A stretch of DNA of 64,000 bases. Source: Archaeoglobus sp. GTDB lineage: Archaea; Halobacteriota; Archaeoglobi; Archaeoglobales; Archaeoglobaceae. A program made the translations under genes and the position numbers. The notes beneath the pieces were generated by a model. That model was not told where the DNA came from. It saw only the letters and a program-made list of their open reading frames with translations, and made no database searches. Each line of letters opens with the position of its first letter. Position 1 is the first letter of the stretch. The stretch spans positions 1-64,000 of the forward strand of contig JACDNU010000008.1 in the NCBI GenBank assembly GCA_017656505.1. Reading direction: 5' to 3'. This document shows positions 1-64,000 of the stretch, piece after piece.

Positions 1-65
1 TGGTTGCATAATTTGTATCTTCTTTATTTATTTTTTGTTATTTTGACACTACCTTAGAATTAACT

Positions 66-281
66 TTGGATTTCTATAGAATTAATGAAAGGAGTTTATT
101 CAAGGATCTGATTGAGAAGCTCGATGAAGCTAAGAAAAATGCAAAGTATATTGGAAACTCCGCAAATCACTTCATTCCAAAAAATTTAAGGCCTAACTGG
201 ATTGAAATAATTGAATCACTAAAGGCTGAGATTGAGAACCTGCAGCGGGCATCCGGAAAACAAAACCAAAACCTGCATTAG
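66..281 (+). other. Weak 71-codon ORF, unrecognised, possibly decayed
   Basis: The reading frame begins with TTG, has no ribosome-binding site and is rich in Lys, Glu and Asn. Its middle looks helical. In the same frame the open sequence continues upstream to a stop at position 9 without an ATG, so it may be the tail of a broken gene. It lies just before two decayed toxin genes, so it could be a former antitoxin, but I recognise no family. Confidence 0.2.
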
Positions 282-336
282 AAGTAGAAGTCTGTTCATG
301 CTCTTTCTCCTCACCAAAAGTACATCATGAAGGTAT

Positions 337-486
337 CCATAATTTCTTTTGGTGATCGATAAGAATAAGGGAACATACAGATTGAGAACTGGAAGGATAA
401 GAATCATTTTTGATTTCGATAAAAATGAAAACGTTGTTTTCGTTAAACGGGTCAATTACAGAGGAAGAGCTTACAAAGATCTGTAA
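337..486 (+). pseudogene. RelE/ParE-type toxin remnant (C-terminal part)
   Basis: The frame ending with TAA at 484-486 encodes a stretch with YRLRTGRIRIIFDF followed by VNYRGRAYKDL. This is the typical C-terminal half of RelE/ParE toxins, where arginines on the strand YRLRxGxxRIIF help the ribonuclease act. The N-terminal half cannot be found: in this frame a stop (TAA) lies at about 334 and there is no start with a ribosome-binding site. The intact RelE-type gene at 41843-42121 has the matching block ([13 protein letters not shown], then HFRGKVY), which supports the assignment. It is probably a dead toxin-antitoxin module. Confidence 0.65.
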
Positions 487-544
487 AATTGCTGTAAATC
501 CAGGGTTATAGATCACCCTGACTTCTGATTTTTTAGATACTATT

Positions 545-799
545 GAAATCGACAGAATTTAGAAGGAATAATTCACTATTGATGCGGAGCAGGAAAACAA
601 GATTCTAATCACAGATGACAAAGATTTTGGAGAACTTATATACAGGTTTGGAAAGCCGTTTATTGGTGTATTGCTGATGGGAACATCGTTTACAGATCTT
701 GAAAATTTAGCCTCCTAAAACAATTTTTAGAAGTTATCAATCGAAAAATAAGTTTGTGTAATAAGGGATGAGACGGTGAGGGTTAGAAGAATACTATAA
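545..799 (+). pseudogene. DUF5615 PIN-like (VapC-related) protein, decayed
   Basis: One frame reads AEQENKILITDDKDFGEL and then GKPFIGVLLM, the conserved core of DUF5615 PIN-like proteins, where the TDDKDFG acidic motif belongs to the metal-binding site. Further on, VIRDETVRVRRIL ending with TAA at 797-799 matches the usual end of the family. In between there are in-frame stops at 560, 569, 716, 728 and 749, and the segment FLEVINRKIS lies in another frame at about 725-755. Two compensating frameshifts and several stops therefore make it non-functional. The family normally acts as the toxin-like partner of a small DUF433 antitoxin, which I do not see. Confidence 0.7.
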
Positions 800-1067
800 C
801 TGTTAACTTGATTTATTCTAAAGGTTTTTATTTTTTTATTAATCTCAGAGAAAACTAAGGTAAAAGCAAGGACAAAGGCAAAGGAAGAGAAGTCTACAGG
901 AAAAGGATAAAGATCTGATGGCGCTCATCTTTTCTTGCTTTTGAAATTGAAATGCTTGAATTTGATGGCTATTTAATCCGAGCACGATTTTAGCGAGAAA
1001 AACCTCATTAAGTTAAAAATAAAAAAATTTTTAAAAAGAATTTTTCTCCGGGTGTTGAGGTGAGGGT
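800..1067. other. Non-coding stretch before the lipoprotein gene
   Basis: This AT-rich sequence has no convincing reading frame, tRNA or box C/D RNA. Its end carries the promoter and ribosome-binding site (GAGGTGAG, about 1057-1064) of the next gene. Confidence 0.5.
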
Positions 1068-2252
1068 ATGAGGGCTTTGAAGCTTGTGTCGGTTCTTATA
1101 TTAATTTTAGTGGTCGTATTAGCGGGTTGCTCCCAATCGCAAGCTCCAGCCAGGCCAACTGCTCAGCCAACTGCCAAACCAACTACTCCACCAACTACCA
1201 AGCCAACTTCCACTCCCTCATCCGGCACATCACCTTCCGCCATAAATGTGCCCGTTTATGGCAACTCGAAGATGTATAGCGCACCAACCTTTTACTACCA
1301 AATACTTGGAATCCCCACAGAAGGCGTTAGTGTTGAAGTTTACTATGTCGAAAATGCAAAGGTAAAGGACATTCTGAACTGGTATAAGGAAAAGCTGTCC
1401 GATTACGAGATAGTTCAGGATATGGCAGTTGCAACAGTAAGCACACCGCAAGGCAGTGCGGAATGGGGTGGAATACTCTTCAAGAAAGGCGATGAGGCTG
1501 TTGGAATATGGGCGATAAGCGGAACGGCTGTTGAGGGAGGAAAAGGTACAGTATATTACATCGTAAAAGGCCCGGTAGACAAGCTAGCAGGGTCGGCCGA
1601 GTATGAGGCAGAGCAGCTACCCTCATCCGATCAGGCGTCTGGAGAAGAGCCAATCAAGAGGTATCCCGGAGCTGTGATGATAAATTACTACAAGGACACC
1701 TCAAATCCGCTTAAGCTGAGCATCGGTATCGATTACGGAACAAAGGATGATGCTGCAAAGGTGGCGGAGTGGTATAAGCAGGAGTTGCAGGCTAATGGAT
1801 GGGCACTCGAGGAGGAATCGGCAGATGACACGGCTTACAGCCTAACCTTCGGTAAAGATAGCGAGTACTTGGATATTGTCATCATAAAGTCCACAGAAAC
1901 CACTGCATACACCGAGATTGACCTGAGCTACACGAAAAAAGGATTACCATCCCAAGACATTGTGTCCGGAGAAGAGCCAATTAAGAGATATCCCGGAGCT
2001 GTGATGATTGAGCACAGCATCACAACCTATGGTGGTGCAAAGATGATAGCAATAAGCTATGGTACGAACGATGACGCAAAGAATGTTTTCAGCTGGTATG
2101 AGGGCGAGCTTAAAAGCAGTGGATGGCAGGTAATGAGCGGCTCGTCAGGTGGAGAATTCACGATCTACGCTAGCAAAGGAGGCGCTGTGATTGAGTTGGA
2201 AATCAGCAAAAATGCGTATACCGAGATACACCTCGCATACACAGCACAATGA
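1068..2252 (+). CDS. Lipoprotein with Pro/Thr-rich linker and tandem repeats
   Basis: This is a secreted, lipid-anchored protein of unknown function, 394 residues long. Residues 1-20 form a signal peptide ending in the lipobox LAGC, and a Pro/Thr/Ser-rich spacer of about 30 residues follows, as in archaeal surface lipoproteins. The mature part has three related units of about 90-100 residues. The last two begin with almost the same block, GEEPIKRYPGAVMI (about residues 192 and 306), and share a WYKQEL/WYEGEL helix followed by NGW/SGW. The first unit (about residues 60-170) has the same WYKEKL helix but a diverged start. The start ATG follows a good ribosome-binding site (GAGGTGAG). No neighbour suggests a substrate. 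Confidence 0.85.
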   Translation: MRALKLVSVLILILVVVLAGCSQSQAPARPTAQPTAKPTTPPTTKPTSTPSSGTSPSAINVPVYGNSKMYSAPTFYYQILGIPTEGVSVEVYYVENAKVKDILNWYKEKLSDYEIVQDMAVATVSTPQGSAEWGGILFKKGDEAVGIWAISGTAVEGGKGTVYYIVKGPVDKLAGSAEYEAEQLPSSDQASGEEPIKRYPGAVMINYYKDTSNPLKLSIGIDYGTKDDAAKVAEWYKQELQANGWALEEESADDTAYSLTFGKDSEYLDIVIIKSTETTAYTEIDLSYTKKGLPSQDIVSGEEPIKRYPGAVMIEHSITTYGGAKMIAISYGTNDDAKNVFSWYEGELKSSGWQVMSGSSGGEFTIYASKGGAVIELEISKNAYTEIHLAYTAQ

Positions 2253-2397
2253 TTCTTATTTTTTAAATTTTTAAGATTAATTAAAAAAATTTGATTATGA
2301 ATGCTTTTGTAAGCTGGAATGGAAAAAGAAAGAAATCTATTCATTAAACAAAAATGGAATTTCGCGGATTTGAGTAATCTGAAATTTCACAGGAAGT

Positions 2398-2407
2398 TTT
2401 ATATATA
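2398..2407 (+). promoter_or_regulatory. TATA box for the PGF-CTERM-like gene
   Basis: TTTATATATA lies about 40 nt before the ATG at 2447 in an AT-rich spacer with no other gene, a normal distance for an archaeal promoter with a short leader. Confidence 0.5.
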
Positions 2408-2446
2408 CTTATAAATCTCCGTTATCGAAAAACTCAGGTGAAAAAA

Positions 2447-3151
2447 ATGGTTTCGAATTTGAGAAAGATCTCGTACGTATTGGTGGGCCTGCTTATACTC
2501 TGCTCACCACTTGTGGCGGCTGAGCAGGCTGTGCATTTCAGCAAGTTGACAGAGTTTTTACCAAATCCACCTTCTGGGTGGGATGCGAATGAGCCTACTG
2601 GTGCAACCCTTTCGACCCCGGAAGGCTCGTGGAGCATGGTTACAAGGGACTACTCCAAAGGCGATAGCGAAGCGAGCGTTACGATTTTCGATTCTGCAAA
2701 TCTGGAGACTGTGCCCTACTGGACTACATGGAACACATTTTACTCATACGAGTCAACCGAAGGGTATGCGAAATCGGTAAATGTGGGCGGATATCCCGCA
2801 TGGGAGGCCTATGACAAGAGCTCTGGTGAATACACATTGTTCATAGGAATAAACAAAAGATTTGGTGTTGTGGTAACCACGAACACGAACAAAGATACCC
2901 TCTATGCGTTTGCGAACTCCATCGATCTCAAGGGGATCGGAGCTCTTGGTGGTGAGTCCTCGCAGCCATCCCAGCCATCCCAGCCATCACAACCCTCTCA
3001 GCCCTCGCAACAAACTCCAACACCACAGCCAACTCAAACACCCAAACCAGCCGAGACGCCAAAGCCAGCAGAAAAGAAATCTCCAGGCTTTGAGTTAGTT
3101 GCTGCAGTTCTGGGCTTGTCTGCGGCTTTCGTACTGTGGAGAAGGAAATAG
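2447..3151 (+). CDS. Secreted protein with PGF-CTERM-like sorting signal
   Basis: This is a 234-residue surface protein. It has an N-terminal signal peptide (about residues 1-25), a compact domain of about 140 residues with WTTWNTFYSYES and a WEAYD motif, then a low-complexity spacer of repeated Ser-Gln-Pro units and Thr-Pro-Lys. The C-terminus has PGFE, a hydrophobic segment and WRRK. That tripartite end resembles the PGF-CTERM signal, which archaeosortase A cleaves to give a lipid-linked surface protein. I chose ATG 2447 over GTG 2438 because AGGTG at 2436-2440 then serves as the ribosome-binding site. The globular domain resembles periplasmic sensor-like folds only vaguely, so its function is unknown. 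Confidence 0.8.
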   Translation: MVSNLRKISYVLVGLLILCSPLVAAEQAVHFSKLTEFLPNPPSGWDANEPTGATLSTPEGSWSMVTRDYSKGDSEASVTIFDSANLETVPYWTTWNTFYSYESTEGYAKSVNVGGYPAWEAYDKSSGEYTLFIGINKRFGVVVTTNTNKDTLYAFANSIDLKGIGALGGESSQPSQPSQPSQPSQPSQQTPTPQPTQTPKPAETPKPAEKKSPGFELVAAVLGLSAAFVLWRRK

Positions 3152-3262
3152 TTAAAAGGGAATAGTTAACTTGATTAATTTTTAATTATTTATTTCAGTT
3201 TTTAATTTATTTTTTAATTTATTTTTAAGTTACTTTCAGGTGTTTATACTTGAATGGCAAGC

Positions 3263-4954
3263 TTACATTCTCTCCAGCGGTTTGATTCCTAACACTTCTA
3301 ATCCGTTTCTCAAAACGATTCTCGTCGCATCCACTATCGCAAGCCTGTGCATTCTTATCTCCTTATCTTCCTTCAAAACCGGGCTCAGTCTGTAGAAATC
3401 GTTAAACTTCATTGCAACATCGAGGACGTAGTCGGCGAATACATTCGGCCTTAGCTCTTTGAGAACCCTTTCAATAACATGGGTGAACTTTGAGAGCAGA
3501 ATTATAAGCTCCCTTTCAACGGGACTGCAGAGCTCTCCCACGATCTCCAAATCCGGCATTCCATTTTCCACCGTCTTTCTCAGAATACTGCAGGCCCTTG
3601 CATGGGAATATTGAATGTAGCTTGCTGTCTGTCTCTCGAAATCCAGAGCTTTTTTCCAGTCAAACGTCATCGGTTTCTCGGGAGCGAGCTTTACAAAATC
3701 AAAGCGAAGAGCTCCGATTGCAACACTCTCTGCAATCTCCCTCTTCTCATTCTCGGACATCTCTCTGTCTTTTATTATGGCATAAGCTTCCTCGTAAACT
3801 CTCTCAATGAGTTCATCCGCCGAAATGAACTTTCCTTTCCTCGTGCTCATCGAACCTTCCGGTAAAGAAACGAATTCGAAGAAAACTATCTCCGGTGGTT
3901 TCAGATTCAAAATTTCAAGTATATCACTTAGCTGTTTCCCGAAGAACTTGTGATCGGAGCCGAGGATGTTTATGAACCTCTCAAAATTCTCATTTTTCCA
4001 GACATGGTATGCAAGATCCCTCGTTATGTAAAGGCTAGTCCCATTCTCTCTCCTCACCACAACATCCTTCTCAAAACCCTTAGATTTAAGATCAACATAC
4101 CATGCTCCATCCTTCTTAAGCAATCCCAGCTCCTCGATCTTTTTCAGCACTCTATCAACGTAACCGTTCCTTATGAACTCCGACTCCCAGACTACCTCAT
4201 CATGCTGAATGTTGAGCCTTTCAAGCGTTTGCTTTATTCCCTCGTAAGCTTTCTCAACCACCTTTCTGAATTCCTTAGAGACTTCCTCGTTTCCGAGTTC
4301 GTATTCAAGCATTATCTCTTCGACTTCCCTTTCGATTTTCTCCTTCTCTTCCTCGTTTTCTTCCATGATTTTGTTAATCGCTATGTAGGCATCTGCAACA
4401 GCATGATCGGGCTTTTTGTTATCCAATTTATCATCCAATCCGAACCTTCTCACACCCAAAATTGCTAAAGCTACCTGCCTGCCCATATCGTTCATGTAGT
4501 AATGCGTTTTAACGTTTAAACCAGCCTTTCTGAAAATCCTTGTCAAGGTGTCTCCTATCACTGAATTCCTTATGTGTCCTATGTGCAACGGCCCGTCGGG
4601 ATTTGCAGAGGTGTGTTCGATCAAAACTTTCTGCTGTTCAGTCATGCTTCCGTAGTCTTCGTCTTCATCGAGAATTGTATTAACTACATCTTCCAAAAAC
4701 TCGTAGCTCGCGTTGAAGTTGATGTATCCGTTTGCAACCTCGACACTCCCTATGTAATCTGAGAGCTCTGGAGTGATGGCGTTTGCAATATCGGCTGCGA
4801 TCTCATCAGGCTTTCTCTTCTGCTCCTTCGCAAGTTTGAAGGCGACGGTGCAAGAAAGATCCGCATGCTCGCTCTCCCTCAAAAATCTTTCTACATCGAA
4901 GCCAAGATGATCTGATAGCTCTTTTGCGATCTCCTTTCTGAAAATTCTGAACAT
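3263..4954 (-). CDS. argS: Arginyl-tRNA synthetase
   Basis: Class I aminoacyl-tRNA synthetase that charges tRNA-Arg in the cytoplasm. The order is an N-terminal Arg-specific add-1 domain (about residues 1-90), the Rossmann catalytic core with the HIGH motif as SANPDGPLHIGHIRN (about residue 117), the MSTRKGK version of KMSKS (about residue 370), and the DALR anticodon-binding domain near the end. The C-terminal LGIKPLERM is a typical ArgS ending, where the final Met is conserved. At 563 residues it is full length. It lies four bases downstream of prf1 on the same strand, so the two probably share an mRNA. A ribosome-binding site (GGTGAT) precedes the ATG. Confidence 0.96.
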   Translation of the reverse strand: MFRIFRKEIAKELSDHLGFDVERFLRESEHADLSCTVAFKLAKEQKRKPDEIAADIANAITPELSDYIGSVEVANGYINFNASYEFLEDVVNTILDEDEDYGSMTEQQKVLIEHTSANPDGPLHIGHIRNSVIGDTLTRIFRKAGLNVKTHYYMNDMGRQVALAILGVRRFGLDDKLDNKKPDHAVADAYIAINKIMEENEEEKEKIEREVEEIMLEYELGNEEVSKEFRKVVEKAYEGIKQTLERLNIQHDEVVWESEFIRNGYVDRVLKKIEELGLLKKDGAWYVDLKSKGFEKDVVVRRENGTSLYITRDLAYHVWKNENFERFINILGSDHKFFGKQLSDILEILNLKPPEIVFFEFVSLPEGSMSTRKGKFISADELIERVYEEAYAIIKDREMSENEKREIAESVAIGALRFDFVKLAPEKPMTFDWKKALDFERQTASYIQYSHARACSILRKTVENGMPDLEIVGELCSPVERELIILLSKFTHVIERVLKELRPNVFADYVLDVAMKFNDFYRLSPVLKEDKEIRMHRLAIVDATRIVLRNGLEVLGIKPLERM

Positions 4955-4958
4955 TACA

Positions 4959-6182
4959 TCACCAGTTGTTTGGTTTAAAGCGGAGTATGGCTGCTATCCC
5001 TCCAAAGGCGTTCATCAGCATCGCTCCCTCTTCAGAGTCTGTTGAGATGAATTCAACCTTTGAACCCATCGATTCGGCAAGCTCGCTCAACTCGAGCACA
5101 ACATCGCTCCGTTCGACTTCTTCCATCTCAACACCATCTTTCTCGCATTTCGGCGGGTTCTCGATTCCTTCTTTGACAGTAACGATCTTCTCCTCTCCGC
5201 AAACTGGGCATCGATAGCGAACCCTTTCGTACCTTAAATCCTCGCTGAGCAAAAGTGTCTCAACCGCTCCAACTTCCAAAGCATTTCTGACCTCTTCCTC
5301 GCCGTAGGCAGCTAGGCCATCTTTCGCAACCTCTTGCAAAAATCTGCCTATCAACCTTTTTTCTCTGATGAGATCAAGCTCCTGCAAGGCATCCTGGGCT
5401 TTCTCAACCAGCTCGAAAAGACCACTTTCATCCGTGTAGCTTACATCGAAAAGCCCTATTACCCTTCTCTGCAGCTCGTGATGCAAATACTCCCCGCTGT
5501 AGAACTCCTCCTTCGTCGGACTCGGGCCACCTATAAGCACACCAACCAAATCCTTGAGATGGGGCAGCAGAGCTTCGCCTGCCTTATCGGCAACCTTCTT
5601 GTAGAATTCGTGAATTGCGATCTCCCTCAACCTCTCGAATCTGACGCTGCTCTGCCCTCCTTGGCGGTGTTTGCCGGGAACCATTGAAGATGTGTAGCTC
5701 AGAACCTCGATCCTTTTGCCCTTTAGAACTCCGACCGTTGCCTCCCTTCTGTCGATAACTATCAGTCCATAGATCTTCTTTTCTCTCAGCATATCTTTTA
5801 GCGGCTCCAGATAGAAACTCGAATCGCAGTGATATTTGTAAAGCGGTACGGGCTCGGGAGGCTCTATGATTTCGGTTATCTGCTTTTGTTTGCCACCACC
5901 AAGATCGATGTTTCCACTCAGGATAACCATCCCGTGCTTCGGCGGTTTCTTGTAATACTTCAGTCTTTGGAGAATAGCTTCTAAGCCAGCGATAACACTC
6001 GTTCTCGTCTGCTTAGATTTTATGTTCGAAGCCTGACTTAGCTCACTCCTTAACTGGTTTGCAACATCGGCTATGTTCTTGTCGGGGGGAATGTAGAGGG
6101 TTATAAGCTCCGTTCCCCGCCCCTTAAGTTTTTCGAGATCCTCAAGTTTCCTTTTAAACTCATAGGTAAGCTTTGTCCCCAT
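4959..6182 (-). CDS. prf1: Peptide chain release factor aRF1
   Basis: Archaeal/eukaryotic class 1 release factor that reads all three stop codons and triggers peptide release. The NIKS codon-recognition motif is present (ASNIKSKQTR, about residue 53), and the peptidyl-transferase GGQ motif appears as PGKHRQGGQSSVRF (about residue 170). The C-terminal domain carries a zinc-ribbon-like CPVCGEE ... PPKCEKDG, used in contacts with partner factors. The length of 407 residues is usual for aRF1. It lies between uppS and argS, all on the minus strand with short gaps, which suggests one housekeeping operon. Confidence 0.97.
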   Translation of the reverse strand: MGTKLTYEFKRKLEDLEKLKGRGTELITLYIPPDKNIADVANQLRSELSQASNIKSKQTRTSVIAGLEAILQRLKYYKKPPKHGMVILSGNIDLGGGKQKQITEIIEPPEPVPLYKYHCDSSFYLEPLKDMLREKKIYGLIVIDRREATVGVLKGKRIEVLSYTSSMVPGKHRQGGQSSVRFERLREIAIHEFYKKVADKAGEALLPHLKDLVGVLIGGPSPTKEEFYSGEYLHHELQRRVIGLFDVSYTDESGLFELVEKAQDALQELDLIREKRLIGRFLQEVAKDGLAAYGEEEVRNALEVGAVETLLLSEDLRYERVRYRCPVCGEEKIVTVKEGIENPPKCEKDGVEMEEVERSDVVLELSELAESMGSKVEFISTDSEEGAMLMNAFGGIAAILRFKPNNW

Positions 6183-6194
6183 GGTATCACTCTA

Positions 6195-6965
6195 TCAATT
6201 TTTTCTAAGATTTCTAAGATTTCTGAGATTTTGCCAAGCTCTTATCGCTCTCAGCAAATCTATTTTTCTGAATTCAGGCCAGTAAACGTCGCAAAAATAT
6301 GCGGTCCCCTTGGCTGACTGCCAGGGGAGAAAATTGGAGAGCCTTTGCTCTCCTCCTGTCCTTATAACCAAATCCACCGATGCCTTACCATCGGTGTAGA
6401 GGAATTTTCCAACGAGATCGGGTGTGATATCGTTCAAATCAACTTTTCCTTCCCTAACGAGGGTTAAAATCTTTCTAACGGCGTCTATTATCTCCTGTCT
6501 CCCGCCGTAGGCGAGGGCTATGTTAAGGAAGAAGTTATCGTAGGCAGAAGTTCTCTCCTCAACCTCCTTCACAGCCTCGAGAACGTAGTCGGGGAGATAC
6601 TCTTTCTTTCCTATAATTTTCACTCTCACCTCACTTTCGTGGATTCTTTTGTCTGAGGAGAGTCTGAATAATTCCTTCCTGATGAGATTGAATATGTTGC
6701 GCTTCTCCTCCTCGCTCCTCTTGAAGTTTTCAGTGGAGAAGGCATAGACAGTAACGTTCTTTATCTTGAGATCCCAGCACCAGTTCAAAACTTCTTCAGC
6801 CTTTCTCGAGCCGAAATAATGGCCGAGCCTCGTCGGCAAGCCTCTGCTTCTCGCATATCTCCGATTTCCATCCATTATGATGGCTACATGCTCCGGCATA
6901 CCCCTTTTGAGGACTTCCGCAGCGAGTCTTCTTTCGTACAGGCTGTAGATCAATCCTAGTCTCAT
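6195..6965 (-). CDS. uppS: cis-Prenyltransferase (undecaprenyl-diphosphate-synthase family)
   Basis: Condenses isopentenyl diphosphate in cis onto an allylic primer to make long polyprenyl diphosphates, which become the archaeal glycosylation lipid carrier. The family signature HVAIIMDGNRRYAR (about residues 26-39) contains the catalytic Asp, followed by GHYFGSRKAEE and a YAFSTENFKRS block, and the C-terminal RTGGEQRLSNFLPWQSA signature is complete. The length of 256 residues is normal. A strong ribosome-binding site (TAAGGAGGT) precedes the ATG. The last residues read NLRNLRNLRKN, encoded by a short tandem duplication that seems to have lengthened the C-terminus. Confidence 0.94.
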   Translation of the reverse strand: MRLGLIYSLYERRLAAEVLKRGMPEHVAIIMDGNRRYARSRGLPTRLGHYFGSRKAEEVLNWCWDLKIKNVTVYAFSTENFKRSEEEKRNIFNLIRKELFRLSSDKRIHESEVRVKIIGKKEYLPDYVLEAVKEVEERTSAYDNFFLNIALAYGGRQEIIDAVRKILTLVREGKVDLNDITPDLVGKFLYTDGKASVDLVIRTGGEQRLSNFLPWQSAKGTAYFCDVYWPEFRKIDLLRAIRAWQNLRNLRNLRKN

Positions 6966-7106
6966 TTTACCTCCTTATTTCTTATGTCTTCTGTCTCTAT
7001 TCTTCTATTCTCTTTCTCCCTTTCTCCTTTTCTCCCCTCGTTTATCTCTTATTATTTATTGCTTATTTTCCTTTGTTTCAACTATTCCAACTTCTACTAT
7101 TATTCG
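6966..7106. other. Pyrimidine-rich spacer
   Basis: On the plus strand this gap is a run of short, imperfect TTCTATTCTC-like repeats. It may include the transcription stop of the DUF2551-like gene and the upstream leader of uppS. There is no gene in it. Confidence 0.4.
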
Positions 7107-7430
7107 CTACTTCTCTTCCAAATATTCATTCAAAATCCTCGTCACGAGTTCCGAATATTCCGGTTTGAGGAAGTATCTGTTCTTTGAGCCGAGTTCCATC
7201 TTAATAATCCCAAGTCTGGCGCTCATTAAGCCAATCATCGCTGAAACACCTCTGGTTTTGATATCAACACCCTTTGCTTGAAGTTTTTTGTAAATCTCAT
7301 CGGTTGTGTACTTCCTTCCGCTAAGCATGAGCTTGAGCATCTCCGCTCTAACACCCTTTCTATCCCTTTCAAGGTATTTCCTCAGTCTTGTTTCAATTTC
7401 TTTTTCTTTTTCCCTTTCTTTCGCTTCCAT
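7107..7430 (-). CDS. DUF2551-like winged-helix protein
   Basis: A 107-residue cytoplasmic protein. A basic, charged N-terminus (about residues 1-30) precedes a domain with KYTTDEIYKKLQ, then GVSAMIGLMSARLGI and a KNRYFL end. This pattern of three helices and a small beta wing suits a winged-helix DNA-binding fold, and I associate it with the archaeal DUF2551 family. No target is known. It sits between a radical SAM gene and uppS on the same strand, without a strong ribosome-binding site. Confidence 0.65.
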   Translation of the reverse strand: MEAKEREKEKEIETRLRKYLERDRKGVRAEMLKLMLSGRKYTTDEIYKKLQAKGVDIKTRGVSAMIGLMSARLGIIKMELGSKNRYFLKPEYSELVTRILNEYLEEK

Positions 7431-7454
7431 GTTTTCAATACCCTTTTTGTCACC

Positions 7455-8474
7455 TTAGAGGGGTTCTACCTCAACAATTATGCGCTTGTAGGTAGGATAT
7501 CTCTCGATTATGCTCAGTCTGAGCGACTCATCTTTGAATCTGTTTCTCCACCTTTTTACCGCTTCGATGCTCGTCTCAATCGATAAGCTTTCGTTTTTGC
7601 TGTTTTCAACGAGGCGATAATGCTCACCTACCATATTCAGAAACTCAATCGCTTTTTGAATTTTTTCTCTCTCGCCCTCAATCAGCCCGCACATTATCGT
7701 TCCATCCTCCGTAATCAAGTAAAATTCAGGATGGTTGTAGGCCATTCTCAGCAATCTCTTGCGGAGCTGGACGGAGTCCTTGAATCGGGCTGTGCAGTAA
7801 TGGAATTTTCTCGTTAGCGAGGCATATTTTTCGGCAATCTCCCTCCCCCCTTTAGCCCCGTAAAAGTCGTCAACCTCGTAACCATGCCTTACGAGATTCT
7901 CATAATTCGTTTGAGAGAATTCCAGCTCGTTCAGGTTGAGAAAGCAGTCGAGCTCGTTTGCCAGTTCGGCAATTTTGGGCTGGAACTTCAAAGCCGGGAT
8001 CTCAAATCCCGCTTCTAGCCCTAAGTCTTTAGAGAGTCTTATCGCGCTCGTAAACCTTTCCGGCTTTTCCAGATTAACTGGATGGAATCTGATCTCATCG
8101 AGGTATGGGGCAATCTTCTCTATCTTTTTTCCATCAGGAAGGCTCGTGTAAAGGTGAACGTGCAGATCATAATCTTTAAGCAGTTTAAGGTATTCAAGCA
8201 CCCTCTCCGGCTTGAGTAAAGGTTCTCCTCCGGTTATGCTTGCTCCCTCTGCCTCCATCAGCTCGATTTCCTCGATAATGTCTTTTTCGCTCCTTACAGG
8301 CCTTTCATTCGCATACACAACATCTTTATTCTTCCTTTCCTCTGAAATCGGGCAGTAAAAGCATGAGTGGATGCACTCTCCAGTAACAAAGAGGACGAGC
8401 TTTCCACCTTCCCTGCACATCCTGCATCCTTCTGGCAAGTAAGTGTAGAAGCTTCCAGCTTCGTTGTCTTTCAT
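7455..8474 (-). CDS. Radical SAM protein
   Basis: A 339-residue radical S-adenosylmethionine enzyme that generates a 5'-deoxyadenosyl radical with a [4Fe-4S] cluster. The cluster motif is CIHSCFYC (CxxxCxxC, about residue 33), preceded by another pair in CRMCREGGK, a possible extra metal site. The GGEP motif for SAM binding appears as SITGGEPLL (about residue 80). The layout resembles archaeal proteins annotated as pyruvate-formate-lyase-activating-like, but the substrate cannot be deduced. The gene ends 24 nt before the DUF2551-like gene and may be transcribed with it. Confidence 0.85.
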   Translation of the reverse strand: MKDNEAGSFYTYLPEGCRMCREGGKLVLFVTGECIHSCFYCPISEERKNKDVVYANERPVRSEKDIIEEIELMEAEGASITGGEPLLKPERVLEYLKLLKDYDLHVHLYTSLPDGKKIEKIAPYLDEIRFHPVNLEKPERFTSAIRLSKDLGLEAGFEIPALKFQPKIAELANELDCFLNLNELEFSQTNYENLVRHGYEVDDFYGAKGGREIAEKYASLTRKFHYCTARFKDSVQLRKRLLRMAYNHPEFYLITEDGTIMCGLIEGEREKIQKAIEFLNMVGEHYRLVENSKNESLSIETSIEAVKRWRNRFKDESLRLSIIERYPTYKRIIVEVEPL

Positions 8475-8628
8475 TCCATTCCACTATCTTTGGCAACCTA
8501 TTAAAAATTAACCAATCTCTCATCAGGTTTGAAAAATAGTTAATAATTATTCGAGAATTTGAGAATGTTAATTGAATTCACTAACTGGATACCTCTCTGG
8601 AGAAATTGAAAAACGGGTATACTATCTT

Positions 8629-9333
8629 CTATTGCTCAGCAAGCCTCTTTCTTAAAACCGGATTTCTTCTGGCAAGCTTTTCAAGAAAAGACTCGAAACT
8701 CTCATCTTCTGGCACGGCAACGTTTAAAAATACCCCTGTCCTTCCAGTCTCCCTCCTCTTCTCTAAAACTCTCTTCCTCTCTTCAATTATCTCCAGCCCG
8801 GTTTTCAGTATCTTTGCCAGTTCCACATCATCTATATCGATAATCGGAACCTCTTCATGCCCGTCTGCGGTAGGAAGAATTAGCATAAGCCTCTTGTCAA
8901 CTCCAGCCACCCTCTCGTCGGCAAGCAAGCCGTTTAAGCCTAAAGCCCCCCCGAAGTTGTAAAACTCGATTTCTCTACTTTTGAAATTTACAAGGGGAAA
9001 CGTAATGCTTGTGTTGTTTTCGAGTGCTATCTCCCCCTTTATTGCGTAGTTTGGGGTGGCTTGGACTATTTTTCTATGGATGACATTCAATCCATCTAAA
9101 GCCACTTCAATCAAGTAAGATGGAGTCCTCCTGGTTACAAAGATGTCAACATCACTTTGAGCCGTGGCATCTCCCCTTGCAACGCTTCCGTAAACCAGAG
9201 AAGGGATGGAGTAGTTTTTGAGTTTCTCCATTATTTCGATTGCTCTTCTTCTTTTCTCCCGGAGAATATTCCATCTCTCAGGAGTGTAAATGATCCTTTT
9301 TCTTTCTCCAAATGTTGCCGTTCTTTTTCGCAT
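8629..9333 (-). CDS. Nucleotidyltransferase-fold protein (Pol beta superfamily)
   Basis: A 234-residue archaeal protein with the minimal nucleotidyltransferase signature GSVARGDATAQSDVDIF (about residues 48-64), meaning a GS motif followed by DxD for metal and NTP binding. The surrounding beta sheet and the C-terminal helical region with basic residues are typical of an uncharacterised archaeal family often named DNA polymerase beta domain protein. There is no MNT/HEPN partner next to it, so it is not an obvious toxin-antitoxin gene. It stands alone between the radical SAM gene and cutA. Confidence 0.8.
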   Translation of the reverse strand: MRKRTATFGERKRIIYTPERWNILREKRRRAIEIMEKLKNYSIPSLVYGSVARGDATAQSDVDIFVTRRTPSYLIEVALDGLNVIHRKIVQATPNYAIKGEIALENNTSITFPLVNFKSREIEFYNFGGALGLNGLLADERVAGVDKRLMLILPTADGHEEVPIIDIDDVELAKILKTGLEIIEERKRVLEKRRETGRTGVFLNVAVPEDESFESFLEKLARRNPVLRKRLAEQ

Positions 9334-9372
9334 GGTATATACCTAACTAACAACTACGCAACTAACTTCATA

Positions 9373-9699
9373 CTAGCCTTCTGCCAAACTCAAATCTAAG
9401 CTCGAATCGATCCATTCAAAAAACTCCTTCAGCCCATCGTCAACCCCAAAAGCGCATATGCATGGTACTTCATAGCTGTGTAATTCCTTAACAGTCCTTC
9501 TCACTTCCTTAAACTTCTCCGCCTTTGTTTTGAGAATCATTCCAACTTCCTTTGCCTCCTCGATTTTGCCTTCCCACCAGTACATCGAGTTTATCGGAAA
9601 CATGTTAACGCATGCGACAAGTTTTCTTTCTAGAAGCTCTCTTGCGAGTTTTTTAGCCTCCTCCTCATCACTTGCCGTAACGTATATGAACATGTACAT
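9373..9699 (-). CDS. cutA: CutA1-type divalent-cation tolerance protein
   Basis: Small trimeric cytoplasmic protein of the CutA1 family, linked to tolerance of copper and other divalent metals. The first strand is FIYVTASDEEEAKKLA, followed by KLVACVNMFPINSMYWWEGKIEEA, which is the family signature, and HSYEVPCI near the end. The length is about 108 residues from the chosen ATG, which has AAGGGGTG six bases upstream. An earlier GTG (9708) is less likely. It is divergent from the M50 protease gene, with only about 50 bp between the two starts. Confidence 0.9.
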   Translation of the reverse strand: MYMFIYVTASDEEEAKKLARELLERKLVACVNMFPINSMYWWEGKIEEAKEVGMILKTKAEKFKEVRRTVKELHSYEVPCICAFGVDDGLKEFFEWIDSSLDLSLAEG

Positions 9700-9750
9700 C
9701 TGAAACACCCCTTGAATTTCTTTAAAAGCGAGAGGTTAAAGAGGTTAAAA

Positions 9751-11286
9751 ATGATTTCCCAAAACTGGATGCTGGGACTGGGAATTTTTCTCGTTTACTG
9801 GGTAGTTGTGACCATATTAAAATCTAAAAAGAAACTGGAAAAGTACAACATCACAGCCTATGGGCCCATCCTGCTTATAAGAACTGAGAAAGGGCTAAAC
9901 TTTCTCGACAGAATTTCAAGGAACAAAGCCTTCTGGCGAAGGATTGCTGACTCAGGAGTTCCGGCTGTGTTTGCTGGCATGGCTTTCATGTTCATTCTGA
10001 TCCTGATTATGGATTTTGTCCTCTTCACGAATCCTCCTCCCCCTTCAGAGCTTACGAATCCAAAAAATGCTTTACTCATACCAGGCCTGAATGACTGGAT
10101 CCCGCTAGAATGGGGAATAATCGGTCTTCTTGTAACACTAGTCGTCCACGAATTCAGTCATGGTATCCTTTGCAGAGTTGAAGGGGTTAGAGTGAAATCG
10201 ATGGGAGTTATTCTTGCTTTGGTGCCTATCGGAGGCTTTGCCGAGCCGGATGAGGAGGAACTGCTCGATAAGAATAAAACAAGAAGGATCCAACGGATAA
10301 GGATTTTCTCCGCAGGAGTTATAAGCAATTTCATCGTAGCCTTTTTTGCCTTCGCTCTCTTCTTTTACCTCATAAGTGCTCTATCACCAACGGTCACCGT
10401 TTTGGGAGTTTATCCCGATTCGCCAGCTTATGGAGTTGTAGAGGAGCTCTCGATTGTGAAGGAAATCAACGGAGTCAAAGTTGTTTATCCGGAGGACGTT
10501 GATAAAGCAATCAAATCGGATATACTTCGCATCACGGTTGAGAAGAATGGGGAAACAAAAACGGTTGAACTTGAAAATCTTGCCGGGCCACGAATTGTTG
10601 GATTAATAAAGGGATATCCGGCATTAGATGCAGGATTGAAGGAAGGTATGATCATATACTCAATCAATGGCATTAGAACCTACTCCATAAGCTCTTTCTT
10701 CAACGTTATGAAAAAGACGAAGCCTGGGGATGGGGTGGACGTTGTAGTCTTTTACCAGAACGAATTCAAGCATTACAGCTTTCAGCTTGGAAAGCATCCC
10801 TCTGGAAATACGGGCTTCATGGGTGTCTCAGTGGAAGATCAGATTTCCGGAATGAGAATCGCATATTCCAGCTTAATTCTGGACTGGCTCAGATCGATTC
10901 CATCCCAGCTGAGCTCCCCAAGGGGGTGGCTTACAATAATATCGATGCCCATAAATTTCAGAGGATTTGGGGAGGAAAGTTCTGCCTTCTTTATTCCTCA
11001 GGGATTTTGGAAGGACAAGGGCGAGACGATCTTCTACATCCTGAACATTCTTTACTGGGTGGGGTGGATCGACTTCTACGTTGGATTGTTCAATTGCTTG
11101 CCCGCCATTCCACTTGATGGGGGAAGAGTCCTACATGAGACCCTCTCATCAATTCTGACAAGGAGGTTTGGTGAAAGAGGAGAGGAGATGTCGTTGGCAG
11201 CCGGGAGATTTCTAGCATTCATCGTTTTCTCGTCTCTCTTGTTATCGATCTTAATTCCTAATCTTCAAGGATTGATCGGTGGTTAG
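9751..11286 (+). CDS. M50 (site-2 protease type) membrane zinc metalloprotease
   Basis: Intramembrane protease that cuts membrane-bound substrates, often regulators. The first helices are at about residues 5-25 and 70-95. The zinc motif HEFSH (in VVHEFSHGILC, about residue 133) lies in a membrane segment. A PDZ-like region follows in the middle (about residues 215-370), with GVYPDSPAYG and KGYPALDAGLKEG marking two PDZ repeats. The third zinc ligand region is NCLPAIPLDGGR (about residue 450). The protein is about 511 residues from ATG 9751, where GAGGTT lies seven bases before. A TTG at 9712 would add 13 residues, with weaker support. No substrate gene is adjacent. Confidence 0.92.
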   Translation: MISQNWMLGLGIFLVYWVVVTILKSKKKLEKYNITAYGPILLIRTEKGLNFLDRISRNKAFWRRIADSGVPAVFAGMAFMFILILIMDFVLFTNPPPPSELTNPKNALLIPGLNDWIPLEWGIIGLLVTLVVHEFSHGILCRVEGVRVKSMGVILALVPIGGFAEPDEEELLDKNKTRRIQRIRIFSAGVISNFIVAFFAFALFFYLISALSPTVTVLGVYPDSPAYGVVEELSIVKEINGVKVVYPEDVDKAIKSDILRITVEKNGETKTVELENLAGPRIVGLIKGYPALDAGLKEGMIIYSINGIRTYSISSFFNVMKKTKPGDGVDVVVFYQNEFKHYSFQLGKHPSGNTGFMGVSVEDQISGMRIAYSSLILDWLRSIPSQLSSPRGWLTIISMPINFRGFGEESSAFFIPQGFWKDKGETIFYILNILYWVGWIDFYVGLFNCLPAIPLDGGRVLHETLSSILTRRFGERGEEMSLAAGRFLAFIVFSSLLLSILIPNLQGLIGG

Positions 11287-11421
11287 TTGGTTGGGTTGAT
11301 TAGAGTAAGAGAATGGAATAAAAGATAGAATAGAAGAAGATAGAAGAAGATAAAGGAGATAGAATAATTAAAATTGGAAAGTTTAGAGAAATTTGGTTTG
11401 GGTAAATTTGAAATATTTAAA
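11287..11421. other. Intergenic spacer with short A/G-rich repeats
   Basis: A convergent spacer of 135 bp with repeated units such as GATAGAAGAA and GAATAAAAG. It probably serves as the 3' end of two convergent genes. No gene is seen. Confidence 0.4.
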
Positions 11422-12453
11422 TTACTTCTTCGCTCCTTTCGTCTGTTTCTTCTGTTTTCCCTTCTTGGTTTGCTTACCCTCTTTACTTTGCTTACCTTTA
11501 CTCTGTTTGCTCTGTTTACTCCGTTCACTTTGCTTGGACTTTCCCTCAGAAGCCTTCTTTCTCTGTCCCTTTTTGGGTTTCTTCTCAGCTTCCTTTTCAC
11601 CCTCTGCCTTTTCTTTTGGACTTTCAACCTTTTCAGCGGATTCCCCGATTTCGGTCTCATGCTTTGTCTCTGTTTTCTCTCCCTCAATTTCCTCAGTTCC
11701 CTTGGTCTCGTCAGTCCTCTCTTCTAATTCTTTAGCCTCTTCAGCTTCCTTTTCTTTTTTCTTCTCTTCTACTTCAGCTCCTGGCCTCGGATATCTCTCC
11801 ACGAACTCCACTTCTTTTATGTCCTCGAAGTGTCTGAAGATGTCGTCAAGAGCCCTGAATTTTCCGATAAGGAAGAACTGGTCAAAACTCGCTCCCCTGG
11901 GAACCTCGACTATCAGCTTTCCATTCTCAATCTTTGCCTCGACGTCTTTAGCTGTATGGAGGAGAAAGAGGGCCCTTATCTTTTCAATCTGATCTTCAAT
12001 CTTCTCCTTTATTTCCACGTCGAAGATTATTTTCTTGCCCGCGTAAGGATGGTTGAAGTCCACGATTACCCTTCTACCGATTATCCTTTCTACAGTACCG
12101 TATCTATCGCCGACTTGGATTCTCTGGCCGGGATAAGGCTTCTCTTTGAGCTTTGTCACTGTGACAACATCTTTGTTATCGGGATCGTACTCGCCAAAAG
12201 CCTTCTCTGGCTCAACCTCGATCTTGCCTTTAAATCCTATCTCTTTTCCCTCTAGGCCCTCATCCAGTCCCTCAATAACATGCCTCTCTCCCACGACAAC
12301 CACTATGTCCCCATATCTTGCTCTCTCGCTAAGGCCAGCCTCCTTTGCAACCTCCTCATCCGTTGAATCGATAATCGTGCCATCTTCCAGTCTTGCTGTA
12401 TAGCTTATCTTGACGAAATCCCCTTTACTGACAATTTCTCCCTTTACAGCCAT
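11422..12453 (-). CDS. FKBP-type peptidyl-prolyl isomerase with long charged tail
   Basis: SlyD-like archaeal FKBP that acts as a prolyl isomerase and chaperone in the cytoplasm. The FKBP core begins with GDFVKISYTARLEDGTIIDST and is interrupted by the insert-in-flap domain (about residues 85-135), with FNHPYAGKKIIFDVEI closing the core at about residues 132-147. A second small domain follows (about residues 150-225). The last ~115 residues are low complexity: first Glu/Lys/Thr rich, then repeats of KQSK, GKQ and KK. That tail is not part of the usual family and could bind nucleic acid or ribosomes. I chose ATG 12453 because GGTGAT precedes it, rather than GTG 12462. Confidence 0.92.
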   Translation of the reverse strand: MAVKGEIVSKGDFVKISYTARLEDGTIIDSTDEEVAKEAGLSERARYGDIVVVVGERHVIEGLDEGLEGKEIGFKGKIEVEPEKAFGEYDPDNKDVVTVTKLKEKPYPGQRIQVGDRYGTVERIIGRRVIVDFNHPYAGKKIIFDVEIKEKIEDQIEKIRALFLLHTAKDVEAKIENGKLIVEVPRGASFDQFFLIGKFRALDDIFRHFEDIKEVEFVERYPRPGAEVEEKKKEKEAEEAKELEERTDETKGTEEIEGEKTETKHETEIGESAEKVESPKEKAEGEKEAEKKPKKGQRKKASEGKSKQSERSKQSKQSKGKQSKEGKQTKKGKQKKQTKGAKK

Positions 12454-12531
12454 GGTAATCACCAGTTTTTTATACTGCCGATGATGGGTATAAAAAGGTT
12501 GGTATAAAAAATGGCAGCAAAGGTCGGTAAC

Positions 12532-13074
12532 ATGATCGAGATTGAGGCTAAATTCAGGCTTGAAAATGCTGAAGAAGTCGAAAGAAAGGTAGAAGAGTTT
12601 GCTGAGTTTGTGATCGACAAGATTGAGGAGGACATCTATTTCAGTTTTAGCTTTCGAGACTTCTCCAAAACCGATGAGGCGGTAAGGATTCGAAGGGATG
12701 TTGAAGGTGTCACCTTGGCTTACAAGGGCCCTAAGATCGATCGAGAAACGAAAGCGAGAGAAGAAATCAAGGTGAGAATTTTTTCTGAGGATTATGAAAA
12801 TGCTATAGCTTTCCTTGAAAAGCTCGGCCTTAGAAAATTCGCAAAAGTGAAGAAGAGGAGGAAAATCTATCGGAAGGATAACGTTCTGATATGTCTCGAC
12901 AGCTTGGAGGGTTTGGGAGATTTCATCGAGATTGAGGTTGAAAGTCCGAATTTAGATACTGCTAAAGAAGAGATATTCAGGCTCGCTAAAACACTCGGAG
13001 TATCGGAAAGCTTAGCAGACAGCATAAGAAAATCCTATCTTGAGCTGTTGGTGGAAAAGGGATTGGTAGGTTAG
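12532..13074 (+). CDS. CYTH-domain protein (class IV adenylate cyclase/ThTPase-like)
   Basis: CYTH proteins fold into an eight-strand tunnel and act on triphosphates, including adenylate cyclase CyaB and thiamine-triphosphatase activities. The signature ExExK is seen as IEIEAKF (residues 2-8), followed by AVRIRRD and a YKGPK strand with basic and acidic tunnel residues, and LGDFIEIEVE near the end. The chosen start gives 180 residues with AAAGGTCGG upstream. An earlier ATG at 12511 is possible. Which substrate it uses cannot be decided here. It is divergent from the FKBP gene. Confidence 0.85.
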   Translation: MIEIEAKFRLENAEEVERKVEEFAEFVIDKIEEDIYFSFSFRDFSKTDEAVRIRRDVEGVTLAYKGPKIDRETKAREEIKVRIFSEDYENAIAFLEKLGLRKFAKVKKRRKIYRKDNVLICLDSLEGLGDFIEIEVESPNLDTAKEEIFRLAKTLGVSESLADSIRKSYLELLVEKGLVG

Positions 13075-13098
13075 CGTAATTAGCGTTGGGGAAAAACC

Positions 13099-13764
13099 TT
13101 AGTACATCTCCCGAAGCTGGCAGTAAAAGTCATCAAAATTAAAAATCGCGAAGTATCCGGAGTTAGCATTTCCCGGGTTAACGACTAGCGGGTTCTCATG
13201 GGTTCCTCCATGATTCCCCTCACGAATCCCCCCGTGAATCCCCCTTGCTTCGTGAATATGCCCGCAGAAAACTGCATCGAAGCTGCTGAGAATCTCCCTT
13301 ATTGCAACACATCCAGCGTTAACTTGACCATAGGTTCTATCTAGAATGCCAAAAGGCGGGCAGTGGGAAATGAGAATGTTCTTCTCTCCATAACTGAAAT
13401 TTTTCGTAAAGCCCCTGATTTCATCCTCAGAATACTCGCATGGTGTGAAAAAGGGTGTGTAGTTGGAACCACCAATTCCATGCAATGTAAAACCCTTGAA
13501 CTTTACACTCTTCCCATGGATCAGGTTTATTTCCGTCTCTTCAAAGAGGTCGAGCGTATCGGGAGGATCACAATTTCCATGGACGGCAATGCATTCAAAG
13601 CCAAAGTCTCTAAGAAGCTTATCGAATTCAAAGATGTCTTGAGATCTGAAATGCGTGATATCTCCGCATGCAAAGCAAAAAGACGATTCGTCGCTCGCAA
13701 CGCTTAGAATTTTCTTCAATCTCTTAAATGAGGAATGAATGTCTGAGATTACAAGCACATTCAT
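13099..13764 (-). CDS. Calcineurin-like metallophosphoesterase
   Basis: A 221-residue phosphoesterase with the metal-binding motif order DIH (ISDIHSS, residue 8), GDI (ACGDITH), GNCD (HGNCDPP), SHCPP and GHIHEARG, as in small archaeal YfcE-like enzymes. Two divalent metals would be bound, and substrates may be phosphodiesters. A loop with GIHGGIREGNHGGTHENP before the last motif, VVNPGN, looks expanded by a local duplication. The gene starts 12 nt after the end of the aCPSF2 gene on the same strand, which suggests joint expression. Confidence 0.9.
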   Translation of the reverse strand: MNVLVISDIHSSFKRLKKILSVASDESSFCFACGDITHFRSQDIFEFDKLLRDFGFECIAVHGNCDPPDTLDLFEETEINLIHGKSVKFKGFTLHGIGGSNYTPFFTPCEYSEDEIRGFTKNFSYGEKNILISHCPPFGILDRTYGQVNAGCVAIREILSSFDAVFCGHIHEARGIHGGIREGNHGGTHENPLVVNPGNANSGYFAIFNFDDFYCQLREMY

Positions 13765-13776
13765 AGCGGTTAGCGA

Positions 13777-15003
13777 TCAATCCAAAACAAAAACATCCCC
13801 ATTATTTGGGGCGTATGCTTCTATTCCTATCTCCTCTCTTATCCAAGTTGCAAACTCTTCGGTGTTCTCACCGTGGACTGTGAAGGCTATTTCAGCCCCT
13901 TTATCGGCTGCGACCTCTACCACCCTTTTTAGCTGTGCATCATCTGCGTGGGCTGAGAAGTCGTACTGTTCAACGCCTATTCTAAGCTTTACAACCCTGT
14001 GGCCGAGGTTTATCATCCCCCTGCTTAAAGCCATCTCTCCATTCGTTCCATCAACCTGATAGCCGGTTAGAATTATCTTCGATTTCTCGTCGTTATAAAG
14101 CCTTGAGATGTAGAACAGAGCTGGCCCTCCATTCAGCATGCCTGCAGTCGTTACTATGGCTGCTGGCTCCTCGAGAACCTTCTCTCTCTTACCTCTTTCA
14201 ACTATCCTTGCCCTCTTAACAGCCTTCCTGAGCTTTTTAGCGTTTCTGACGTATCTAGGATATCTTTCGAGAATTCTACCCACTTCTTTTCCCATCCCAT
14301 CGAGATATGGGGTTATTCCGAATCTGTTCAGGATCATTAGCACTTCCTGAGTTCTTCCGACTGCAAAAGCTGGAATTATTGCATGTCCACCCCTATCAAG
14401 TGTCTCGATAACAGATTCAGCAAATTTCTTTTCCAGTTCTTTTCTTTCAGGATGCTCAACGCCAAAATACGTGCTTTCCACGATCAGAATGTCCGTCTCG
14501 GGATAGTTCAGATCTGCTGGCTCCAAAAGCCTTGTGTCTTCGAGCTTTATGTCTCCCGTGTAAAGGATGTTGAAGTTCTTCGAGAGATGGATGCTTGCAC
14601 TCCCCGGAATATGCCCTGCGTTGAGGAAAACAACCTCCCACCCATCAACTTCAAAGCTTTCGTTGTAGGGAACTTCGATCGTGTTGCTTTCGAACTGCAT
14701 GAACTCCCGCTTTCCGTAAGGTGGGGATTCCATTATGTTCAACGAATCTTTTAGCAGGATGTGCGATAGATCCCTTGTTGGGGGGGTCATGTATACTGTT
14801 GGATCGTAATACATCAGATTCGGAGCCACGCCTACATGATCCAAGTGCCCATGGGATATTATAACCGACCTTGGAGAAACCCCATTTAGCGGATATTCAG
14901 GGGGATCTGAAGGTTTCATTCCGTAATCAAGAACGATAGAATCAACTACTACTGCGGATCTCCCTACTTCTCTGCAACCTCCGAGGAAATTTATTACTGT
15001 CAC
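13777..15003 (-). CDS. aCPSF2-type beta-CASP ribonuclease
   Basis: Metallo-beta-lactamase/beta-CASP RNase involved in RNA end processing and decay. The zinc motif SHGHLDHVG (about residue 50) and NAGHIPGSAS are present, followed by the TGDIKLED strand, the beta-CASP region with AFAVGRTQE, and the terminal motif FSAHADDAQLKR. At 408 residues without KH domains it is the short archaeal aCPSF2 group, not aCPSF1, which carries KH domains. The start is GTG 15003 behind AGGA. It is divergent from the Trm56 gene, consistent with a cluster of RNA-related genes. Confidence 0.9.
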   Translation of the reverse strand: MTVINFLGGCREVGRSAVVVDSIVLDYGMKPSDPPEYPLNGVSPRSVIISHGHLDHVGVAPNLMYYDPTVYMTPPTRDLSHILLKDSLNIMESPPYGKREFMQFESNTIEVPYNESFEVDGWEVVFLNAGHIPGSASIHLSKNFNILYTGDIKLEDTRLLEPADLNYPETDILIVESTYFGVEHPERKELEKKFAESVIETLDRGGHAIIPAFAVGRTQEVLMILNRFGITPYLDGMGKEVGRILERYPRYVRNAKKLRKAVKRARIVERGKREKVLEEPAAIVTTAGMLNGGPALFYISRLYNDEKSKIILTGYQVDGTNGEMALSRGMINLGHRVVKLRIGVEQYDFSAHADDAQLKRVVEVAADKGAEIAFTVHGENTEEFATWIREEIGIEAYAPNNGDVFVLD

Positions 15004-15109
15004 TCCTATAAGCTCAAATTTTGCTTAATAAATATATTTCGGTGTGCTTAATTATCATTGAAAACTGCAGATCGTGAAAGTTTTTATAGATGGGGTAGAG
15101 AGTTCTGCA

Positions 15110-15616
15110 ATGGAGGTCTACGTTCTTCGCCTTGGCCATAGGCCCGAGAGAGACAAGCGCATTTCAACTCACGTCGCTCTTACAGCAAGAGCTTTGGGGG
15201 CGAAGGGCATCTATTTCAGCTGCTACGATGAAAGTGTTTTTCAGTCCGTCAGGGATGTTGTTGCTAGATGGGGTGGTGATTTTTTCATCGAAGAAGTTAG
15301 CTGGAGAAGTTTTTTAAAGGAATTTGATGGAATCAAGGTACACCTTACGATGTATGGGATTCCATTGCCCGAAAAAATTGATGAAATCAAGAAAGCAGAA
15401 AAGGTTATGGTTGTAGTTGGAGCTGAGAAGGTTCCGGCAGAAGTTTACGAGCTTTGTGACTACAATATATCAATCGGAAATCAACCCCACAGCGAAGTGG
15501 CTGCCTTGGCCATCTTCTTAGACAGGATTTTGGGGAAAACCTTTGATTTGAAATTCGAAGATGCAAAAATTGAAGTAATCCCTTCTGAAAAGGGAAAACT
15601 CGTCAGAGAACGCTGA
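15110..15616 (+). CDS. trm56: tRNA (cytidine(56)-2'-O)-methyltransferase
   Basis: SPOUT-family enzyme that methylates the ribose of C56 in the T-loop of archaeal tRNAs, stabilising the D/T loop contact. The N-terminal [15 protein letters not shown] is the family hallmark, followed by [13 protein letters not shown] and the SAM-binding trefoil knot region with VVVGAEKVP and [19 protein letters not shown]. The ATG at 15110 gives 168 residues and starts directly at the conserved block. An upstream GTG at 15074 would add 12 residues not seen in the family. Confidence 0.93.
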
Positions 15617-15728
15617 AAAGTTGGCCCTGAATTTTTTGGACATACCGATTTTTCATTCCTTTTCTTTCCGAGTTTTTGGCAATAAGATTACAGCGTTGAT
15701 CCTTTATACTTCCTCTCAATTAAACCCC

Positions 15729-16033
15729 ATGGAGAAGTTGCTGGTTATAATTTCAAGCGGGAGGAAGGTGAAGGAAAAGGCCCTAATAGGGTTGATGTTC
15801 CCAACGAATAAGATGAAATACAAGTTGGCTGAGGATGTGGAGATTGTTTTCATAGGCCCCTCGAAGGACTTGCTTGTGGGTGATGAGGAGCACAGAAATA
15901 CTGTCCTTTCCTCGATTGGAGAATACAACCCTTGGTTTGCAGGTATATGGCCGAAATGAAAAGGCATCCAGAAGAGAAGCTTGATTTTGTGCGAGTTGAA
16001 TATGTGGGAGCATACACTCCATCGCTCTTCTGA
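15729..16033 (+). pseudogene. DsrE-family protein, frameshifted
   Basis: The first frame starts at ATG 15729 with EKLLVIISSG and continues through EIVFIGPSKDLL to about residue 65, the beta-alpha-beta core of DsrE/DsrF-like sulfur-carrier proteins. It then runs out of frame and stops at 15959. The missing end is present one frame away: CRYMAEMKRHPEEKLD then VEYVGAYTPSLF, ending with TGA at 16031-16033. Joining them near position 15920-15940 restores a complete protein of about 100 residues with the expected Cys. Either it is a recent pseudogene or the base count at this site is wrong. Programmed frameshifting is possible but less likely. Confidence 0.75.
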
Positions 16034-16081
16034 ATTTTTTTAAAATCAAATTTGCTTTACTAAAAATCAAAAGAAGTTAAA

Positions 16082-16090
16082 TTTTTATAC
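16082..16090 (+). promoter_or_regulatory. TATA box of the surface operon
   Basis: TTTTTATAC lies 22-30 nt before ATG 16112. Transcription would start at or next to the ATG, so the first gene probably has a leaderless message. No ribosome-binding site is seen. Confidence 0.5.
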
Positions 16091-16111
16091 ACCTTTTGCA
16101 TAGGCCAGAGC

Positions 16112-18265
16112 ATGAAAGCATGGCTATTTGCGTTAGTCGGACTCATGCTTTTAACGCTAGCTGGAGATGTTCTGGCCATCTCCTTCCATGAAAATGCTGG
16201 AAACTTCTCCGATTCTGGACCAAAAACGTCAGATCTTCTATTCGAGGTTGAACTCACAGGACTAATCGACGCCTCGCCTGTTGTTGACGATGACATTGTT
16301 TATGTAGAAAACTGGTACGGATGGGGTGATTGGAAACCTGGATTTTATGCATTAAATGCCCTAACTGGAGATGTAGTTTGGGTTAACAACCAGCTCAACG
16401 GTTCATCAACAGCTGCGATAACTTATGATAGGATTTTTGTAGGCTCATTAGACGGATACTTGAATTGCTTGAACAAAACGAATGGTGAGATAATCTGGAG
16501 AAAGAAAATCGAAAGCGACCCCCAGTGGTGGGGAGTTGCATCCTCTCCTTTGATTTACAACTCAACCGTTTACGTTGTCACGTTTTCAGATGGAACTCTG
16601 CACGCCTTCGATTTCGATGGGAACGAAAAGTGGAACTTCTCTACGGGTGAAGCTCCGCACTACACATCTCCAGCAGTTTATGAGGGCAAAATTTACTTTG
16701 TTGGTAAAAAAGGAAACGAGATGGGAGTTTACTGTCTGAACGAGAGCGGTGGATTGATATGGAGTTCTGAAGTGGAAGAAACCGACAGTAGCCCGTCAGT
16801 TGCCGACGGAATAGTCGCCATCCCAACGAAGACAAAGCTGGTTATCCTTAACGCAACCTATGGTAATGTATTGTGGGGCGCTCCGGTTGAAGGTACAATG
16901 TCTTCAGCTACGATAGCGAATGGAAAGATCTTTATTGGAACCGAAAATGGATATCTTTATTGCTTCGGCGAAGATGGCTCTTTTAAGTGGGCTTTTAAGG
17001 CAAATGGTAAAATCGATTCCTCTCCAGCATACGCTGATGGAGTTGTTTATTTCGCGACAAACGTTCAGAAAGGAACTATATACGCGTTAAACGCTTCAAA
17101 CGGAGATTTGGTGTGGAGTTACTCTCTGAATCCACCATCCGGCCTTTACTACAACATCATGTCATCTCCTTACATTTACGATGGAAGACTTTACATCGGA
17201 GCAGATGATGGAAAGCTGAGGTGTTTTGCAAAGCAAATTCTATGGGAAGGAGAGGTTAGACTTTTCCCTGGCAATAGAACGCTAAACATTGTTGGAAAGC
17301 CTTCAATAGATAACTTCACCGCTTTGTCAGCCTTGGTTGAAGCTTCTGAAGGTAATTTCAATGTAAGCATATTAAACACCGAATGGGGGTTGTTTGTAAA
17401 CAGCATTGCCGATATTCAGCCAGCTAACAATTACTACTGGTTTTATGTCGTAAACGGGGAGATGCCTTCTGTTGGAGCTGCAGACTACATGGTTGAAGAA
17501 AACGACACGGTTGAATTCTTTTTCGCCCCTTGGGGTGTGAGTCATGAGAAAGCGAGGTATAGGGTAATAATGCATGTCAATTTAACGAATGTGCTTTACA
17601 AAGTGAATGTAGGTTTAAAGCCTGGTGTGTTTACAATAGGAAATCACTCGATAGGAAATTTAACCGCATTGGGAGCCCTCCAAGCAGCAAGCAAGATTGC
17701 TGGTTTTGATTACACGGTTAACGATGCCTATTATGATTCTTTCGGCTTACTTGTCGACTCGATTGCGGGAATTCAAAATCAGGGATACAGCGGATGGATG
17801 TTCGCAGTAAACAACATTACACCCATGGTTTCGGCCGACAAGTATGATGTCAAAGATGGGGATGTGGTATGGTGGTATTACGCAACATCTATGAATGATA
17901 CACCTAAAACGGCCCCCTATGTTATAGAGATCGTCGTTACCGCTCCAGATGCCTTTGTGAGCAACTTTAAAGTTACTAATGCTTCCAGGGGTGGAAATGC
18001 AACAGCCTACGTGAACGTTACTGCCGTAGCTTCTGGATGGTATGTAGTTGTGGTTAGCGGTCTGAACGCCGAAGGAGATTACATAGCTGGCACAGGAACC
18101 TTGAGACTTGAACAGTCTGAAAGTGTAGAAGTTCCCGTATTAATTCCAGTCCCCACCCAAGTGTCTACAGGAAGCTACAATCTCTACGCAGGGATTTACA
18201 AGCTCTCAGCTTATCCGAATTCTTTGATAGCCTACAAAGGTCCTGTAAGCTGTGAGGTTAACTGA
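16112..18265 (+). CDS. Secreted beta-propeller protein with two DUF4430 domains
   Basis: A 717-residue exported protein. Residues 1-23 are a signal peptide. Residues 45-375 form a PQQ-type beta-propeller with repeated units such as YALNALTGDVVW, HAFDFDGNEKW and YALNASNGDLVW. Two DUF4430 domains follow (about residues 390-475 and 505-595), with GLFVNSIADIQ and GLLVDSIAGIQ, each with a WxxxVN strand. The end (about residues 605-717) resembles a CARDB-like beta sandwich. DUF4430 is the C-terminal fold of transcobalamin and intrinsic factor. The next gene starts 25 nt downstream and shares that domain. There is no clear C-terminal anchor, so it may be held by partners. Confidence 0.85.
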   Translation: MKAWLFALVGLMLLTLAGDVLAISFHENAGNFSDSGPKTSDLLFEVELTGLIDASPVVDDDIVYVENWYGWGDWKPGFYALNALTGDVVWVNNQLNGSSTAAITYDRIFVGSLDGYLNCLNKTNGEIIWRKKIESDPQWWGVASSPLIYNSTVYVVTFSDGTLHAFDFDGNEKWNFSTGEAPHYTSPAVYEGKIYFVGKKGNEMGVYCLNESGGLIWSSEVEETDSSPSVADGIVAIPTKTKLVILNATYGNVLWGAPVEGTMSSATIANGKIFIGTENGYLYCFGEDGSFKWAFKANGKIDSSPAYADGVVYFATNVQKGTIYALNASNGDLVWSYSLNPPSGLYYNIMSSPYIYDGRLYIGADDGKLRCFAKQILWEGEVRLFPGNRTLNIVGKPSIDNFTALSALVEASEGNFNVSILNTEWGLFVNSIADIQPANNYYWFYVVNGEMPSVGAADYMVEENDTVEFFFAPWGVSHEKARYRVIMHVNLTNVLYKVNVGLKPGVFTIGNHSIGNLTALGALQAASKIAGFDYTVNDAYYDSFGLLVDSIAGIQNQGYSGWMFAVNNITPMVSADKYDVKDGDVVWWYYATSMNDTPKTAPYVIEIVVTAPDAFVSNFKVTNASRGGNATAYVNVTAVASGWYVVVVSGLNAEGDYIAGTGTLRLEQSESVEVPVLIPVPTQVSTGSYNLYAGIYKLSAYPNSLIAYKGPVSCEVN

Positions 18266-18290
18266 GAAGGGAACTGAGAGGTGAAGTGAC

Positions 18291-20198
18291 GTGCAGGCTA
18301 GACTTTCAGTCTTCATTTTATCCCTCACCCTTTTTTTCTTGATTTTGATTAGCTCAGCCGTAGCTTTGAATGTCAGTGTAACGCAAGAAGGTGACAGGCT
18401 TAAAATAATTTCAGACGAGCCCGCTTTCATGGCTATAAAAGTGAACTACGGGGTTCCGATTTTCGCTAACGGAACTAAGATTTATTTTAAGCCGGGAGTA
18501 AAGGGTAAGGTCCAGATCTTTGCAACCTCCGGAGGCCAAGAAGTTGTCGAAGAGGTGGAGTTTACACCGCCAACATCCACACCAAAGCAGATGCCAACGA
18601 TCCACTACTGGTGGAGCGGGGCAGTAAGGCTACCCTTCGGTTACTTCATAAAAGAATCGGAGCAGGGGGACAAGTATAAAATCGAGTGGAGAACGGCCCT
18701 CGGAGCGTTGGAGGTGGCATCAAGGAAGGGGGGTTTCGATTACGTAATAAAAACCACCGATTGGGGACCCTTTGTTAAATGCATTGCGGGAAAATGTGAG
18801 AAGAGCGAGGGAGCCTTTTCAGGCTGGATGTACCAGGTTAACGGCGAAACTCCATCTGTAGGAGCACGTGAATATGCGGTTAAAGAGTACGATGAAGTCG
18901 TTTGGTTTTTCGCAAAGAACATGGACACGACTCCAGAGACCTCTTCAAAGGTCATCAGAATTTTCGTCTTCTATAACAACACGGTGGTTGAGGAAGGCCT
19001 GAATGAAACCGTAAACGAGACTCAAACTAACGTAACAAATCAGACTTTTAATCGGACATTTCCGCTCTCTTTCAACGATCCAAGGATTGTGAAGGCTTTG
19101 AGATACCTTAAAACTCTCCAGAAGGAGGACGGTGGTTTTGCGAATCCTGGGGAGGAACCGAGCACTTCTAAAACTTCTTGGGCGATAATGGCGATGGTTG
19201 CTGCAAAACAAAACCCCGAATGGTGGAAGAGGGGCAATTTTTCTGCTATGGATTATTTGGAGAAGGAGATCCCAGAGGAAGTCAACAAGATGGGAACGGC
19301 CGACTTTGCTAGAACTATTCTCGCTCTGTACGCTGCAGACAAAGATCCTCGAAGTTTTGCCGGAATTGACTTGGTGGAACTTCTAAAATCCAGGGTGAAG
19401 GAAAGTGGGCAGATAGGTGATTTCACCTATACCACCATCTGGGGGCTCATGGCCTTAAAAGTTAGCGGAGAAAACGTATCGAAAACTGTTGAATGGTTGA
19501 TAGGCCAGCAGAACGCTGACGGAGGTTTTGGATGGGCTCCGGGACAGCCAAGCGACTACGATGATACTGCTGCCGCCATCCAGGCTTTGGTTGCCGCAAA
19601 CATTAGCTGTGACAGCGAGGTCATCGAGAGGGCATTTGAATATCTCAAAACCGGTCAGAATGAAGATGGGGGTTTCAGGTACTTTGGAAACTCATCAAGC
19701 AATGCCGCCAGCGATTCCTGGATAATTCAAGCTATCGTTGCCTGCAACGGTAATCCGGAAAAGTGGAAGAAAGGAAACACCAGCGTTGTTGATCATTTGT
19801 TCTCCCTTCAGCGGTCAGACGGATCGTTTAATTATACAACCTACCAGAAATCAAACCCAGGCTACATGACAGCTTCGGCAATTATGGCGTTATTAGGAAA
19901 GCCATTCCCCATAAAGCCCACAGAATACATATCTCTGAATGAAAGCTTAGCTGAGAACGCTATTCCAACTCTTACACCGACCCCTACTCCGACTTCTACT
20001 CCGACTCCAATTCCAACAATCGCTACCGCTAAAACTCCAACCCCGAAGCCCGCTTCACCGACTTTAACACCCACTGCAAAACCAACAGCATCCTCCTCGA
20101 TTACCCAAAATCCTCAAAATCCAGAAATACCGGGATTTGACCTGATGCTTGGATTCCTCAGCGTGGTTTTAGCGATAATCCTAAGGAGGAAGTTATGA
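18291..20198 (+). CDS. Surface protein with DUF4430, alpha-toroid repeats and PGF-CTERM-like end
   Basis: A 635-residue surface protein. A signal peptide (about residues 1-25) precedes a small beta domain, then one DUF4430 domain (about residues 105-220) with FVKCIAGKCEKSEGAFSGW and VGAREYAVKEYDEVVWFF. Residues 260-545 carry prenyltransferase/squalene-cyclase-type repeats (LKTLQKEDGGF, LIGQQNADGGF, LKTGQNEDGGF, LFSLQRSDGSF), which fold as an alpha-alpha toroid. A DYDDTA motif in the second repeat recalls the cyclase DxDD motif. A Pro/Thr spacer leads to the end signal PGFD, a hydrophobic helix and RRKL. The start is GTG with a GAGGTGAAGTG site just before. Toroid plus DUF4430 is the domain pair of transcobalamin in reversed order. 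Confidence 0.87.
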   Translation: MQARLSVFILSLTLFFLILISSAVALNVSVTQEGDRLKIISDEPAFMAIKVNYGVPIFANGTKIYFKPGVKGKVQIFATSGGQEVVEEVEFTPPTSTPKQMPTIHYWWSGAVRLPFGYFIKESEQGDKYKIEWRTALGALEVASRKGGFDYVIKTTDWGPFVKCIAGKCEKSEGAFSGWMYQVNGETPSVGAREYAVKEYDEVVWFFAKNMDTTPETSSKVIRIFVFYNNTVVEEGLNETVNETQTNVTNQTFNRTFPLSFNDPRIVKALRYLKTLQKEDGGFANPGEEPSTSKTSWAIMAMVAAKQNPEWWKRGNFSAMDYLEKEIPEEVNKMGTADFARTILALYAADKDPRSFAGIDLVELLKSRVKESGQIGDFTYTTIWGLMALKVSGENVSKTVEWLIGQQNADGGFGWAPGQPSDYDDTAAAIQALVAANISCDSEVIERAFEYLKTGQNEDGGFRYFGNSSSNAASDSWIIQAIVACNGNPEKWKKGNTSVVDHLFSLQRSDGSFNYTTYQKSNPGYMTASAIMALLGKPFPIKPTEYISLNESLAENAIPTLTPTPTPTSTPTPIPTIATAKTPTPKPASPTLTPTAKPTASSSITQNPQNPEIPGFDLMLGFLSVVLAIILRRKL

Positions 20199-21214
20199 GG
20201 AGTAGGACCTTTAGCTTGCTTTTACTTCTCCTTATTTTTTCTCTAACATTCGCCGGATGTTCGGAGAAAAGCGAGAAGGTGGAAGTTAACTCCAAGGTTG
20301 CCTCCCAGAAGGATATTAATTCCTCCGCTTTGAACAATCGGACTCCGAGTCAATCAAACTCCAATATAACTTTTCCAATCACAGTCACAGACGATTTCGG
20401 ATTCAAGGTTGTGATTGAAAAGCAACCGGAAAGAATAGTTTCGCTCGCTCCAAGCAACACCGAGAACCTCTTCGCCTTGGGTCTTGGGGACAGGGTAGTT
20501 GGTGTTACAGACTACTGTAATTATCCTCCAGAAGCAGCGAAAAAGCCAAAGATTGGCGGGTTCACGACTATAAACATCGAAAAGATTCTGAAGCTAAATC
20601 CGGACTTGGTTGTAGCTTCTTATGGCAATGGCGAGCAGAACGTTGAGACAATGAAAAATCTTGGGCTTAGGGTTATCGCCTTCAACCCGAAATCGATCAG
20701 AGACATTGAGCGCGACATCCTGATCTTGGGGGAGATAACTGGGAAGCAAGACAAGGCGGAAGAGATTGTGGACTTCATGGAGAAAAAAGCAAATGAAAGT
20801 AGAAACGAGTTCAAGCGAAAGCCAAGGGTTATGCACATTTTATGGCACGATCCGATATGGGTTAGCGGATCGAATACCTTCATTGACGAATTAATTAAGA
20901 TCGCAGGTGGGGAGAACGTCTTTTCTGACTTAAAAGGCTGGAAGATTGTGAGCAAGGAAGACATCATAAGCAGAAATCCTGATGTAATTCTCGTAAGTTC
21001 CGGCTCGGGAATGGGGGGGAAAGGTAAAAATTACATTTACGAATGGGTCATGCAGCTCGACATCGATGCCGTCAAAAAAGGACACGTTTACATTGTTGAT
21101 GCAGATCTAATTTCTCGCCCCTCCTACAGGGTCGTTTACGCGTTGGAAAATATCTCGAAAATCCTTAAAGAAGTTGTGGGAAGCGAAAAATTGGTAATCG
21201 GGCAATCGAAATGA
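20195..21214 (+). CDS. BtuF-like ABC transporter substrate-binding lipoprotein
   Basis: A 339-residue lipoprotein of the PF01497 periplasmic-binding family (vitamin B12, haem or Fe-siderophore). The signal peptide ends in a FAGC lipobox. The mature part opens with VTDDFGFKVVIEKQPERIVSLAPSNTE, then GVTDYCNYPPEA, GGFTTINIEKILKLNPDLV, and at the second lobe WVSGSNTFIDELIKIAGGEN, all standard for BtuF/FhuD-type proteins. The ATG overlaps the end of the previous gene by four bases (ATGA), so translation is coupled. No permease or ATPase gene follows. The coupling with transcobalamin-like proteins favours cobalamin as ligand, but that is inference. Confidence 0.88.
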   Translation: MRSRTFSLLLLLLIFSLTFAGCSEKSEKVEVNSKVASQKDINSSALNNRTPSQSNSNITFPITVTDDFGFKVVIEKQPERIVSLAPSNTENLFALGLGDRVVGVTDYCNYPPEAAKKPKIGGFTTINIEKILKLNPDLVVASYGNGEQNVETMKNLGLRVIAFNPKSIRDIERDILILGEITGKQDKAEEIVDFMEKKANESRNEFKRKPRVMHILWHDPIWVSGSNTFIDELIKIAGGENVFSDLKGWKIVSKEDIISRNPDVILVSSGSGMGGKGKNYIYEWVMQLDIDAVKKGHVYIVDADLISRPSYRVVYALENISKILKEVVGSEKLVIGQSK

Positions 21215-21263
21215 TTGTTAATAAAATGATAAAAAATTAAATAATGAAGAATGTTTTAGGAAT

Positions 21264-21677
21264 ATGGATGAAAAAATTAAGGAAGTAATGCTTAGCGATT
21301 CCTTCAGAAAGTTCCTTGGGGCTGAGGTTGAGGAATTTAAGCCGGGCTACGCGAGAGTTAGGGCGATTGTTAAGAGGGAGTTTCTGAACTTTCATGGTGT
21401 TGCCCATGGGGCCTTTGTGATAGCCGTATCCGATTTCGCCTTCGCTATAGCGGGAAACGCAGACAATGTAAGGAGAATGGCCCTCAACATCAACATGGAC
21501 TTCTACTCGACAGCAAAGGAGGGAGATATTTTGATAGGGGAGGCGGAGAAAGTTGCAGGGGGGAAGAGGGTAGGATTCTACGAGTTGAGGGTTAGCAGGG
21601 AGGGCGATAGTGGTGAGAGGGAAGTCATTGCCAAGGGAACTGCAGTTGTGTACGGGAGGGGGGAAAGCATAATCTAA
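21264..21677 (+). CDS. PaaI-type hotdog thioesterase
   Basis: A 137-residue hotdog-fold thioesterase that hydrolyses acyl-CoA or aryl-CoA thioesters. The family signature is FHGVAHGAFVIAVSDFAFAIA (about residues 40-60), with the HGG-like turn and an acidic residue (Asp) in the long helix. ALNINMDFYSTAKEGDIL and AEKVAGGKRVGFYEL are the following strands. It probably trims stalled CoA esters in the nearby degradation pathways. It lies about 50 nt after the BtuF-like gene on the same strand but has its own AT-rich spacer. Confidence 0.88.
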   Translation: MDEKIKEVMLSDSFRKFLGAEVEEFKPGYARVRAIVKREFLNFHGVAHGAFVIAVSDFAFAIAGNADNVRRMALNINMDFYSTAKEGDILIGEAEKVAGGKRVGFYELRVSREGDSGEREVIAKGTAVVYGRGESII

Positions 21678-21743
21678 GCGTAGCATACTCTTTTACTTCA
21701 TTAAAGATCATTAGAGATTTTCTAAGCTGATAAAGGTTTTAAA

Positions 21744-21760
21744 TCGGTTGAATAAACCGA
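21744..21760. promoter_or_regulatory. Inverted repeat upstream of the thiolase operon
   Basis: TCGGTT and AACCGA form a perfect 6-bp inverted repeat with a 5-bp centre (GAATA), ending five bases before the TATA box. This is where an archaeal activator or repressor would touch TFB/TBP binding. Confidence 0.45.
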
Positions 21761-21764
21761 ATGA

Positions 21765-21774
21765 TTTATATTTT
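21765..21774 (+). promoter_or_regulatory. TATA box of the thiolase operon
   Basis: TTTATATTTT is located 21-30 nt before ATG 21795, and no ribosome-binding site precedes the ATG. The mRNA is probably leaderless. Confidence 0.55.
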
Positions 21775-21794
21775 AAAAACTCGGCATTAGCATC

Positions 21795-22952
21795 ATGCGA
21801 GTTGGAGTTATAGGTGTTGGTTGCACGAAATTCGGAGTTCTTGAAAGGACGATCCAAGAGCTCGCTTTTGAAGCTGTTAGAGAGGCTGTTGAGGATGCAG
21901 GGATAAGCAAGAACGACATCGACATCAGTGTCGTCGGAACATCAAACACTAGGGGCTATGAACTGATGCCCGCTGTTCCAGTAAACGAGTACTGCGGCTT
22001 TGCGGGAAAAGGGCCGATTAGAGTCGAAGCTGCCTGCGCAACCGGAAGTGCTGCATTTTATACCGCTTATTCCAGCATAGTTTCCGGAATGGCTGACATA
22101 GCCATAGCAATAGGTGTTGAGAAGATGACTGAAGTCAACACGCCCACCTCCTTAGCTGTGGGTGGGAGGTCGGGGAGTTATCTTTGGGAGTTCCATCAGT
22201 ACGGCACAACTTTTCCCGGCTACTATGCGATGCACGCTTCCGCCCACATGGCGGAGTTTGGTACAAAACCCGAGCAGCTTGCGATGGTGGCCGTTAAGAA
22301 TCACAGGAATGCTGCCAAAAATCCTAAGGCTCATTTTCCGAAGGAGATTACGCTCGAAAAGGCTGTTTCATCAAGATATGTTGCTTACCCCCTCAAGCTC
22401 TTCGACTGCTGCCCCATAAGCGATGGGGCGAGTGCTGCCGTTTTAGCTTCGGAAGAAAAGATCAAGGAGCTTGGTAAAGAAGCGGTATGGGTTGAGGGAA
22501 TCGGATTCTCCTCCGACACGGCTAACGTTGCAAAAAGAGGAAGTTACACAGGATTAAAAGCGACAGTTGAAGCATCGAGAATGGCTTATAAGATGGCTGG
22601 AATTGAGGATCCACTCAAAAGCTTTGATCTTGCCTGCCTACATGACTGCTTCACAATAGCAGAAATAATGGCGTATGAGGATCTGGGATTCTGCAAGAAA
22701 GGAGAAGGCGGAAAATTCGTCGAAGAGGGAAGGAGTGATTTTGGTGGAGATATTCCATGTAACACCTTCGGCGGGCTTAAAGCGAAAGGCCATCCTCTCG
22801 GTGCGACAGGCTTGGCGATGGTTTATGAGGCTGTAAAGCAACTCCGCGAGGAAGCCGGGGAGCTACAGGTTGAGCTGAAGAACTACAAGGCTTTAACGCA
22901 TAACATAGGTGGAACTGGCCATTTCGGCTGGGTATTCGTTCTTGGGCTGTAG
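21795..22952 (+). CDS. Thiolase family protein (acetyl-CoA C-acyltransferase type)
   Basis: A 385-residue archaeal/SCP-x-type thiolase catalysing the thiolytic cleavage of 3-ketoacyl-CoA or the reverse condensation. The nucleophilic Cys lies in VEAACATGSAAF (about residue 81). The later motifs HDCFTIAEI, KGHPLGATG and HNIGGTGHFG carry the His and Gly-rich loops of the active site. This group usually needs a DUF35 partner, and that gene follows 11 nt downstream. No HMG-CoA synthase gene is adjacent, so use in acyl-CoA degradation is more likely than in mevalonate synthesis. A second pair of the same kind lies at 55419-57118. Confidence 0.9.
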   Translation: MRVGVIGVGCTKFGVLERTIQELAFEAVREAVEDAGISKNDIDISVVGTSNTRGYELMPAVPVNEYCGFAGKGPIRVEAACATGSAAFYTAYSSIVSGMADIAIAIGVEKMTEVNTPTSLAVGGRSGSYLWEFHQYGTTFPGYYAMHASAHMAEFGTKPEQLAMVAVKNHRNAAKNPKAHFPKEITLEKAVSSRYVAYPLKLFDCCPISDGASAAVLASEEKIKELGKEAVWVEGIGFSSDTANVAKRGSYTGLKATVEASRMAYKMAGIEDPLKSFDLACLHDCFTIAEIMAYEDLGFCKKGEGGKFVEEGRSDFGGDIPCNTFGGLKAKGHPLGATGLAMVYEAVKQLREEAGELQVELKNYKALTHNIGGTGHFGWVFVLGL

Positions 22953-22963
22953 GGGGTGTAGAG

Positions 22964-23368
22964 ATGTTTATCGAAGGAAGGGAGCTTGTTTTTAAGCATA
23001 ACATTCCTGTCACAAAGGTTGAGAAATACTGGAAGGGGCTTGAGGAAGGAAAGATCTATGGAACGGTATGCAAGAGCTGTGGAGCGAAATACTCTCCACC
23101 GCAGGCTGACTGCAGCGAATGCTACTCCAGCGACATGGACTGGGTGGAGATAACCGGTGAGGGAGTTGTTGAGGCGATGATGGAACAGTATACTTTTCCA
23201 GCTGGTTTCGAATTTCTAAAGGAACCTTATGTTGTTGCTGTGGCGAGATTTGGAGATTTCAGAGTCGTCGGATGGGCGAGGGAAAAGGTTTGGGTTGGAG
23301 ATAGAGTTGTTGCCGAAACTGATAAGGATGAAACCGGAGTCTGGAAGGTTTATTTCAAAAAAGTTTGA
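22964..23368 (+). CDS. DUF35 OB-fold/zinc-ribbon protein (thiolase partner)
   Basis: A 134-residue acyl-CoA-binding partner of archaeal thiolases. The N-terminal rubredoxin-like zinc ribbon is CKSCGAKYSPPQADCSEC (about residues 35-52), followed by the OB fold with GEGVVEAMMEQYTFPAGF and VVAVARFGDFRVVGWA. Such proteins hold the CoA ester and bridge it to the thiolase. The ATG follows GGGGGTGTAGAG. It is the second gene of the operon with the thiolase and the F420-type oxidoreductase. Confidence 0.9.
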   Translation: MFIEGRELVFKHNIPVTKVEKYWKGLEEGKIYGTVCKSCGAKYSPPQADCSECYSSDMDWVEITGEGVVEAMMEQYTFPAGFEFLKEPYVVAVARFGDFRVVGWAREKVWVGDRVVAETDKDETGVWKVYFKKV

Positions 23369-23390
23369 TTTGCTGAGTTGAGGTGTTAGA

Positions 23391-24452
23391 ATGAAAATGG
23401 ACCCGGAAAAGGTTAAATTTGGGATAGAAGGGCCAAACTCACCTTGGAGTGCCATACAAGATATTGCAGTTTATTGTGACAAGGTTGGACTCGATTCATA
23501 CTGGATGCCTGACCATCTCGTTGCAACTGGCGTTAAAAGATGGGATGCGATTGAAGCATGGGTTGCTTTGGGGGCTTTGGCGGTTCAGACCCAAAACATA
23601 ATGCTAACCACCGGCGTGAGCGATACGTATCGTTACCATCCAGCCGTGATCGTTCAGAAAGCGAACAGCCTAGATGTGATAACTAACGGCAGGGCAATGC
23701 TTGGTTTGGGGATAGGCGAGGCGATGAACCTCGTACCCTTCGGCATAGATTACGATAAGCCAGTGGGAAGAACTATTGAGGCAGTTAAAATAATAAAGAT
23801 GCTTCTCGAGCAGGACTTCATTGACTTCGAGGGGAAGTATTACAGGCTCAATCAGGCTTTTGTCCATCCGAAACCCGTTCAGCAACCCCACTATCCTATC
23901 TACATAGCTGGAAGCTCGCCTCGAACGATGAGGATGGTAGGCAGGTATGCTGATGGCTGGTTGCCGGCAAATCTTTCGGTTGAGAAATATGCTGAGGGAA
24001 AAGAGACCGTGATGAATGCTGCGAAGGAGGCTGGAAGAGATGTTAAGCTGGACATGGCTCACTTCATGTACGGTGTTATCGCCAAGGACAGGGATGAAGC
24101 CAGAGAGAAAGCAATGCTGCCGGCAAAATTACTTCTGCTTACGCGGCCCAGAATAATCGAAGCAATGGGCTTCGAGCCGCCAACGTATGACTTCGAGATG
24201 ACGTTCAAACTTGTTTTCCCGAGAGATGCCAAAGCTTGGTTTGAAGCTGCCAAGAAGGTTCCGGATGAAGTTGTTGAAGCTTCGCCGATAGTCTATGGAA
24301 CGGCAGAGGATTACATAGAGAGATTCGAGAAATACTACAAAGTCGGCTGCAGGCATTTTGTTATGAATTTCCAAGTTAGCTTTAAAGCTCTAAAAGACTG
24401 TGTTGATCTGTACATGGATGTTGTGAAGTATTTCAGGGAAACCTACGGTTGA
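23391..24452 (+). CDS. LLM-class F420-dependent oxidoreductase (Mer-like)
   Basis: A 353-residue luciferase-like (TIM barrel) oxidoreductase, related to methylenetetrahydromethanopterin reductase (Mer) and F420-dependent dehydrogenases. Motifs include DSYWMPDHLV, the LTTGVSDTYRYHPAV strand, GRAMLGLGIGEAMN for F420 binding and PVQQPHYPIYIAGSSPRTMR. Being longer than Mer (about 330 residues) and located behind a thiolase and DUF35 gene, it is more likely an oxidoreductase acting on a CoA-ester or alcohol intermediate than the C1 enzyme. Substrate unknown. The gene is 22 nt after the DUF35 gene. Confidence 0.82.
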   Translation: MKMDPEKVKFGIEGPNSPWSAIQDIAVYCDKVGLDSYWMPDHLVATGVKRWDAIEAWVALGALAVQTQNIMLTTGVSDTYRYHPAVIVQKANSLDVITNGRAMLGLGIGEAMNLVPFGIDYDKPVGRTIEAVKIIKMLLEQDFIDFEGKYYRLNQAFVHPKPVQQPHYPIYIAGSSPRTMRMVGRYADGWLPANLSVEKYAEGKETVMNAAKEAGRDVKLDMAHFMYGVIAKDRDEAREKAMLPAKLLLLTRPRIIEAMGFEPPTYDFEMTFKLVFPRDAKAWFEAAKKVPDEVVEASPIVYGTAEDYIERFEKYYKVGCRHFVMNFQVSFKALKDCVDLYMDVVKYFRETYG

Positions 24453-24482
24453 GTTTTTCTTTTTTGTGCTTTTTTATACCTT

Positions 24483-25031
24483 TTATACCTTCTTAATTTC
24501 CTTAATTTCCGAAAGAAACTCTTCACTGCTCAGGATTTTGAAGGCAGGCATCCCCCTGAATTTTTTCGTTATAAATTCGTGAATTTCCTCTTTATGGGAG
24601 GCACAGCAATCATCGAGCAGAATAACTCTGAAGTCGCTACTTACCGCATCGAAAGCTGTTGCAAGGACACAAACATGGGTATTTATCCCTGCTAACGCTA
24701 CCGTGTCTATTCCAAGCTCTCTTAATGTTATGTCTAGGTCAGTTCTGAAAAAGGCGCTGAACCTCCTCTTTTCAATTACGATGTCTCCTTTCTCCGGTTT
24801 GAGTTCTTCTATAACCTCAACTCCCTCCGTTCCCCTTACAGCATGTTTCGCCATAAAATTGAATATCCAGTCTGACTCGATGTAGCTGTCATTCGCATAG
24901 ATAACGGGAATTCCGAGTTTTCTGCATTCCTCAATCGTTCTTCTGATGTTGGGTATTATCCTGCGATGGGTCTCTTTGAAAAAGGGCTTGTTCCCTTTAA
25001 TCATATCGATAACAATGAGAGCTGGCCTCAT
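24483..25031 (-). CDS. Isochorismatase-family cysteine hydrolase
   Basis: A 182-residue hydrolase of the nicotinamidase/isochorismatase fold. The Asp of the triad is in ALIVIDMIKGN (residue ~8), the Lys in VIEKRRFSAFF, and the catalytic Cys in AGINTHVCVLATAFDA, followed by VILLDDCCAS. It may act on an amide or on nicotinamide. It lies between two catabolic genes and ends next to the convergent F420-type gene. ATG 25031 is preferred to TTG 25037. No clear ribosome-binding site is visible. Confidence 0.85.
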   Translation of the reverse strand: MRPALIVIDMIKGNKPFFKETHRRIIPNIRRTIEECRKLGIPVIYANDSYIESDWIFNFMAKHAVRGTEGVEVIEELKPEKGDIVIEKRRFSAFFRTDLDITLRELGIDTVALAGINTHVCVLATAFDAVSSDFRVILLDDCCASHKEEIHEFITKKFRGMPAFKILSSEEFLSEIKEIKKV

Positions 25032-25063
25032 GTTCAAACAAAACTACCAATCTAAAAAAAGAG

Positions 25064-26371
25064 TTATAGTTTTCTCTTATCTATAACTCTCTTAGCCTTT
25101 CCTTCAAACCTAGGGAGGGATTCAGGTTCGAGGACTTCAACATTCGGTCTTACGTTTAGATGGGTTCTTAAATGCTCCGCCACGCGTTTTTCAAGCTCTC
25201 CAACCTTTCCTTTGCCGAAGTATTCATTTTTTACGGCAGGATTTATCTCCACCTGGACCGTCATAGTGTCAACGCCCTTCTCGTCTCTCTCCAGCACAAT
25301 CTGATAGTGTTCTGCAACTTCGGGCAGAAGCATCAGGGCATACTCAATCTGACTGGGGAAAACGTTAACCCCTCTAACAACGAACATGTCGTCGGATCTG
25401 CCCACTATTCTCTCGATCCTCGGGTGAGTTCTGCCACACGCACACTTTTCGCGGATTATTGCGGTGATATCTCCAGTTCTCCATCTAATCATCGGCATTC
25501 CTTCCTTCCCGAGAACCGTTACAACCAACTCTCCCTTCTCCCCTTCGCTAAGCTGCTCCCCGGTTTCGGGATTTATCGTCTCGATTATGTATATATCTCC
25601 CCAGAAGTGGATTCCCGCCTTCTCACTGCATTCGCAAACAACCGGCCCTCCTATCTCCGACGTGCCATAAACGTTTATAGCATCGATTCCAGTTTTATCC
25701 TCAATCCGCTTTCTCGTTTCCTCGCTCCACGGTTCAGCTCCAAAGAATCCCATTCTGAGCTTTGTATCCTCACGGATTGTCAGACCGAGTTTCTCAGCAA
25801 ACTCTGAAACGTAGAGCATGTAAGATGGTGTGCAGGTGAAAACGGTCGATCCAAAATCTCGCATCAAATCGAGCTGTCTTTGGGTGTTTCCTGAAGAAAT
25901 AGGCACAACAGTTGCCCCAATCTTTTCTGCCGCATAGTGGAATCCCAATCCACCTGTAAAAAGGCCGTACCCATATGCATTCTGTATGATATCGTCGCTT
26001 CTAACTCCTGCAGAATACAAGCCTCTTGCAAGGCTTTCCGTCCACAATTCCAAATCTGCCTGAGTGTAGCCGGTAACGGTAGGCTTTCCAGTCGTTCCGC
26101 TGGAGGCATGAAGCCTTACAATTTGCGAAAGCGGGACCGTGAAGAAGCCGAAGGGATAGTGGTCTCTTAGATCTTGTTTCTTTACAAAAGGTAGTTTTTG
26201 TATGTCGTCTAGGCTTTTAATCATCGATGGATCAATGTTCTCCTTTTTGTAGAGTTCTCTGTAGAAAGGGGAGTACTTGTACGCTACTTCCACCGTTTGC
26301 CTGAGTTTCTTCAGTTGATACTCTTCCAACTCCTTTTCAGGCATTTTTTCAATAAACGGGTTCCAGTACAC
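25064..26371 (-). CDS. paaK: Phenylacetate-CoA-ligase-type AMP-forming CoA ligase
   Basis: A 435-residue adenylate-forming ligase that activates phenylacetate or a related aryl acid to the CoA thioester. The P-loop-like motif LHASSGTTGKPTVTGYT (about residue 90), GVRSDDIIQNAYGYGLFTGGLG, the AMP motif INVYGTSEIGGP, RWRTGDITAI and a zinc-like CECSEKAG/CACGRTHP pair all match PaaK. The start is GTG 26371 behind GGAGGTGG. A palindrome sits next to its TATA box. Whether phenylacetate is the true substrate cannot be told. Confidence 0.88.
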   Translation of the reverse strand: MYWNPFIEKMPEKELEEYQLKKLRQTVEVAYKYSPFYRELYKKENIDPSMIKSLDDIQKLPFVKKQDLRDHYPFGFFTVPLSQIVRLHASSGTTGKPTVTGYTQADLELWTESLARGLYSAGVRSDDIIQNAYGYGLFTGGLGFHYAAEKIGATVVPISSGNTQRQLDLMRDFGSTVFTCTPSYMLYVSEFAEKLGLTIREDTKLRMGFFGAEPWSEETRKRIEDKTGIDAINVYGTSEIGGPVVCECSEKAGIHFWGDIYIIETINPETGEQLSEGEKGELVVTVLGKEGMPMIRWRTGDITAIIREKCACGRTHPRIERIVGRSDDMFVVRGVNVFPSQIEYALMLLPEVAEHYQIVLERDEKGVDTMTVQVEINPAVKNEYFGKGKVGELEKRVAEHLRTHLNVRPNVEVLEPESLPRFEGKAKRVIDKRKL

Positions 26372-26405
26372 TTTCCACCTCCTTCAACTTTAGGCCTATT
26401 ACAAA

Positions 26406-26416
26406 TTACAAAGTAA
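26406..26416. promoter_or_regulatory. Palindrome TTAC-AAA-GTAA at the paaK promoter
   Basis: A perfect 4-bp inverted repeat with a 3-bp centre lies directly downstream of the minus-strand TATA box (about 26418-26426), near the expected transcription start. A weaker copy (TTGTAAAGTAA) lies at 26442-26452. The same site, with one mismatch, is in the aldehyde oxidoreductase promoter at 30156-30166. It suits a repressor. Confidence 0.4.
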
Positions 26417-26417
26417 G

Positions 26418-26426
26418 ATTATAAAT
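26418..26426 (-). promoter_or_regulatory. TATA box for paaK
   Basis: On the minus strand this reads ATTTATAAT, about 48 nt before the GTG start, which leaves room for a short leader with the GGAGGTGG ribosome-binding site at 26375-26382. Confidence 0.45.
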
Positions 26427-26487
26427 AATTTATTGTTAATTTTGTAAAGTAAACGAAGTGAATTTCGAAACAATGGTAAAGAATAAC

Positions 26488-27204
26488 TTAAACTTTAATC
26501 TTCAAAATCCTGCATCTGAACTCTACCTTTTCAGGCAGTGGATTTAATGTCTCCTCTACTTTTCTTAATCGCTCCTCATACGGTATTCTCGGAAAGAGCG
26601 CATTAGCCATCGCTGGAACGAGATAGAAGTCTTTCATGAACTCTCCAGTTACGTTGTAGTAAACGCTAAGCAGCTCCCCATCGAACTTCTCTGCAAATGC
26701 ATCCAATTTCTCACTCGGGAAAACCTCCCTGTGCCTTAAGCCGTATCTTTCTACCACCTTCTCTTCGCCATCGTAGAAGCCGAGGAGGTATGAGGCAAGT
26801 ACAACACCTTTTTCCTTCACAACCCTTATCGCTTCCTCGACTGCCTTCTCTGCATTTGGAATCAAGAAAAGAGAAGCGTTGAACAAGGCTGCATCGAAAA
26901 CCTTGTCTTTAAAAGGTAGATTCTCAGCATCGGCAACCATGACATCGGGGATTTTTTGCTTGGCTATCCTAACCATTTCAGGCGAAACATCTACCGCGAT
27001 AACCTTGAGCTGGGGTGCAACATCTTTTATTATTCCTGTTCCGCATCCTATGTCAATGTAGAACCCTTCATTACTGATCTCTCCGAATTTAAGCAACTCT
27101 CTTGCAAGAGATCTAAAAAAAGCGTGCTTGTCCTCGAACTCTGTATATCTTCCCGTACTTTCTCCGAAATTGTTCTTAATCAGCTTTTTCACGTTTATTT
27201 TCAT
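26488..27204 (-). CDS. Class I SAM-dependent methyltransferase
   Basis: A 238-residue methyltransferase. Motif I is FYIDIGCGTGIIKD (about residue 50), then VIAVDVSPEMVRIAKQKI and an ADAENLPFKDKVFDAALF stretch for motifs II-III. The sequence resembles the UbiE/generic methyltransferase group, and the substrate is unknown. A good ribosome-binding site (GAGGAG) precedes the ATG. It is the last gene of the unit with the MoaD-like protein, the ferredoxin and the AOR, which makes a role in cofactor or substrate modification conceivable. Confidence 0.82.
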   Translation of the reverse strand: MKINVKKLIKNNFGESTGRYTEFEDKHAFFRSLARELLKFGEISNEGFYIDIGCGTGIIKDVAPQLKVIAVDVSPEMVRIAKQKIPDVMVADAENLPFKDKVFDAALFNASLFLIPNAEKAVEEAIRVVKEKGVVLASYLLGFYDGEEKVVERYGLRHREVFPSEKLDAFAEKFDGELLSVYYNVTGEFMKDFYLVPAMANALFPRIPYEERLRKVEETLNPLPEKVEFRCRILKIKV

Positions 27205-27231
27205 TCTTTACTCCTCTCCCTTGTTTTTCTG

Positions 27232-27489
27232 CTACCCTCCAGCGATGGAGGGCATTATTACAACCACATCGCTGTTTTTCAGCTTAAAAGTTTTGAATTC
27301 GTCTTGCTTTATCAGCTTTCCGTTTACAGAAAAATTGTAGAAATACTTGTCTGAAAATTCTTCCCTTGCATTGAATCTCCTTGCGATCTCTTCCTTTAAT
27401 TCTTCTATGGTTATTTCTTCGCTAATATCAAGATTTATTAGCTTTCCTACTTTTTCTGCCAGATCTGAGCTGAGTATTCTAATTATCAT
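27232..27489 (-). CDS. MoaD/ThiS-like ubiquitin-fold protein
   Basis: An 85-residue beta-grasp protein that ends in Gly-Gly (MPSIAGG), the tail needed for adenylation and thiocarboxylate formation. The NGKLIKQDEF and KLKNSDVVVIMPSIAGG strands are typical of MoaD. Because an AOR gene lies in the same unit, it probably supplies sulfur for the tungsten-bound pterin of that enzyme. ATG 27489 is chosen over TTG 27501; neither has a clear ribosome-binding site. Confidence 0.85.
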   Translation of the reverse strand: MIIRILSSDLAEKVGKLINLDISEEITIEELKEEIARRFNAREEFSDKYFYNFSVNGKLIKQDEFKTFKLKNSDVVVIMPSIAGG

Positions 27490-27541
27490 TTTATTGAGCA
27501 AGACTTATCCAAGCTTTCCAAGCTTACCAAGCTAGCTAGGC

Positions 27542-28018
27542 TTACCCTTTTCCCTTTCTCAATGCCTCAAGGTATCTCTCTAGTGTTGCTCTCTTTATCC
27601 TCTGATTGGCCACGCTAACGTCCACCCACTCGATTGCGTGGGTTGAGCAGAACTTCACGCACATCGGATCTCCACCGCAGAGATCGCACTTTATCGTCTT
27701 TCCTGTAACGGGATCTATCAACGCCCCTCCCAGCGGGCATGTTATAACGCAAGTCCTACATCCCATACACTTCGAGTAATCGATGACCTTTGCTCCGTTC
27801 TCATCAACATAGATGGCATTAACCGGGCATACAAGCACGCAAACAGGATCTTCGCACTGCATGCAGACAGCCGGAAGTTCAATTCCATTCAATGGATCTC
27901 TTATAACGGTAATCCTTGATCTTGCGGGATTCAGAACCTTTTCGTGGTAAAGGGAGCATACCATTTCGCAATCTCTGCAGCCGGTGCATTTATCGGGGTC
28001 GATTAGAAAGGTCTTCAT
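27542..28018 (-). CDS. Four-cluster ferredoxin subunit (AorA/HycB-like)
   Basis: A 158-residue iron-sulfur protein with 16 cysteines in four sets: CTGCRDCEMVC, CMQCEDPVCVLVC, CMGCRTCVITC and CDLCGGDPMCVKFC. This allows four [4Fe-4S] clusters, as in HycB-like subunits and in AorA of the three-subunit tungsten aldehyde oxidoreductase. The start overlaps the stop of the AOR gene by one base, so the two are co-translated. It would carry electrons from the AOR to the flavoprotein or to ferredoxin. Confidence 0.9.
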   Translation of the reverse strand: MKTFLIDPDKCTGCRDCEMVCSLYHEKVLNPARSRITVIRDPLNGIELPAVCMQCEDPVCVLVCPVNAIYVDENGAKVIDYSKCMGCRTCVITCPLGGALIDPVTGKTIKCDLCGGDPMCVKFCSTHAIEWVDVSVANQRIKRATLERYLEALRKGKG

Positions 28019-29913
28019 CACTCCACCTCCGGGAAGTTGGGCTTTGGCTTTTCAATTCCAAGCTTCTTCAACGTCTCCTCCTTTGGAACACCATTTTCGT
28101 CCCATCCGTGTTGTGCGTAGTATTCCATCAGCATCTTTTCATACTTATCGCGGTCAAGCTTTCTGCCCTTCATGAAAGGCAATCCACGCTTATTAGGCTC
28201 CTTGAAGAACCTTTCCGGCGGGTAGTCGTGCTCCTTCCCCAGTCCGTTAATTATATTGAACAACCTCTCCATCGTGTAGTTCCTTTCTCCAATCTGAATC
28301 AGCTCCTCCTTCGTGAAGTCTAGGCCGGTAGCGTACTTCAGCAGTGGAACGTATTCGTCATACTGCGGGCAGTGCGGGCAGTTGAAGGTTGACTGGAACT
28401 TGCAAACGCCTAAAGAGTCTACTATGTTGAAGTAAAGCTCGAACCACCAGACAAGAATTCCCTTTGTCTCATAAGCTGTGAAATCGCTCTTGATCTTGTA
28501 GCCGATAAGCTTCTCCAGAAACTCCTCGGGGAGTTGGAAGAGGTCTATCGCTGGTCTGCTCCGCAAATGATCTGCCCCTCTGGTTGAGGTTGCAATACCC
28601 AAAGCGAAGCTTGGAATTCCCCTCTCATCGGTATGCAGATCAGGCTGGCCTTTAACATGGATCGCATAATACAAGGAATCCTCGCCTATCTTCTTAGCAG
28701 CCTCCAAGAATCCGTTTGCGAGCAGATCTCCTATCTCTTCCCTCTCAACTATCATTCTTGCAAGCTCAAGCACAGCGTTCTTGTCTCCCCACTCCAGCTT
28801 GAATCCAACGTCCTTTTCTGTCAGAATTTCTCGCTGATAGAGCTCGAATGCCCATGAGATTATCGCTCCTAAAGAAAGGTTGTCGACTCCCCATCTGTTG
28901 CACTCATCGTTTCCCTTTATCACGAGATCCCAGTCATAGCAGCCAACAAGTGTTCCAAAGCTCCCCATCATCGTGTATTCGGGGCCTTCGGTTATCAATC
29001 CGGCGTACTCTCCTCTCTCGATTTTAACTCTATGTCTGCAGTGGACACTGCATCCCATGCATGCGGTATGCTTGACTATGTAGTCTTGGAGGTATTCAGC
29101 TTCTAGCGGCTCCCCTTCTTTGCCGGGAGTGTTGTACTGCCAGTTCATCGTTCCTATGAAGCCCGTTGTGTAGGAGACGTCATAAAGTAAAGGCGTTCCA
29201 AGTCTGCTCAGAGTTTTCGCCCATTTAGTGCTTAAAACCTGCTGATTCATCTGCATCGCATACTCTATGAACTTGTCAACATCATGTATGTGCATGTCCA
29301 TTGTGCCCCTCGTTGCGATGGCTTTCAGGTTTTTGGAGCCCATAACAGCCCCGGTTCCACCTCTTCCACCTGCATTTTTGATGTTGTTCATGACATTGGC
29401 GAAGTAAACCTTGTTTTCTCCAGCCTTGCCTATCACCATCGATTCAACCCTTTCGTCACCAATCTCTTCCTTCAAAGCCTTCTGCGTTTCGTATGTGTCC
29501 AGTCCCCAGAGGTGCGAAGCTTTCCTTATTTCAATTTCTCCATTATAGACGAAAAGGTAAACAGGCTCCTTGGCCTTACCTTTTATCACCAAGTGATCGA
29601 AACCAGCATATCTGAGCTCCGGGCCGAAAGCTCCGCCCATGTTTGCATCTCCAACACCTTTCGTTAGCGGGCCTTTTGTAGATATCTGCGTTCTTCCCGT
29701 GCCAAGACATGGTAAGCCGGTGAGAAATCCGGTACCAATGACAAGAAGATTTTCAGGATCGAAAGGTTCAACCTCGGGGGTGACGTTATTGTAGATGTAA
29801 TACCAGTTCAAACCTCTACCGCCGAGATGTTTCTTCCTCAGCTCTTTTGGTATTTCTTCAACCACAACCTTCTCCTTGCTAAGATCCACAAAGGCTACTT
29901 TCCTCTTTAACAT
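28018..29913 (-). CDS. Tungsten aldehyde ferredoxin oxidoreductase, AorB-like
   Basis: A 631-residue AOR-family enzyme that oxidises aldehydes to acids, or reduces acids, with a tungsten bis-pterin. The first domain has HLGGRGLNWYYIYN and GTGRTQISTKGPLTKGV, the pterin loops. GGRGGTGAVMGSKNLKAI is the standard mid-motif. The [4Fe-4S] ligands are CMGCSVHC (about residue 288) and the later C in TFNCPHC. A strong ribosome-binding site (GGAGGTAA) precedes the ATG. With the following ferredoxin and the nearby FAD protein it matches the three-subunit Aor type in size and order. Substrate unknown; aromatic aldehydes are a guess from context. Confidence 0.92.
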   Translation of the reverse strand: MLKRKVAFVDLSKEKVVVEEIPKELRKKHLGGRGLNWYYIYNNVTPEVEPFDPENLLVIGTGFLTGLPCLGTGRTQISTKGPLTKGVGDANMGGAFGPELRYAGFDHLVIKGKAKEPVYLFVYNGEIEIRKASHLWGLDTYETQKALKEEIGDERVESMVIGKAGENKVYFANVMNNIKNAGGRGGTGAVMGSKNLKAIATRGTMDMHIHDVDKFIEYAMQMNQQVLSTKWAKTLSRLGTPLLYDVSYTTGFIGTMNWQYNTPGKEGEPLEAEYLQDYIVKHTACMGCSVHCRHRVKIERGEYAGLITEGPEYTMMGSFGTLVGCYDWDLVIKGNDECNRWGVDNLSLGAIISWAFELYQREILTEKDVGFKLEWGDKNAVLELARMIVEREEIGDLLANGFLEAAKKIGEDSLYYAIHVKGQPDLHTDERGIPSFALGIATSTRGADHLRSRPAIDLFQLPEEFLEKLIGYKIKSDFTAYETKGILVWWFELYFNIVDSLGVCKFQSTFNCPHCPQYDEYVPLLKYATGLDFTKEELIQIGERNYTMERLFNIINGLGKEHDYPPERFFKEPNKRGLPFMKGRKLDRDKYEKMLMEYYAQHGWDENGVPKEETLKKLGIEKPKPNFPEVE

Positions 29914-29934
29914 TATTTTACCTCCACAAAAAAC

Positions 29935-30087
29935 TTAAGCTGGCCCTTGTACCTTCGGCTGCTCGGGAGTTACCCAAGATATTCTCCATTTGCTCCCACA
30001 ATGATTGCAAACGGCTATCTCGGCTCCCTTTTCAACCTCAAACCTTTTTCTGCAGTTCAGGCATCTAGCCTCGTACTTTTCCGACAT
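29935..30087 (-). CDS. Small zinc-ribbon protein (50 residues)
   Basis: This short gene encodes 50 residues with two CxxC knuckles, CLNC and CNHC, spaced by 16 residues, the pattern of a zinc ribbon. The end is Pro/Gln rich. It is followed after 21 nt by the AOR gene and begins that transcription unit. Its TATA-like sequence (about 30110-30117) is so close to the ATG that the transcript is likely leaderless. It may be a small assembly or electron-transfer accessory for the AOR; nothing in the sequence decides this. Confidence 0.78.
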   Translation of the reverse strand: MSEKYEARCLNCRKRFEVEKGAEIAVCNHCGSKWRISWVTPEQPKVQGPA

Positions 30088-30109
30088 TGATTTAACTAAG
30101 TAAACCTCA

Positions 30110-30117
30110 TTTATAAA
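30110..30117 (-). promoter_or_regulatory. TATA-like box before the zinc-ribbon/AOR unit
   Basis: TTTATAAA lies 23-30 nt before the ATG at 30087 on the minus strand. Confidence 0.4.
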
Positions 30118-30155
30118 TCTTTCTCAAATTTGTAATTTTTAAATGGGTTTTTAAA

Positions 30156-30166
30156 GTACTTTGTAA
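30156..30166. promoter_or_regulatory. TTAC-AAA-GTAC site in the AOR promoter
   Basis: Read on the minus strand this is TTACAAAGTAC, which differs by one base from the palindrome at the paaK promoter, and a 12-nt stretch, AATTACAAAGTA, is identical in both. It lies about 40 nt upstream of the TATA-like box. Confidence 0.35.
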
Positions 30167-30196
30167 TTCCAAAAGGTAATGTAAAATCGGGTTAAT

Positions 30197-31423
30197 TTAT
30201 TTGTTAAAAAATAGATTCCAGACATTTCTAAATACTGAGGGCCTCTTTACGAATTCTTCTTTATTTTTTACAGGAACTTTCTTCCTAATTAAAAACTGAA
30301 GGACTCCGGCGAGACTGACATCTCTCCACGAGCCGGCAGATTGGAAGCCTACAAGCATGTTATCATCGAAGAAAGCCTTTCTGTAAATCCTGTCGCTTTT
30401 GTAAGTGATGTTCTCGATGGAATCGCTTGCAAGGCCCAGTGAAATCACTGGGATGCTAGACTTCTTCACTATGTTTGCCCTTATCGATCCCTCATGATAT
30501 GCCTCAACCCCTGCCATGTTCAGCCCGGCAACTTTTCCCTGTGTTACGGCATTCGTCCATGTTGGAGTAATACAAACCTCACCAAAGAAATTTTCAGCCT
30601 CTGCAACATCACCAGCGGCGTAAACGTTTTGCATGGAGGTTTCCATCTTTCTGTTAACGAGAATTCCCCTTTTGGTGTCGAGCTTTTCCGAAAATACTTC
30701 GATATTAGGCTTAACACCGGTAGAGAGCACAACGATTTCAGCATCGAATGTATCTCCCGCAACAACTCCCTCAACCTTTGAATCTCCAACGAACTCCTCA
30801 ACTCCAACGCCAACGTGGAACTCGATTCCATGTCCCTCAAATTCTTTCTGCACCATCTCGCTTATCTCTGCCTCAACTAGGCCGGGCAGAATTCTGTCAA
30901 GAAGTTCGAAGACTCTAACTTTCATACCCAGTTCGCTTAGAGTGTAAGCAACCTCAAGGCCAATGGGGCCGGCACCAATTATTGCAGCGTTCTTAGCTTT
31001 TCCGGCTGCGTCTCTCAAATTCTTAGCATCGCTGAGGGTTTGAAAGGTGAAGATGTTTTGCTTATCAATCCCTTTTATAGGAGGTATGAAGGGTTTTGAG
31101 CCGGTCGCTATTAAGAACCTGTCGTAATTGTACTCAGCATACTCGGCATCCTTTCCATTCTCATTTACGATCACTCTCTTAGAATCAAATCCGGTAACTT
31201 CACCTTCAACGATCTCGATTCTCATTTGATCGTAGAGGGAAGGAGGCCTTATGTAGAGGTTGCTTTCTGCTACCTCACCCCCAAGGAGCTCTGCAAGGAA
31301 AACAGCTGAGTAGGGGATTTTTTCTTTCGAGATGATTGTGATTCTACCTTCCTCGTCGGTCTCTCTTATGGTGAATGCTGCGGTTACTCCTGCAGCACCA
31401 CCGCCAGCGATAACGTATTCCAT
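30197..31423 (-). CDS. FAD-dependent pyridine-nucleotide oxidoreductase (AorC-like)
   Basis: A 408-residue flavoprotein of the pyridine-nucleotide-disulfide group. The FAD Rossmann motif is YVIAGGGAAGVTAAF at the N-terminus, the NAD(P) motif is AAIIGAGPIGLEVAYTL (about residue 145), and ATG-type FAD closure is in VYAAGDVAEAENFF. There is no redox-active CxxxxC disulfide. By size (about 45 kDa) and position near an AOR and its four-cluster ferredoxin it matches AorC, the NAD-linked subunit of the three-subunit aldehyde oxidoreductase. An alternative is an NADH oxidase or nitrite-reductase-like subunit. ATG 31423 is chosen over GTG 31444. Confidence 0.82.
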   Translation of the reverse strand: MEYVIAGGGAAGVTAAFTIRETDEEGRITIISKEKIPYSAVFLAELLGGEVAESNLYIRPPSLYDQMRIEIVEGEVTGFDSKRVIVNENGKDAEYAEYNYDRFLIATGSKPFIPPIKGIDKQNIFTFQTLSDAKNLRDAAGKAKNAAIIGAGPIGLEVAYTLSELGMKVRVFELLDRILPGLVEAEISEMVQKEFEGHGIEFHVGVGVEEFVGDSKVEGVVAGDTFDAEIVVLSTGVKPNIEVFSEKLDTKRGILVNRKMETSMQNVYAAGDVAEAENFFGEVCITPTWTNAVTQGKVAGLNMAGVEAYHEGSIRANIVKKSSIPVISLGLASDSIENITYKSDRIYRKAFFDDNMLVGFQSAGSWRDVSLAGVLQFLIRKKVPVKNKEEFVKRPSVFRNVWNLFFNK

Positions 31424-31508
31424 GAAGCTTCTCGGGCTTGGCACTTTAAAAATTTTCTATGTTAATCGGGATAAATCAAAACCTCCTAAAAACATTAAAG
31501 TAGAAAGA

Positions 31509-32390
31509 TCAAGGGCCTTTCGCAAGGGAAAGAATCCCCTCTAAAACCGTTCTGTAGGGGTAGGAGAATATCAGACCTGCCTGATCTTTTAGCCTGCTGT
31601 AATATTCGGTGAGATATCTGTAGTCTTCATCTTCTTGAAGCAGCTTTTCGTTGAATTCATCGATATTACCAGCTTCTCGAGCAATCTCAAACCAGTTCTT
31701 CGTTTTCTCCTTTACTTTCTCCATTAGATCATCGAGTTCAGAGAAACCGAAGTGGCAGAAACCGATTTTTTTCGGAGAAAGCCGCTCTATTTTTTTGAAC
31801 GTGTTAAAAACATCATCGATCGTAAGAGGTGGGATTGGTGAGGTGGGGATAATTTTACCCTTCAGAAGCATTCCAATGCTCTCTCCTGAAAGCAGTAAGC
31901 TGTCTCCCTCAACGAAATAGGAAATGTGATGCACAGCATGTCCGGGGGTGTAAACGGCCTTAATTCTGTCTTCTCCCAGCTCTATTGTTTGTCCATCCTC
32001 GATAGGGATTACCCTTTCCTTATCGACCGGCTCTGGCTTTCCATAGATGTCTGCAACATCTCCCAAAGCTTGCAGCGATGACTTCCATAGTTTTTCCGGG
32101 TTGATCAGGTGTTTTGCAGCCTTCGGATGAACGAGGATTCTCGCATCGAATTCTTCAGCCAAAATGTAGCTTGCTCCAGCATGATCGACATGAATGTGGG
32201 AGAGGGCGATGAAGTCAACATTGTCAGCGATCTCTTTTACCGAATTCAAGACTTCTTCAGCTATGCATGGAGGGCCCGGATCTGAGAGAACAACCTTCTC
32301 GTCAACGATAAGAAAGCATGAAAGAAATTCTCTAATTCCGGCCAGCAAAGTGTCGATGCAGTAAACCCTGCCGAAAGAATCGTGGATCAT
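31509..32390 (-). CDS. Metallo-beta-lactamase-fold hydrolase
   Basis: A 293-residue MBL hydrolase with the metal motif SHIHVDHAGA (about residue 64), YTPGHAVHHISYF with the third His, the Asp/Ser strand LLLSGES and the final FCHFGFS. The group includes glyoxalase-II-like and thioesterase-like enzymes, and the actual substrate is not evident. It is placed between an SDR gene (40 nt upstream) and the flavoprotein gene on the same strand, so they may form one transcript. Confidence 0.85.
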   Translation of the reverse strand: MIHDSFGRVYCIDTLLAGIREFLSCFLIVDEKVVLSDPGPPCIAEEVLNSVKEIADNVDFIALSHIHVDHAGASYILAEEFDARILVHPKAAKHLINPEKLWKSSLQALGDVADIYGKPEPVDKERVIPIEDGQTIELGEDRIKAVYTPGHAVHHISYFVEGDSLLLSGESIGMLLKGKIIPTSPIPPLTIDDVFNTFKKIERLSPKKIGFCHFGFSELDDLMEKVKEKTKNWFEIAREAGNIDEFNEKLLQEDEDYRYLTEYYSRLKDQAGLIFSYPYRTVLEGILSLAKGP

Positions 32391-32430
32391 ACTATCTACT
32401 ATTTAAATAAAAAAGTTGCAGAATTTTTAA

Positions 32431-33183
32431 CTAGCCTACCGTCGTATAGCCTCCGCTTATGCTTATCGTCTGGCCAGTTATGTATTCTGACTCGTCAGCT
32501 GCAAAGAAGAGAACTCCGTTTGCAATATCCTCCGGCTCACCGAGTCTCCCTCTTGGGTAAGCCTTTATGAGCTTCTCCTCACCACCAACTCCCTTCAGGA
32601 AGCTTTCAACTCCCGGAGTTTTCGTGACTCCGGCTGCGATGTTGTTTACGGTTATGTTGTATCTGGCAACCTCCTTTGACAAAGCTTTGGCAAATCCGAT
32701 TACCGCAGCTTTAGCTCCAGAATAGACGGAGAGGAAAGGCTCTCCTATTCTTCCCGCATCGGAAACGATATTTATGATACGGCCGTATTTTTTCTCGATC
32801 ATATCATTAATTACAGCCTTGCAGCAGTTCAGAGTTCCGAAATAGCAAACACCAACATCTTTCTGCCAGTCCTCTGGCGTTGTATCTTTAAAGAGCTTTA
32901 TCGTCCAGTAACCAGCGTTATTCACAAGAATATCAACGCTTCCGAAGTTCTTCTTCACTTCTTCAACCATCTTTTCAACTTCTTCCAGCTTGGTTATATC
33001 CGCCTTGATGGCCATTGCCTTTCCGCCATTCGATTCAATCTCCTTTACAACCTCATTCGCTGCTTCGAGGTTTAAATCGTTAACAACAACTTTAGCCCCC
33101 TCCTTTCCGAATGCAAGGGCGATAGCTCTGCCAATCCCTCTTCCCGCACCGGTAACGAGAACAACTCTATCCTTGAACCTCAT
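32431..33183 (-). CDS. Short-chain dehydrogenase/reductase (FabG-like)
   Basis: A 250-residue SDR acting on a 3-hydroxyacyl/3-oxoacyl group or an alcohol with NAD(P). The cofactor motif is LVTGAGRGIGRAIA, then NNAG (LVNNAGYWT), with catalytic Ser in NIVSDAGR and YxxxK in YSGAKAAVIGF. FFAADESEYITGQTISISGGY is the common C-terminus. The ATG follows AGGTGAG. The promoter region carries an ATAACGAAAAA element that is shared with beta-oxidation genes, which suggests a role as a hydroxyacyl-CoA dehydrogenase. Confidence 0.9.
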   Translation of the reverse strand: MRFKDRVVLVTGAGRGIGRAIALAFGKEGAKVVVNDLNLEAANEVVKEIESNGGKAMAIKADITKLEEVEKMVEEVKKNFGSVDILVNNAGYWTIKLFKDTTPEDWQKDVGVCYFGTLNCCKAVINDMIEKKYGRIINIVSDAGRIGEPFLSVYSGAKAAVIGFAKALSKEVARYNITVNNIAAGVTKTPGVESFLKGVGGEEKLIKAYPRGRLGEPEDIANGVLFFAADESEYITGQTISISGGYTTVG

Positions 33184-33230
33184 ACTCTCACCTGAAGGAT
33201 GGTCACTTAAATCTCATAAATAGTTAATGG

Positions 33231-33241
33231 TTTTTCGTTAT
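33231..33241 (-). promoter_or_regulatory. ATAACGAAAAA element before the SDR gene
   Basis: On the minus strand the sequence is CTATAACGAAAAACC, 48-58 nt before the SDR start, with a TATA-like core joined to it. The same 11 bases occur upstream of the thiolase at 57118 and of the fused hydratase/dehydrogenase gene. Confidence 0.45.
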
Positions 33242-33405
33242 AGTGTGAGGGGGTTTATCAAGGAAGTTTAGTTCAATTAGGCAATCACAAACCCAAATAA
33301 AAAGCTTCTAGCTTCTAAAATTTCTCGGCTCTCAGATTTCGAAAGTTATTTATTTAAATTTCAGGAGTTTTAAAAAGCTAATAATGATTTTTCTGGAGGT
33401 GGAAT

Positions 33406-33825
33406 ATGGAGAAAAAGATCAGGGTTCTTGTTGCAAAGCCCGGGTTGGACGGGCATGATCGCGGAGCAAAAGTTGTTGCGAGGGCTTTGAGGGATGCTGG
33501 ATTTGAAGTCATATACACGGGAATACGAAGGTCTCCTTCTGAGATTGCCGAGACTGCTTTGCAGGAAGATGTGGATGTTATTGGCCTCAGCATTTTAAGC
33601 GGTGCTCATCTCGAGTTAACTCCGGCTATAGTAGAAGAGCTTAAAAAGAGGGGTTTGGAGCCAAACAGAGACGTTATCCTGCTCATTGGCGGTATAATTC
33701 CAAAGGATGATGTTGAAAAGCTGCAAAAACTCGGTTTCTCCGGAATATTTGGGCCAGGTACACCTCTCGAAACAATAATCAATTTCATAAAGGAGAGGGC
33801 ATCGAATTTGAGGAAGGGCTCGTAA
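33406..33825 (+). CDS. Methylmalonyl-CoA mutase, B12-binding (small) subunit
   Basis: A 139-residue cobalamin-binding Rossmann domain. The signature is [21 protein letters not shown] (DxHxxG, where His coordinates cobalt, about residues 14-22), then SGAHLELTP and [14 protein letters not shown] with a GTPLET end. It needs the large catalytic subunit, encoded at 36523-38166. The ATG follows GGAGGTGG. It opens a six-gene methylmalonyl-CoA cluster that runs away from the SDR gene. Confidence 0.94.
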
Positions 33826-33863
33826 CCTTTCGTAAATTTTCGTAACCTTTGGAGGTGGTGGAG

Positions 33864-34259
33864 ATGATAAATAGAATCGATCACATTGGTGTGGCGGTCA
33901 AAAATTTGGATGAGGCAGTCGATTTGTACAAAAAGCTTGGTTTCGAACTGAAAGAGATCGAAGAAATTCCAGAGCAGAAGGTTAAGGTTGCAATGCTTCC
34001 AGTTGGTGAAAGCAAAATCGAACTTTTGGAGGCAACAGCTGAAGATAGCGCGATCGCGAAGTTCCTCGAGAAGAGGGGAGAAGGCGTACATCATGTTGCT
34101 ATTAATGTAAGTGATATTGAGAAAGCTTTGGAGAACGCAAAAGCCAACGGTTTGCAGCTAATAGACGAAAAACCGAGAATCGGAGCTGGAGGAAAGAAGG
34201 TTGCCTTTGTACATCCTAAAAGCACCAAAGGCGTGTTGTTAGAATTTGTTGAAGGGTAG
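33864..34259 (+). CDS. mce: Methylmalonyl-CoA epimerase
   Basis: Interconverts (2S)- and (2R)-methylmalonyl-CoA. A vicinal-oxygen-chelate fold of 131 residues, with [19 protein letters not shown] at the start (first metal His), [16 protein letters not shown] (second His) and LLEFVEG at the end (Glu ligand). ATG 33864 is preferred because GGAGGTGG lies just before it; an earlier TTG at 33849 overlaps that site. It is 38 nt after the mutase small subunit. Confidence 0.94.
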
Positions 34260-34295
34260 TTGGCTTAATTTTACTCACCTTAGGAGGGGAATTTA

Positions 34296-35846
34296 TTGAA
34301 AAAGGAGCTGATTGATGAGGTTTATGAGAAAAAAGATCAAATAAAAAAGATGGGAGGAGACGAGAGAATAGAGAAGCAGCATAAAGCGGGTAAGCTTACT
34401 GCAAGGGAGAGAATCGAGATCTTGCTCGACAAAGGAAGCTTTATCGAAGTTAACCCATTCGTAGAGAAGAGAAATACCGATTTCGGCTTGGATAAACTGG
34501 ATCTTCCTGCTGATGGGGTAGTTACCGGTTACGGAACGATAGATGGAAGGCCGGTTGCTGTTTTCGCCCAGGACTTTACCGTGATGGGAGGCAGCCTTGG
34601 AGAAATGCACGGCTTCAAAATCGCCTATATAATGGATTTCGCGATGAAAATGGGAATGCCGGTCATCGGCTTGAACGATTCAGGTGGAGCGAGAATTCAG
34701 GAAGGAGTTGATGCCTTGAAAGGCTACGGCGACATATTCTACAGAAACACTATTGCTAGCGGAGTTATTCCGCAGATAAGCGTTATAATGGGTCCATGTG
34801 CCGGAGGGGCTGTCTATAGCCCGGCAATTGGAGATTTCATCGTCATGACGAAAAATCCCGGCTGTTACATGTTCATAACCGGCCCGGGAGTGATAAAAAC
34901 AGTCACTGGAGAAGAGGTTACTCCTCAAGCCTTGGGTGGATGGGAAGCACATGCGATGAGGAGTGGCAATTGTCACTTAGTTGCTGACACGGATGAGGAT
35001 GCTTTGCTGCTGGTTAGGAGGCTTATAAGCTATCTGCCTTTAAATAATCTGGATGATCCGCCGGAAGTGCTTACAGGCGACGATCCGGCTCGAACCACTC
35101 CGCAGATCTACGATATAATCCCCGAAGACCCCCAGAAGCCCTATGATGTTAGGGATATCATAACACAGGTTGTTGATAATGGCGAATTCTTGGAGATCCA
35201 TCCCTTCTATGCGCAAAATGCTACTGTTGGCTTTGCGAGAATGGATGGAAAAAGCGTTGGGATAGTTGCGAACAATCCAAGGTTCTACGCTGGCACGCTT
35301 GATGTAAATTCCAGCGATAAGATTGCACGCTTCGTTAGATTCTGCGATGCCTTCAACATACCCATAGTGACTTTCGTGGATGTCCCCGGCTATCTGCCCG
35401 GAGTCGATCAGGAGTATGGAGGGATAATAAGGCATGGGGCGAAGATTCTCTTCGCATACAGCGAAGCAACAGTCCCGATGGTAACGATAATCCTTAGAAA
35501 GGCTTATGGTGGAGCTTACCTTGCGATGGGAAGCAAGCATCTCGGAGCTGACATCGTTTATGCCTATCCGACTGCTGAAATCGCTGTTATGGGGCCAGAA
35601 GGAGCTGCGGAAATCGTTTTCAGGAAGGAGATCAAGGCTGCCGAGGATCCGAATGAAATGAGATTGCAGAAGATAGCCGAATACCGCGAGAAGTTCGCGA
35701 ATCCCTATAGAGCTGCTGCCCGTGGCTATATCGATGACGTTATCGATCCAAAATTCACGAGGAGCAAGATAATCGCTGCATTAAGAATTCTGGAGACAAA
35801 AAGGGAGAAATTGCCGCCTAAAAAGCATGGGAACATTCCTTTGTGA
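34296..35846 (+). CDS. Acyl-CoA carboxyltransferase subunit (propionyl/methylmalonyl-CoA)
   Basis: A 516-residue biotin-dependent carboxyltransferase that moves a carboxyl group between carboxybiotin and propionyl-CoA. The start is TTG with AGGAGGGG before it. The N-lobe has [13 protein letters not shown], the crotonase-like oxyanion blocks appear as [19 protein letters not shown] and [12 protein letters not shown], and the C-lobe has [21 protein letters not shown] and [18 protein letters not shown]. The family covers PCC beta subunits and the alpha subunit of sodium-pumping methylmalonyl-CoA decarboxylase. No biotin carboxylase or MmdB gene is in the cluster, so direction and energy coupling cannot be assigned. 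Confidence 0.93.
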
Positions 35847-35866
35847 TGGGGGTATAGGTGATACAA

Positions 35867-36001
35867 ATGTCGCTCGAACCTGAAGAGTTTTTGGCTGCCA
35901 TGGCAGCAATTCACAAGTATTTACTCGACTCACGCGAAAGACCGCCCGAAATAAGAAGAGGGTTAAGCTACTGGAAGCTGCTATCAAGGAGTTTAGGATG
36001 A
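35867..36001 (+). CDS. Small acyl-CoA carboxylase subunit (epsilon/OadG-like)
   Basis: A 44-residue protein encoded between the carboxyltransferase and the biotin carrier. It opens with SLEPEEFLAAMAAIHKYLLD, a helix, and ends with GLSYWKLLSRSLG. A helix of that kind followed by a W(K/R)LxxR end is typical of small accessory subunits of carboxylases and decarboxylases. It is likely a structural link between partners. The start is the ATG at 35867; an ATGATGG runs through its stop. Confidence 0.6.
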   Translation: MSLEPEEFLAAMAAIHKYLLDSRERPPEIRRGLSYWKLLSRSLG

Positions 36002-36037
36002 TGGATATAGGTGGTATATCAGTAGATAGGTGGTAAG

Positions 36038-36466
36038 ATGAAATACGAGGTGACAGTTGAAGGAAAGAAGTTCGAGGTTGAGGTAGAGGAAATCGAGCCG
36101 AATGTTTTCAATGTTACCGTTGAAGGAAAGAAAGCAAAAATAGCCGTTTCGGAAGTTGGAGCTTTGGTGGAGAGAGTTGAAGCCGTAAGCACTAAGCCGG
36201 TGGTAGAGGTTAAAGAGGAAAAGGTTGAAAAGCCGGTGAAAGTGGAAGGAGAGGGAACTCCCATAACCGTCGCGATGGCCGGAACGATAACAAAGATCCT
36301 CAAAAACGAGGGGGATGAGGTAAAGGAGGGCGAAGACATTCTTATCCTGGAAGCTATGAAGATGGAAAACTCGATTTCCTCCCCGAAAACTGGCAAAATA
36401 TCGAAAATTCTGGTTAAAGCGGGAGATAAGGTTGCTGCCGGAGATGTTGTTGCCTTTGTTGTTTAA
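36038..36466 (+). CDS. Biotin carboxyl carrier protein
   Basis: A 142-residue carrier for the carboxylase. The N-terminal part (about residues 1-60) is a small beta domain, then an Ala/Pro/Val/Lys-rich hinge, and the C-terminal biotinyl domain has ILEAMKMENSIS, in which the Lys of AMKM is biotinylated (about residue 108). Being C-terminal in place of a fused subunit is normal for archaea. It is 36 nt after the 44-residue gene and completes the transfer unit. Confidence 0.94.
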   Translation: MKYEVTVEGKKFEVEVEEIEPNVFNVTVEGKKAKIAVSEVGALVERVEAVSTKPVVEVKEEKVEKPVKVEGEGTPITVAMAGTITKILKNEGDEVKEGEDILILEAMKMENSISSPKTGKISKILVKAGDKVAAGDVVAFVV

Positions 36467-36522
36467 TCTGGTTAATCTGGTTAATCTAAGCTGAAATTGG
36501 ATTAGGATCCAGGAGGTGGATT

Positions 36523-38166
36523 ATGAATAAGAAAGAATGGGAGGAGAAATATCTCGAACCTTTCTTAAAAAAGGCTGGAGAAAGGAAAAAGGAGTTTGTC
36601 ACCATATCAGGCTTTCTCGTTGACAGGGTTTACACTCCCGAGGACATCGATCTCGATTACGAGGCTGAGCTTTCATATCCGGGAGCCTATCCTTTCACTC
36701 GTGGCATATATCCAACGATGTATCGTGGTAGAGTATGGACCATGCGGCAATATGCAGGCTTTGGAACCGCTGAGGAGACGAACAAGAGGTATCGCTATCT
36801 CCTTGAGCAGGGACAAACTGGTTTGAGCGTTGCCTTTGATCTTCCAACCCAGATAGGATACGATTCCGACCATCCAATGGCGATGGGAGAGATTGGGAAG
36901 GTAGGCGTCGCGATAGACACGATCGAGGACATGCAGATCCTCTTCGATGGAATTCCTCTGGATAAGGTCTCAACTTCGATGACTATCAACTCAACTTGCG
37001 CCCAGGTTTTAAGCATGTACATAGCCATAGCAGAAGCTCAGGGAATTTCGAGGGATCAGCTTCGCGGGACGGTGCAGAATGATATGCTTAAAGAGTACAT
37101 AGCAAGGGGCACGTACATCTTCCCGCCAGAGCCTTCTCTCCGCCTCGCAACCGACATAATAATGTTCTGCGCTAAGGAAGTGCCGAGATGGAACTCCATA
37201 TCCATATCTGGCTATCACATGGAGGAGGCTGGAGCTACTCCGGTGCAGGAGGTTGCTTTCACGCTAGCGGATGGAATTACCTACGTTGAGAGGGTGATCG
37301 AACGCGGCATGGATGTGGATGCTTTCGCCCCGAGGTTGAGCTTCTTCTTCGCCGCTGGAAACAATCTCTTTGAGGAGGTTGCCAAGTTCAGGGCTGCGAG
37401 AAGGTTGTGGGCGAAGATTATGAAGGATAGGTTTGGAGCTAAGAATCCTCGCTCTATGATGCTTCGCTTTCACACTCAGACTGCTGGCTGCACGCTCACA
37501 GCTCAACAGCCCGAGAACAATATCGTCCGCGTAACGATTCAGGCTCTGGCTGCCGTGCTGGGAGGAACGCAAAGCCTGCATACGAACAGTTTCGACGAAG
37601 CCTTAAGTCTGCCAACCGAGAAGGCAGTCAGAATAGCTTTGAGGACGCAGCAGATTCTGGCTGAGGAAAGTGGTGTTGCTGATGTGGCAGACCCCTTGGG
37701 AGGGAGCTACTACGTTGAATGGCTCACTGACAGAATTGAAGAGGAGGCAATGAAGTACATCGAAAAGATCGATGAGATGGGAGGGATGGTTAGAGCGATT
37801 GAAGCAGGCTTCCCGCAAAGGGAGATTCAGCGCTCCGCCTACGAAAAGCAGAAGAAAATCGATGAGGGCGAGATGACTGTTGTTGGAGTCAATAAGTATC
37901 AGATCGAAGAGGAAATTGAACTTGAGATCTTGAGGATAGACGAGAATATGGTAAGGAAGCAGATAGAGAGGCTGAAAAAGTTCAAGGAATCGAGGGACAA
38001 AAAGAAAGTTGAGGAGGCTCTTGAAAAGCTTAAAAAGGCTGCAGAAGGCGAAGATAATCTCGTTCCGTATATCTTGGAGTGCATAAAGGCGAGGGCGACC
38101 TTAGGGGAGACTACCGATGTTCTGAGAGAGGTTTTCGGAGAGTATCAGGCACCCCAGATATTTTGA
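36523..38166 (+). CDS. Methylmalonyl-CoA mutase, large catalytic subunit
   Basis: A 547-residue TIM-barrel subunit that rearranges (R)-methylmalonyl-CoA to succinyl-CoA with adenosylcobalamin from the small subunit. Motifs include [46 protein letters not shown], a [10 protein letters not shown] block, [21 protein letters not shown] and the [16 protein letters not shown] end. It begins with an ATG behind GGAGGTGG. The window shows no MeaB-type chaperone. It closes the methylmalonyl-CoA cluster. Confidence 0.95.
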
Positions 38167-38241
38167 ATTTTTGTTTTTTATTTTTGTTTACTGCTGAAAA
38201 AGATTAAGGCTGGAAAGGAGTAAGGCTTCGGTCCAATCCAA

Positions 38242-38802
38242 TTAAACCTCAATTTCCCCTCCAACCTCTAGGATTTTGCAGTTTAGGCCATTTTTATCCA
38301 GAATCTCCTTTAATCCCTTGGCATTTTCAATTTTTTCTTCGGAATAGTGGAATGGGATTATAAGCTCCGGTTTCATTCGCTTAAACTCTTTCAGGTAATC
38401 TTCGTAGTAGTCTGGGAAGCATGCCGTGAAAACAACTTTAACTTCTCCAACTTCTGGGAATTTAGCCGAGTCGCCTGCATGCAGAATTCCTTTGTAGAAG
38501 TAGCTGACACTCTCCTTTGCCTTCCAGCACCAGCTTTCGAAAATTTTTATTCCATCCACCTCCATCCCCGGCTTTGCTTCTGTTCCCTCAAGTCCGTACT
38601 CTTCGAGGGTGGCCTTTGGAGCTATAACTTCTTTAACTCCTAACTTCTCGAACTTTTCCGGATCGAAGTGGTCTCCATGCTCGTGGGTAACCAAAACCAC
38701 ATCCACGCCTTTTCCCGGCTCGACTAAATAGTTCGGATCAATTAAAATGTGTTTTTCACCAAAAATTTCGACACAGGAATTACCCAGCCATCGCAGCATC
38801 AT
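38242..38802 (-). CDS. Metallo-beta-lactamase-fold metal-dependent hydrolase
   Basis: A 186-residue protein of the small UlaG/UPF0173-like MBL group. The motif THEHGDHFDPEKF (about residue 36), LHAGDSAKF and PFHYSE match the metal-binding sites. The substrate is unknown, and its context next to the mutase cluster is convergent, so it is not clearly linked to it. Confidence 0.82.
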   Translation of the reverse strand: MMLRWLGNSCVEIFGEKHILIDPNYLVEPGKGVDVVLVTHEHGDHFDPEKFEKLGVKEVIAPKATLEEYGLEGTEAKPGMEVDGIKIFESWCWKAKESVSYFYKGILHAGDSAKFPEVGEVKVVFTACFPDYYEDYLKEFKRMKPELIIPFHYSEEKIENAKGLKEILDKNGLNCKILEVGGEIEV

Positions 38803-38974
38803 GTTAGTTTGTTGGTCTAAATTTTGGATAAGCTTTTCCCTGTGCTATGCTGTTAAAATGATGCAAGACTACAGAACTGAGATTACCAATTAAGATTACA
38901 GAATGCACCTATTGCGATAGGCTATTGGATAGTTGGATAGTAAATTAATTAAAAAGCTCACCACACTTAAATTC

Positions 38975-39538
38975 ATGAACCTAATACTCCTCCTTCCGCC
39001 AATCGTCGGAGCTTTCGTTGGATTCGTGACTAATGTGGTTGCAGTAGAACTTCTCTTCCATCCAAAAAAACCCATTAAAATTCTGAATTTTAAGCTTCAG
39101 GGATTGGTGCCGGCAAGAAGCAAAGAAATTATCGAGAGGTTTATGGATTCCCTCTCTGAAATTTTAAATGAAAAGGATTTCGAGTTCGTGATAGATAAAG
39201 CGATCACGAGATCCTACAGAGAATCGATAAAGAGCAAAACCCAGAACGGATTTCTCTCATTTCTGGAGCGGTACACGAATCTATCAAAGAAAATCGATGA
39301 ATGGATCGAATCCAATCTCGTTTCATACATCAAGGATATGATTACAAAAAACATCTCCAAGAACGTTGATATAAGGGAATTTGTTCTGAAAAAGGCTGAG
39401 GAGATAAGTGATGAGCAGATAGAAGACCTCTTCAAAAAATTTGCGAAAAAAGAGCTGAGATTTATCGAGATTTCCGGGGCGGTTATTGGCTTTCTGATCG
39501 GCTCGATACAGTCGATTATTTTCTACTTTCTATACTAA
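38975..39538 (+). CDS. DUF445-family membrane protein
   Basis: A 187-residue protein with a transmembrane segment at each end (about residues 3-23 and 165-187) and a helical charged middle. The N-terminal LPPIVGAFVGFVTNVVAVELLFHPKKP is the DUF445 signature, followed by GLVPARSKEIIERF. The function is unknown. A TTG at 38933 would add 14 residues, but ATG 38975 starts directly at the conserved segment; neither has an obvious ribosome-binding site. Confidence 0.8.
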   Translation: MNLILLLPPIVGAFVGFVTNVVAVELLFHPKKPIKILNFKLQGLVPARSKEIIERFMDSLSEILNEKDFEFVIDKAITRSYRESIKSKTQNGFLSFLERYTNLSKKIDEWIESNLVSYIKDMITKNISKNVDIREFVLKKAEEISDEQIEDLFKKFAKKELRFIEISGAVIGFLIGSIQSIIFYFLY

Positions 39539-39643
39539 CTATCATTTTCAATCGTTTTGTATAATAGAACATATCGATATAAAAATAATTTTTAAGGGAA
39601 AAATTAAATAGATTCATAACATATTCGTTTTGGAGGTAATAGA

Positions 39644-41479
39644 ATGGGTTACATGGGTAAAATTTTGAGAGTGAACCTCTCTGATGGAAGCATTAGAACG
39701 GAAAAAATTGATGAAGGGGTTGCAAAGCTTTATCTCGGTGGAAAGGGCTACGCAACCTATCTCATCTATCAAAAGCTGAAAGAACTTGAAAAGGAAGGGA
39801 TATTTCCGGCCGACATAGATCCCTTTGGCGAGTACAACGATTTAATTTTCGCAACCGGGCCAGCAACAGGCATTGCTGGATTTCCCGAATCTGGAAGATA
39901 CCACGTAATGACGACCCGCTCCCCACTTACAGGCTCGATAGGCAGTGCGAATTCAGGAGGTAAATTTGGGCCCTATCTGAAGTTTTCTGGCTTTGACATG
40001 ATAGTTATCGAAGGAATTGCAGCGGAGCCGGTTTATCTGGAGATTGTGGATGGAGAGGCAGAGCTGAAAGATGCATCCGATCTGTGGGGAAAGAACACCT
40101 TCGACACGACTAAAATCTTGGAGGATAGGGTTAGGAATTGTAGCGTAGCTTGCATAGGCCCGGCAGGAGAGAATCTTGTTAGATTTGCATGCATAATCAA
40201 CGAGGAGCATAGGGCTGCAGGAAGGACAGGAGTTGGAGCAGTTATGGGATCTAAGATGCTGAAAGCTATCGTGTGCAGCGGAAAGGAGAGGCCTAAGCCT
40301 GTCGATGAGGAAAGATTCCGTGAAGCGGCGAAGAAGGCAAACGACATAATCAAGCAAAACCCGCTTACCGGCGAAGGTCTGACCAAGTTCGGGACCGCTA
40401 TCCTTGTTAACGTGATAAACAACGCTGGAGCATTACCGTTTAAGAATTGGCAGACTGGCTATAATCCTGAAGCGGATAAGATAAGCGGTGAAACTCTGGC
40501 AGAAAAATATCTTATCAAAAATCATCCATGCTGGGGATGTAGCATAACATGCGGGCGAGTCACAAAGGTTGAGAGCGGACCCTACCAGATTCTCTACTCC
40601 GAAGGCCCAGAGTATGAGTCAATCTGGGCATTGGGGAATTCAACAGGCGTGACAGATTTAGAGGCCATAATAAAGGCAAACCATTACTGCGATGAGTTCG
40701 GCTTGGATACGATTTCGATGGGATCTACGATCGCAGCAGCAATGGAGCTGAAGGAGAAGGGAGCAATTCCCGATGAATATCTGCAGGGGATAAACCTTGA
40801 GTTCGGAAACGCTGCTGCCATGGTCGAGATGATATGGAAAACAGCCTACACTGCTGGTTTTGGAAAGTATCTTGCCTTGGGCTCGAAAAGGCTTGCGGAG
40901 ATGTTTGGGCATCCAGAGCTGTCGATGAGCGTGAAGGGATTGGAAATGCCTGCATACGATCCGAGGGGGATAAAGGGGATAGGACTTACCTATGCAACGG
41001 CCAACAGAGGAGGATGTCATGTTACTGGTTATACTGTTGCTCCTGAAATAGCCGGATTGCCAGAAAAAATCGATCCGCTTACGGAAGAAGGAAAAGCAGC
41101 ATGGGTTAAAGCCTTCCAGGATTTAACATCCGTGGTGAACTCGACTGTGAATTGTCTCTTCACGACGCTCGCCATTGGAGCTGAGGAGTTTGCTCCGATG
41201 CTTTCAGCAGTAACAGGCTGGGAAATGAGTGCTGACGACCTTATGAAGATGGGTGAGAGGATTTACAACCTTGAAAGGCTGATTATAAACAAGTACGGCA
41301 TAGATGGCAAGGATGATACTCTGCCACCAAGATTACTCAGGGAGCCAATGCCCGAAGGGGCAGCTAAAGGACAAGTGGTAGACCTGGAGAAGATGAAAGC
41401 GGAATACTACCAGCTGAGAGGTTGGGAAAACGGTAGGCCAACGAAGGAGAAGCTGAAGGAACTTGGTATCGAACTCTGA
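39644..41479 (+). CDS. Tungsten aldehyde ferredoxin oxidoreductase, stand-alone type
   Basis: A 611-residue AOR-family enzyme, a second copy in the window. The pterin loops are YLGGKGYATYLIYQKL and PESGRYHVMTTRSPLTGSIG, GRTGVGAVMGSKMLKAIV is the mid-motif, and the [4Fe-4S] ligands are CWGCSITC plus the Cys in STVNCLF. It has no adjacent iron-sulfur or flavin subunit, so it may use ferredoxin directly as in classical AOR. ATG 39644 follows GGAGGT. A MoaD-like gene and a methyltransferase lie 1.3-2.3 kb further on. Confidence 0.93.
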   Translation: MGYMGKILRVNLSDGSIRTEKIDEGVAKLYLGGKGYATYLIYQKLKELEKEGIFPADIDPFGEYNDLIFATGPATGIAGFPESGRYHVMTTRSPLTGSIGSANSGGKFGPYLKFSGFDMIVIEGIAAEPVYLEIVDGEAELKDASDLWGKNTFDTTKILEDRVRNCSVACIGPAGENLVRFACIINEEHRAAGRTGVGAVMGSKMLKAIVCSGKERPKPVDEERFREAAKKANDIIKQNPLTGEGLTKFGTAILVNVINNAGALPFKNWQTGYNPEADKISGETLAEKYLIKNHPCWGCSITCGRVTKVESGPYQILYSEGPEYESIWALGNSTGVTDLEAIIKANHYCDEFGLDTISMGSTIAAAMELKEKGAIPDEYLQGINLEFGNAAAMVEMIWKTAYTAGFGKYLALGSKRLAEMFGHPELSMSVKGLEMPAYDPRGIKGIGLTYATANRGGCHVTGYTVAPEIAGLPEKIDPLTEEGKAAWVKAFQDLTSVVNSTVNCLFTTLAIGAEEFAPMLSAVTGWEMSADDLMKMGERIYNLERLIINKYGIDGKDDTLPPRLLREPMPEGAAKGQVVDLEKMKAEYYQLRGWENGRPTKEKLKELGIEL

Positions 41480-41638
41480 TTTCCATTTTTATTTTTTGTT
41501 AGCTATTTAAAAAATTCTCATTGCAAGCAGAATGATATTGCATTTTCTATAATATTCTTTCATTCAGACCATAGTTGATTTTACTACATCTACTCGATTA
41601 TGTTACTTTTAATCTCCAACTTGGAATATCAGGCGGAA

Positions 41639-41648
41639 GAATTATAAC
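41639..41648 (+). promoter_or_regulatory. TATA box of the toxin-antitoxin pair
   Basis: GAATTATAAC lies 22-31 nt before ATG 41670 with no ribosome-binding site, another likely leaderless start. Confidence 0.45.
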
Positions 41649-41669
41649 CGCGGAATCCAATAATCATCC

Positions 41670-41858
41670 ATGGATGTCGTTCAAATCTCAAAAAAAGAGC
41701 TCGAGGACATCATCGAAAAAAAGGTTAGAGAGGCCTTGATAAAAGCACTCATGGAGCTCACGCCATACGTTTCTGAGGAGGAGCAGAAAGAAATAGAGAA
41801 GATTGCTGGTCAGCCTGAGGATTACGGAAATGAATTTGAACTATGGAATGGACAGTAA
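41670..41858 (+). CDS. Antitoxin-like small protein (RelE partner)
   Basis: A 62-residue acidic protein, mostly helical (about residues 8-45 with many Glu and Lys), overlapping the next RelE-type gene by 16 nt. Size, charge, order and overlap are those of an antitoxin. I do not recognise the family, and it lacks an obvious DNA-binding motif. Confidence 0.7.
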
Positions 41859-42121
41859 AATACCACAAAAATGCCCTTAAATTTTTGAAAAGACTTGATA
41901 AGGGTAAAAGAGAATCTATTTTGAGAAGATTAAGTGAGTTAAGGATGAATCTTGAGAAGGGGGTTCTTCCAATCAGACAACTAGATGTAAAAAGGTTGAG
42001 AGGAAAGTGGAGAGGATTCCTCAGACTAAGGATAGGTGAGATTAGGGTTATCTTCAAAATTGATTTGGAAAAGAAAGAAATTCTGGTTTACAATGTTCAT
42101 TTCAGAGGAAAAGTGTATTGA
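41843..42121 (+). CDS. RelE/ParE-family toxin
   Basis: A 92-residue toxin-like protein. The start is [28 protein letters not shown], then [22 protein letters not shown] and [10 protein letters not shown], which match the RelE fold with conserved basic residues used in mRNA cleavage on the ribosome. It is translated with its antitoxin through the overlap. A related dead copy lies at 337-486. Confidence 0.88.
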
Positions 42122-42222
42122 TTTGAAAAAGATCGGAGAACTTTTTGTGGGGGTTTTTAAATTTTATTTTTAAATTTTAGATGGATTCCTATTCAAGATT
42201 CCTATCAGCTCCTAAAAATTCA

Positions 42223-42747
42223 TCACCAAATTTCTTTGTGAATTCTTTCCGGCTTGTCTCTGTCCTCAGCTTCGTAAAATGCATCGCTGGAAGCTGGATA
42301 TCCCAAAGCAACAAGGCTGAAAACGATCACGTCTTCTGGCACCCCGAAAAACTCTGCTAAAGGCTTCATTCTCTCCTCTCTTGGATAAACTCCGAGCCAG
42401 ACCGAGCCAATGCCGAGAATTCTCGCAGCAATGAGAATGTTCTGGGTTGCAGCGGAGCAGTCTTGGATCCACATCGGAACGGGATATCTGGAAAGTTTAA
42501 GATCTGCGCACACAGCTATTGCTGCAGAAGCTTTTTCGAGCATTTTTCCGTAGGGGTGGATTTCTGCAAGTTTTTTCAACTTCTTCTTATCCCTCACAAC
42601 AATGAAATGCCACGGCTGCTCGTTTCCTGCTGAAGGAGCTTGCAATGCAGCCTTCAAAATTTTTTCAATCTTTTCATCCTCAATTTCTCTCTCAGAATAG
42701 CTTCTAACACTCCTTCTCGTATAAACTATCTTTAGACACTCTTCCAT
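42223..42747 (-). CDS. Nitroreductase-family flavoprotein
   Basis: A 174-residue FMN protein. The start is [14 protein letters not shown], with [19 protein letters not shown] and [18 protein letters not shown] matching the FMN-binding blocks of the nitroreductase/BluB-like fold. It may reduce quinones, nitro compounds or act in a dehalogenase/flavin pathway, which sequence does not settle. It lies back to back with the MoaD-like gene. Confidence 0.88.
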
Positions 42748-42826
42748 GATTCAAATTGAGTTCGAAGTAAATAAAGATAACTCGCAGATCGGCAAAGATT
42801 AAATTCTTCCTGAATTACAATCAGTT

Positions 42827-43108
42827 GTGAGATGCACACTTGAACTCTTCGCAACCCTGAGAGAGAAATACCGCACGAAGAGAATTGACATAGAGTTTGA
42901 AGGAAATCTTCATGATTTCTTTAAAGCGGTCTCCGAGGTTCTCGGAGATGGTTTTCTTGATGATGTATATTCCAACTTAGAAAAGAAAGAATTCAGAAAG
43001 GACAGGCTCATTACCGTTAACGGGAGAAACTTGAAGGACATGAAGGAGGAACCTAAACTCAAGGATGGAGATTTAATAGCCGTTTTTCCTCCTATTGCAG
43101 GAGGCTAA
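42827..43108 (+). CDS. MoaD/ThiS-like ubiquitin-fold protein, second copy
   Basis: A 93-residue beta-grasp protein ending in PPIAGG. The start LELFATLREKYRTKRIDIEF and the strand KDGDLIAVFPPIAGG are typical of archaeal MoaD. It is longer than the first copy (85 residues). The start is GTG at 42827. It probably serves the second AOR gene as sulfur carrier for the pterin cofactor. Confidence 0.84.
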   Translation: MRCTLELFATLREKYRTKRIDIEFEGNLHDFFKAVSEVLGDGFLDDVYSNLEKKEFRKDRLITVNGRNLKDMKEEPKLKDGDLIAVFPPIAGG

Positions 43109-43182
43109 CCCTAGTTCTTGGGTTTCTCACCACCTCACAACTTTCACACTTTTCACTCATCTCACCACTCTCGCTACCCTCG

Positions 43183-43734
43183 CTACCTCCGTTTCGCGAG
43201 GATTAGATAGTGGTATGGCATGGAATATGAATCTACTTCTTCTATTTCAAAACCAAGTTTTTTTAAAATTTTTAAAATGTCATCCTCGCTTAATCTTTCC
43301 TCATAAGGAGGTCCAAATGACATGTCAACTTTTTTCCAGTCAACGATTAGAGTGTAGTCTCCTTTCTTTGCCCATTCAAGATACCGCTCCGGCTCTTCGA
43401 TTTCATGCAAGACGTTTGCAAATAGGATCAGATCGATCGGAAAATCGAGTTCTGGCGGTCTATCTGTCTCGATTATCCCGACATTCCTTATTTTCAATTC
43501 TGATAGCTTTAAACCGAGCTTTTCTGCCATCTTAAAGCTCAGATCGATCGCATAAACCCTTCTGAAAATATTTGAAAGCGGAATCGTGTAGTATCCTGTT
43601 CCAGCCCCCACTTCAACGGCCACTTCTCTGCGATCGATTCTTTCCACTTTTCTTATTAAAACGTCTATGGGCTCGATTTTCTTCCTATCCTCAGAGTCAA
43701 GAATTTCGGCCTTTTCTGGATCGAAGACCGACAT
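43183..43734 (-). CDS. Class I SAM-dependent methyltransferase
   Basis: A 183-residue methyltransferase with motif I VAVEVGAGTGYYTIPL (about residue 40), VYAIDLSFKMAEKLG and a FANVLHEIEEPERYL motif. It belongs to a different subgroup from the gene at 26488-27204. It is convergent with the MoaD-like gene. Substrate unknown. Confidence 0.82.
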   Translation of the reverse strand: MSVFDPEKAEILDSEDRKKIEPIDVLIRKVERIDRREVAVEVGAGTGYYTIPLSNIFRRVYAIDLSFKMAEKLGLKLSELKIRNVGIIETDRPPELDFPIDLILFANVLHEIEEPERYLEWAKKGDYTLIVDWKKVDMSFGPPYEERLSEDDILKILKKLGFEIEEVDSYSMPYHYLILAKRR

Positions 43735-43763
43735 AGCTGGATAAATAAAGTAAAAACTAAGAA

Positions 43764-45665
43764 CTAAATCTTTAACGCAAGTTCAGCAGCATCTCTTATC
43801 GCCTCCAAAGCTTTCGCAGGTTTGCTGCAATCTCCGATTGTATAGACTTCCTTCACCTTCCCTTTCAACTCCTCGACTAGCCCATCGTTCGGTTTTGTCC
43901 CTACTGCTATAACAGCCGTATCGCATTCAATGAGCTTTCTTTCGCCATCAGCCTCTACGACAACACCACCATCGCTTATCTCTACCGCCTTCGTTTCCGT
44001 TAACATTTTAACTCCTTTCTCCCTTAAAAAGAGCAGTACATTCCACCTCGTGGATATCCCTATGTCAGAGCCGATTCTTTTCAGCATCTCAACAATTGTA
44101 ACATCCTTTCCCTCAACCGCAAGCTTTGCTGCTGTAGAGCACCCAACGCCTCCCCCTCCTATGACGACAACCTTCTCTCCATCTTTTCCGGTTTTCTCCG
44201 CGAGAACGTCAAAAGCGGTTACTGCCTTTTCAACCCCAGCTATTTCTGGGATTAAAGGCGATGCACCCAAAGCGAGAATCACAACGTCAGGTTTGAGCTT
44301 CAGGATATCCTCAGCCCTTGCTTCCGAGTTAAGTCTGATCTCCACACCTCTTCTTGGCAAAACTTTTTCGAAGTAAGCTGGAATGCTTTCAAATTCAGAG
44401 GCATAGGGAGCTCTAGAAGCGAGCAAAAGCTGACCACCCAGACGATTATCCTTCTCGAAAAGTATAACCTCGTGTCCCTTCTCCGCAAGCATCTCCGCAG
44501 CCTTGCAGCCAGCAGGCCCGCCTCCAACAACGACGATCTTCTTCTTTTTCTCAGCCTTTAAGCCCCTGAATTCCGCTTCCCTCCCAACAGCTGGATTAAC
44601 TAAACAAGTTATTGGCATTCCTTGGAAAGCATAGTCCATGCAACCCTGATTGCATGCAACGCAAACCCTTATCTCATCACTCCTCCCTTCCATAGCCTTC
44701 TTAGGTAGTTCTGGATCTGCAAGCAGGGCTCGCATCATCGAAACCATATCAGCTTTGCCTTCTTGCAGGATCTTCTCGGCTATTTCAGGAGTGTTTATCC
44801 GGTTGGAAGCTATTACAGGAACGCTGACAACGCTTTTGATCCCCTCGGCAAGATAAACGAATGCAGCTCTGGGCACGAACATTGTTATCAAAGGCTTTTT
44901 CGACTCGTGCCATCCGGCTGTGACGTTGAAGTAAGCTGCTCCAGCGTTCTCAAGTAGCTGAGCAATCTGTTTCATGTCTTCCAAGCTGTTGCCGCCCTCA
45001 ATGAATTCCTCTCCGGAAATTCTGCAGCCCACGGGGATTTTGACTTCTTCCCTAATCCTTTCCACGATCTCAGTTGCAAATCGCGCTCTATTTTCGATGC
45101 TTCCCCCGTATTCATCCTTCCGCTTGTTTGTTGCTGGGCTGAAGAACTGGCTGATGAGATAGCCAGCAGAGCAGATTAGTTCGACCGCATCGAATCCCGC
45201 TTTCTTAGCCCTTTCTGCCGCTTCAACGAACTCATCCTGGATTCTATGGATTTCTTCGACGCTCAAAGCTTTGGGCTTTCTTTTTGTAAAAATTGGCGGT
45301 GGAATGTCTGAAGCTGATACGGGTTCGCTTTCCATTAGGGATATTTCATACCTTCCGGGATGCCAGAGCTGGACCGCACATCTTACATCGTAGGTATGGA
45401 AAAGCTCTGATAGTTTTCTCAATCCCGGAATGTAGCTGTCGTCATGGATCGCCAATCCTCCAAAGAATTGCGGTTCGATTTTCGCAACTCCAACAACGAC
45501 ATACCCAACTCCGTTTTTCGCTCTCTCCTCGTAGAAGTGGAGAAGTTTATCTGTTACCGCACCATCTATGCCCCAGAAATTCGTACCGACTGCTGGCATT
45601 ACAATCCTATTTTTAATTCTCATCCCCTCAATCTCGATCGGTTCAAAAAGCATCCTAAACTCCAT
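43764..45665 (-). CDS. 2,4-Dienoyl-CoA reductase/old yellow enzyme-type flavoprotein
   Basis: A 633-residue three-domain enzyme. Residues 1-340 form an FMN-binding TIM barrel (RIKNRIVMPAVGTNF, GGSIENRARFATEIV, PVIASNRINTPEIAE). A [4Fe-4S] site follows (CVACNQGCMDYAFQG and then C, about residue 342). The rest binds FAD and NAD(P): VVVGGGPAGCKAAEML (about residue 380) and VVVIGGGGVGCSTAAKL. Such enzymes reduce dienoyl-CoA in unsaturated fatty acid degradation or other enoates. It lies alone, 30 nt after the methyltransferase in the same direction. Confidence 0.9.
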   Translation of the reverse strand: MEFRMLFEPIEIEGMRIKNRIVMPAVGTNFWGIDGAVTDKLLHFYEERAKNGVGYVVVGVAKIEPQFFGGLAIHDDSYIPGLRKLSELFHTYDVRCAVQLWHPGRYEISLMESEPVSASDIPPPIFTKRKPKALSVEEIHRIQDEFVEAAERAKKAGFDAVELICSAGYLISQFFSPATNKRKDEYGGSIENRARFATEIVERIREEVKIPVGCRISGEEFIEGGNSLEDMKQIAQLLENAGAAYFNVTAGWHESKKPLITMFVPRAAFVYLAEGIKSVVSVPVIASNRINTPEIAEKILQEGKADMVSMMRALLADPELPKKAMEGRSDEIRVCVACNQGCMDYAFQGMPITCLVNPAVGREAEFRGLKAEKKKKIVVVGGGPAGCKAAEMLAEKGHEVILFEKDNRLGGQLLLASRAPYASEFESIPAYFEKVLPRRGVEIRLNSEARAEDILKLKPDVVILALGASPLIPEIAGVEKAVTAFDVLAEKTGKDGEKVVVIGGGGVGCSTAAKLAVEGKDVTIVEMLKRIGSDIGISTRWNVLLFLREKGVKMLTETKAVEISDGGVVVEADGERKLIECDTAVIAVGTKPNDGLVEELKGKVKEVYTIGDCSKPAKALEAIRDAAELALKI

Positions 45666-45768
45666 GCTTTCCCTGTCGCGTGCCAGCTTAAAATAGATTC
45701 GCCTTTGATGATTGTTGGTTTAAGGTTTTGTTGGAGTTTAGTGGTTTAGAGTTTGGGTGTTTAATTGT

Positions 45769-46455
45769 CTAAAGCAATAAAACCGAAAAAATAACGGCGA
45801 AAACACCAGTGAGGAAAATACCATCAAAGGTTCCCGCCCCGCCTATACTCACAACCCCGCTACCTATCCCCTCAATATCCTTTAGGTGGAGTATATCAGC
45901 GCCAAAGAGAGCTGCAAGCACGCCTGTGGAGAAAGCGAACTTTGGAAGGAGGAGGATAGGATATCCAAAAATTGATAGCATCGAATATCCGATCAAAACT
46001 GACATGATAGGAGGAAGAATCATTGGAACAGCAATACCAACTCCCCTGACGGGTTTTGCGTAGTGGTAAATTATGGCTGAAGTTAAAAGAAAAGCCAGAA
46101 ACCATGGTATCAGAGGAAGCTCTGGAAGAAGTTTGAAAGCAAGAATTGAAGGAAAAACGCATCCTCCCATATTTACTGCTAAAGTTATCTTTTGCCTTTG
46201 CCTTACCTGATAAATTATTCCGAAAAAGTTGTACTCCCTTACGATATCCTTGCCCTCTTTTTCGAGAATTGGAATGTTTATCAGGCTTCCTATGACGATT
46301 AAGAAAAAGACGGCCATTGCTTGGCCCCTATCTAAATCAAAAACCAGCTGGAACACCTGAGAGGTGGCAAAGAAGAAGATTAGAATGAAGAATGGAAAAA
46401 GAATGAGGAGAAGGAAGAATGGGAGAAGGAGGGGCGGAAATACGTAATCTCTCAT
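45769..46455 (-). CDS. DUF1614 integral membrane protein
   Basis: A 228-residue protein with about six to seven predicted membrane helices and the internal motifs GSLINIPILEKE, IGGAGTFDGIFLTGV and a GADILHLKDI loop, which match DUF1614. The function is unknown; a conserved Asp/Gly-rich C-terminus could form a pore or transporter. It precedes the PRC-barrel gene in position on the same strand, with 25 nt between. Confidence 0.82.
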   Translation of the reverse strand: MRDYVFPPLLLPFFLLLILFPFFILIFFFATSQVFQLVFDLDRGQAMAVFFLIVIGSLINIPILEKEGKDIVREYNFFGIIYQVRQRQKITLAVNMGGCVFPSILAFKLLPELPLIPWFLAFLLTSAIIYHYAKPVRGVGIAVPMILPPIMSVLIGYSMLSIFGYPILLLPKFAFSTGVLAALFGADILHLKDIEGIGSGVVSIGGAGTFDGIFLTGVFAVIFSVLLL

Positions 46456-46480
46456 GAATTGGGGCGTTTAGCTTAATTCT

Positions 46481-46729
46481 TTAAACTCTTCTCAGGATTT
46501 TCCTTTTATCGAGGACTATGTAATCGCTAATTGACTTCACACTTTCAAAAGGCACTATATACAGATCGTTCTGTTTCTCAAGCTCTGGAACTGGATTCTG
46601 AGCGGGCTTTATAATCAGCTCTAGAATCGCCCCGGTTTTCAGATCGACCGTTATATTATACAGCGTTCCCACCACAGTACCATCTGAAAGAAGCACCATT
46701 TTTTTAGCTAATGACTTAGCGAACACCAT
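46481..46729 (-). CDS. PRC-barrel domain protein
   Basis: An 82-residue protein: AKKMVLLSDGTVVGTLYNITVDLKTG, then IVPFESVKSISDYIVLD, the standard small PRC-barrel beta fold seen in RimM and archaeal CdpB-type proteins. Archaeal stand-alone PRC barrels are tied to cell division or RNA. It is between CDC48 and DUF1614 genes, without a defined partner. Confidence 0.85.
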   Translation of the reverse strand: MVFAKSLAKKMVLLSDGTVVGTLYNITVDLKTGAILELIIKPAQNPVPELEKQNDLYIVPFESVKSISDYIVLDKRKILRRV

Positions 46730-46814
46730 TGGAACTCCTTATTTCTAACCGTTAATAAATTTTTCCTATTTTAACTGAGAAGAATGATATTTATTTAAAA
46801 ATAAATTAAACAAC

Positions 46815-49247
46815 TTAACCGTAACCTAGATACGTTTTTGCTGCCACTTTTGTCCTTTCCTGCCTTGCTTTCTCCTCAAATCTCTCGTAGAAGCTGAGCA
46901 TTGCTTCTGTGACACTCGGTTTTATCTTCTTCAAAGCTTCCAGGAAATGCCTCATCTCAACTCTCTCCGATTCCATGTCTTCTCGTAAAGCAAGCATAAC
47001 CGCCTCTCTGCAAACAGCTTCGATGTCAGCTCCGACATAACCTTCTGTTAGGTCTGCCAATTCTTCAAGATCAACGTCTGCACTCAAAGGCATCCCTTTC
47101 GTGTGGATTTTGAATATCGCAAGTCTGCTCTTCCTGTCAGGTGGTTTGACGTAGACGAGGCGATCAAATCTGCCAGGCCTAAGCAAAGCCGGATCGAGTA
47201 TGTCAGGACGGTTCGTAGCTCCAATAACAATTACTCCTTCCAACTCCTCCAGACCATCCATCTCCGTAAGAATTTGGTTGACAACTCTTTCGACTGCTCT
47301 GCTCCCCTCGTCGATTCCCCTCATCTGGGCTATTGCATCTATTTCATCGAAGAACACTATACATGGAGCAACCTGTCTGGCTTTCCTGAAAATCTTTCTT
47401 ACAGCTTTTTCGCTCTCTCCAAGCCATTTGCTAAGCAGTTCGCTGCCTTTGACAGTTATGAAATTCGCCTGAGTTTCATGGGCAACGGCTTTAGCGATGA
47501 GTGTTTTACCAGTGCCCGGCGGACCGTAAAGCAAGATCCCTTTCGGTGGCTTTATCGCAAACTTCTTGAATTTCTCAGGATACTTCAGCGGCCATTCAAC
47601 AGCCTCCACTATCTCTTTCTTAACGTCATCCAGCCCTCCGACATCCTCCCACGTTACTTTTGGAATCTCAACGAGCACCTCTCTCAACGCAGACGGATCT
47701 ATGCCCTTCAAAGCTTCTTTGAAGTCATCCATCTTAATCCTGATGGAATCGAGGAGCTCAGCCGGGATTTCATCGCTATTCAGGTCAATATGCGGCAGAT
47801 ATCTCCGCAACGCCTTCATCGCAGCCTCCTTGGATAAGGCTTCGATGTCAGCCCCTACGAATCCATGGGTCTGGTCTGCTAAAAGTCTGAGCATACTTTT
47901 CGTTATTTCTCTCTCTAAATCAGCAATAACGCTTTCATCAAGAACACTATAAACGAGCTCCTTAACCTCTTCCTTGTTATCCTTTCTTTTTACCTCATCC
48001 ATTACGAATTCAAGCTCCTTCACGAGATCCTCTTCGCCGTCCTGCCTGTAGGTTTTGATTAGGGATTTTATTGATTCAATTACTAGCTCGGGATCGTACT
48101 CCGGCTCCAAAGGCATGTTTCTCGTATGTATTTGCAGAATCTCATATCTGCCTTCTCTATCCGGCACCCCTATCTCTATCTCTCTGTCAAATCTGCCTGG
48201 CCTCCTCAAAGCGGGATCAACTGCCTCAACTCTGTTCGTTGCAGCAATAACGATAACCTGTCCCCTCTCTTCCAAACCATCCATCAAAGTCAGAAGTTGG
48301 GCAACGACTCTCCTTTCAACCTCTCCCGTCACTTCATCCCTTCTTGGTGCTATAGCATCTATTTCATCGATGAATATTATCGACGGGGAATTCTCCTTAG
48401 CCTCCTCGAAAATCTCTCTGAGTCTTTGCTCTGACTCGCCATAGAACTTGCTCATTATCTCTGGGCCGTTTATAGTGTAGAATGAAGCCCCGATTTCATT
48501 CGCAACGGCTTTAGCGATGAGTGTTTTACCTGTGCCTGGAGGACCATGCAACAATACGCCTTTTGGCGGATCGATTCCAAGCCTCTGGAATATTTCAGGA
48601 TAGCGGAGAGGAAGCTCAATAACTTCCCTGACTTTCTGCAACTCCTCTTTCAAGCCGCCTATATCTTCGTATGTAACTCCAGCCCTTCCGATCCTTTCAA
48701 AGCCTTTGGCTGGTCTCTCCCTGTAAACAACTTTCGTTGTCTCGTCGATGATGACAGCTTCCTTTGGCTCGGTTTTTACGGCGACAAACAACAAAGCTCC
48801 CTGATTCTGCGCGCCGTATTTCCCAAATCCCGTTAAGGCTGGAGCTCCAACCAGAGGAACTATATCTCCCTCCATCAGCGGCCTTTTCAGTAACTGATGC
48901 TTTAGATAGTCTCCAATATCCATTCCATAAACTCTGAATTCGATTTTCCTCAAAGGAGCGAGAATAACGAGTTTTGCCGGAGAGTATTCGGTCTTGCTAA
49001 CCTCAACGCTATCTCCAACACTAACTCCAGAGTTTTCCCTAATAAACCGATCAACCCTTATTATTCCCTTCCCCCAGTCCCTTTTAGGGGCTCTCCATAC
49101 TTTGGCAACTGTTGTTCGCCTACCCTTTATCTCGATAATATCTCCCGGTGAGATTTGGAGCTTGAGCATCGAATCTGGATCGAGCCTGGCGATACCCCTT
49201 CCTGAATCGCTGGGATACGCCTGGTTTACCTTAAGGTTTAATTTCAC
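46815..49247 (-). CDS. cdc48: CDC48/VCP-type AAA+ ATPase with extra segment in D1
   Basis: Hexameric unfoldase that extracts substrates for the proteasome. The N-domain (about residues 1-180) is followed by two AAA+ modules: D1 with [13 protein letters not shown] (about residue 236) and [12 protein letters not shown], and D2 with [13 protein letters not shown] (about residue 576) and [12 protein letters not shown]. Between the D1 ATPase core and its helical lid there are about 70 additional residues (about 385-455), rich in Glu, Lys and Asp, ending at [14 protein letters not shown]. Typical archaeal homologues are near 730-740 residues and this one is 810. The GTG start at 49247 follows GAGGGGTG; the longer start at 49280 is less supported. 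Confidence 0.95.
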
Positions 49248-49526
49248 TTTTTCACCCCTCGAAGTTTTCTCGCGGAACATACATCATCATCCTGACCTCT
49301 TTTTTATCTTCATTACTATCTTCATTACTTTCATTACTTTCATAATCTCATTCAACCGCTTGCTGCTTAAACCTTTTCCTTCCTCCTTTTTATAACCTTC
49401 TTATCTTCTTATAACTTCCTAATATTTTCCTATAACAAGTTAAATAAATCGTATAAAAAAGACTTGTGGTAGTAATCTGGATAATAATTTGGATTAATTT
49501 GGATTCATTGGAAAAGGGTGTTGGAA

Positions 49527-50693
49527 ATGAAGATAGCGATAGTCGATGGCTCAAATGGAGCGGCAGGAGATATGCTTGTCGCCTCTATGCTCGGGATAGT
49601 TGTTGAAGAGGAGGATCTGGATAAAATAAAGGATGAACTACAACTTAATGTGGAATTAAAGGTTGAAGAGGTATCAAAAAAAGGTATAAAGGCGAAGAAA
49701 CTTGTTGTTAGGGAAAAGAGAGTGGAAAGAACTCTGGATGAGATTCTGGATTTGATTGGATCTCTTCAGGGCGAACTAGCTGTGGTTGCATCTATCGCAG
49801 CGAAGATCTTTAAAAGAATGGCCGAGGCAGAGGCGAGAGTGCATGGGAAGAAAGTTGATGAAATTGTCTTTCATGAAATAGGGAGTGACGATGCCGTATT
49901 GGATGTTATGGCCGCCTCACTCGGATTTTATAGGCTAAAGGAAAATGGTTATAGAATATTTTCAACCCCGATTAACTTGGGTGGAGGAGAGGTAGAAACC
50001 CCTCACGGCTTGTATTCCGTTCCCCCTCCAGCTGTCCTTGAGATTTTGAAGAACTCAAAATTAGAGGTTTTCTTTGGAAGTAAAGAGGATGGAGAACTTC
50101 TCACTCCCACCGCTGCTGCAATTCTCTCTGAATTTTCAGAAGGCTGTTTTAACCAGACTTTTAAGATTGAGAAAATTGGATATGGAGCAGGCGAGAGAGA
50201 TACAGCCAAGCCGAACGTCCTTCGGCTCATTCTGGGCACTTCAGACACAGCCGACAGAATAGCTGTTGTTGAGACCAATGTGGATGATGCGGGTGGGGAG
50301 ATAATTGGGAATGCCATAAATTCTTTGATGGAGAAATCTCTTGATGTCATCGCAATCCCCTACTTTGGGAAGAAAAATAGGCCAGGATCTTTGTTAAAGG
50401 CTATATGCAAGCTAGACGAGGCAAACGAGGTGGCAAAGCTCATGATGCAGGAAACAGGTTCGATTGGAGTAAGAATAATCCCGGTTCATCATAGAATTCG
50501 ATCCTTCAGAAAGGAAGAGGAGCGAGAAGTTTTGATTCGTGGAAGGAAATTTAGAATTAGAATTAAATCCTCTTATCCAGATGGAGAGGTCATTAAGCCT
50601 GAATTTGACGACGTGAAAAGGATAGCATCTGAGCTTAAGATCTCTCTGCCAGAAGCTTACAAAGAAGTCCTAAAAAGAATCTGGGAGGGTTAG
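49527..50693 (+). CDS. larC: Nickel insertion protein LarC (nickel pincer cofactor)
   Basis: LarC inserts nickel into the pyridinium-bisthiocarboxylic-acid cofactor of lactate racemase and similar enzymes. The opening IAIVDGSNGAAGDMLVASM, VHGKKVDEIVFHEIGSDDAVLDVM, ETPHGLYSVPPPAVLEIL and AVVETNVDDAGGEIIGNA are the family motifs. It is one full-length ORF of 388 residues without the frameshift seen in some bacteria. No larA, larB or larE is in the window, so its client is elsewhere. ATG 49527 is preceded by GGGTG; a GTG at 49518 is possible. RadB follows with one base between. Confidence 0.9.
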   Translation: MKIAIVDGSNGAAGDMLVASMLGIVVEEEDLDKIKDELQLNVELKVEEVSKKGIKAKKLVVREKRVERTLDEILDLIGSLQGELAVVASIAAKIFKRMAEAEARVHGKKVDEIVFHEIGSDDAVLDVMAASLGFYRLKENGYRIFSTPINLGGGEVETPHGLYSVPPPAVLEILKNSKLEVFFGSKEDGELLTPTAAAILSEFSEGCFNQTFKIEKIGYGAGERDTAKPNVLRLILGTSDTADRIAVVETNVDDAGGEIIGNAINSLMEKSLDVIAIPYFGKKNRPGSLLKAICKLDEANEVAKLMMQETGSIGVRIIPVHHRIRSFRKEEEREVLIRGRKFRIRIKSSYPDGEVIKPEFDDVKRIASELKISLPEAYKEVLKRIWEG

Positions 50694-50694
50694 A

Positions 50695-51366
50695 TTGAAG
50701 GAAGCTGAATTGCTACCGACTGGAAGCAAATGCATAGATTCTTTGCTGGGGGGAGGGATTGAAAGAGAAACAATTACGCAAATTTATGGCCCCTCGGCAA
50801 CAGGAAAAACCTCTATCTGTCTCATGCTTGCCTACAGAACTTCTCTTTCTGGAAGAAAGGTTGTGTATGTTGATACAGAAGGTCTTTCCCCAGAGAGGGT
50901 CAGACAGATTTTTAAGGACAAAAAAGCCTTGCACAATGTTCTGCTTTATGAGGTTGTTGACTTCAAGCAGCAGAGCTCGACGATAAAAGAGGTGGCAAGG
51001 GTTTGCAGAACTGAAAAGGTGGATCTGATAGTGGTCGATTCTATAACTGCTTTATACAGAAGCGAGCTTGAAGATGTTGAAAAGCAGTTGAAAATGAAGA
51101 GAGAGCTCACGTCGCAGGTAACCTTTCTTCTCGGCCTCGCGAGAAAGCACAAGCTTGCAGTCGTTGTGACGAATCAGATGTTCACAGATATCAGGGATGG
51201 GAGGGATAAGCCATTGGGTGGGCCAACGCTCGATCATTTGTCAAAGACAATTGTCGGGCTTGAGAGGATAAATGGGGAGAGGCTGGCTTATTTGGTTAAG
51301 CATAGAGCGAAGCCGGAGGGAGAAAGCTGCAAGTTTAAGATAACCTATGATGGGATCGAGCCTTGA
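50695..51366 (+). CDS. radB: RadB recombinase paralogue
   Basis: A 223-residue RecA/RadA-like ATPase of the euryarchaeal RadB group, a mediator of homologous recombination. The Walker A motif is QIYGPSATGKTSICL (about residue 27), and Walker B is LIVVDSITALYR (about residue 103). It lacks the N-terminal DNA-binding domain of RadA, and the motif VVTNQMFTDIRDGRDKPLGG is typical. The start is TTG with GGGAGG before it. It begins one base after larC. Confidence 0.93.
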   Translation: MKEAELLPTGSKCIDSLLGGGIERETITQIYGPSATGKTSICLMLAYRTSLSGRKVVYVDTEGLSPERVRQIFKDKKALHNVLLYEVVDFKQQSSTIKEVARVCRTEKVDLIVVDSITALYRSELEDVEKQLKMKRELTSQVTFLLGLARKHKLAVVVTNQMFTDIRDGRDKPLGGPTLDHLSKTIVGLERINGERLAYLVKHRAKPEGESCKFKITYDGIEP

Positions 51367-51473
51367 ATTTCAGAACCTTGAGTTTCAGAGCTGAATTGAT
51401 ATCCTCGATTTTGAATTTCAAGCAGGTTCTATTTGTAAAATGGTAAATAGTAGAAATAAAAATAAAATAAAAA

Positions 51474-52424
51474 TTAGCCCTTAAGCTTGCTCAATTGCTC
51501 TACCAGCTCCGGAACAACCTCAAAAATGTCTCCAACGATTCCATAGTGGGCAACGCCGAAGATCGGAGCCTCTGGATCTTTGTTGATCGCTATGATCAAC
51601 TCGCTGTCTTTCATTCCCATAACGTGCTGGAAGGCTCCGCTTACTGCTAAGCCGAGGTAGAGCTTTGGCTTGACTGTTTTACCAGATATCCCTATCTGTC
51701 TATCTTTCGGCAGCCAGCCATTGTCGATCACCGGTCTGCTTCCTGCTACCACACCGCCTAACAGCTCTGCAAGCTCTTCGGCAAGCTCTATGTTTGAAGC
51801 ATCATCTATTCCTCTTCCAACTGTAACAAGAATGTCTGCCTGGGTTATGTCGACCTCTCCAACTTCTGGTTCGATGTACTGGACGAATTTCCTCTTCGGC
51901 TCTGAAGGTTTAAGGCTTATCTCCTCTACACTTCCACCAACCTCGCTTCCCTCTTTGAATACTCCTTGTCTGATAGCGAGAACATAGCTCTCCGCTTCCC
52001 TCAGCTTCAAGTCAACCATCAGCTTGCCTTGGAAGATGTACTTTGAAACCTTGACACCATCTGAAACATCAACGCCCACAACATCTGTTGCAACGGGAGC
52101 GTTGAGCTTTACAGCCAGCAGAGGAGCAAGCTCGATGCCGAAAGACGTGTTAGGGAGGAGCACAATATCTGGCTTGTTGTTTGCGAAGAACTGCATTAGT
52201 ACATCTACGTAGGTTTCGGGATTGAAGAACTCAAGGCTATCATCTTGGATAACCCATACCTTATCCGCATACTTCGCTAGCTCGTCAGCAAATCCTTTAA
52301 CGTCCTTACCCAGGATAACGGCCTCACTTGACTCCTTCTTTATCGCGTTAGCCAGATTCAGGAGTTCTATTGAAGTGGGGTTGAGCTCACCCATTCTGTG
52401 CTCAGCTATGGCAAAAACCCTCAT
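51474..52424 (-). CDS. etfA: Electron transfer flavoprotein, alpha subunit
   Basis: A 316-residue FAD-binding ETF alpha. The C-terminal FAD motif is VGRGIDDASNIELAEELAELLGG, followed by AGSRPVIDNGWLPKDRQIGISGKTVKPKLYLGLAVSGAFQH and AINKDPEAPIFGVAHYGIVGD. The ETF takes electrons from acyl-CoA dehydrogenase. Its first base is shared with the end of etfB, so both are co-translated. No ETF-quinone oxidoreductase gene is in the window. Confidence 0.95.
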   Translation of the reverse strand: MRVFAIAEHRMGELNPTSIELLNLANAIKKESSEAVILGKDVKGFADELAKYADKVWVIQDDSLEFFNPETYVDVLMQFFANNKPDIVLLPNTSFGIELAPLLAVKLNAPVATDVVGVDVSDGVKVSKYIFQGKLMVDLKLREAESYVLAIRQGVFKEGSEVGGSVEEISLKPSEPKRKFVQYIEPEVGEVDITQADILVTVGRGIDDASNIELAEELAELLGGVVAGSRPVIDNGWLPKDRQIGISGKTVKPKLYLGLAVSGAFQHVMGMKDSELIIAINKDPEAPIFGVAHYGIVGDIFEVVPELVEQLSKLKG

Positions 52425-53170
52425 TATACCAACCCCCTCTCCTTTAGAATTTCTATAAGTTTCTTTGCAACTTCATCCGGCGAGCCTTCGATCATCTCGG
52501 CCTTCTTTACAGGTGGCAAATACATCTTCTCTATTTCCAAGGTTGAAGTTGTTGGCTGCAAAGTGACCTCTTTAAGCTCCTTTGTCTTTGCCCTCTTTAT
52601 TCCCATTATCGAAACGTATCTCGGCTCGTTTATTCCGCTCTGCACGGTTATCAAGCACGGCAAAGGCAATACGACTTCCTCGTTGTATCCACCTTCCAGC
52701 TCTCTTTTTACCCTTATCGACGAGTCTTCAACTTCTAAAGCTGTAACTGCTGTAGCGAAAGGCAGCTCAAGCATCCCTGCCAGCAAAGATCCGACTAATG
52801 CATTGTTCAAGTCTTGAGACTGGTAGCCAGCTATGATCAAATCGAAGTTCTCATCTTTTATCGCCTCCTTGATAACCTCTGCTGTCTGATATGCATCGAG
52901 CGTTGAGTTGTATGGAATCTTTATAGCTCTATCAGCCCCCATTGCAAGGCATTTTCGAAGTGTATCCTCGCATGCCTCGCCCACTCCGACAACAACAACT
53001 TCTCCACCTTTATTCTCTTTAATCTGGATTGCCTCCTCGATCGCGTATCTATCCCAGTCGTTGATGTCCCATACAAGCCCTCTTTCGTCTACGCTCTTTC
53101 CATCCTCACCGACCCTGATCTCTGACTCCGGGTCAGGAGCGTGTTTTGCTAAGACGATAATATTCACCAT
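52424..53170 (-). CDS. etfB: Electron transfer flavoprotein, beta subunit
   Basis: A 248-residue ETF beta. The start is NIIVLAKHAPDPESEIRV, then INDWDRYAIEEAIQIKE, VVVGVGEACEDTLRKCLAMGADRAIKI and LIIAGYQSQDLNNALVG, the AMP or FAD-binding region. A strong ribosome-binding site (GGAGGTGG) precedes the ATG. It is 100 nt downstream of the FadB-type gene and in the same direction. Confidence 0.95.
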   Translation of the reverse strand: MVNIIVLAKHAPDPESEIRVGEDGKSVDERGLVWDINDWDRYAIEEAIQIKENKGGEVVVVGVGEACEDTLRKCLAMGADRAIKIPYNSTLDAYQTAEVIKEAIKDENFDLIIAGYQSQDLNNALVGSLLAGMLELPFATAVTALEVEDSSIRVKRELEGGYNEEVVLPLPCLITVQSGINEPRYVSIMGIKRAKTKELKEVTLQPTTSTLEIEKMYLPPVKKAEMIEGSPDEVAKKLIEILKERGLV

Positions 53171-53274
53171 ACCACCTCCAGATCGCTAAACGCTTTAGGT
53201 TTTAAATCATTTGCCATTTATAACTTCTGAGACGAAAAATAAAATGTAATGTAAAGTTCTTTGACTTCTTTCGA

Positions 53275-55242
53275 CTACTTACCTTTGAACTCTGGTTTTC
53301 TCTTCTCAAAGAACGCTCTAACGCCTTCGATGACATCCTCCGTTGATGTTGCGATTCCGAAGTAAGCTGCCTCGATTGCCTGGCCAGCCTCAACAGGAAG
53401 CTCATAACCGTAGTTTATCGCATACTTCGCCATTCTGAGCGAGATTGGAGGTAGCTCGGCAAGAGCCTTTGCAAGGGCGTTTACCTCATCCCAGAAGTTC
53501 TCAGGATCCACGGCCTTATTCACCAGTCCAATCTGCTCAGCCTCATCGGCAGTGATTCTCTTGGCAAGCATTATCATCTCCTTCGCCTTTGCAAGCCCGA
53601 TTATCTTTGCCATTCTCTGTGTTCCTCCCCATCCGGGAATCAATCCGATGGCAATCTCCGTAAGACCAATTTTTCCGGCTTTCGACATTATTCTGAAGTC
53701 GCATGCCAAAGAAAGCTCGCATCCACCGCCGAAGGCGTAGCCGTTTATCGCAGCTATAACTGGCTTGGGGAACTTCTCGATCATTGTGAATACCTCGTTG
53801 CCCCTTGCAGAAACCATTGAAGAATTTGCAGGCTTGAGAGTTGAAGGATCAGCTAAAGCTTCTTGCAAATCGAAACCAGCTGAGAATGATTTGTCGCCAG
53901 CTCCTGTAATAATGAGGACTCTCACCTCGTCATCCTTCGCTAGCTGCTTTAAGGCAAGCTCCATCTCATCCAGCAGATCGAATGAAATCGCGTTAAGACG
54001 GTGAGGCCTGTTAAGGACGAGCTTTGCAATCTTGTTCTCGACATCTTTCTCGATGAGAATGTTCTTGAAGCTAACCTCGCCTTTGTAGCTGTAGAATCCT
54101 TCTCCGCTCTTCTTTCCGAGCTTTCCTTCTTTAACCATCTTGGTGAGCAATTCCGTAGGCTTGAGGACGTCGAGGCCCTTCTCCGCATGGAGCTCCTCGA
54201 GCTTCTTTGCAATGACATCCAAGCCGATCTCATCTCCAAGCTCACATGGCCCCTTCGGCATGTTCGTTCCGAGCTTCATCGCCAGATCGATTTCTTCTGC
54301 TGATGCCACGCCCATCTCTATCAAGCCTGAGGCTATGTTCACCATCGGAGCTATCAGCCTGAGAGCATCGTATTTGCCAGCGAGCTCCTCCGGGATCTCC
54401 GGCCTACCTTTCGACCAGTCATAGAAACCTTTTCCGGTTTTCATTCCGAGCTCTTTCTTCTCGATTTTTTCTTTAAGCACCTGAGCATTCGGAACCAAAC
54501 TCCACTGCTCTCCGCTGTGGTAGAGGATGTCAAGTCCGACGAAATCGCCTAACTCGATTGGCCCCATCGGGAAGGCATACTTGAACTTCATCGTCGCATC
54601 GATCTCCTCCTTGGTTGCAACCTTCCTGTCTACATCGTCTATTGCGAGAGCGAGATATGGGACGAGACACCTGTTAACTATGAATCCCTCAACATCCTTC
54701 TTCACCACGACAGGTGTCTTTCCTATGCTCTTCACGAAATTTACACCATATTCTATCGTTGAGTCAGCCGTAAGCTCTCCCTTTATCACCTCAACCAGCT
54801 GCATCACCGGCACAGGATTGAAGAAATGCAATCCCATGAACTTCTCCGGCCTGTCTGTTACCTTGGAGATCTCCGTGATGCTTAAGCCAGAGGTGTTCGT
54901 TGCAAAGATACAATCCGGCGAGGCGTACTGCTGAACCTCCTCAAACACCTTTTTCTTCAAATCAAGAATTTCTGGAACCGCTTCGATGACAAGCTCTGCC
55001 CCTTCGATGGCTTCCTTCATGTCGAGGGTGAAGTGAAGTCTGCTCAACACTTCCTTAGCTTTCTCCTCTTTCATTTTACCTTTTGACACGGCCTTATCGA
55101 GCATTTTCTGAATGTTCGCCAAAGCTTTATCGAGGAATTTCTGGTCGATATCTCTAACCCACACATCGTATCCCGCCAAAGCGCTCACATAGGCAATACC
55201 ATGCCCCATCGCCCCGGCACCAAGAACAGCAATCTTTTTCAT
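53275..55242 (-). CDS. Fused 3-hydroxyacyl-CoA dehydrogenase/enoyl-CoA hydratase
   Basis: A 655-residue bifunctional beta-oxidation enzyme. The dehydrogenase comes first: NAD motif AVLGAGAMGHGIAYVSA, HFFNPVPVMQLVEVIKG with the catalytic His, and two C-terminal 3HCDH modules to about residue 385. The hydratase follows: oxyanion loops GAGDKSFSAGFDL and INGYAFGGGCELSLACD, and the TEIAIGLIPGWGGTQRM block, giving both catalytic Glu. The order is opposite to bacterial FadB. It starts behind AACACCTCC read on the plus strand (GGAGGTG). The promoter carries two AACGAA copies. Confidence 0.95.
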   Translation of the reverse strand: MKKIAVLGAGAMGHGIAYVSALAGYDVWVRDIDQKFLDKALANIQKMLDKAVSKGKMKEEKAKEVLSRLHFTLDMKEAIEGAELVIEAVPEILDLKKKVFEEVQQYASPDCIFATNTSGLSITEISKVTDRPEKFMGLHFFNPVPVMQLVEVIKGELTADSTIEYGVNFVKSIGKTPVVVKKDVEGFIVNRCLVPYLALAIDDVDRKVATKEEIDATMKFKYAFPMGPIELGDFVGLDILYHSGEQWSLVPNAQVLKEKIEKKELGMKTGKGFYDWSKGRPEIPEELAGKYDALRLIAPMVNIASGLIEMGVASAEEIDLAMKLGTNMPKGPCELGDEIGLDVIAKKLEELHAEKGLDVLKPTELLTKMVKEGKLGKKSGEGFYSYKGEVSFKNILIEKDVENKIAKLVLNRPHRLNAISFDLLDEMELALKQLAKDDEVRVLIITGAGDKSFSAGFDLQEALADPSTLKPANSSMVSARGNEVFTMIEKFPKPVIAAINGYAFGGGCELSLACDFRIMSKAGKIGLTEIAIGLIPGWGGTQRMAKIIGLAKAKEMIMLAKRITADEAEQIGLVNKAVDPENFWDEVNALAKALAELPPISLRMAKYAINYGYELPVEAGQAIEAAYFGIATSTEDVIEGVRAFFEKRKPEFKGK

Positions 55243-55296
55243 TTTAACACCTCCATTTTAACTAAAACAAATTAAAAGATCAAGGTTTAAATTTTG

Positions 55297-55315
55297 TTCG
55301 TTATTTTTCGTTATT
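55297..55315 (-). promoter_or_regulatory. Tandem AATAACGAA element before the FadB-type gene
   Basis: On the minus strand the sequence reads AATAACGAAAAATAACGAA: two copies of AATAACGAA spaced 10 bp, 55-73 nt before the start codon. One of them is the 11-base ATAACGAAAAA element found in two other promoters. Confidence 0.5.
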
Positions 55316-55418
55316 CCCCATTTTTTCTCATTTTAATTTCTCATTTTATTTTTCCCTCTTACACTATTACACCACTTGCTCCACCTGTTCCACCCGTTCC
55401 AATCACAGCACTCTGCGG

Positions 55419-55910
55419 TTATTCCTCTGGAACGAGCTCGTACATGAAGTAGCCCTCTTTCCTCTTCGATATCTCAAGCCTGACCTTCATCCCTGGTTTT
55501 GCTTTCCTCGGATCACCTTTAAGCCAGGCTGTGATCCTAGGCCCTTCAGCAAGCTTTGCTATCGCAACTGTGTATGGCTCGTACTCCCCGAAGGAAGGTG
55601 GTTTCACGAAGATAACTGTTAGAGTTTCAAGTGTGGCCTCTCTCGATAGCTCAACCCACTCCATATCACTGATTCTGCAGCTCGGGCAGTCGCGCTGGGG
55701 AGGGAAGAAAAGCCTTCCGCACTGCTTGCATTTTGTTGTAACAAGCTTCCCCTCTTTTAATCCCTCGAAGAACGGTTTGATGTTCTCAATGGAGATGACG
55801 TATCTTAGATCGAGTTCTCTGAGATCCAGCCATTGCAAGGCTCCAGATCTTTCATCGGTCATGATTGGAAGCCCGAACTCCTTAATCTGCTTTTCAATAA
55901 CTTCTTTCAT
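55419..55910 (-). CDS. DUF35 OB-fold/zinc-ribbon protein, second copy
   Basis: A 163-residue partner of the second thiolase. The zinc ribbon is CKQCGRLFFPPQRDCPSC (about residues 55-72), then the OB fold with SREATLETLTVIFVKPPSF and TVAIAKLAEGPRITAWL. The ATG at 55910 follows GAGGGGTG and lies 11 nt after the thiolase stop; a GTG at 55925 is possible. The N-terminal region of about 40 residues is longer than in the first copy. Confidence 0.9.
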   Translation of the reverse strand: MKEVIEKQIKEFGLPIMTDERSGALQWLDLRELDLRYVISIENIKPFFEGLKEGKLVTTKCKQCGRLFFPPQRDCPSCRISDMEWVELSREATLETLTVIFVKPPSFGEYEPYTVAIAKLAEGPRITAWLKGDPRKAKPGMKVRLEISKRKEGYFMYELVPEE

Positions 55911-55921
55911 CTTATCACCCC

Positions 55922-57118
55922 TCACTTCTTTAGCTTTTCAAGTCCATAGATAGTTACGTAGGTGTAATGCCCTGTGCCGCCAACATTGTGGGCAAGCCAT
56001 CTGCCCTTCACTATATCCGCCTGCCTTCCTGCCTCAGCTTGGCTTAGAAGTTGCTTGTAAGCTTCAACCGCCTGGCTGACTCCTGTAGCACCAATAGGAT
56101 GACCCTTTGCCTTCAAACCGCCATCGGTGTTAACCGGGATCAAACCTCCGAGATAGGTTTGTTCATCTCTGATTAGCTTTACACCCTCTCCCGGCTTTGC
56201 AAATCTCAGATCTTCATATGCTATGATCTCAGGGGCTGTGAAACAGTCATGGACATTTGCTCCGTCCAAGTACTTGTATGGAGCGTCCATATCAATTCCA
56301 GCCTTCTTGTAGGCGATTTCAGCTGCATATCTGGCCGATTCCAGAGACGTGAATGAGTCTCTCTTGCTAAGATTCGCTGTCCCTGTTCCAACCCCTTGGC
56401 TGTGAATCCATATCTTGTTTTCAGCATCCTTCGCGAACTCCTCGCTCGCAAGAATTACCGCAGCACTTCCATCCGTTATCGGGCTGCAGTCGAAGAGCTT
56501 GAACGGCCAGGCAACGTACTTCGGCTCCATTACCTTCTCAAGCGTCACCTCTTTCTGGAACTGAGCGTACGGATTTTTGGCTCCGTAGTAATGGTTTTTC
56601 ACCGCAACTCTTGCAAAATCCTCCTCGGTTGCTCCATACTTCGCCATGTAGGCTGTTGCATGCAAAGCGTAATAACCCGGGAAAGTCAGGCCGAAATTCT
56701 CAAATTCCCAGAAGTAGTTGCCGAATCTGCCTATAAGCTCGATTACTGTTGGGTTTTGTGACTCCCTCATTTTTTCTATACCAAGGATTAGCACGACATC
56801 TGCCTCACCGCTTTTTATCGCAGTGTAACCGACTCTTATTGCAGCATTTCCCGTAGCGCATGCAGCCTCAACCCTCATCGAACCTTTAGGTGATAAATCT
56901 GCATACTCTGCCATCAATGCTGGCAATGCAGCTTCACTGCTCCATATTCCTGCATTTCCAACCACGAAGAAGTCGATATCCTTCTGATCCACATTAGCGC
57001 TATCCAATGCTGGTTTTATTGATTCCCATGCGAGCTCGGGAATGTTGACATCCCTTCTTTCGCCAAATTTTGAATGCCCGACACCAATAATAGCCACATT
57101 TTCAGACATACACTTCAT
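55922..57118 (-). CDS. Thiolase family protein, second copy
   Basis: A 398-residue thiolase of the same DUF35-dependent group. The nucleophilic Cys is in VEAACATGNAAIRV (about residue 88), and NVHDCFTAPEI, KGHPIGATG and HNVGGTGHYT carry the other active-site residues. It is in one transcript with DUF35. The TATA box and the ATAACGAAAAA element lie directly upstream, so the transcript probably starts near ATG 57109 or 57118. It is divergent from acyl-CoA dehydrogenase. Confidence 0.92.
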   Translation of the reverse strand: MKCMSENVAIIGVGHSKFGERRDVNIPELAWESIKPALDSANVDQKDIDFFVVGNAGIWSSEAALPALMAEYADLSPKGSMRVEAACATGNAAIRVGYTAIKSGEADVVLILGIEKMRESQNPTVIELIGRFGNYFWEFENFGLTFPGYYALHATAYMAKYGATEEDFARVAVKNHYYGAKNPYAQFQKEVTLEKVMEPKYVAWPFKLFDCSPITDGSAAVILASEEFAKDAENKIWIHSQGVGTGTANLSKRDSFTSLESARYAAEIAYKKAGIDMDAPYKYLDGANVHDCFTAPEIIAYEDLRFAKPGEGVKLIRDEQTYLGGLIPVNTDGGLKAKGHPIGATGVSQAVEAYKQLLSQAEAGRQADIVKGRWLAHNVGGTGHYTYVTIYGLEKLKK

Positions 57119-57123
57119 ACTAA

Positions 57124-57134
57124 TTTTTCGTTAT
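57124..57134 (-). promoter_or_regulatory. ATAACGAAAAA element joined to the thiolase TATA box
   Basis: On the minus strand the sequence is CTTATATAACGAAAAATT. The TATA box and the 11-base element overlap, a few bases before the thiolase start. Confidence 0.5.
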
Positions 57135-57201
57135 ATAAGTCTTTCTCGAATTCTACGCTTTTAAAACGGAATCAGGTTTAAGAAAATATCACAAAGCGAA
57201 A

Positions 57202-57226
57202 AATTCGTCATTATTTTTAACGAATT
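57202..57226. promoter_or_regulatory. Inverted repeat between thiolase and acyl-CoA dehydrogenase
   Basis: AATTCGT, an 11-base AT-rich centre and ACGAATT form a perfect 7-bp inverted repeat in the divergent spacer. It contains TAACGAA, the core of the shared element. Confidence 0.45.
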
Positions 57227-57297
57227 GCAAATTGGAAGTATATAAGCTTTTCTTTAACCAATCAACTTTTTCCCGAATATTATTTAAAACAAAAGAA

Positions 57298-57306
57298 TTT
57301 TATACT
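57298..57306 (+). promoter_or_regulatory. TATA box of acyl-CoA dehydrogenase
   Basis: TTTTATACT lies 30-38 nt before ATG 57336, which has GGGGGGA as its ribosome-binding site (57324-57330). Confidence 0.5.
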
Positions 57307-57335
57307 CTCCTGTTAACATAAGCGGGGGGATAAAG

Positions 57336-58496
57336 ATGGTGGACTTTACTTTTACAGAAGAACAGGAAGATATTAGGAGGGCTGCTAAAGAGTTTGCTGA
57401 GAAGGAATTCACACAGGAGCTTGCCATGGAGTGTGATCGCGAGGAAAAATATCCGAGAGAGCTCGTAAAAAAATGCGCAGAACTTGGCTTCCATGCTGTA
57501 GCGATTCCTGAGGAGTATGGTGGTGGTGGTTACGGCCCGATAGAGCAGATGATCGTGATGGAGGAATTCTCAGCCGTAAATCCCGGCTTAGCCATTGCTT
57601 GCTTAACTCCAATCTTTGGGGTTGAAATCTTGCTAAACCATGGAAGCGAAGAACAGAAGGAAAATTGGATTCCAAAGCTTTGTAGTGGAGAAGCGATCAT
57701 GGGAATGGCCAATACAGAGCCTGACGCGGGCAGTGATGCTGCAAGCATAAAAACGAAAGCAACGCTCGATGGAGACGAGTGGGTTTTGAATGGCACGAAG
57801 CAATTCATAACTAATGGCACAGTTGCGGACTTCATTTTGGTTACGGCGAAAACCAAGGAACTTGAATGGAAAGACAGGCATAAAGCGATAACCTACTTCC
57901 TCGTTGAAACCGATAGGGAAGGATTTAAAGCTACGAAGATCACTGGAAAGCTCGGAATAAGGGCGAGCGATACTGCAGAGATATCGCTCTCGAACGTTAG
58001 AGTGCCAAAAGGCAATATGGTTGGTGAGGAAGGCAAAGGTTTCTACTACATGATGGAATTTTTCGACATCACCAGGGTTTGGGTTGCGGCTCAGGCTGTT
58101 GGTATTGCAAGGGGGGCTTTAAAGCTAGCTGCAGACTACGTAAAACAAAGAAAGGCTTTTGGAGTTCCTTTGGCATCCTTCCAGTACATTCAATTCCGGC
58201 TGGCTGAATTGGCAACGAAAATCGAGGCGGCAAGAACACTCACTTATAGGGCAGCGGCCATCCAAGTTGAGCAGGGCAAGCCGGACAGCATGCTCTCCTC
58301 GATGGCTAAATGGTATGCCGGAGAGGTTGCCGTCGAGACTTGCGACTGGGCGTTGCAATTCCATGGCGGTTATGGTTACATAGACGAGTATCCGATAAAT
58401 CAGTTCTACAGAGATGCGAAGATAACTGAAATCTACGAGGGAGCCAAAGAGATTGAGAAGCTTATTGTTGCCAGACACATTCTGGGGGTTAAATAG
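57336..58496 (+). CDS. Acyl-CoA dehydrogenase
   Basis: A 386-residue FAD enzyme for the first step of beta-oxidation. The start is FTEEQEDIRRAAKEFAEKEF, with MGMANTEPDAGSDAASIKTKA and WVLNGTKQFITNGTVADF for the FAD and substrate, GYIDEYPINQFYRDAKITEIYEGA with the catalytic Glu (about residue 370), and the final IEKLIVARHILG. It is a short- or medium-chain type. Electrons would pass to the ETF encoded at 51474-53170. It faces the thiolase gene and probably shares its control. Confidence 0.95.
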   Translation: MVDFTFTEEQEDIRRAAKEFAEKEFTQELAMECDREEKYPRELVKKCAELGFHAVAIPEEYGGGGYGPIEQMIVMEEFSAVNPGLAIACLTPIFGVEILLNHGSEEQKENWIPKLCSGEAIMGMANTEPDAGSDAASIKTKATLDGDEWVLNGTKQFITNGTVADFILVTAKTKELEWKDRHKAITYFLVETDREGFKATKITGKLGIRASDTAEISLSNVRVPKGNMVGEEGKGFYYMMEFFDITRVWVAAQAVGIARGALKLAADYVKQRKAFGVPLASFQYIQFRLAELATKIEAARTLTYRAAAIQVEQGKPDSMLSSMAKWYAGEVAVETCDWALQFHGGYGYIDEYPINQFYRDAKITEIYEGAKEIEKLIVARHILGVK

Positions 58497-58760
58497 TTGA
58501 TTAAATAGTTGAAAAAGTTGAATGGTTTTTACGGGTTGAAATGGTTGAAAATAAGAAGGCGAAAAACTGACTAATTTTGATTTTTAATGATTTTTATTTC
58601 TTTTTTTTACTAATACTAGCCTACCTGACATTTTTGGGCGAATACGCATAATTTCAATTTAGATTAGAGTAGAATGGATGTATGTTCTCTGAGTAACTCT
58701 TTTTATTCTTTTTACCCACCCATGGGCAACCTTTTTTTAACCACCTCTCAATTAAACCTC
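58497..58760. other. Spacer with repeated stop region
   Basis: The region begins with a tandem repeat of TTAAATAGTTGA that starts within the last codon of acyl-CoA dehydrogenase (about 58490-58513). The rest is AT rich. I see no gene. Confidence 0.4.
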
Positions 58761-60068
58761 ATGCTTGACATTCTGAAGGCTGAAGCGAGGAAGGCAGCAG
58801 AACTAATAAAAAGCCATGACTTTATCCGGATATTCACCCATTACGATGTTGATGGAATTTCATCTGCAGCAATTCTTGCGAAATCCCTGTTAAGGATCGA
58901 TAAGAGATTCCATCTCAGCTTTCTTAATGGGTTGAATAATGGAAATCTTGATTATGAAAAGGATGAGCTCACGGTTTTCCTTGACATGGGCAGCGGTTAT
59001 CCTGATGTTGTATCAGAGGTTAATTCAGACGTTCTCATTATAGATCATCACTTCCCGATGGGGAAGATCAACCCGGCAAAAAAGTTAGTGCATGTTAATC
59101 CGCATTTAGCTGGATTAGATGGATCTTTTGAACTCTCTGCAAGTGGAACGGCTTACGTTGTTGCGAATCAGCTTGGAAAGAATAAGGATTTGGTTGGAAT
59201 CGCTTTGGCTGGTATCATTGGTGATAAGCAGAAAATAAAAGGCGGTAATGCTGAGATAGTCAGGGAGGGAGTAGCAGAAGGATACATCGAGGAAAAGAAG
59301 GGGCTTTTGATCTATTCTGGAAAGCTTAGAGAGGTATTGCAGATCTCAGTAGAACCTTATCTAGACTTTTACAAAAAAGAGGACGAGCTGGAGGAGTTTT
59401 TGGAAAAAGCGGGATTGGATGGTGATGCTGAGATTGATAACTTAAGCGAGGAAGATTTAAGGCGACTTTCTGACGCTATAGTGCTGAGAATCCTTGAGAT
59501 TGGTGGGAGTGAAGAAGTCATACAGGATTTTCTTGGGAAAAGATATCTGCTAAAAGCTGAACTCGTCCAGAACGCTTTAACTCTCACCGACGTTGTGAAC
59601 TCCTGCGGCAGGGTTTCAGCCTTTAGCATCGGCTTTGGAATTTGTATGCGAGATGAGAAGTTTTTGGAAAGAGGCTTTGAAATCTGGAGAAAGTTCCAGA
59701 CAGAGCTCTTGGAAGAGATCAGGAAGAGAAGGGAGGAAGTTAAAGAAGCTGAGTGCATAAGGTATCTTGTGATGGATGATGCCCCAACCACGGGTCCGAT
59801 TGCAACCATACTTTCCCGCTATCTTTTTAGCGACAAACCGTTCGTGGCGGTTAATATAAAAAAAGATGTTGCTAAAGTCTCTTCGAGAACCACGATGAGC
59901 CTTTCTGAGCTCATAGATCTGGGAATGATTATGCACGAAGCGGCAAAAAAGGTAGGAGGGAGAGGAGGAGGGCATAGGGTGGCTGCTGGAGCAAATCTCC
60001 CTCCTGCCAAAGTGGATGAGTTCGTAAGGGAGGTTGATAGACTTTGCTGCAAGGCCATGGGGAGGTAA
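58761..60068 (+). CDS. Archaeal RecJ-like DHH nuclease
   Basis: A DHH-family phosphoesterase, archaeal RecJ type (GAN-like), 435 residues from ATG 58761. The motif FTHYDVDGISSAAILAKSLLR is motif I, LIIDHHFPMG gives the DHH, and GGRGGGHRVAAGANL is the DHHA1 end. Such nucleases work with the GINS/MCM replication machinery or in RNA decay. An ATG at 58674 would add 29 residues without homology signs, so the inner start is preferred although no ribosome-binding site is visible. Pcc1 overlaps its 3' end. Confidence 0.87.
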   Translation: MLDILKAEARKAAELIKSHDFIRIFTHYDVDGISSAAILAKSLLRIDKRFHLSFLNGLNNGNLDYEKDELTVFLDMGSGYPDVVSEVNSDVLIIDHHFPMGKINPAKKLVHVNPHLAGLDGSFELSASGTAYVVANQLGKNKDLVGIALAGIIGDKQKIKGGNAEIVREGVAEGYIEEKKGLLIYSGKLREVLQISVEPYLDFYKKEDELEEFLEKAGLDGDAEIDNLSEEDLRRLSDAIVLRILEIGGSEEVIQDFLGKRYLLKAELVQNALTLTDVVNSCGRVSAFSIGFGICMRDEKFLERGFEIWRKFQTELLEEIRKRREEVKEAECIRYLVMDDAPTTGPIATILSRYLFSDKPFVAVNIKKDVAKVSSRTTMSLSELIDLGMIMHEAAKKVGGRGGGHRVAAGANLPPAKVDEFVREVDRLCCKAMGR

Positions 60069-60328
60069 GGATAAAGCAGAAAATTGAATCTGCTAGAATA
60101 ATAGCAGCCGCTTTAAAGCCGGACGATACCGAATGGAGTGAGGCAAGGGCTGAGGATAGCGGGTTAGTCCTCGAAGTGGAAACTTCAAAGCCGGGAGCGA
60201 TGCTGAATGCTTATGATGATTACTTTCTTAATCTAATTGCTGCCCATGCTGTGCTTGAGGCTGCAGAAAGATTTGTGGAAAAATTTGTAGAAAAGCAAGA
60301 TAAAATAACCAATGAAAAGGTGAAATAA
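60044..60328 (+). CDS. pcc1: KEOPS complex subunit Pcc1
   Basis: A 94-residue dimeric subunit of the KEOPS complex that makes t6A37 in tRNAs. The domain has EVRIKQKIESARIIAAALKPDD and LVLEVETSKPGAMLNAYDDYFLNLIAAHAVLE, the typical LAGxLY-like Pcc1 pattern with a long helix. There is no ATG: the reading frame starts at TTG 60044 behind AGGTTGA, inside the 3' end of the RecJ-like gene by 25 nt. Its stop overlaps the next ATG by one base. The other KEOPS subunits are not in the window. Confidence 0.88.
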   Translation: MLQGHGEVRIKQKIESARIIAAALKPDDTEWSEARAEDSGLVLEVETSKPGAMLNAYDDYFLNLIAAHAVLEAAERFVEKFVEKQDKITNEKVK

Positions 60329-60912
60329 TGAAACAGTTCTTTTACTGCGAGATTTGTGGGGAGGAAACGCCCCACAAGCTGATAAGAGAGAAAACTCATC
60401 TTTACATGTGCGAAGAGTGTGGAAACTATGCAAACTTCCCCCCTGAGAAGGAGATCGTGGTTAATGCGATAATCAGCTTCGAGGGAGAGTCTGAGAGGGG
60501 GAAAGTCAGGCTGAAGGAGAGCGAGGAAATCGAGAAGGGGGATGAATTTATTGTGGAGACTGATTCTGGCTTTAGGATTGGAGAGGTTACCTCTATCGAA
60601 CTTCTGAATGATAAAAGAAGCGAAACAGCCAATGCGAAGCAAATAAAGACTATATGGCTTCGTGATACCGGAGAGGTTGGTGTAAGAATAAGTTTGCACA
60701 AAAGGGCGATCACAACTCCTGTAACGATCTACGTGCCGGGGGAAACTGAGTTTACCGTTGGAGAGGAACTCGAATTCGGAAACAAGAGATACAGAATTAC
60801 GAAGATAAAAGTGAGGGAGGGAAAGGTTCTGGATAGGAAAGGGGATTCGATCAAGGCCAAGAACATAAGAAGGGTTTATGCAAAGTTCGAAGGAAAAATA
60901 AAAGGGAAATAG
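60328..60912 (+). CDS. HVO_0476-family zinc finger protein
   Basis: A 194-residue protein with an N-terminal zinc ribbon (CEICGEE ... CEECGNYA), a middle beta region and a basic C-terminus ending GKIKGK. It matches archaeal proteins annotated as HVO_0476 family zinc finger, with the conserved KTIWLRDTGEVGVRISLHKRAITTP stretch. The function is unknown; the basic end suggests nucleic acid or ribosome binding. It shares one base with the end of pcc1. Confidence 0.82.
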   Translation: MKQFFYCEICGEETPHKLIREKTHLYMCEECGNYANFPPEKEIVVNAIISFEGESERGKVRLKESEEIEKGDEFIVETDSGFRIGEVTSIELLNDKRSETANAKQIKTIWLRDTGEVGVRISLHKRAITTPVTIYVPGETEFTVGEELEFGNKRYRITKIKVREGKVLDRKGDSIKAKNIRRVYAKFEGKIKGK

Positions 60913-60936
60913 AGAAAGAAATAAGGAGTTAAGATT

Positions 60937-61941
60937 TTGGATGGCGGCATGGCAGCGAGAAAACCTTTGAGACTGCGGGATTTCGTAAAAGCAAAGGACT
61001 GCTTCTTTTCTGTTGTCGGCTACGACCATAGCATGGGCATAAAGTCTTTCTTGAGGTATATCCCGTCTGCTGACGGTGATCGCGAACGAAAAGGTTTGAA
61101 ATACAAAAAACTCATGCATGAGGCAGCGGTAAGGCACGCTTTGGAAAGGGATTTGTTTTACAATAAAGAGCTCGGAATATTTCTTATCCCACCTAATGAA
61201 GTTCAAGAGGTTTACAAGCCAGAAGAAAGGATATCTGATCTCTTGAAGGGAAAATTTGAGGATGACGAGCTGAGAAAAATCGTTGATTTTTTTGGAAGTA
61301 TTCCGGCTGAAAAAATGGGAGTAACTGGATCGAGGCTTATAGGCCTTAAGGCAGAGGAGAGCGATGTTGATTTTGTTATGTATGGAAGGTACTGGTTTGT
61401 TGGGAGAAACAAGATAAGAAGCGGAATTGAAAGGAAAAAGCTCTCGGAACCTTCGAGCGATATGTGGGATTTCATATATAAAAAAAGGAAGGTAACGCTT
61501 CCTTATGATATATTTCTGGTTCATGAAAAGAGAAAGTACCACAGAGCCGTTCTCGGCTCGACTTACTTCGATCTGCTTTATGTTAGAGATTATGATGAAA
61601 TCGATAGACAAATTCCGGAGTGGAGAGGAAAGCGGGTTGGAAAAACAATAATTCAGGCTGAGGTAATCGATGATAGCTTAACCTTCGACTACCCCGCTTA
61701 CTTCCCTTTGAAAAGCAAAAAGGTAAAAGCGATTCTCTGCTTCACGCATACTTTCGTTGGCCAGGCTTTGAAGGGCGAGAGAATTGAAGCGAGAGGATAT
61801 GTGGAGGAGATAGGGGGAGAAAGATATTTGGTTGTTGGAACCTCGAGAGAGGTTGCGGATGAGTACATAGTTTCCTTAAATTTAATTGAGGATAAATCTC
61901 TCGTGGATGAGTATCTCAGGTGGAAAAAATCGTTAGCATAG
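60937..61941 (+). CDS. Archaeal nucleotidyltransferase-fold protein
   Basis: A 334-residue archaeal protein, COG1665-like. The motif VTGSRLIGLKAEESDVDFVMYG (about residues 126-146) is a GS...DxDF nucleotidyltransferase site, followed by a basic region. The N-terminus has RLRDFVKAKDCFFSVVGYDH. The C-terminal domain resembles an RNA-binding OB-like fold (RGYVEEIGGERYLVVGT). Substrate unknown, perhaps tRNA or nucleotide. The start is TTG 60937 or ATG 60949, with AAGGAG upstream. Confidence 0.8.
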   Translation: MDGGMAARKPLRLRDFVKAKDCFFSVVGYDHSMGIKSFLRYIPSADGDRERKGLKYKKLMHEAAVRHALERDLFYNKELGIFLIPPNEVQEVYKPEERISDLLKGKFEDDELRKIVDFFGSIPAEKMGVTGSRLIGLKAEESDVDFVMYGRYWFVGRNKIRSGIERKKLSEPSSDMWDFIYKKRKVTLPYDIFLVHEKRKYHRAVLGSTYFDLLYVRDYDEIDRQIPEWRGKRVGKTIIQAEVIDDSLTFDYPAYFPLKSKKVKAILCFTHTFVGQALKGERIEARGYVEEIGGERYLVVGTSREVADEYIVSLNLIEDKSLVDEYLRWKKSLA

Positions 61942-61950
61942 GTGGAAAAA

Positions 61951-62847
61951 ATGATAGCGGTACTTTCTGGTGGAACGGGAACTCCCAAGCTTCTTTGGGG
62001 ATTAAAGGAGATATATGATGACTTTTTCGTTGTTGTCAATACAGCAGAAGACGTATGGGTTTCGGGAAACAAGATCTGTCCGGATATAGATTCCGTCATC
62101 TACGCTCTCTCCGAATCCATCGACACGGAAACGTGGTGGGGCATAGCAGATGACACTTTCACAACCCATGAAAGGCTGAAATCTCTGGGATTCGATGAAG
62201 GGATGAGAATAGGCGATCTGGACAGGGCAACGCATATTCTAAGAAGTGAGTTACTGCGAAAAGGGAAAAGCTTGCTGCAAGCTATAAGAATTCTGAAAAA
62301 CAGTTTTGGGATTAAACAGGAAATTTTCCCGATGTGCAATGAGGAGGTTTCAACCCTCATCGAGACGAATGAAGGCTTAATGCACTTTCAGAATTTCTGG
62401 GTTGGAAGGAAGGGTGAGCCTGAGGTGAGTAAAATAATCTTCAATGGAATTGAGAAGGCGAGAATGCCTGAGGAAGTTAAAGATCTTCTCAAGCAATGCG
62501 ATTCAGTCGTAATCGGCCCGTCGAATCCGATAACGAGCATAGGGCCTATAATCTCTGTAAAGGGGTACGTTGAGGTTTTAAAGAGAAAGAGAGTTGTTGC
62601 CGTCTCACCCATTATCGGGAACAAGCCTGTAAGTGGGCCAGCAGCGAAGTTCATGCGAGCTTTGGGTTATGAAGTCTCTCCAGCTGGTGTTGCAGAGGTT
62701 TACAGAGACTTCATAGACGTTCTCGTGATCGATGAAAGGGACGCTGATTACGAAATTGAGTTCGCTGAAGTTACAAAAACGGACACAATTATGAAGGAGA
62801 AGGGCGATGCGGTAAGGCTCGCTAACTTTCTGCTTGATATCCTTTAA
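61951..62847 (+). CDS. cofD: 2-phospho-L-lactate transferase (F420 synthesis)
   Basis: Transfers the phospholactate (or PEP-derived) unit to Fo, giving F420-0. The start [16 protein letters not shown] is the family hallmark, followed by [28 protein letters not shown] and a [10 protein letters not shown] strand, with [17 protein letters not shown] and [13 protein letters not shown] near the end. ATG 61951 follows AGGTGG; a GTG at 61942 is less likely. Length about 298 residues. It gives a source of the cofactor for the LLM-type enzyme at 23391. Confidence 0.95.
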
Positions 62848-62853
62848 CCTCCG

Positions 62854-63240
62854 CTAACCATAAACCTCTTTAACGATTTTTTCAAGTGCCTGCTTTACTT
62901 TCTTCACGAATTCCTCTGTGATCTCTTTTTCAACCTCCTCTTTCAGCGGACAGACATCGTCAACAACAACTTCTCCCTTTTCGTTGAGAACGAGGGGATA
63001 GATTCTGCATCCTTTCGGGCGGTGTTCGTAGATTGTACATCGGTTATTTTCGAGAAAGAAGCATCTCCCTCCTACATTCCTCAACCTTCTAACTCCATCG
63101 ACTACAATCGAGAAGTCGTCAACCTCGAAACCTAAGGAAAGTATTCTCTCAACATCCTCCATTGTTAGGGGCATCTCCGTGTCATAACAGCATTTTCCGC
63201 AGTTTATAGCTAGGCAATTAACCCTTATCATTTTTGCCAT
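62854..63240 (-). CDS. YkgJ-type cysteine-cluster protein
   Basis: A 128-residue protein with the cysteine pattern CLAINCGKCCYDTEMPLT and GGRCFFLENNRCTIYEHRPKGCRIYP, the YkgJ/CxxCxxCC family that binds a metal or iron-sulfur cluster. The function is unknown. It sits on the minus strand convergent with cofD and 12 nt after the asparagine-synthase-type gene, so may be cotranscribed with it. Confidence 0.85.
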   Translation of the reverse strand: MAKMIRVNCLAINCGKCCYDTEMPLTMEDVERILSLGFEVDDFSIVVDGVRRLRNVGGRCFFLENNRCTIYEHRPKGCRIYPLVLNEKGEVVVDDVCPLKEEVEKEITEEFVKKVKQALEKIVKEVYG

Positions 63241-63252
63241 CTTTTCCCGCTT

Positions 63253-64000
63253 TCACTTTACACCAAATTTCCTTAAATAATCCTGAACTTTCATACCTTC
63301 ACTTCTCGCAAGCTTTTTCAGAATTTCCGATGCGCCAGTTGAGTACTGGATTGCCTTCTTCTCCCTTTTGACAATCTCCTTGGGGAGCAAATCGAGAGCG
63401 ATCTTTCTCAGAATGTACTTCCTGACAACCTCTCCGTTAAGCTTTCTAACCTTGAGCTCTACCGGAAGCCTCAACGCGAGCTCAATAAGATCCCATTGGA
63501 GATATGGGGCCACAAGCTTTGTCTCAAAAGAGTATGCGATTTTCGTGTCTCTGACTAGGTTTTTGATCCCGATGCTCCTCACGTCTTCAACTAGAGAATC
63601 CCTCAGCTCTCTGCGATCCATCGTTGCATACCGCATGTATCCGCCAAAGAGTTCATCAGCCCCCTGGCCGAAAACTATGCTCGTGTAGCCGAGGTTTCTC
63701 GAGAACTCCATCACGAGGTAGATCGGAAGAGCTATCGAAACCTGCAATGCATCTGTGCTCTCGATCGTACTTATGAGCTTCGGCAAAACCTCTTCAACTT
63801 CCGTTTTCCCAAACCTCTTGATCTCCACATCCTTTCCAAGCAATTTTCCGCAAGCTCTAAGCCATTCTTCCTCCTTATCGTTTGCCGTTACAGAAACTAA
63901 GTCCAAGTCATAGATAGATGCAAGGAGGGATGAATCTATGCCGCCTGAAAAGGCTATGCAGCCCTTAGCTTTAAAATTTTTCAGGATGCTATAAAATCTC
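63253..64000 (-). CDS. Asparagine-synthase-type PP-loop protein (5' end beyond window)
   Basis: The frame is open to the right edge, so the N-terminus is missing. At the edge the PP-loop ATP-pyrophosphatase motif FSGGIDSS is found (about 63929-63952), followed by VFGQGADELFGGYMRY and a KYILRKIALDLLPKEIVKREKKAIQYSTGA block, which fit the synthetase domain of asparagine synthetase B. The glutaminase domain, if any, would be outside. At least 249 residues are visible. It could be AsnB or a shorter archaeal asparagine-synthase-related protein. Confidence 0.85.
   Translation of the reverse strand, partial: RFYSILKNFKAKGCIAFSGGIDSSLLASIYDLDLVSVTANDKEEEWLRACGKLLGKDVEIKRFGKTEVEEVLPKLISTIESTDALQVSIALPIYLVMEFSRNLGYTSIVFGQGADELFGGYMRYATMDRRELRDSLVEDVRSIGIKNLVRDTKIAYSFETKLVAPYLQWDLIELALRLPVELKVRKLNGEVVRKYILRKIALDLLPKEIVKREKKAIQYSTGASEILKKLARSEGMKVQDYLRKFGVK

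Follow-up and report, generated by a model that had tools for sequence, protein, structure and literature searches.

A transcobalamin-like surface operon of an Archaeoglobus species as a probable corrinoid trap ahead of a BtuCDF-type importer

Three genes in a 64-kb stretch of Archaeoglobus DNA (the window) very probably serve to trap molecules of the vitamin B12 type at the cell surface. There is good reason for confidence that they are the extracellular stage of a cobamide importer, in which their products would bind corrinoids, hand them over and pair with a BtuC/BtuD couple encoded on another contig. An earlier note on this DNA had proposed B12 capture, and that reading gained support from salvage genes, synteny, toroid-BtuF fusions and bacterial riboswitches. 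The host genome (G000) belongs to the Archaeoglobaceae, is 2.52 Mb in size and 99.6% complete, and its contents were assessed by targeted searches.

Genomic features of the operon

The ORF check of the window showed three co-directional reading frames (16112-18265, 18291-20198 and 20195-21214, all on the + strand), with a 25-nt gap between genes 1 and 2 and an ATGA overlap between genes 2 and 3, which is the layout that had been described earlier. The domain make-up claimed for the three genes was also recovered by Pfam, each match lying above its curated cut-off: a PQQ_2 propeller and two DUF4430 domains in gene 1, DUF4430 and a Prenyltrans/SQHop toroid in gene 2, and Peripla_BP_2 in gene 3. 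A profile search of the genome found three DUF4430 (PF14478) domains, all in genes 1 and 2 and none elsewhere, scoring 51-56 bits against a curated cut-off of 23.8 bits. The features of the operon and the B12 consumers in the window are listed below.

16112-18265, + strand: gene 1, secreted BamB-like beta-propeller with two DUF4430 domains and a C-terminal beta domain, with an N-terminal signal sequence (ORF, Pfam, model)
17318-17521, + strand: first DUF4430 domain of gene 1, transcobalamin-like SLBB (55.8 bits)
17663-17884, + strand: second DUF4430 domain of gene 1 (51.3 bits)
18291-20198, + strand: gene 2, secreted, surface-anchored DUF4430 and alpha-toroid protein with the transcobalamin folds in reversed order (ORF, Pfam, alignment, model)
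18720-18911, + strand: DUF4430 domain of gene 2, including WGPFVKCIAGKC, which aligns with human transcobalamin-1/haptocorrin (profile, PDB sequence match)
18780-18797, + strand: Cys164-I-A-G-K-Cys169 of gene 2 (alignments)
19059-19910, + strand: alpha/alpha-toroid of gene 2, aa 257-540 (Pfam, model; pLDDT mostly >90)
19554-19571, + strand: DYDDTA of gene 2, aa 422-427, the DXDD(TA) motif of class II terpene cyclases (alignment)
20130-20195, + strand: PGF-CTERM-like anchor of gene 2, with PGF, a hydrophobic helix and RRK (alignment)
20195-21214, + strand: gene 3, BtuF-like lipoprotein and putative corrinoid binder, with Peripla_BP_2 at 20435-21106 and lipobox Cys22 (ORF, Pfam, PDB matches)
33406-33825, + strand: B12-binding-domain protein, probable mutase small subunit and B12 consumer (domain at 33421-33762)
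36523-38166, + strand: methylmalonyl-CoA mutase catalytic subunit (MM_CoA_mutase), a B12 consumer outside the operon (Pfam)

The last two entries agree with the earlier statement that the window encodes a B12-dependent mutase. A riboswitch search of the 64-kb window found none, and none is expected in archaea. Many relatives have this operon as well, so the arrangement is not due to chance; the nearest named relatives among those compared, Archaeoglobus sp. JdFR-27 and Archaeoglobales archaeon B4_G15, both carry the three-gene unit.

In gene 1, the propeller spans approximately aa 39-395 and the DUF4430 domains lie at aa 403-470 and approximately 511-600. In the structure model (pLDDT 89.6), the propeller is BamB-like and beta domains come after it. 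The suggestion that this propeller may play the part of the bacterial surface binder BtuG was not supported, and homology to BtuG was rejected, the propeller being BamB-like by profile and by fold as against the seven-bladed BtuG2 (PMC6143338).

Structure of the gene 2 protein

Gene 2 had been described as carrying both transcobalamin folds in reversed order, and this was confirmed by Pfam and by an AlphaFold model (mean pLDDT 79.6) in which one domain is beta-grasp-like and the alpha-toroid is modelled with high confidence. The DUF4430 domain was modelled with strands at 118-122 and 128-132, a helix at 136-147 and a hairpin at 151-156/159-165, followed by more strands; judged by secondary structure, the predicted domain fits a beta-grasp with a beta-hairpin inserted after the helix. 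Animal transcobalamin was not among the 50 Foldseek matches listed for the model, in which toroid matches dominate.

The best PDB sequence match of the isolated DUF4430 domain was transcobalamin-1 (E 0.0011). The segment WGPFVKCIAGKC of gene 2 and WGPYITCIQGLC of human haptocorrin have a stretch in common (WGP..CI.G.C), and the pair Cys164/Cys169 was common to haptocorrin and nearly all Archaeoglobaceae homologues in the alignment. When the DUF4430 domains were searched as a profile against PDB, collagen IV came up spuriously alongside transcobalamin-1, and the single-sequence alignment and the common motif are therefore regarded as suggestive only.

Foldseek matched the gene 2 model to single- and double-toroid terpene cyclases and to prenyltransferases, with single-toroid terpene cyclases at the top, and the DXDD(TA) motif was kept in nearly all inspected archaeal toroids. 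Both results would suit a toroid that is an enzyme of the class II terpene cyclase type and not a binder. Such a function is very improbable, given the secreted location of the protein, the fusion of the toroid to BtuF in relatives and the linkage to B12 genes; moreover, bacterial relatives have DxDST in place of the motif, part of which may be structural in toroids. Corrinoid binding is accordingly preferred for the toroid. The PGF-CTERM-like end reported for gene 2 was upheld, with GF (G615, F616) invariant in the alignment of close homologues and the archaeosortase ArtA (TIGR04125), which matches the PGF-CTERM tail, encoded elsewhere in the genome.

Gene 3 and its permease and ATPase partner

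The Peripla_BP_2 domain of gene 3 scored 137 bits against a cut-off of 27.5, and BtuF entries ranked among its best PDB matches. Its NCBIfam BtuF score of 141 bits lies below the equivalog cut-off of 234, and the BtuC-like and BtuD-like proteins of the genome are also below their NCBIfam equivalog cut-offs, which weighs against the B12-import reading. The aromatic pocket of E. coli BtuF consists of Y50, W66, W85, F162, F168 and W196 (PMC5269720). In the alignment, Y107, F/Y123, W222 and W249 of gene 3 place aromatics at about four of these six positions, and the positions of W85 and F162 are non-aromatic. The W66 position is F in gene 3, and E. coli BtuF W66F retains high affinity for cobinamide and cobalamin.

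Three FecCD matches were found in the genome, on contigs C14, C15 and C2. The C14 permease is accompanied by a binding protein and an ATPase of its own, and the C15 match is weak and lies within a metal transporter of a different type. Contig C2 carries a BtuC/BtuD-like pair with no adjoining binding protein, for which the closest NCBIfam families are BtuC PRK09535 and the corrinoid ATPase PRK09536; it is the sole unpaired FecCD-type permease/ATPase pair of the genome. Peripla_BP_2 proteins numbered only two, that of C14 and gene 3, the latter being the sole unpaired one. A maximum-likelihood tree placed the C2 permease with the operon-linked or CbiZ-linked BtuC of other Archaeoglobaceae and apart from the C14 permease (97/99 support). 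Because the other partners are eliminated and the permease phylogeny agrees, the simplest reading is that gene 3 would pair with the C2 BtuCD, although the lack of linkage between BtuCD and the operon in this genome counts against B12 import.

Comparative analysis of archaeal and bacterial loci

Forty archaeal loci were fetched around strong DUF4430 matches, with approximately 9 kb on either side; genes were called as longest ORFs and assigned with home-made profiles, and representatives were checked by Pfam or NCBIfam. A toroid together with DUF4430 was present in 39 loci, BtuF in 38 and the propeller in 38. A FecCD permease lay within the fetched region in 29 of the 39 toroid and DUF4430 loci, where a mean of 1.4 was expected by chance from the FecCD counts of the same genomes, the loci being akin to one another. 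The 10 loci with no linked FecCD count against the B12-import reading; at least one FecCD-linked case occurred in 16 of 20 genera, and in one single-contig genome (G024) the sole FecCD gene sits in the operon. Toroid and BtuF were a single protein in 15 of the 40 loci; this fusion, seen in methanogen-type genomes, suggests that the capture and BtuF steps may lie close together.

The archaeal operon was found to co-occur with BtuC/BtuD-like genes and with CbiZ, CbiB, CobS and a CobY-like gene, the last four of which are known for corrinoid salvage. Six Archaeoglobaceae loci (L058, L061, L066, L069, L070 and L072) have CbiZ placed between the genes for the transporter and the propeller; for L061 its identity (PF01955) was confirmed by Pfam. 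In L063, the genes for BtuC, BtuF, the DUF4430-toroid protein and the propeller were followed by CbiB, CobS, a CobY-like nucleotidyltransferase, CbiZ and a CobT-like gene, the last called by similarity to an identified protein of L098.

In bacteria, too, the genes were linked to B12, through cobalamin riboswitches and a B12 transporter resembling CbrT. A cobalamin riboswitch lay upstream of genes for the toroid, DUF4430, EcfT, EcfA and an S component in three Firmicutes-like loci (L017, L018 and L024). The one S component tested, that of L018, had 6FNP as its sole PDB match; this entry is ECF-CbrT, a proven transporter of cobalamin and cobinamide (PMC5997447). The same surface proteins thus accompany two unrelated importers, BtuCDF and ECF, and in bacteria a B12-sensing switch, which points to a corrinoid as the common ligand.

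These data bear on a reading in which BtuF alone imports B12, and genes 1 and 2 encode general surface or adhesion proteins that share the operon by chance. Surface proteins of archaea do commonly carry propellers, beta domains or PGF-CTERM tails, and DUF4430 proteins with neither toroid nor BtuF occur away from B12 genes and distant from BtuC (e.g., L104 and L105). The latter may have another function, and DUF4430 alone is therefore no sign of B12. Chance association is nevertheless improbable in the face of the 15 loci with a single toroid-BtuF polypeptide, the company that toroid and DUF4430 genes keep with both importers and their position under cobalamin riboswitches in bacteria. A joint role of the three genes in corrinoid capture is favoured.

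B12 requirement and salvage in the host genome

CbiD is a marker of anaerobic corrin synthesis. A profile search found no CbiD in the host genome (99.6% complete) or in its sister G244 (99% complete). The host genome encodes three TP_methylase proteins only, two SUMT (uroporphyrinogen methyltransferases) and Dph5 (diphthine synthase), and so the corrin methylases are absent. On contig C1, genes for the nucleotide loop and for salvage form a cluster (CobY-like, CobS, CbiB, CobD-like, CbiZ and CobT). From its gene content the organism appears to have no B12 synthesis of its own, and the lack of CbiD and corrin methylases, together with the salvage cluster and the B12-dependent mutase, makes it most likely dependent on imported corrinoids.

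Within the family, CbiD was lacking in 9 of the 31 genomes with the DUF4430-bearing operon and in 5 of the 16 others, and no link between the operon and B12 auxotrophy was found across these genomes. Relatives lacking CbiD do not carry the operon more often than the rest, so it serves B12 makers too; as it also occurs in the 22 of 31 operon genomes that keep CbiD, it is no marker of auxotrophy.

The ligand of these proteins has been discussed before. Burroughs et al. 2007 (PMC1796856) did not settle what the archaeal members bind and considered a distinct metabolite possible because many such archaea make B12. Together with the haem and siderophore binders that the binding-protein family also matches, this leaves some room for the capture of a different large chelate or cofactor (haem, an F430- or F420-like compound, or a siderophore) with borrowed BtuF/FecCD-type parts. 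That alternative is unlikely, if slightly less so than chance association of genes 1 and 2 with BtuF. The repeated linkage to CbiZ, CbiB, CobS and the CobY-like gene, in a survey directed at B12-side genes, argues against it, as do the cobalamin riboswitch and CbrT of the bacterial relatives and a genome with no corrin ring synthesis yet with corrinoid salvage and a B12-dependent mutase. Corrinoids remain the preferred ligand.

Proposed mechanism

Gene 2, lipid-anchored at the cell surface through its PGF-CTERM end, would catch corrinoids with its DUF4430/SLBB domain and toroid, and the secreted gene 1 protein would do so with its DUF4430/SLBB domains. In transcobalamin, the beta domain binds B12 first and the toroid then closes on it (PMC11107200); at the archaeal surface the corrinoid may likewise be sandwiched between the toroid and DUF4430 of gene 2. 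Corrinoids would then pass to gene 3, the membrane lipoprotein homologous to BtuF, which would deliver them to the BtuC/BtuD pair on C2. Inside the cell, the CbiZ, CbiB, CobD-like, CobS, CobT and CobY-like proteins of C1 would remodel the corrinoid, which would serve enzymes such as methylmalonyl-CoA mutase. The full arrangement ahead of BtuCDF, with an anchored SLBB and toroid clamp aided by the propeller-SLBB protein, a cobamide sandwich and direct handover while docked on BtuF, is given an even chance.

Comparison with known systems

Gene 2 resembles animal transcobalamin, haptocorrin and intrinsic factor in having both folds in one secreted protein, and the operon thus uses the same two protein folds as the human B12 carriers of blood and stomach. 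It differs from transcobalamin and intrinsic factor, in which the toroid precedes a C-terminal beta domain, in having DUF4430 first and the toroid second; it is also surface-anchored, with proposed delivery to an ABC importer and not to an endocytic receptor. As in BtuCDF, there is a BtuF-like lipoprotein (gene 3), with BtuC/BtuD-like genes that lie beside the operon in relatives and away from it in the host genome, but the archaeal system adds one or two surface proteins, putative binders, ahead of BtuF. To our knowledge, archaea have no outer membrane of the BtuB-bearing kind. With BtuG of Bacteroides the system shares a beta-propeller and, as proposed here, surface corrinoid capture before the importer; it differs from the seven-bladed BtuG2 (PMC6143338), which works with outer-membrane BtuB, in its BamB-like propeller and in the lack of an outer membrane. 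To the B12 transporter ECF-CbrT (PMC5997447) the link runs through bacterial relatives of gene 2, whose operon includes a CbrT-like S component; ECF-CbrT is an importer non-homologous to that of the archaeal BtuCDF-type operon and is absent from the window.

The B12-capture idea is not new in outline, as Burroughs et al. 2007 (PMC1796856) defined the superfamily and suggested that bacterial toroid/SLBB proteins scavenge B12; both domain orders, the propeller fusion and bacterial CbiO/CbiQ-like operons were known to them. The archaeal proteins share with these bacterial transcobalamin-like SLBB proteins the DUF4430/SLBB beta-grasp and alpha-toroid in either order, signal peptides, surface anchors, the propeller fusion and operons with import genes. 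Unlike the bacterial operons, the archaeal ones are found with BtuCDF and not EcfA/T (CbiO/CbiQ-like), with a PGF-CTERM anchor and with CbiZ or CbiB. Archaeal BtuCDF, CbiZ and CbiB clusters are already known from B12 salvage work (PMC3541065), and a search mostly of literature outside subscription journals found no paper joining them with transcobalamin-like proteins.

The present analysis gives a genome-based answer to the 2007 question of what archaeal transcobalamin-like proteins do, and connects the classical BtuCDF importer with the folds that carry B12 in humans. The fusion of the toroid to BtuF offers a testable model of handover, and the answer helps to predict which archaea rely on B12 from other organisms.

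Conserved residues and fusions of the operon proteins

Gene 2 (DUF4430 plus alpha-toroid) has in its toroid the class II terpene cyclase acid motif, DXDDTA, which was present in nearly all inspected archaeal relatives and was retained also in toroids fused to BtuF. In bacterial relatives the motif reads DxDST.

Window 19554-19571, plus strand: DXDDTA motif in the gene 2 toroid (homologues at loci L012-L015 and L054-L089)

The toroid and BtuF formed a single polypeptide in methanogen-type genomes, at L080 (10125-12131) and 14 more fetched loci (L075-L089 together), and L015 and L020 carried the fusion too. A second and different propeller-like protein, secreted and of about 365 aa, was encoded after the toroid-BtuF gene at eight loci.

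L075-L078 and L080-L083: second propeller-like protein (for example, L082:4891-5982)

The BtuF-like lipoprotein (gene 3) has a cysteine at aa 108, within DYCNYPPE, which was conserved in 20 of the 21 aligned BtuF homologues and adjoins the position of the E. coli BtuF pocket residue Y50; this cysteine might contact the corrinoid or its cobalt.

Genomic neighbourhood and related genes

A histone-deacetylase-like gene was repeatedly found near the operon (L062:6391-7383, L063, L013, L015, L020, and L084), lying at L062 on the opposite strand between BtuF and gene 2. Methanogen-type genomes had a small TIM-barrel (sugar isomerase-like) gene near the operon at L079 (2913-3650) and 10 other loci. 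The methanogen-type L015 and L085 contained in addition an ECF module adjoining the BtuCD-linked operon, with minus-strand EcfT and EcfA genes, and L020 had a possible S component that Pfam did not recognise.

DUF4430 repeat proteins of other archaea (L104-L107) probably have a different function; no BtuC lies near them, and in most cases toroid and BtuF are absent as well. The source genome, which lacks corrin synthesis, encodes two uroporphyrinogen-III methyltransferases (contig C15, 13045-13716; contig C7, 62504-63127), presumably serving sirohaem and haem.
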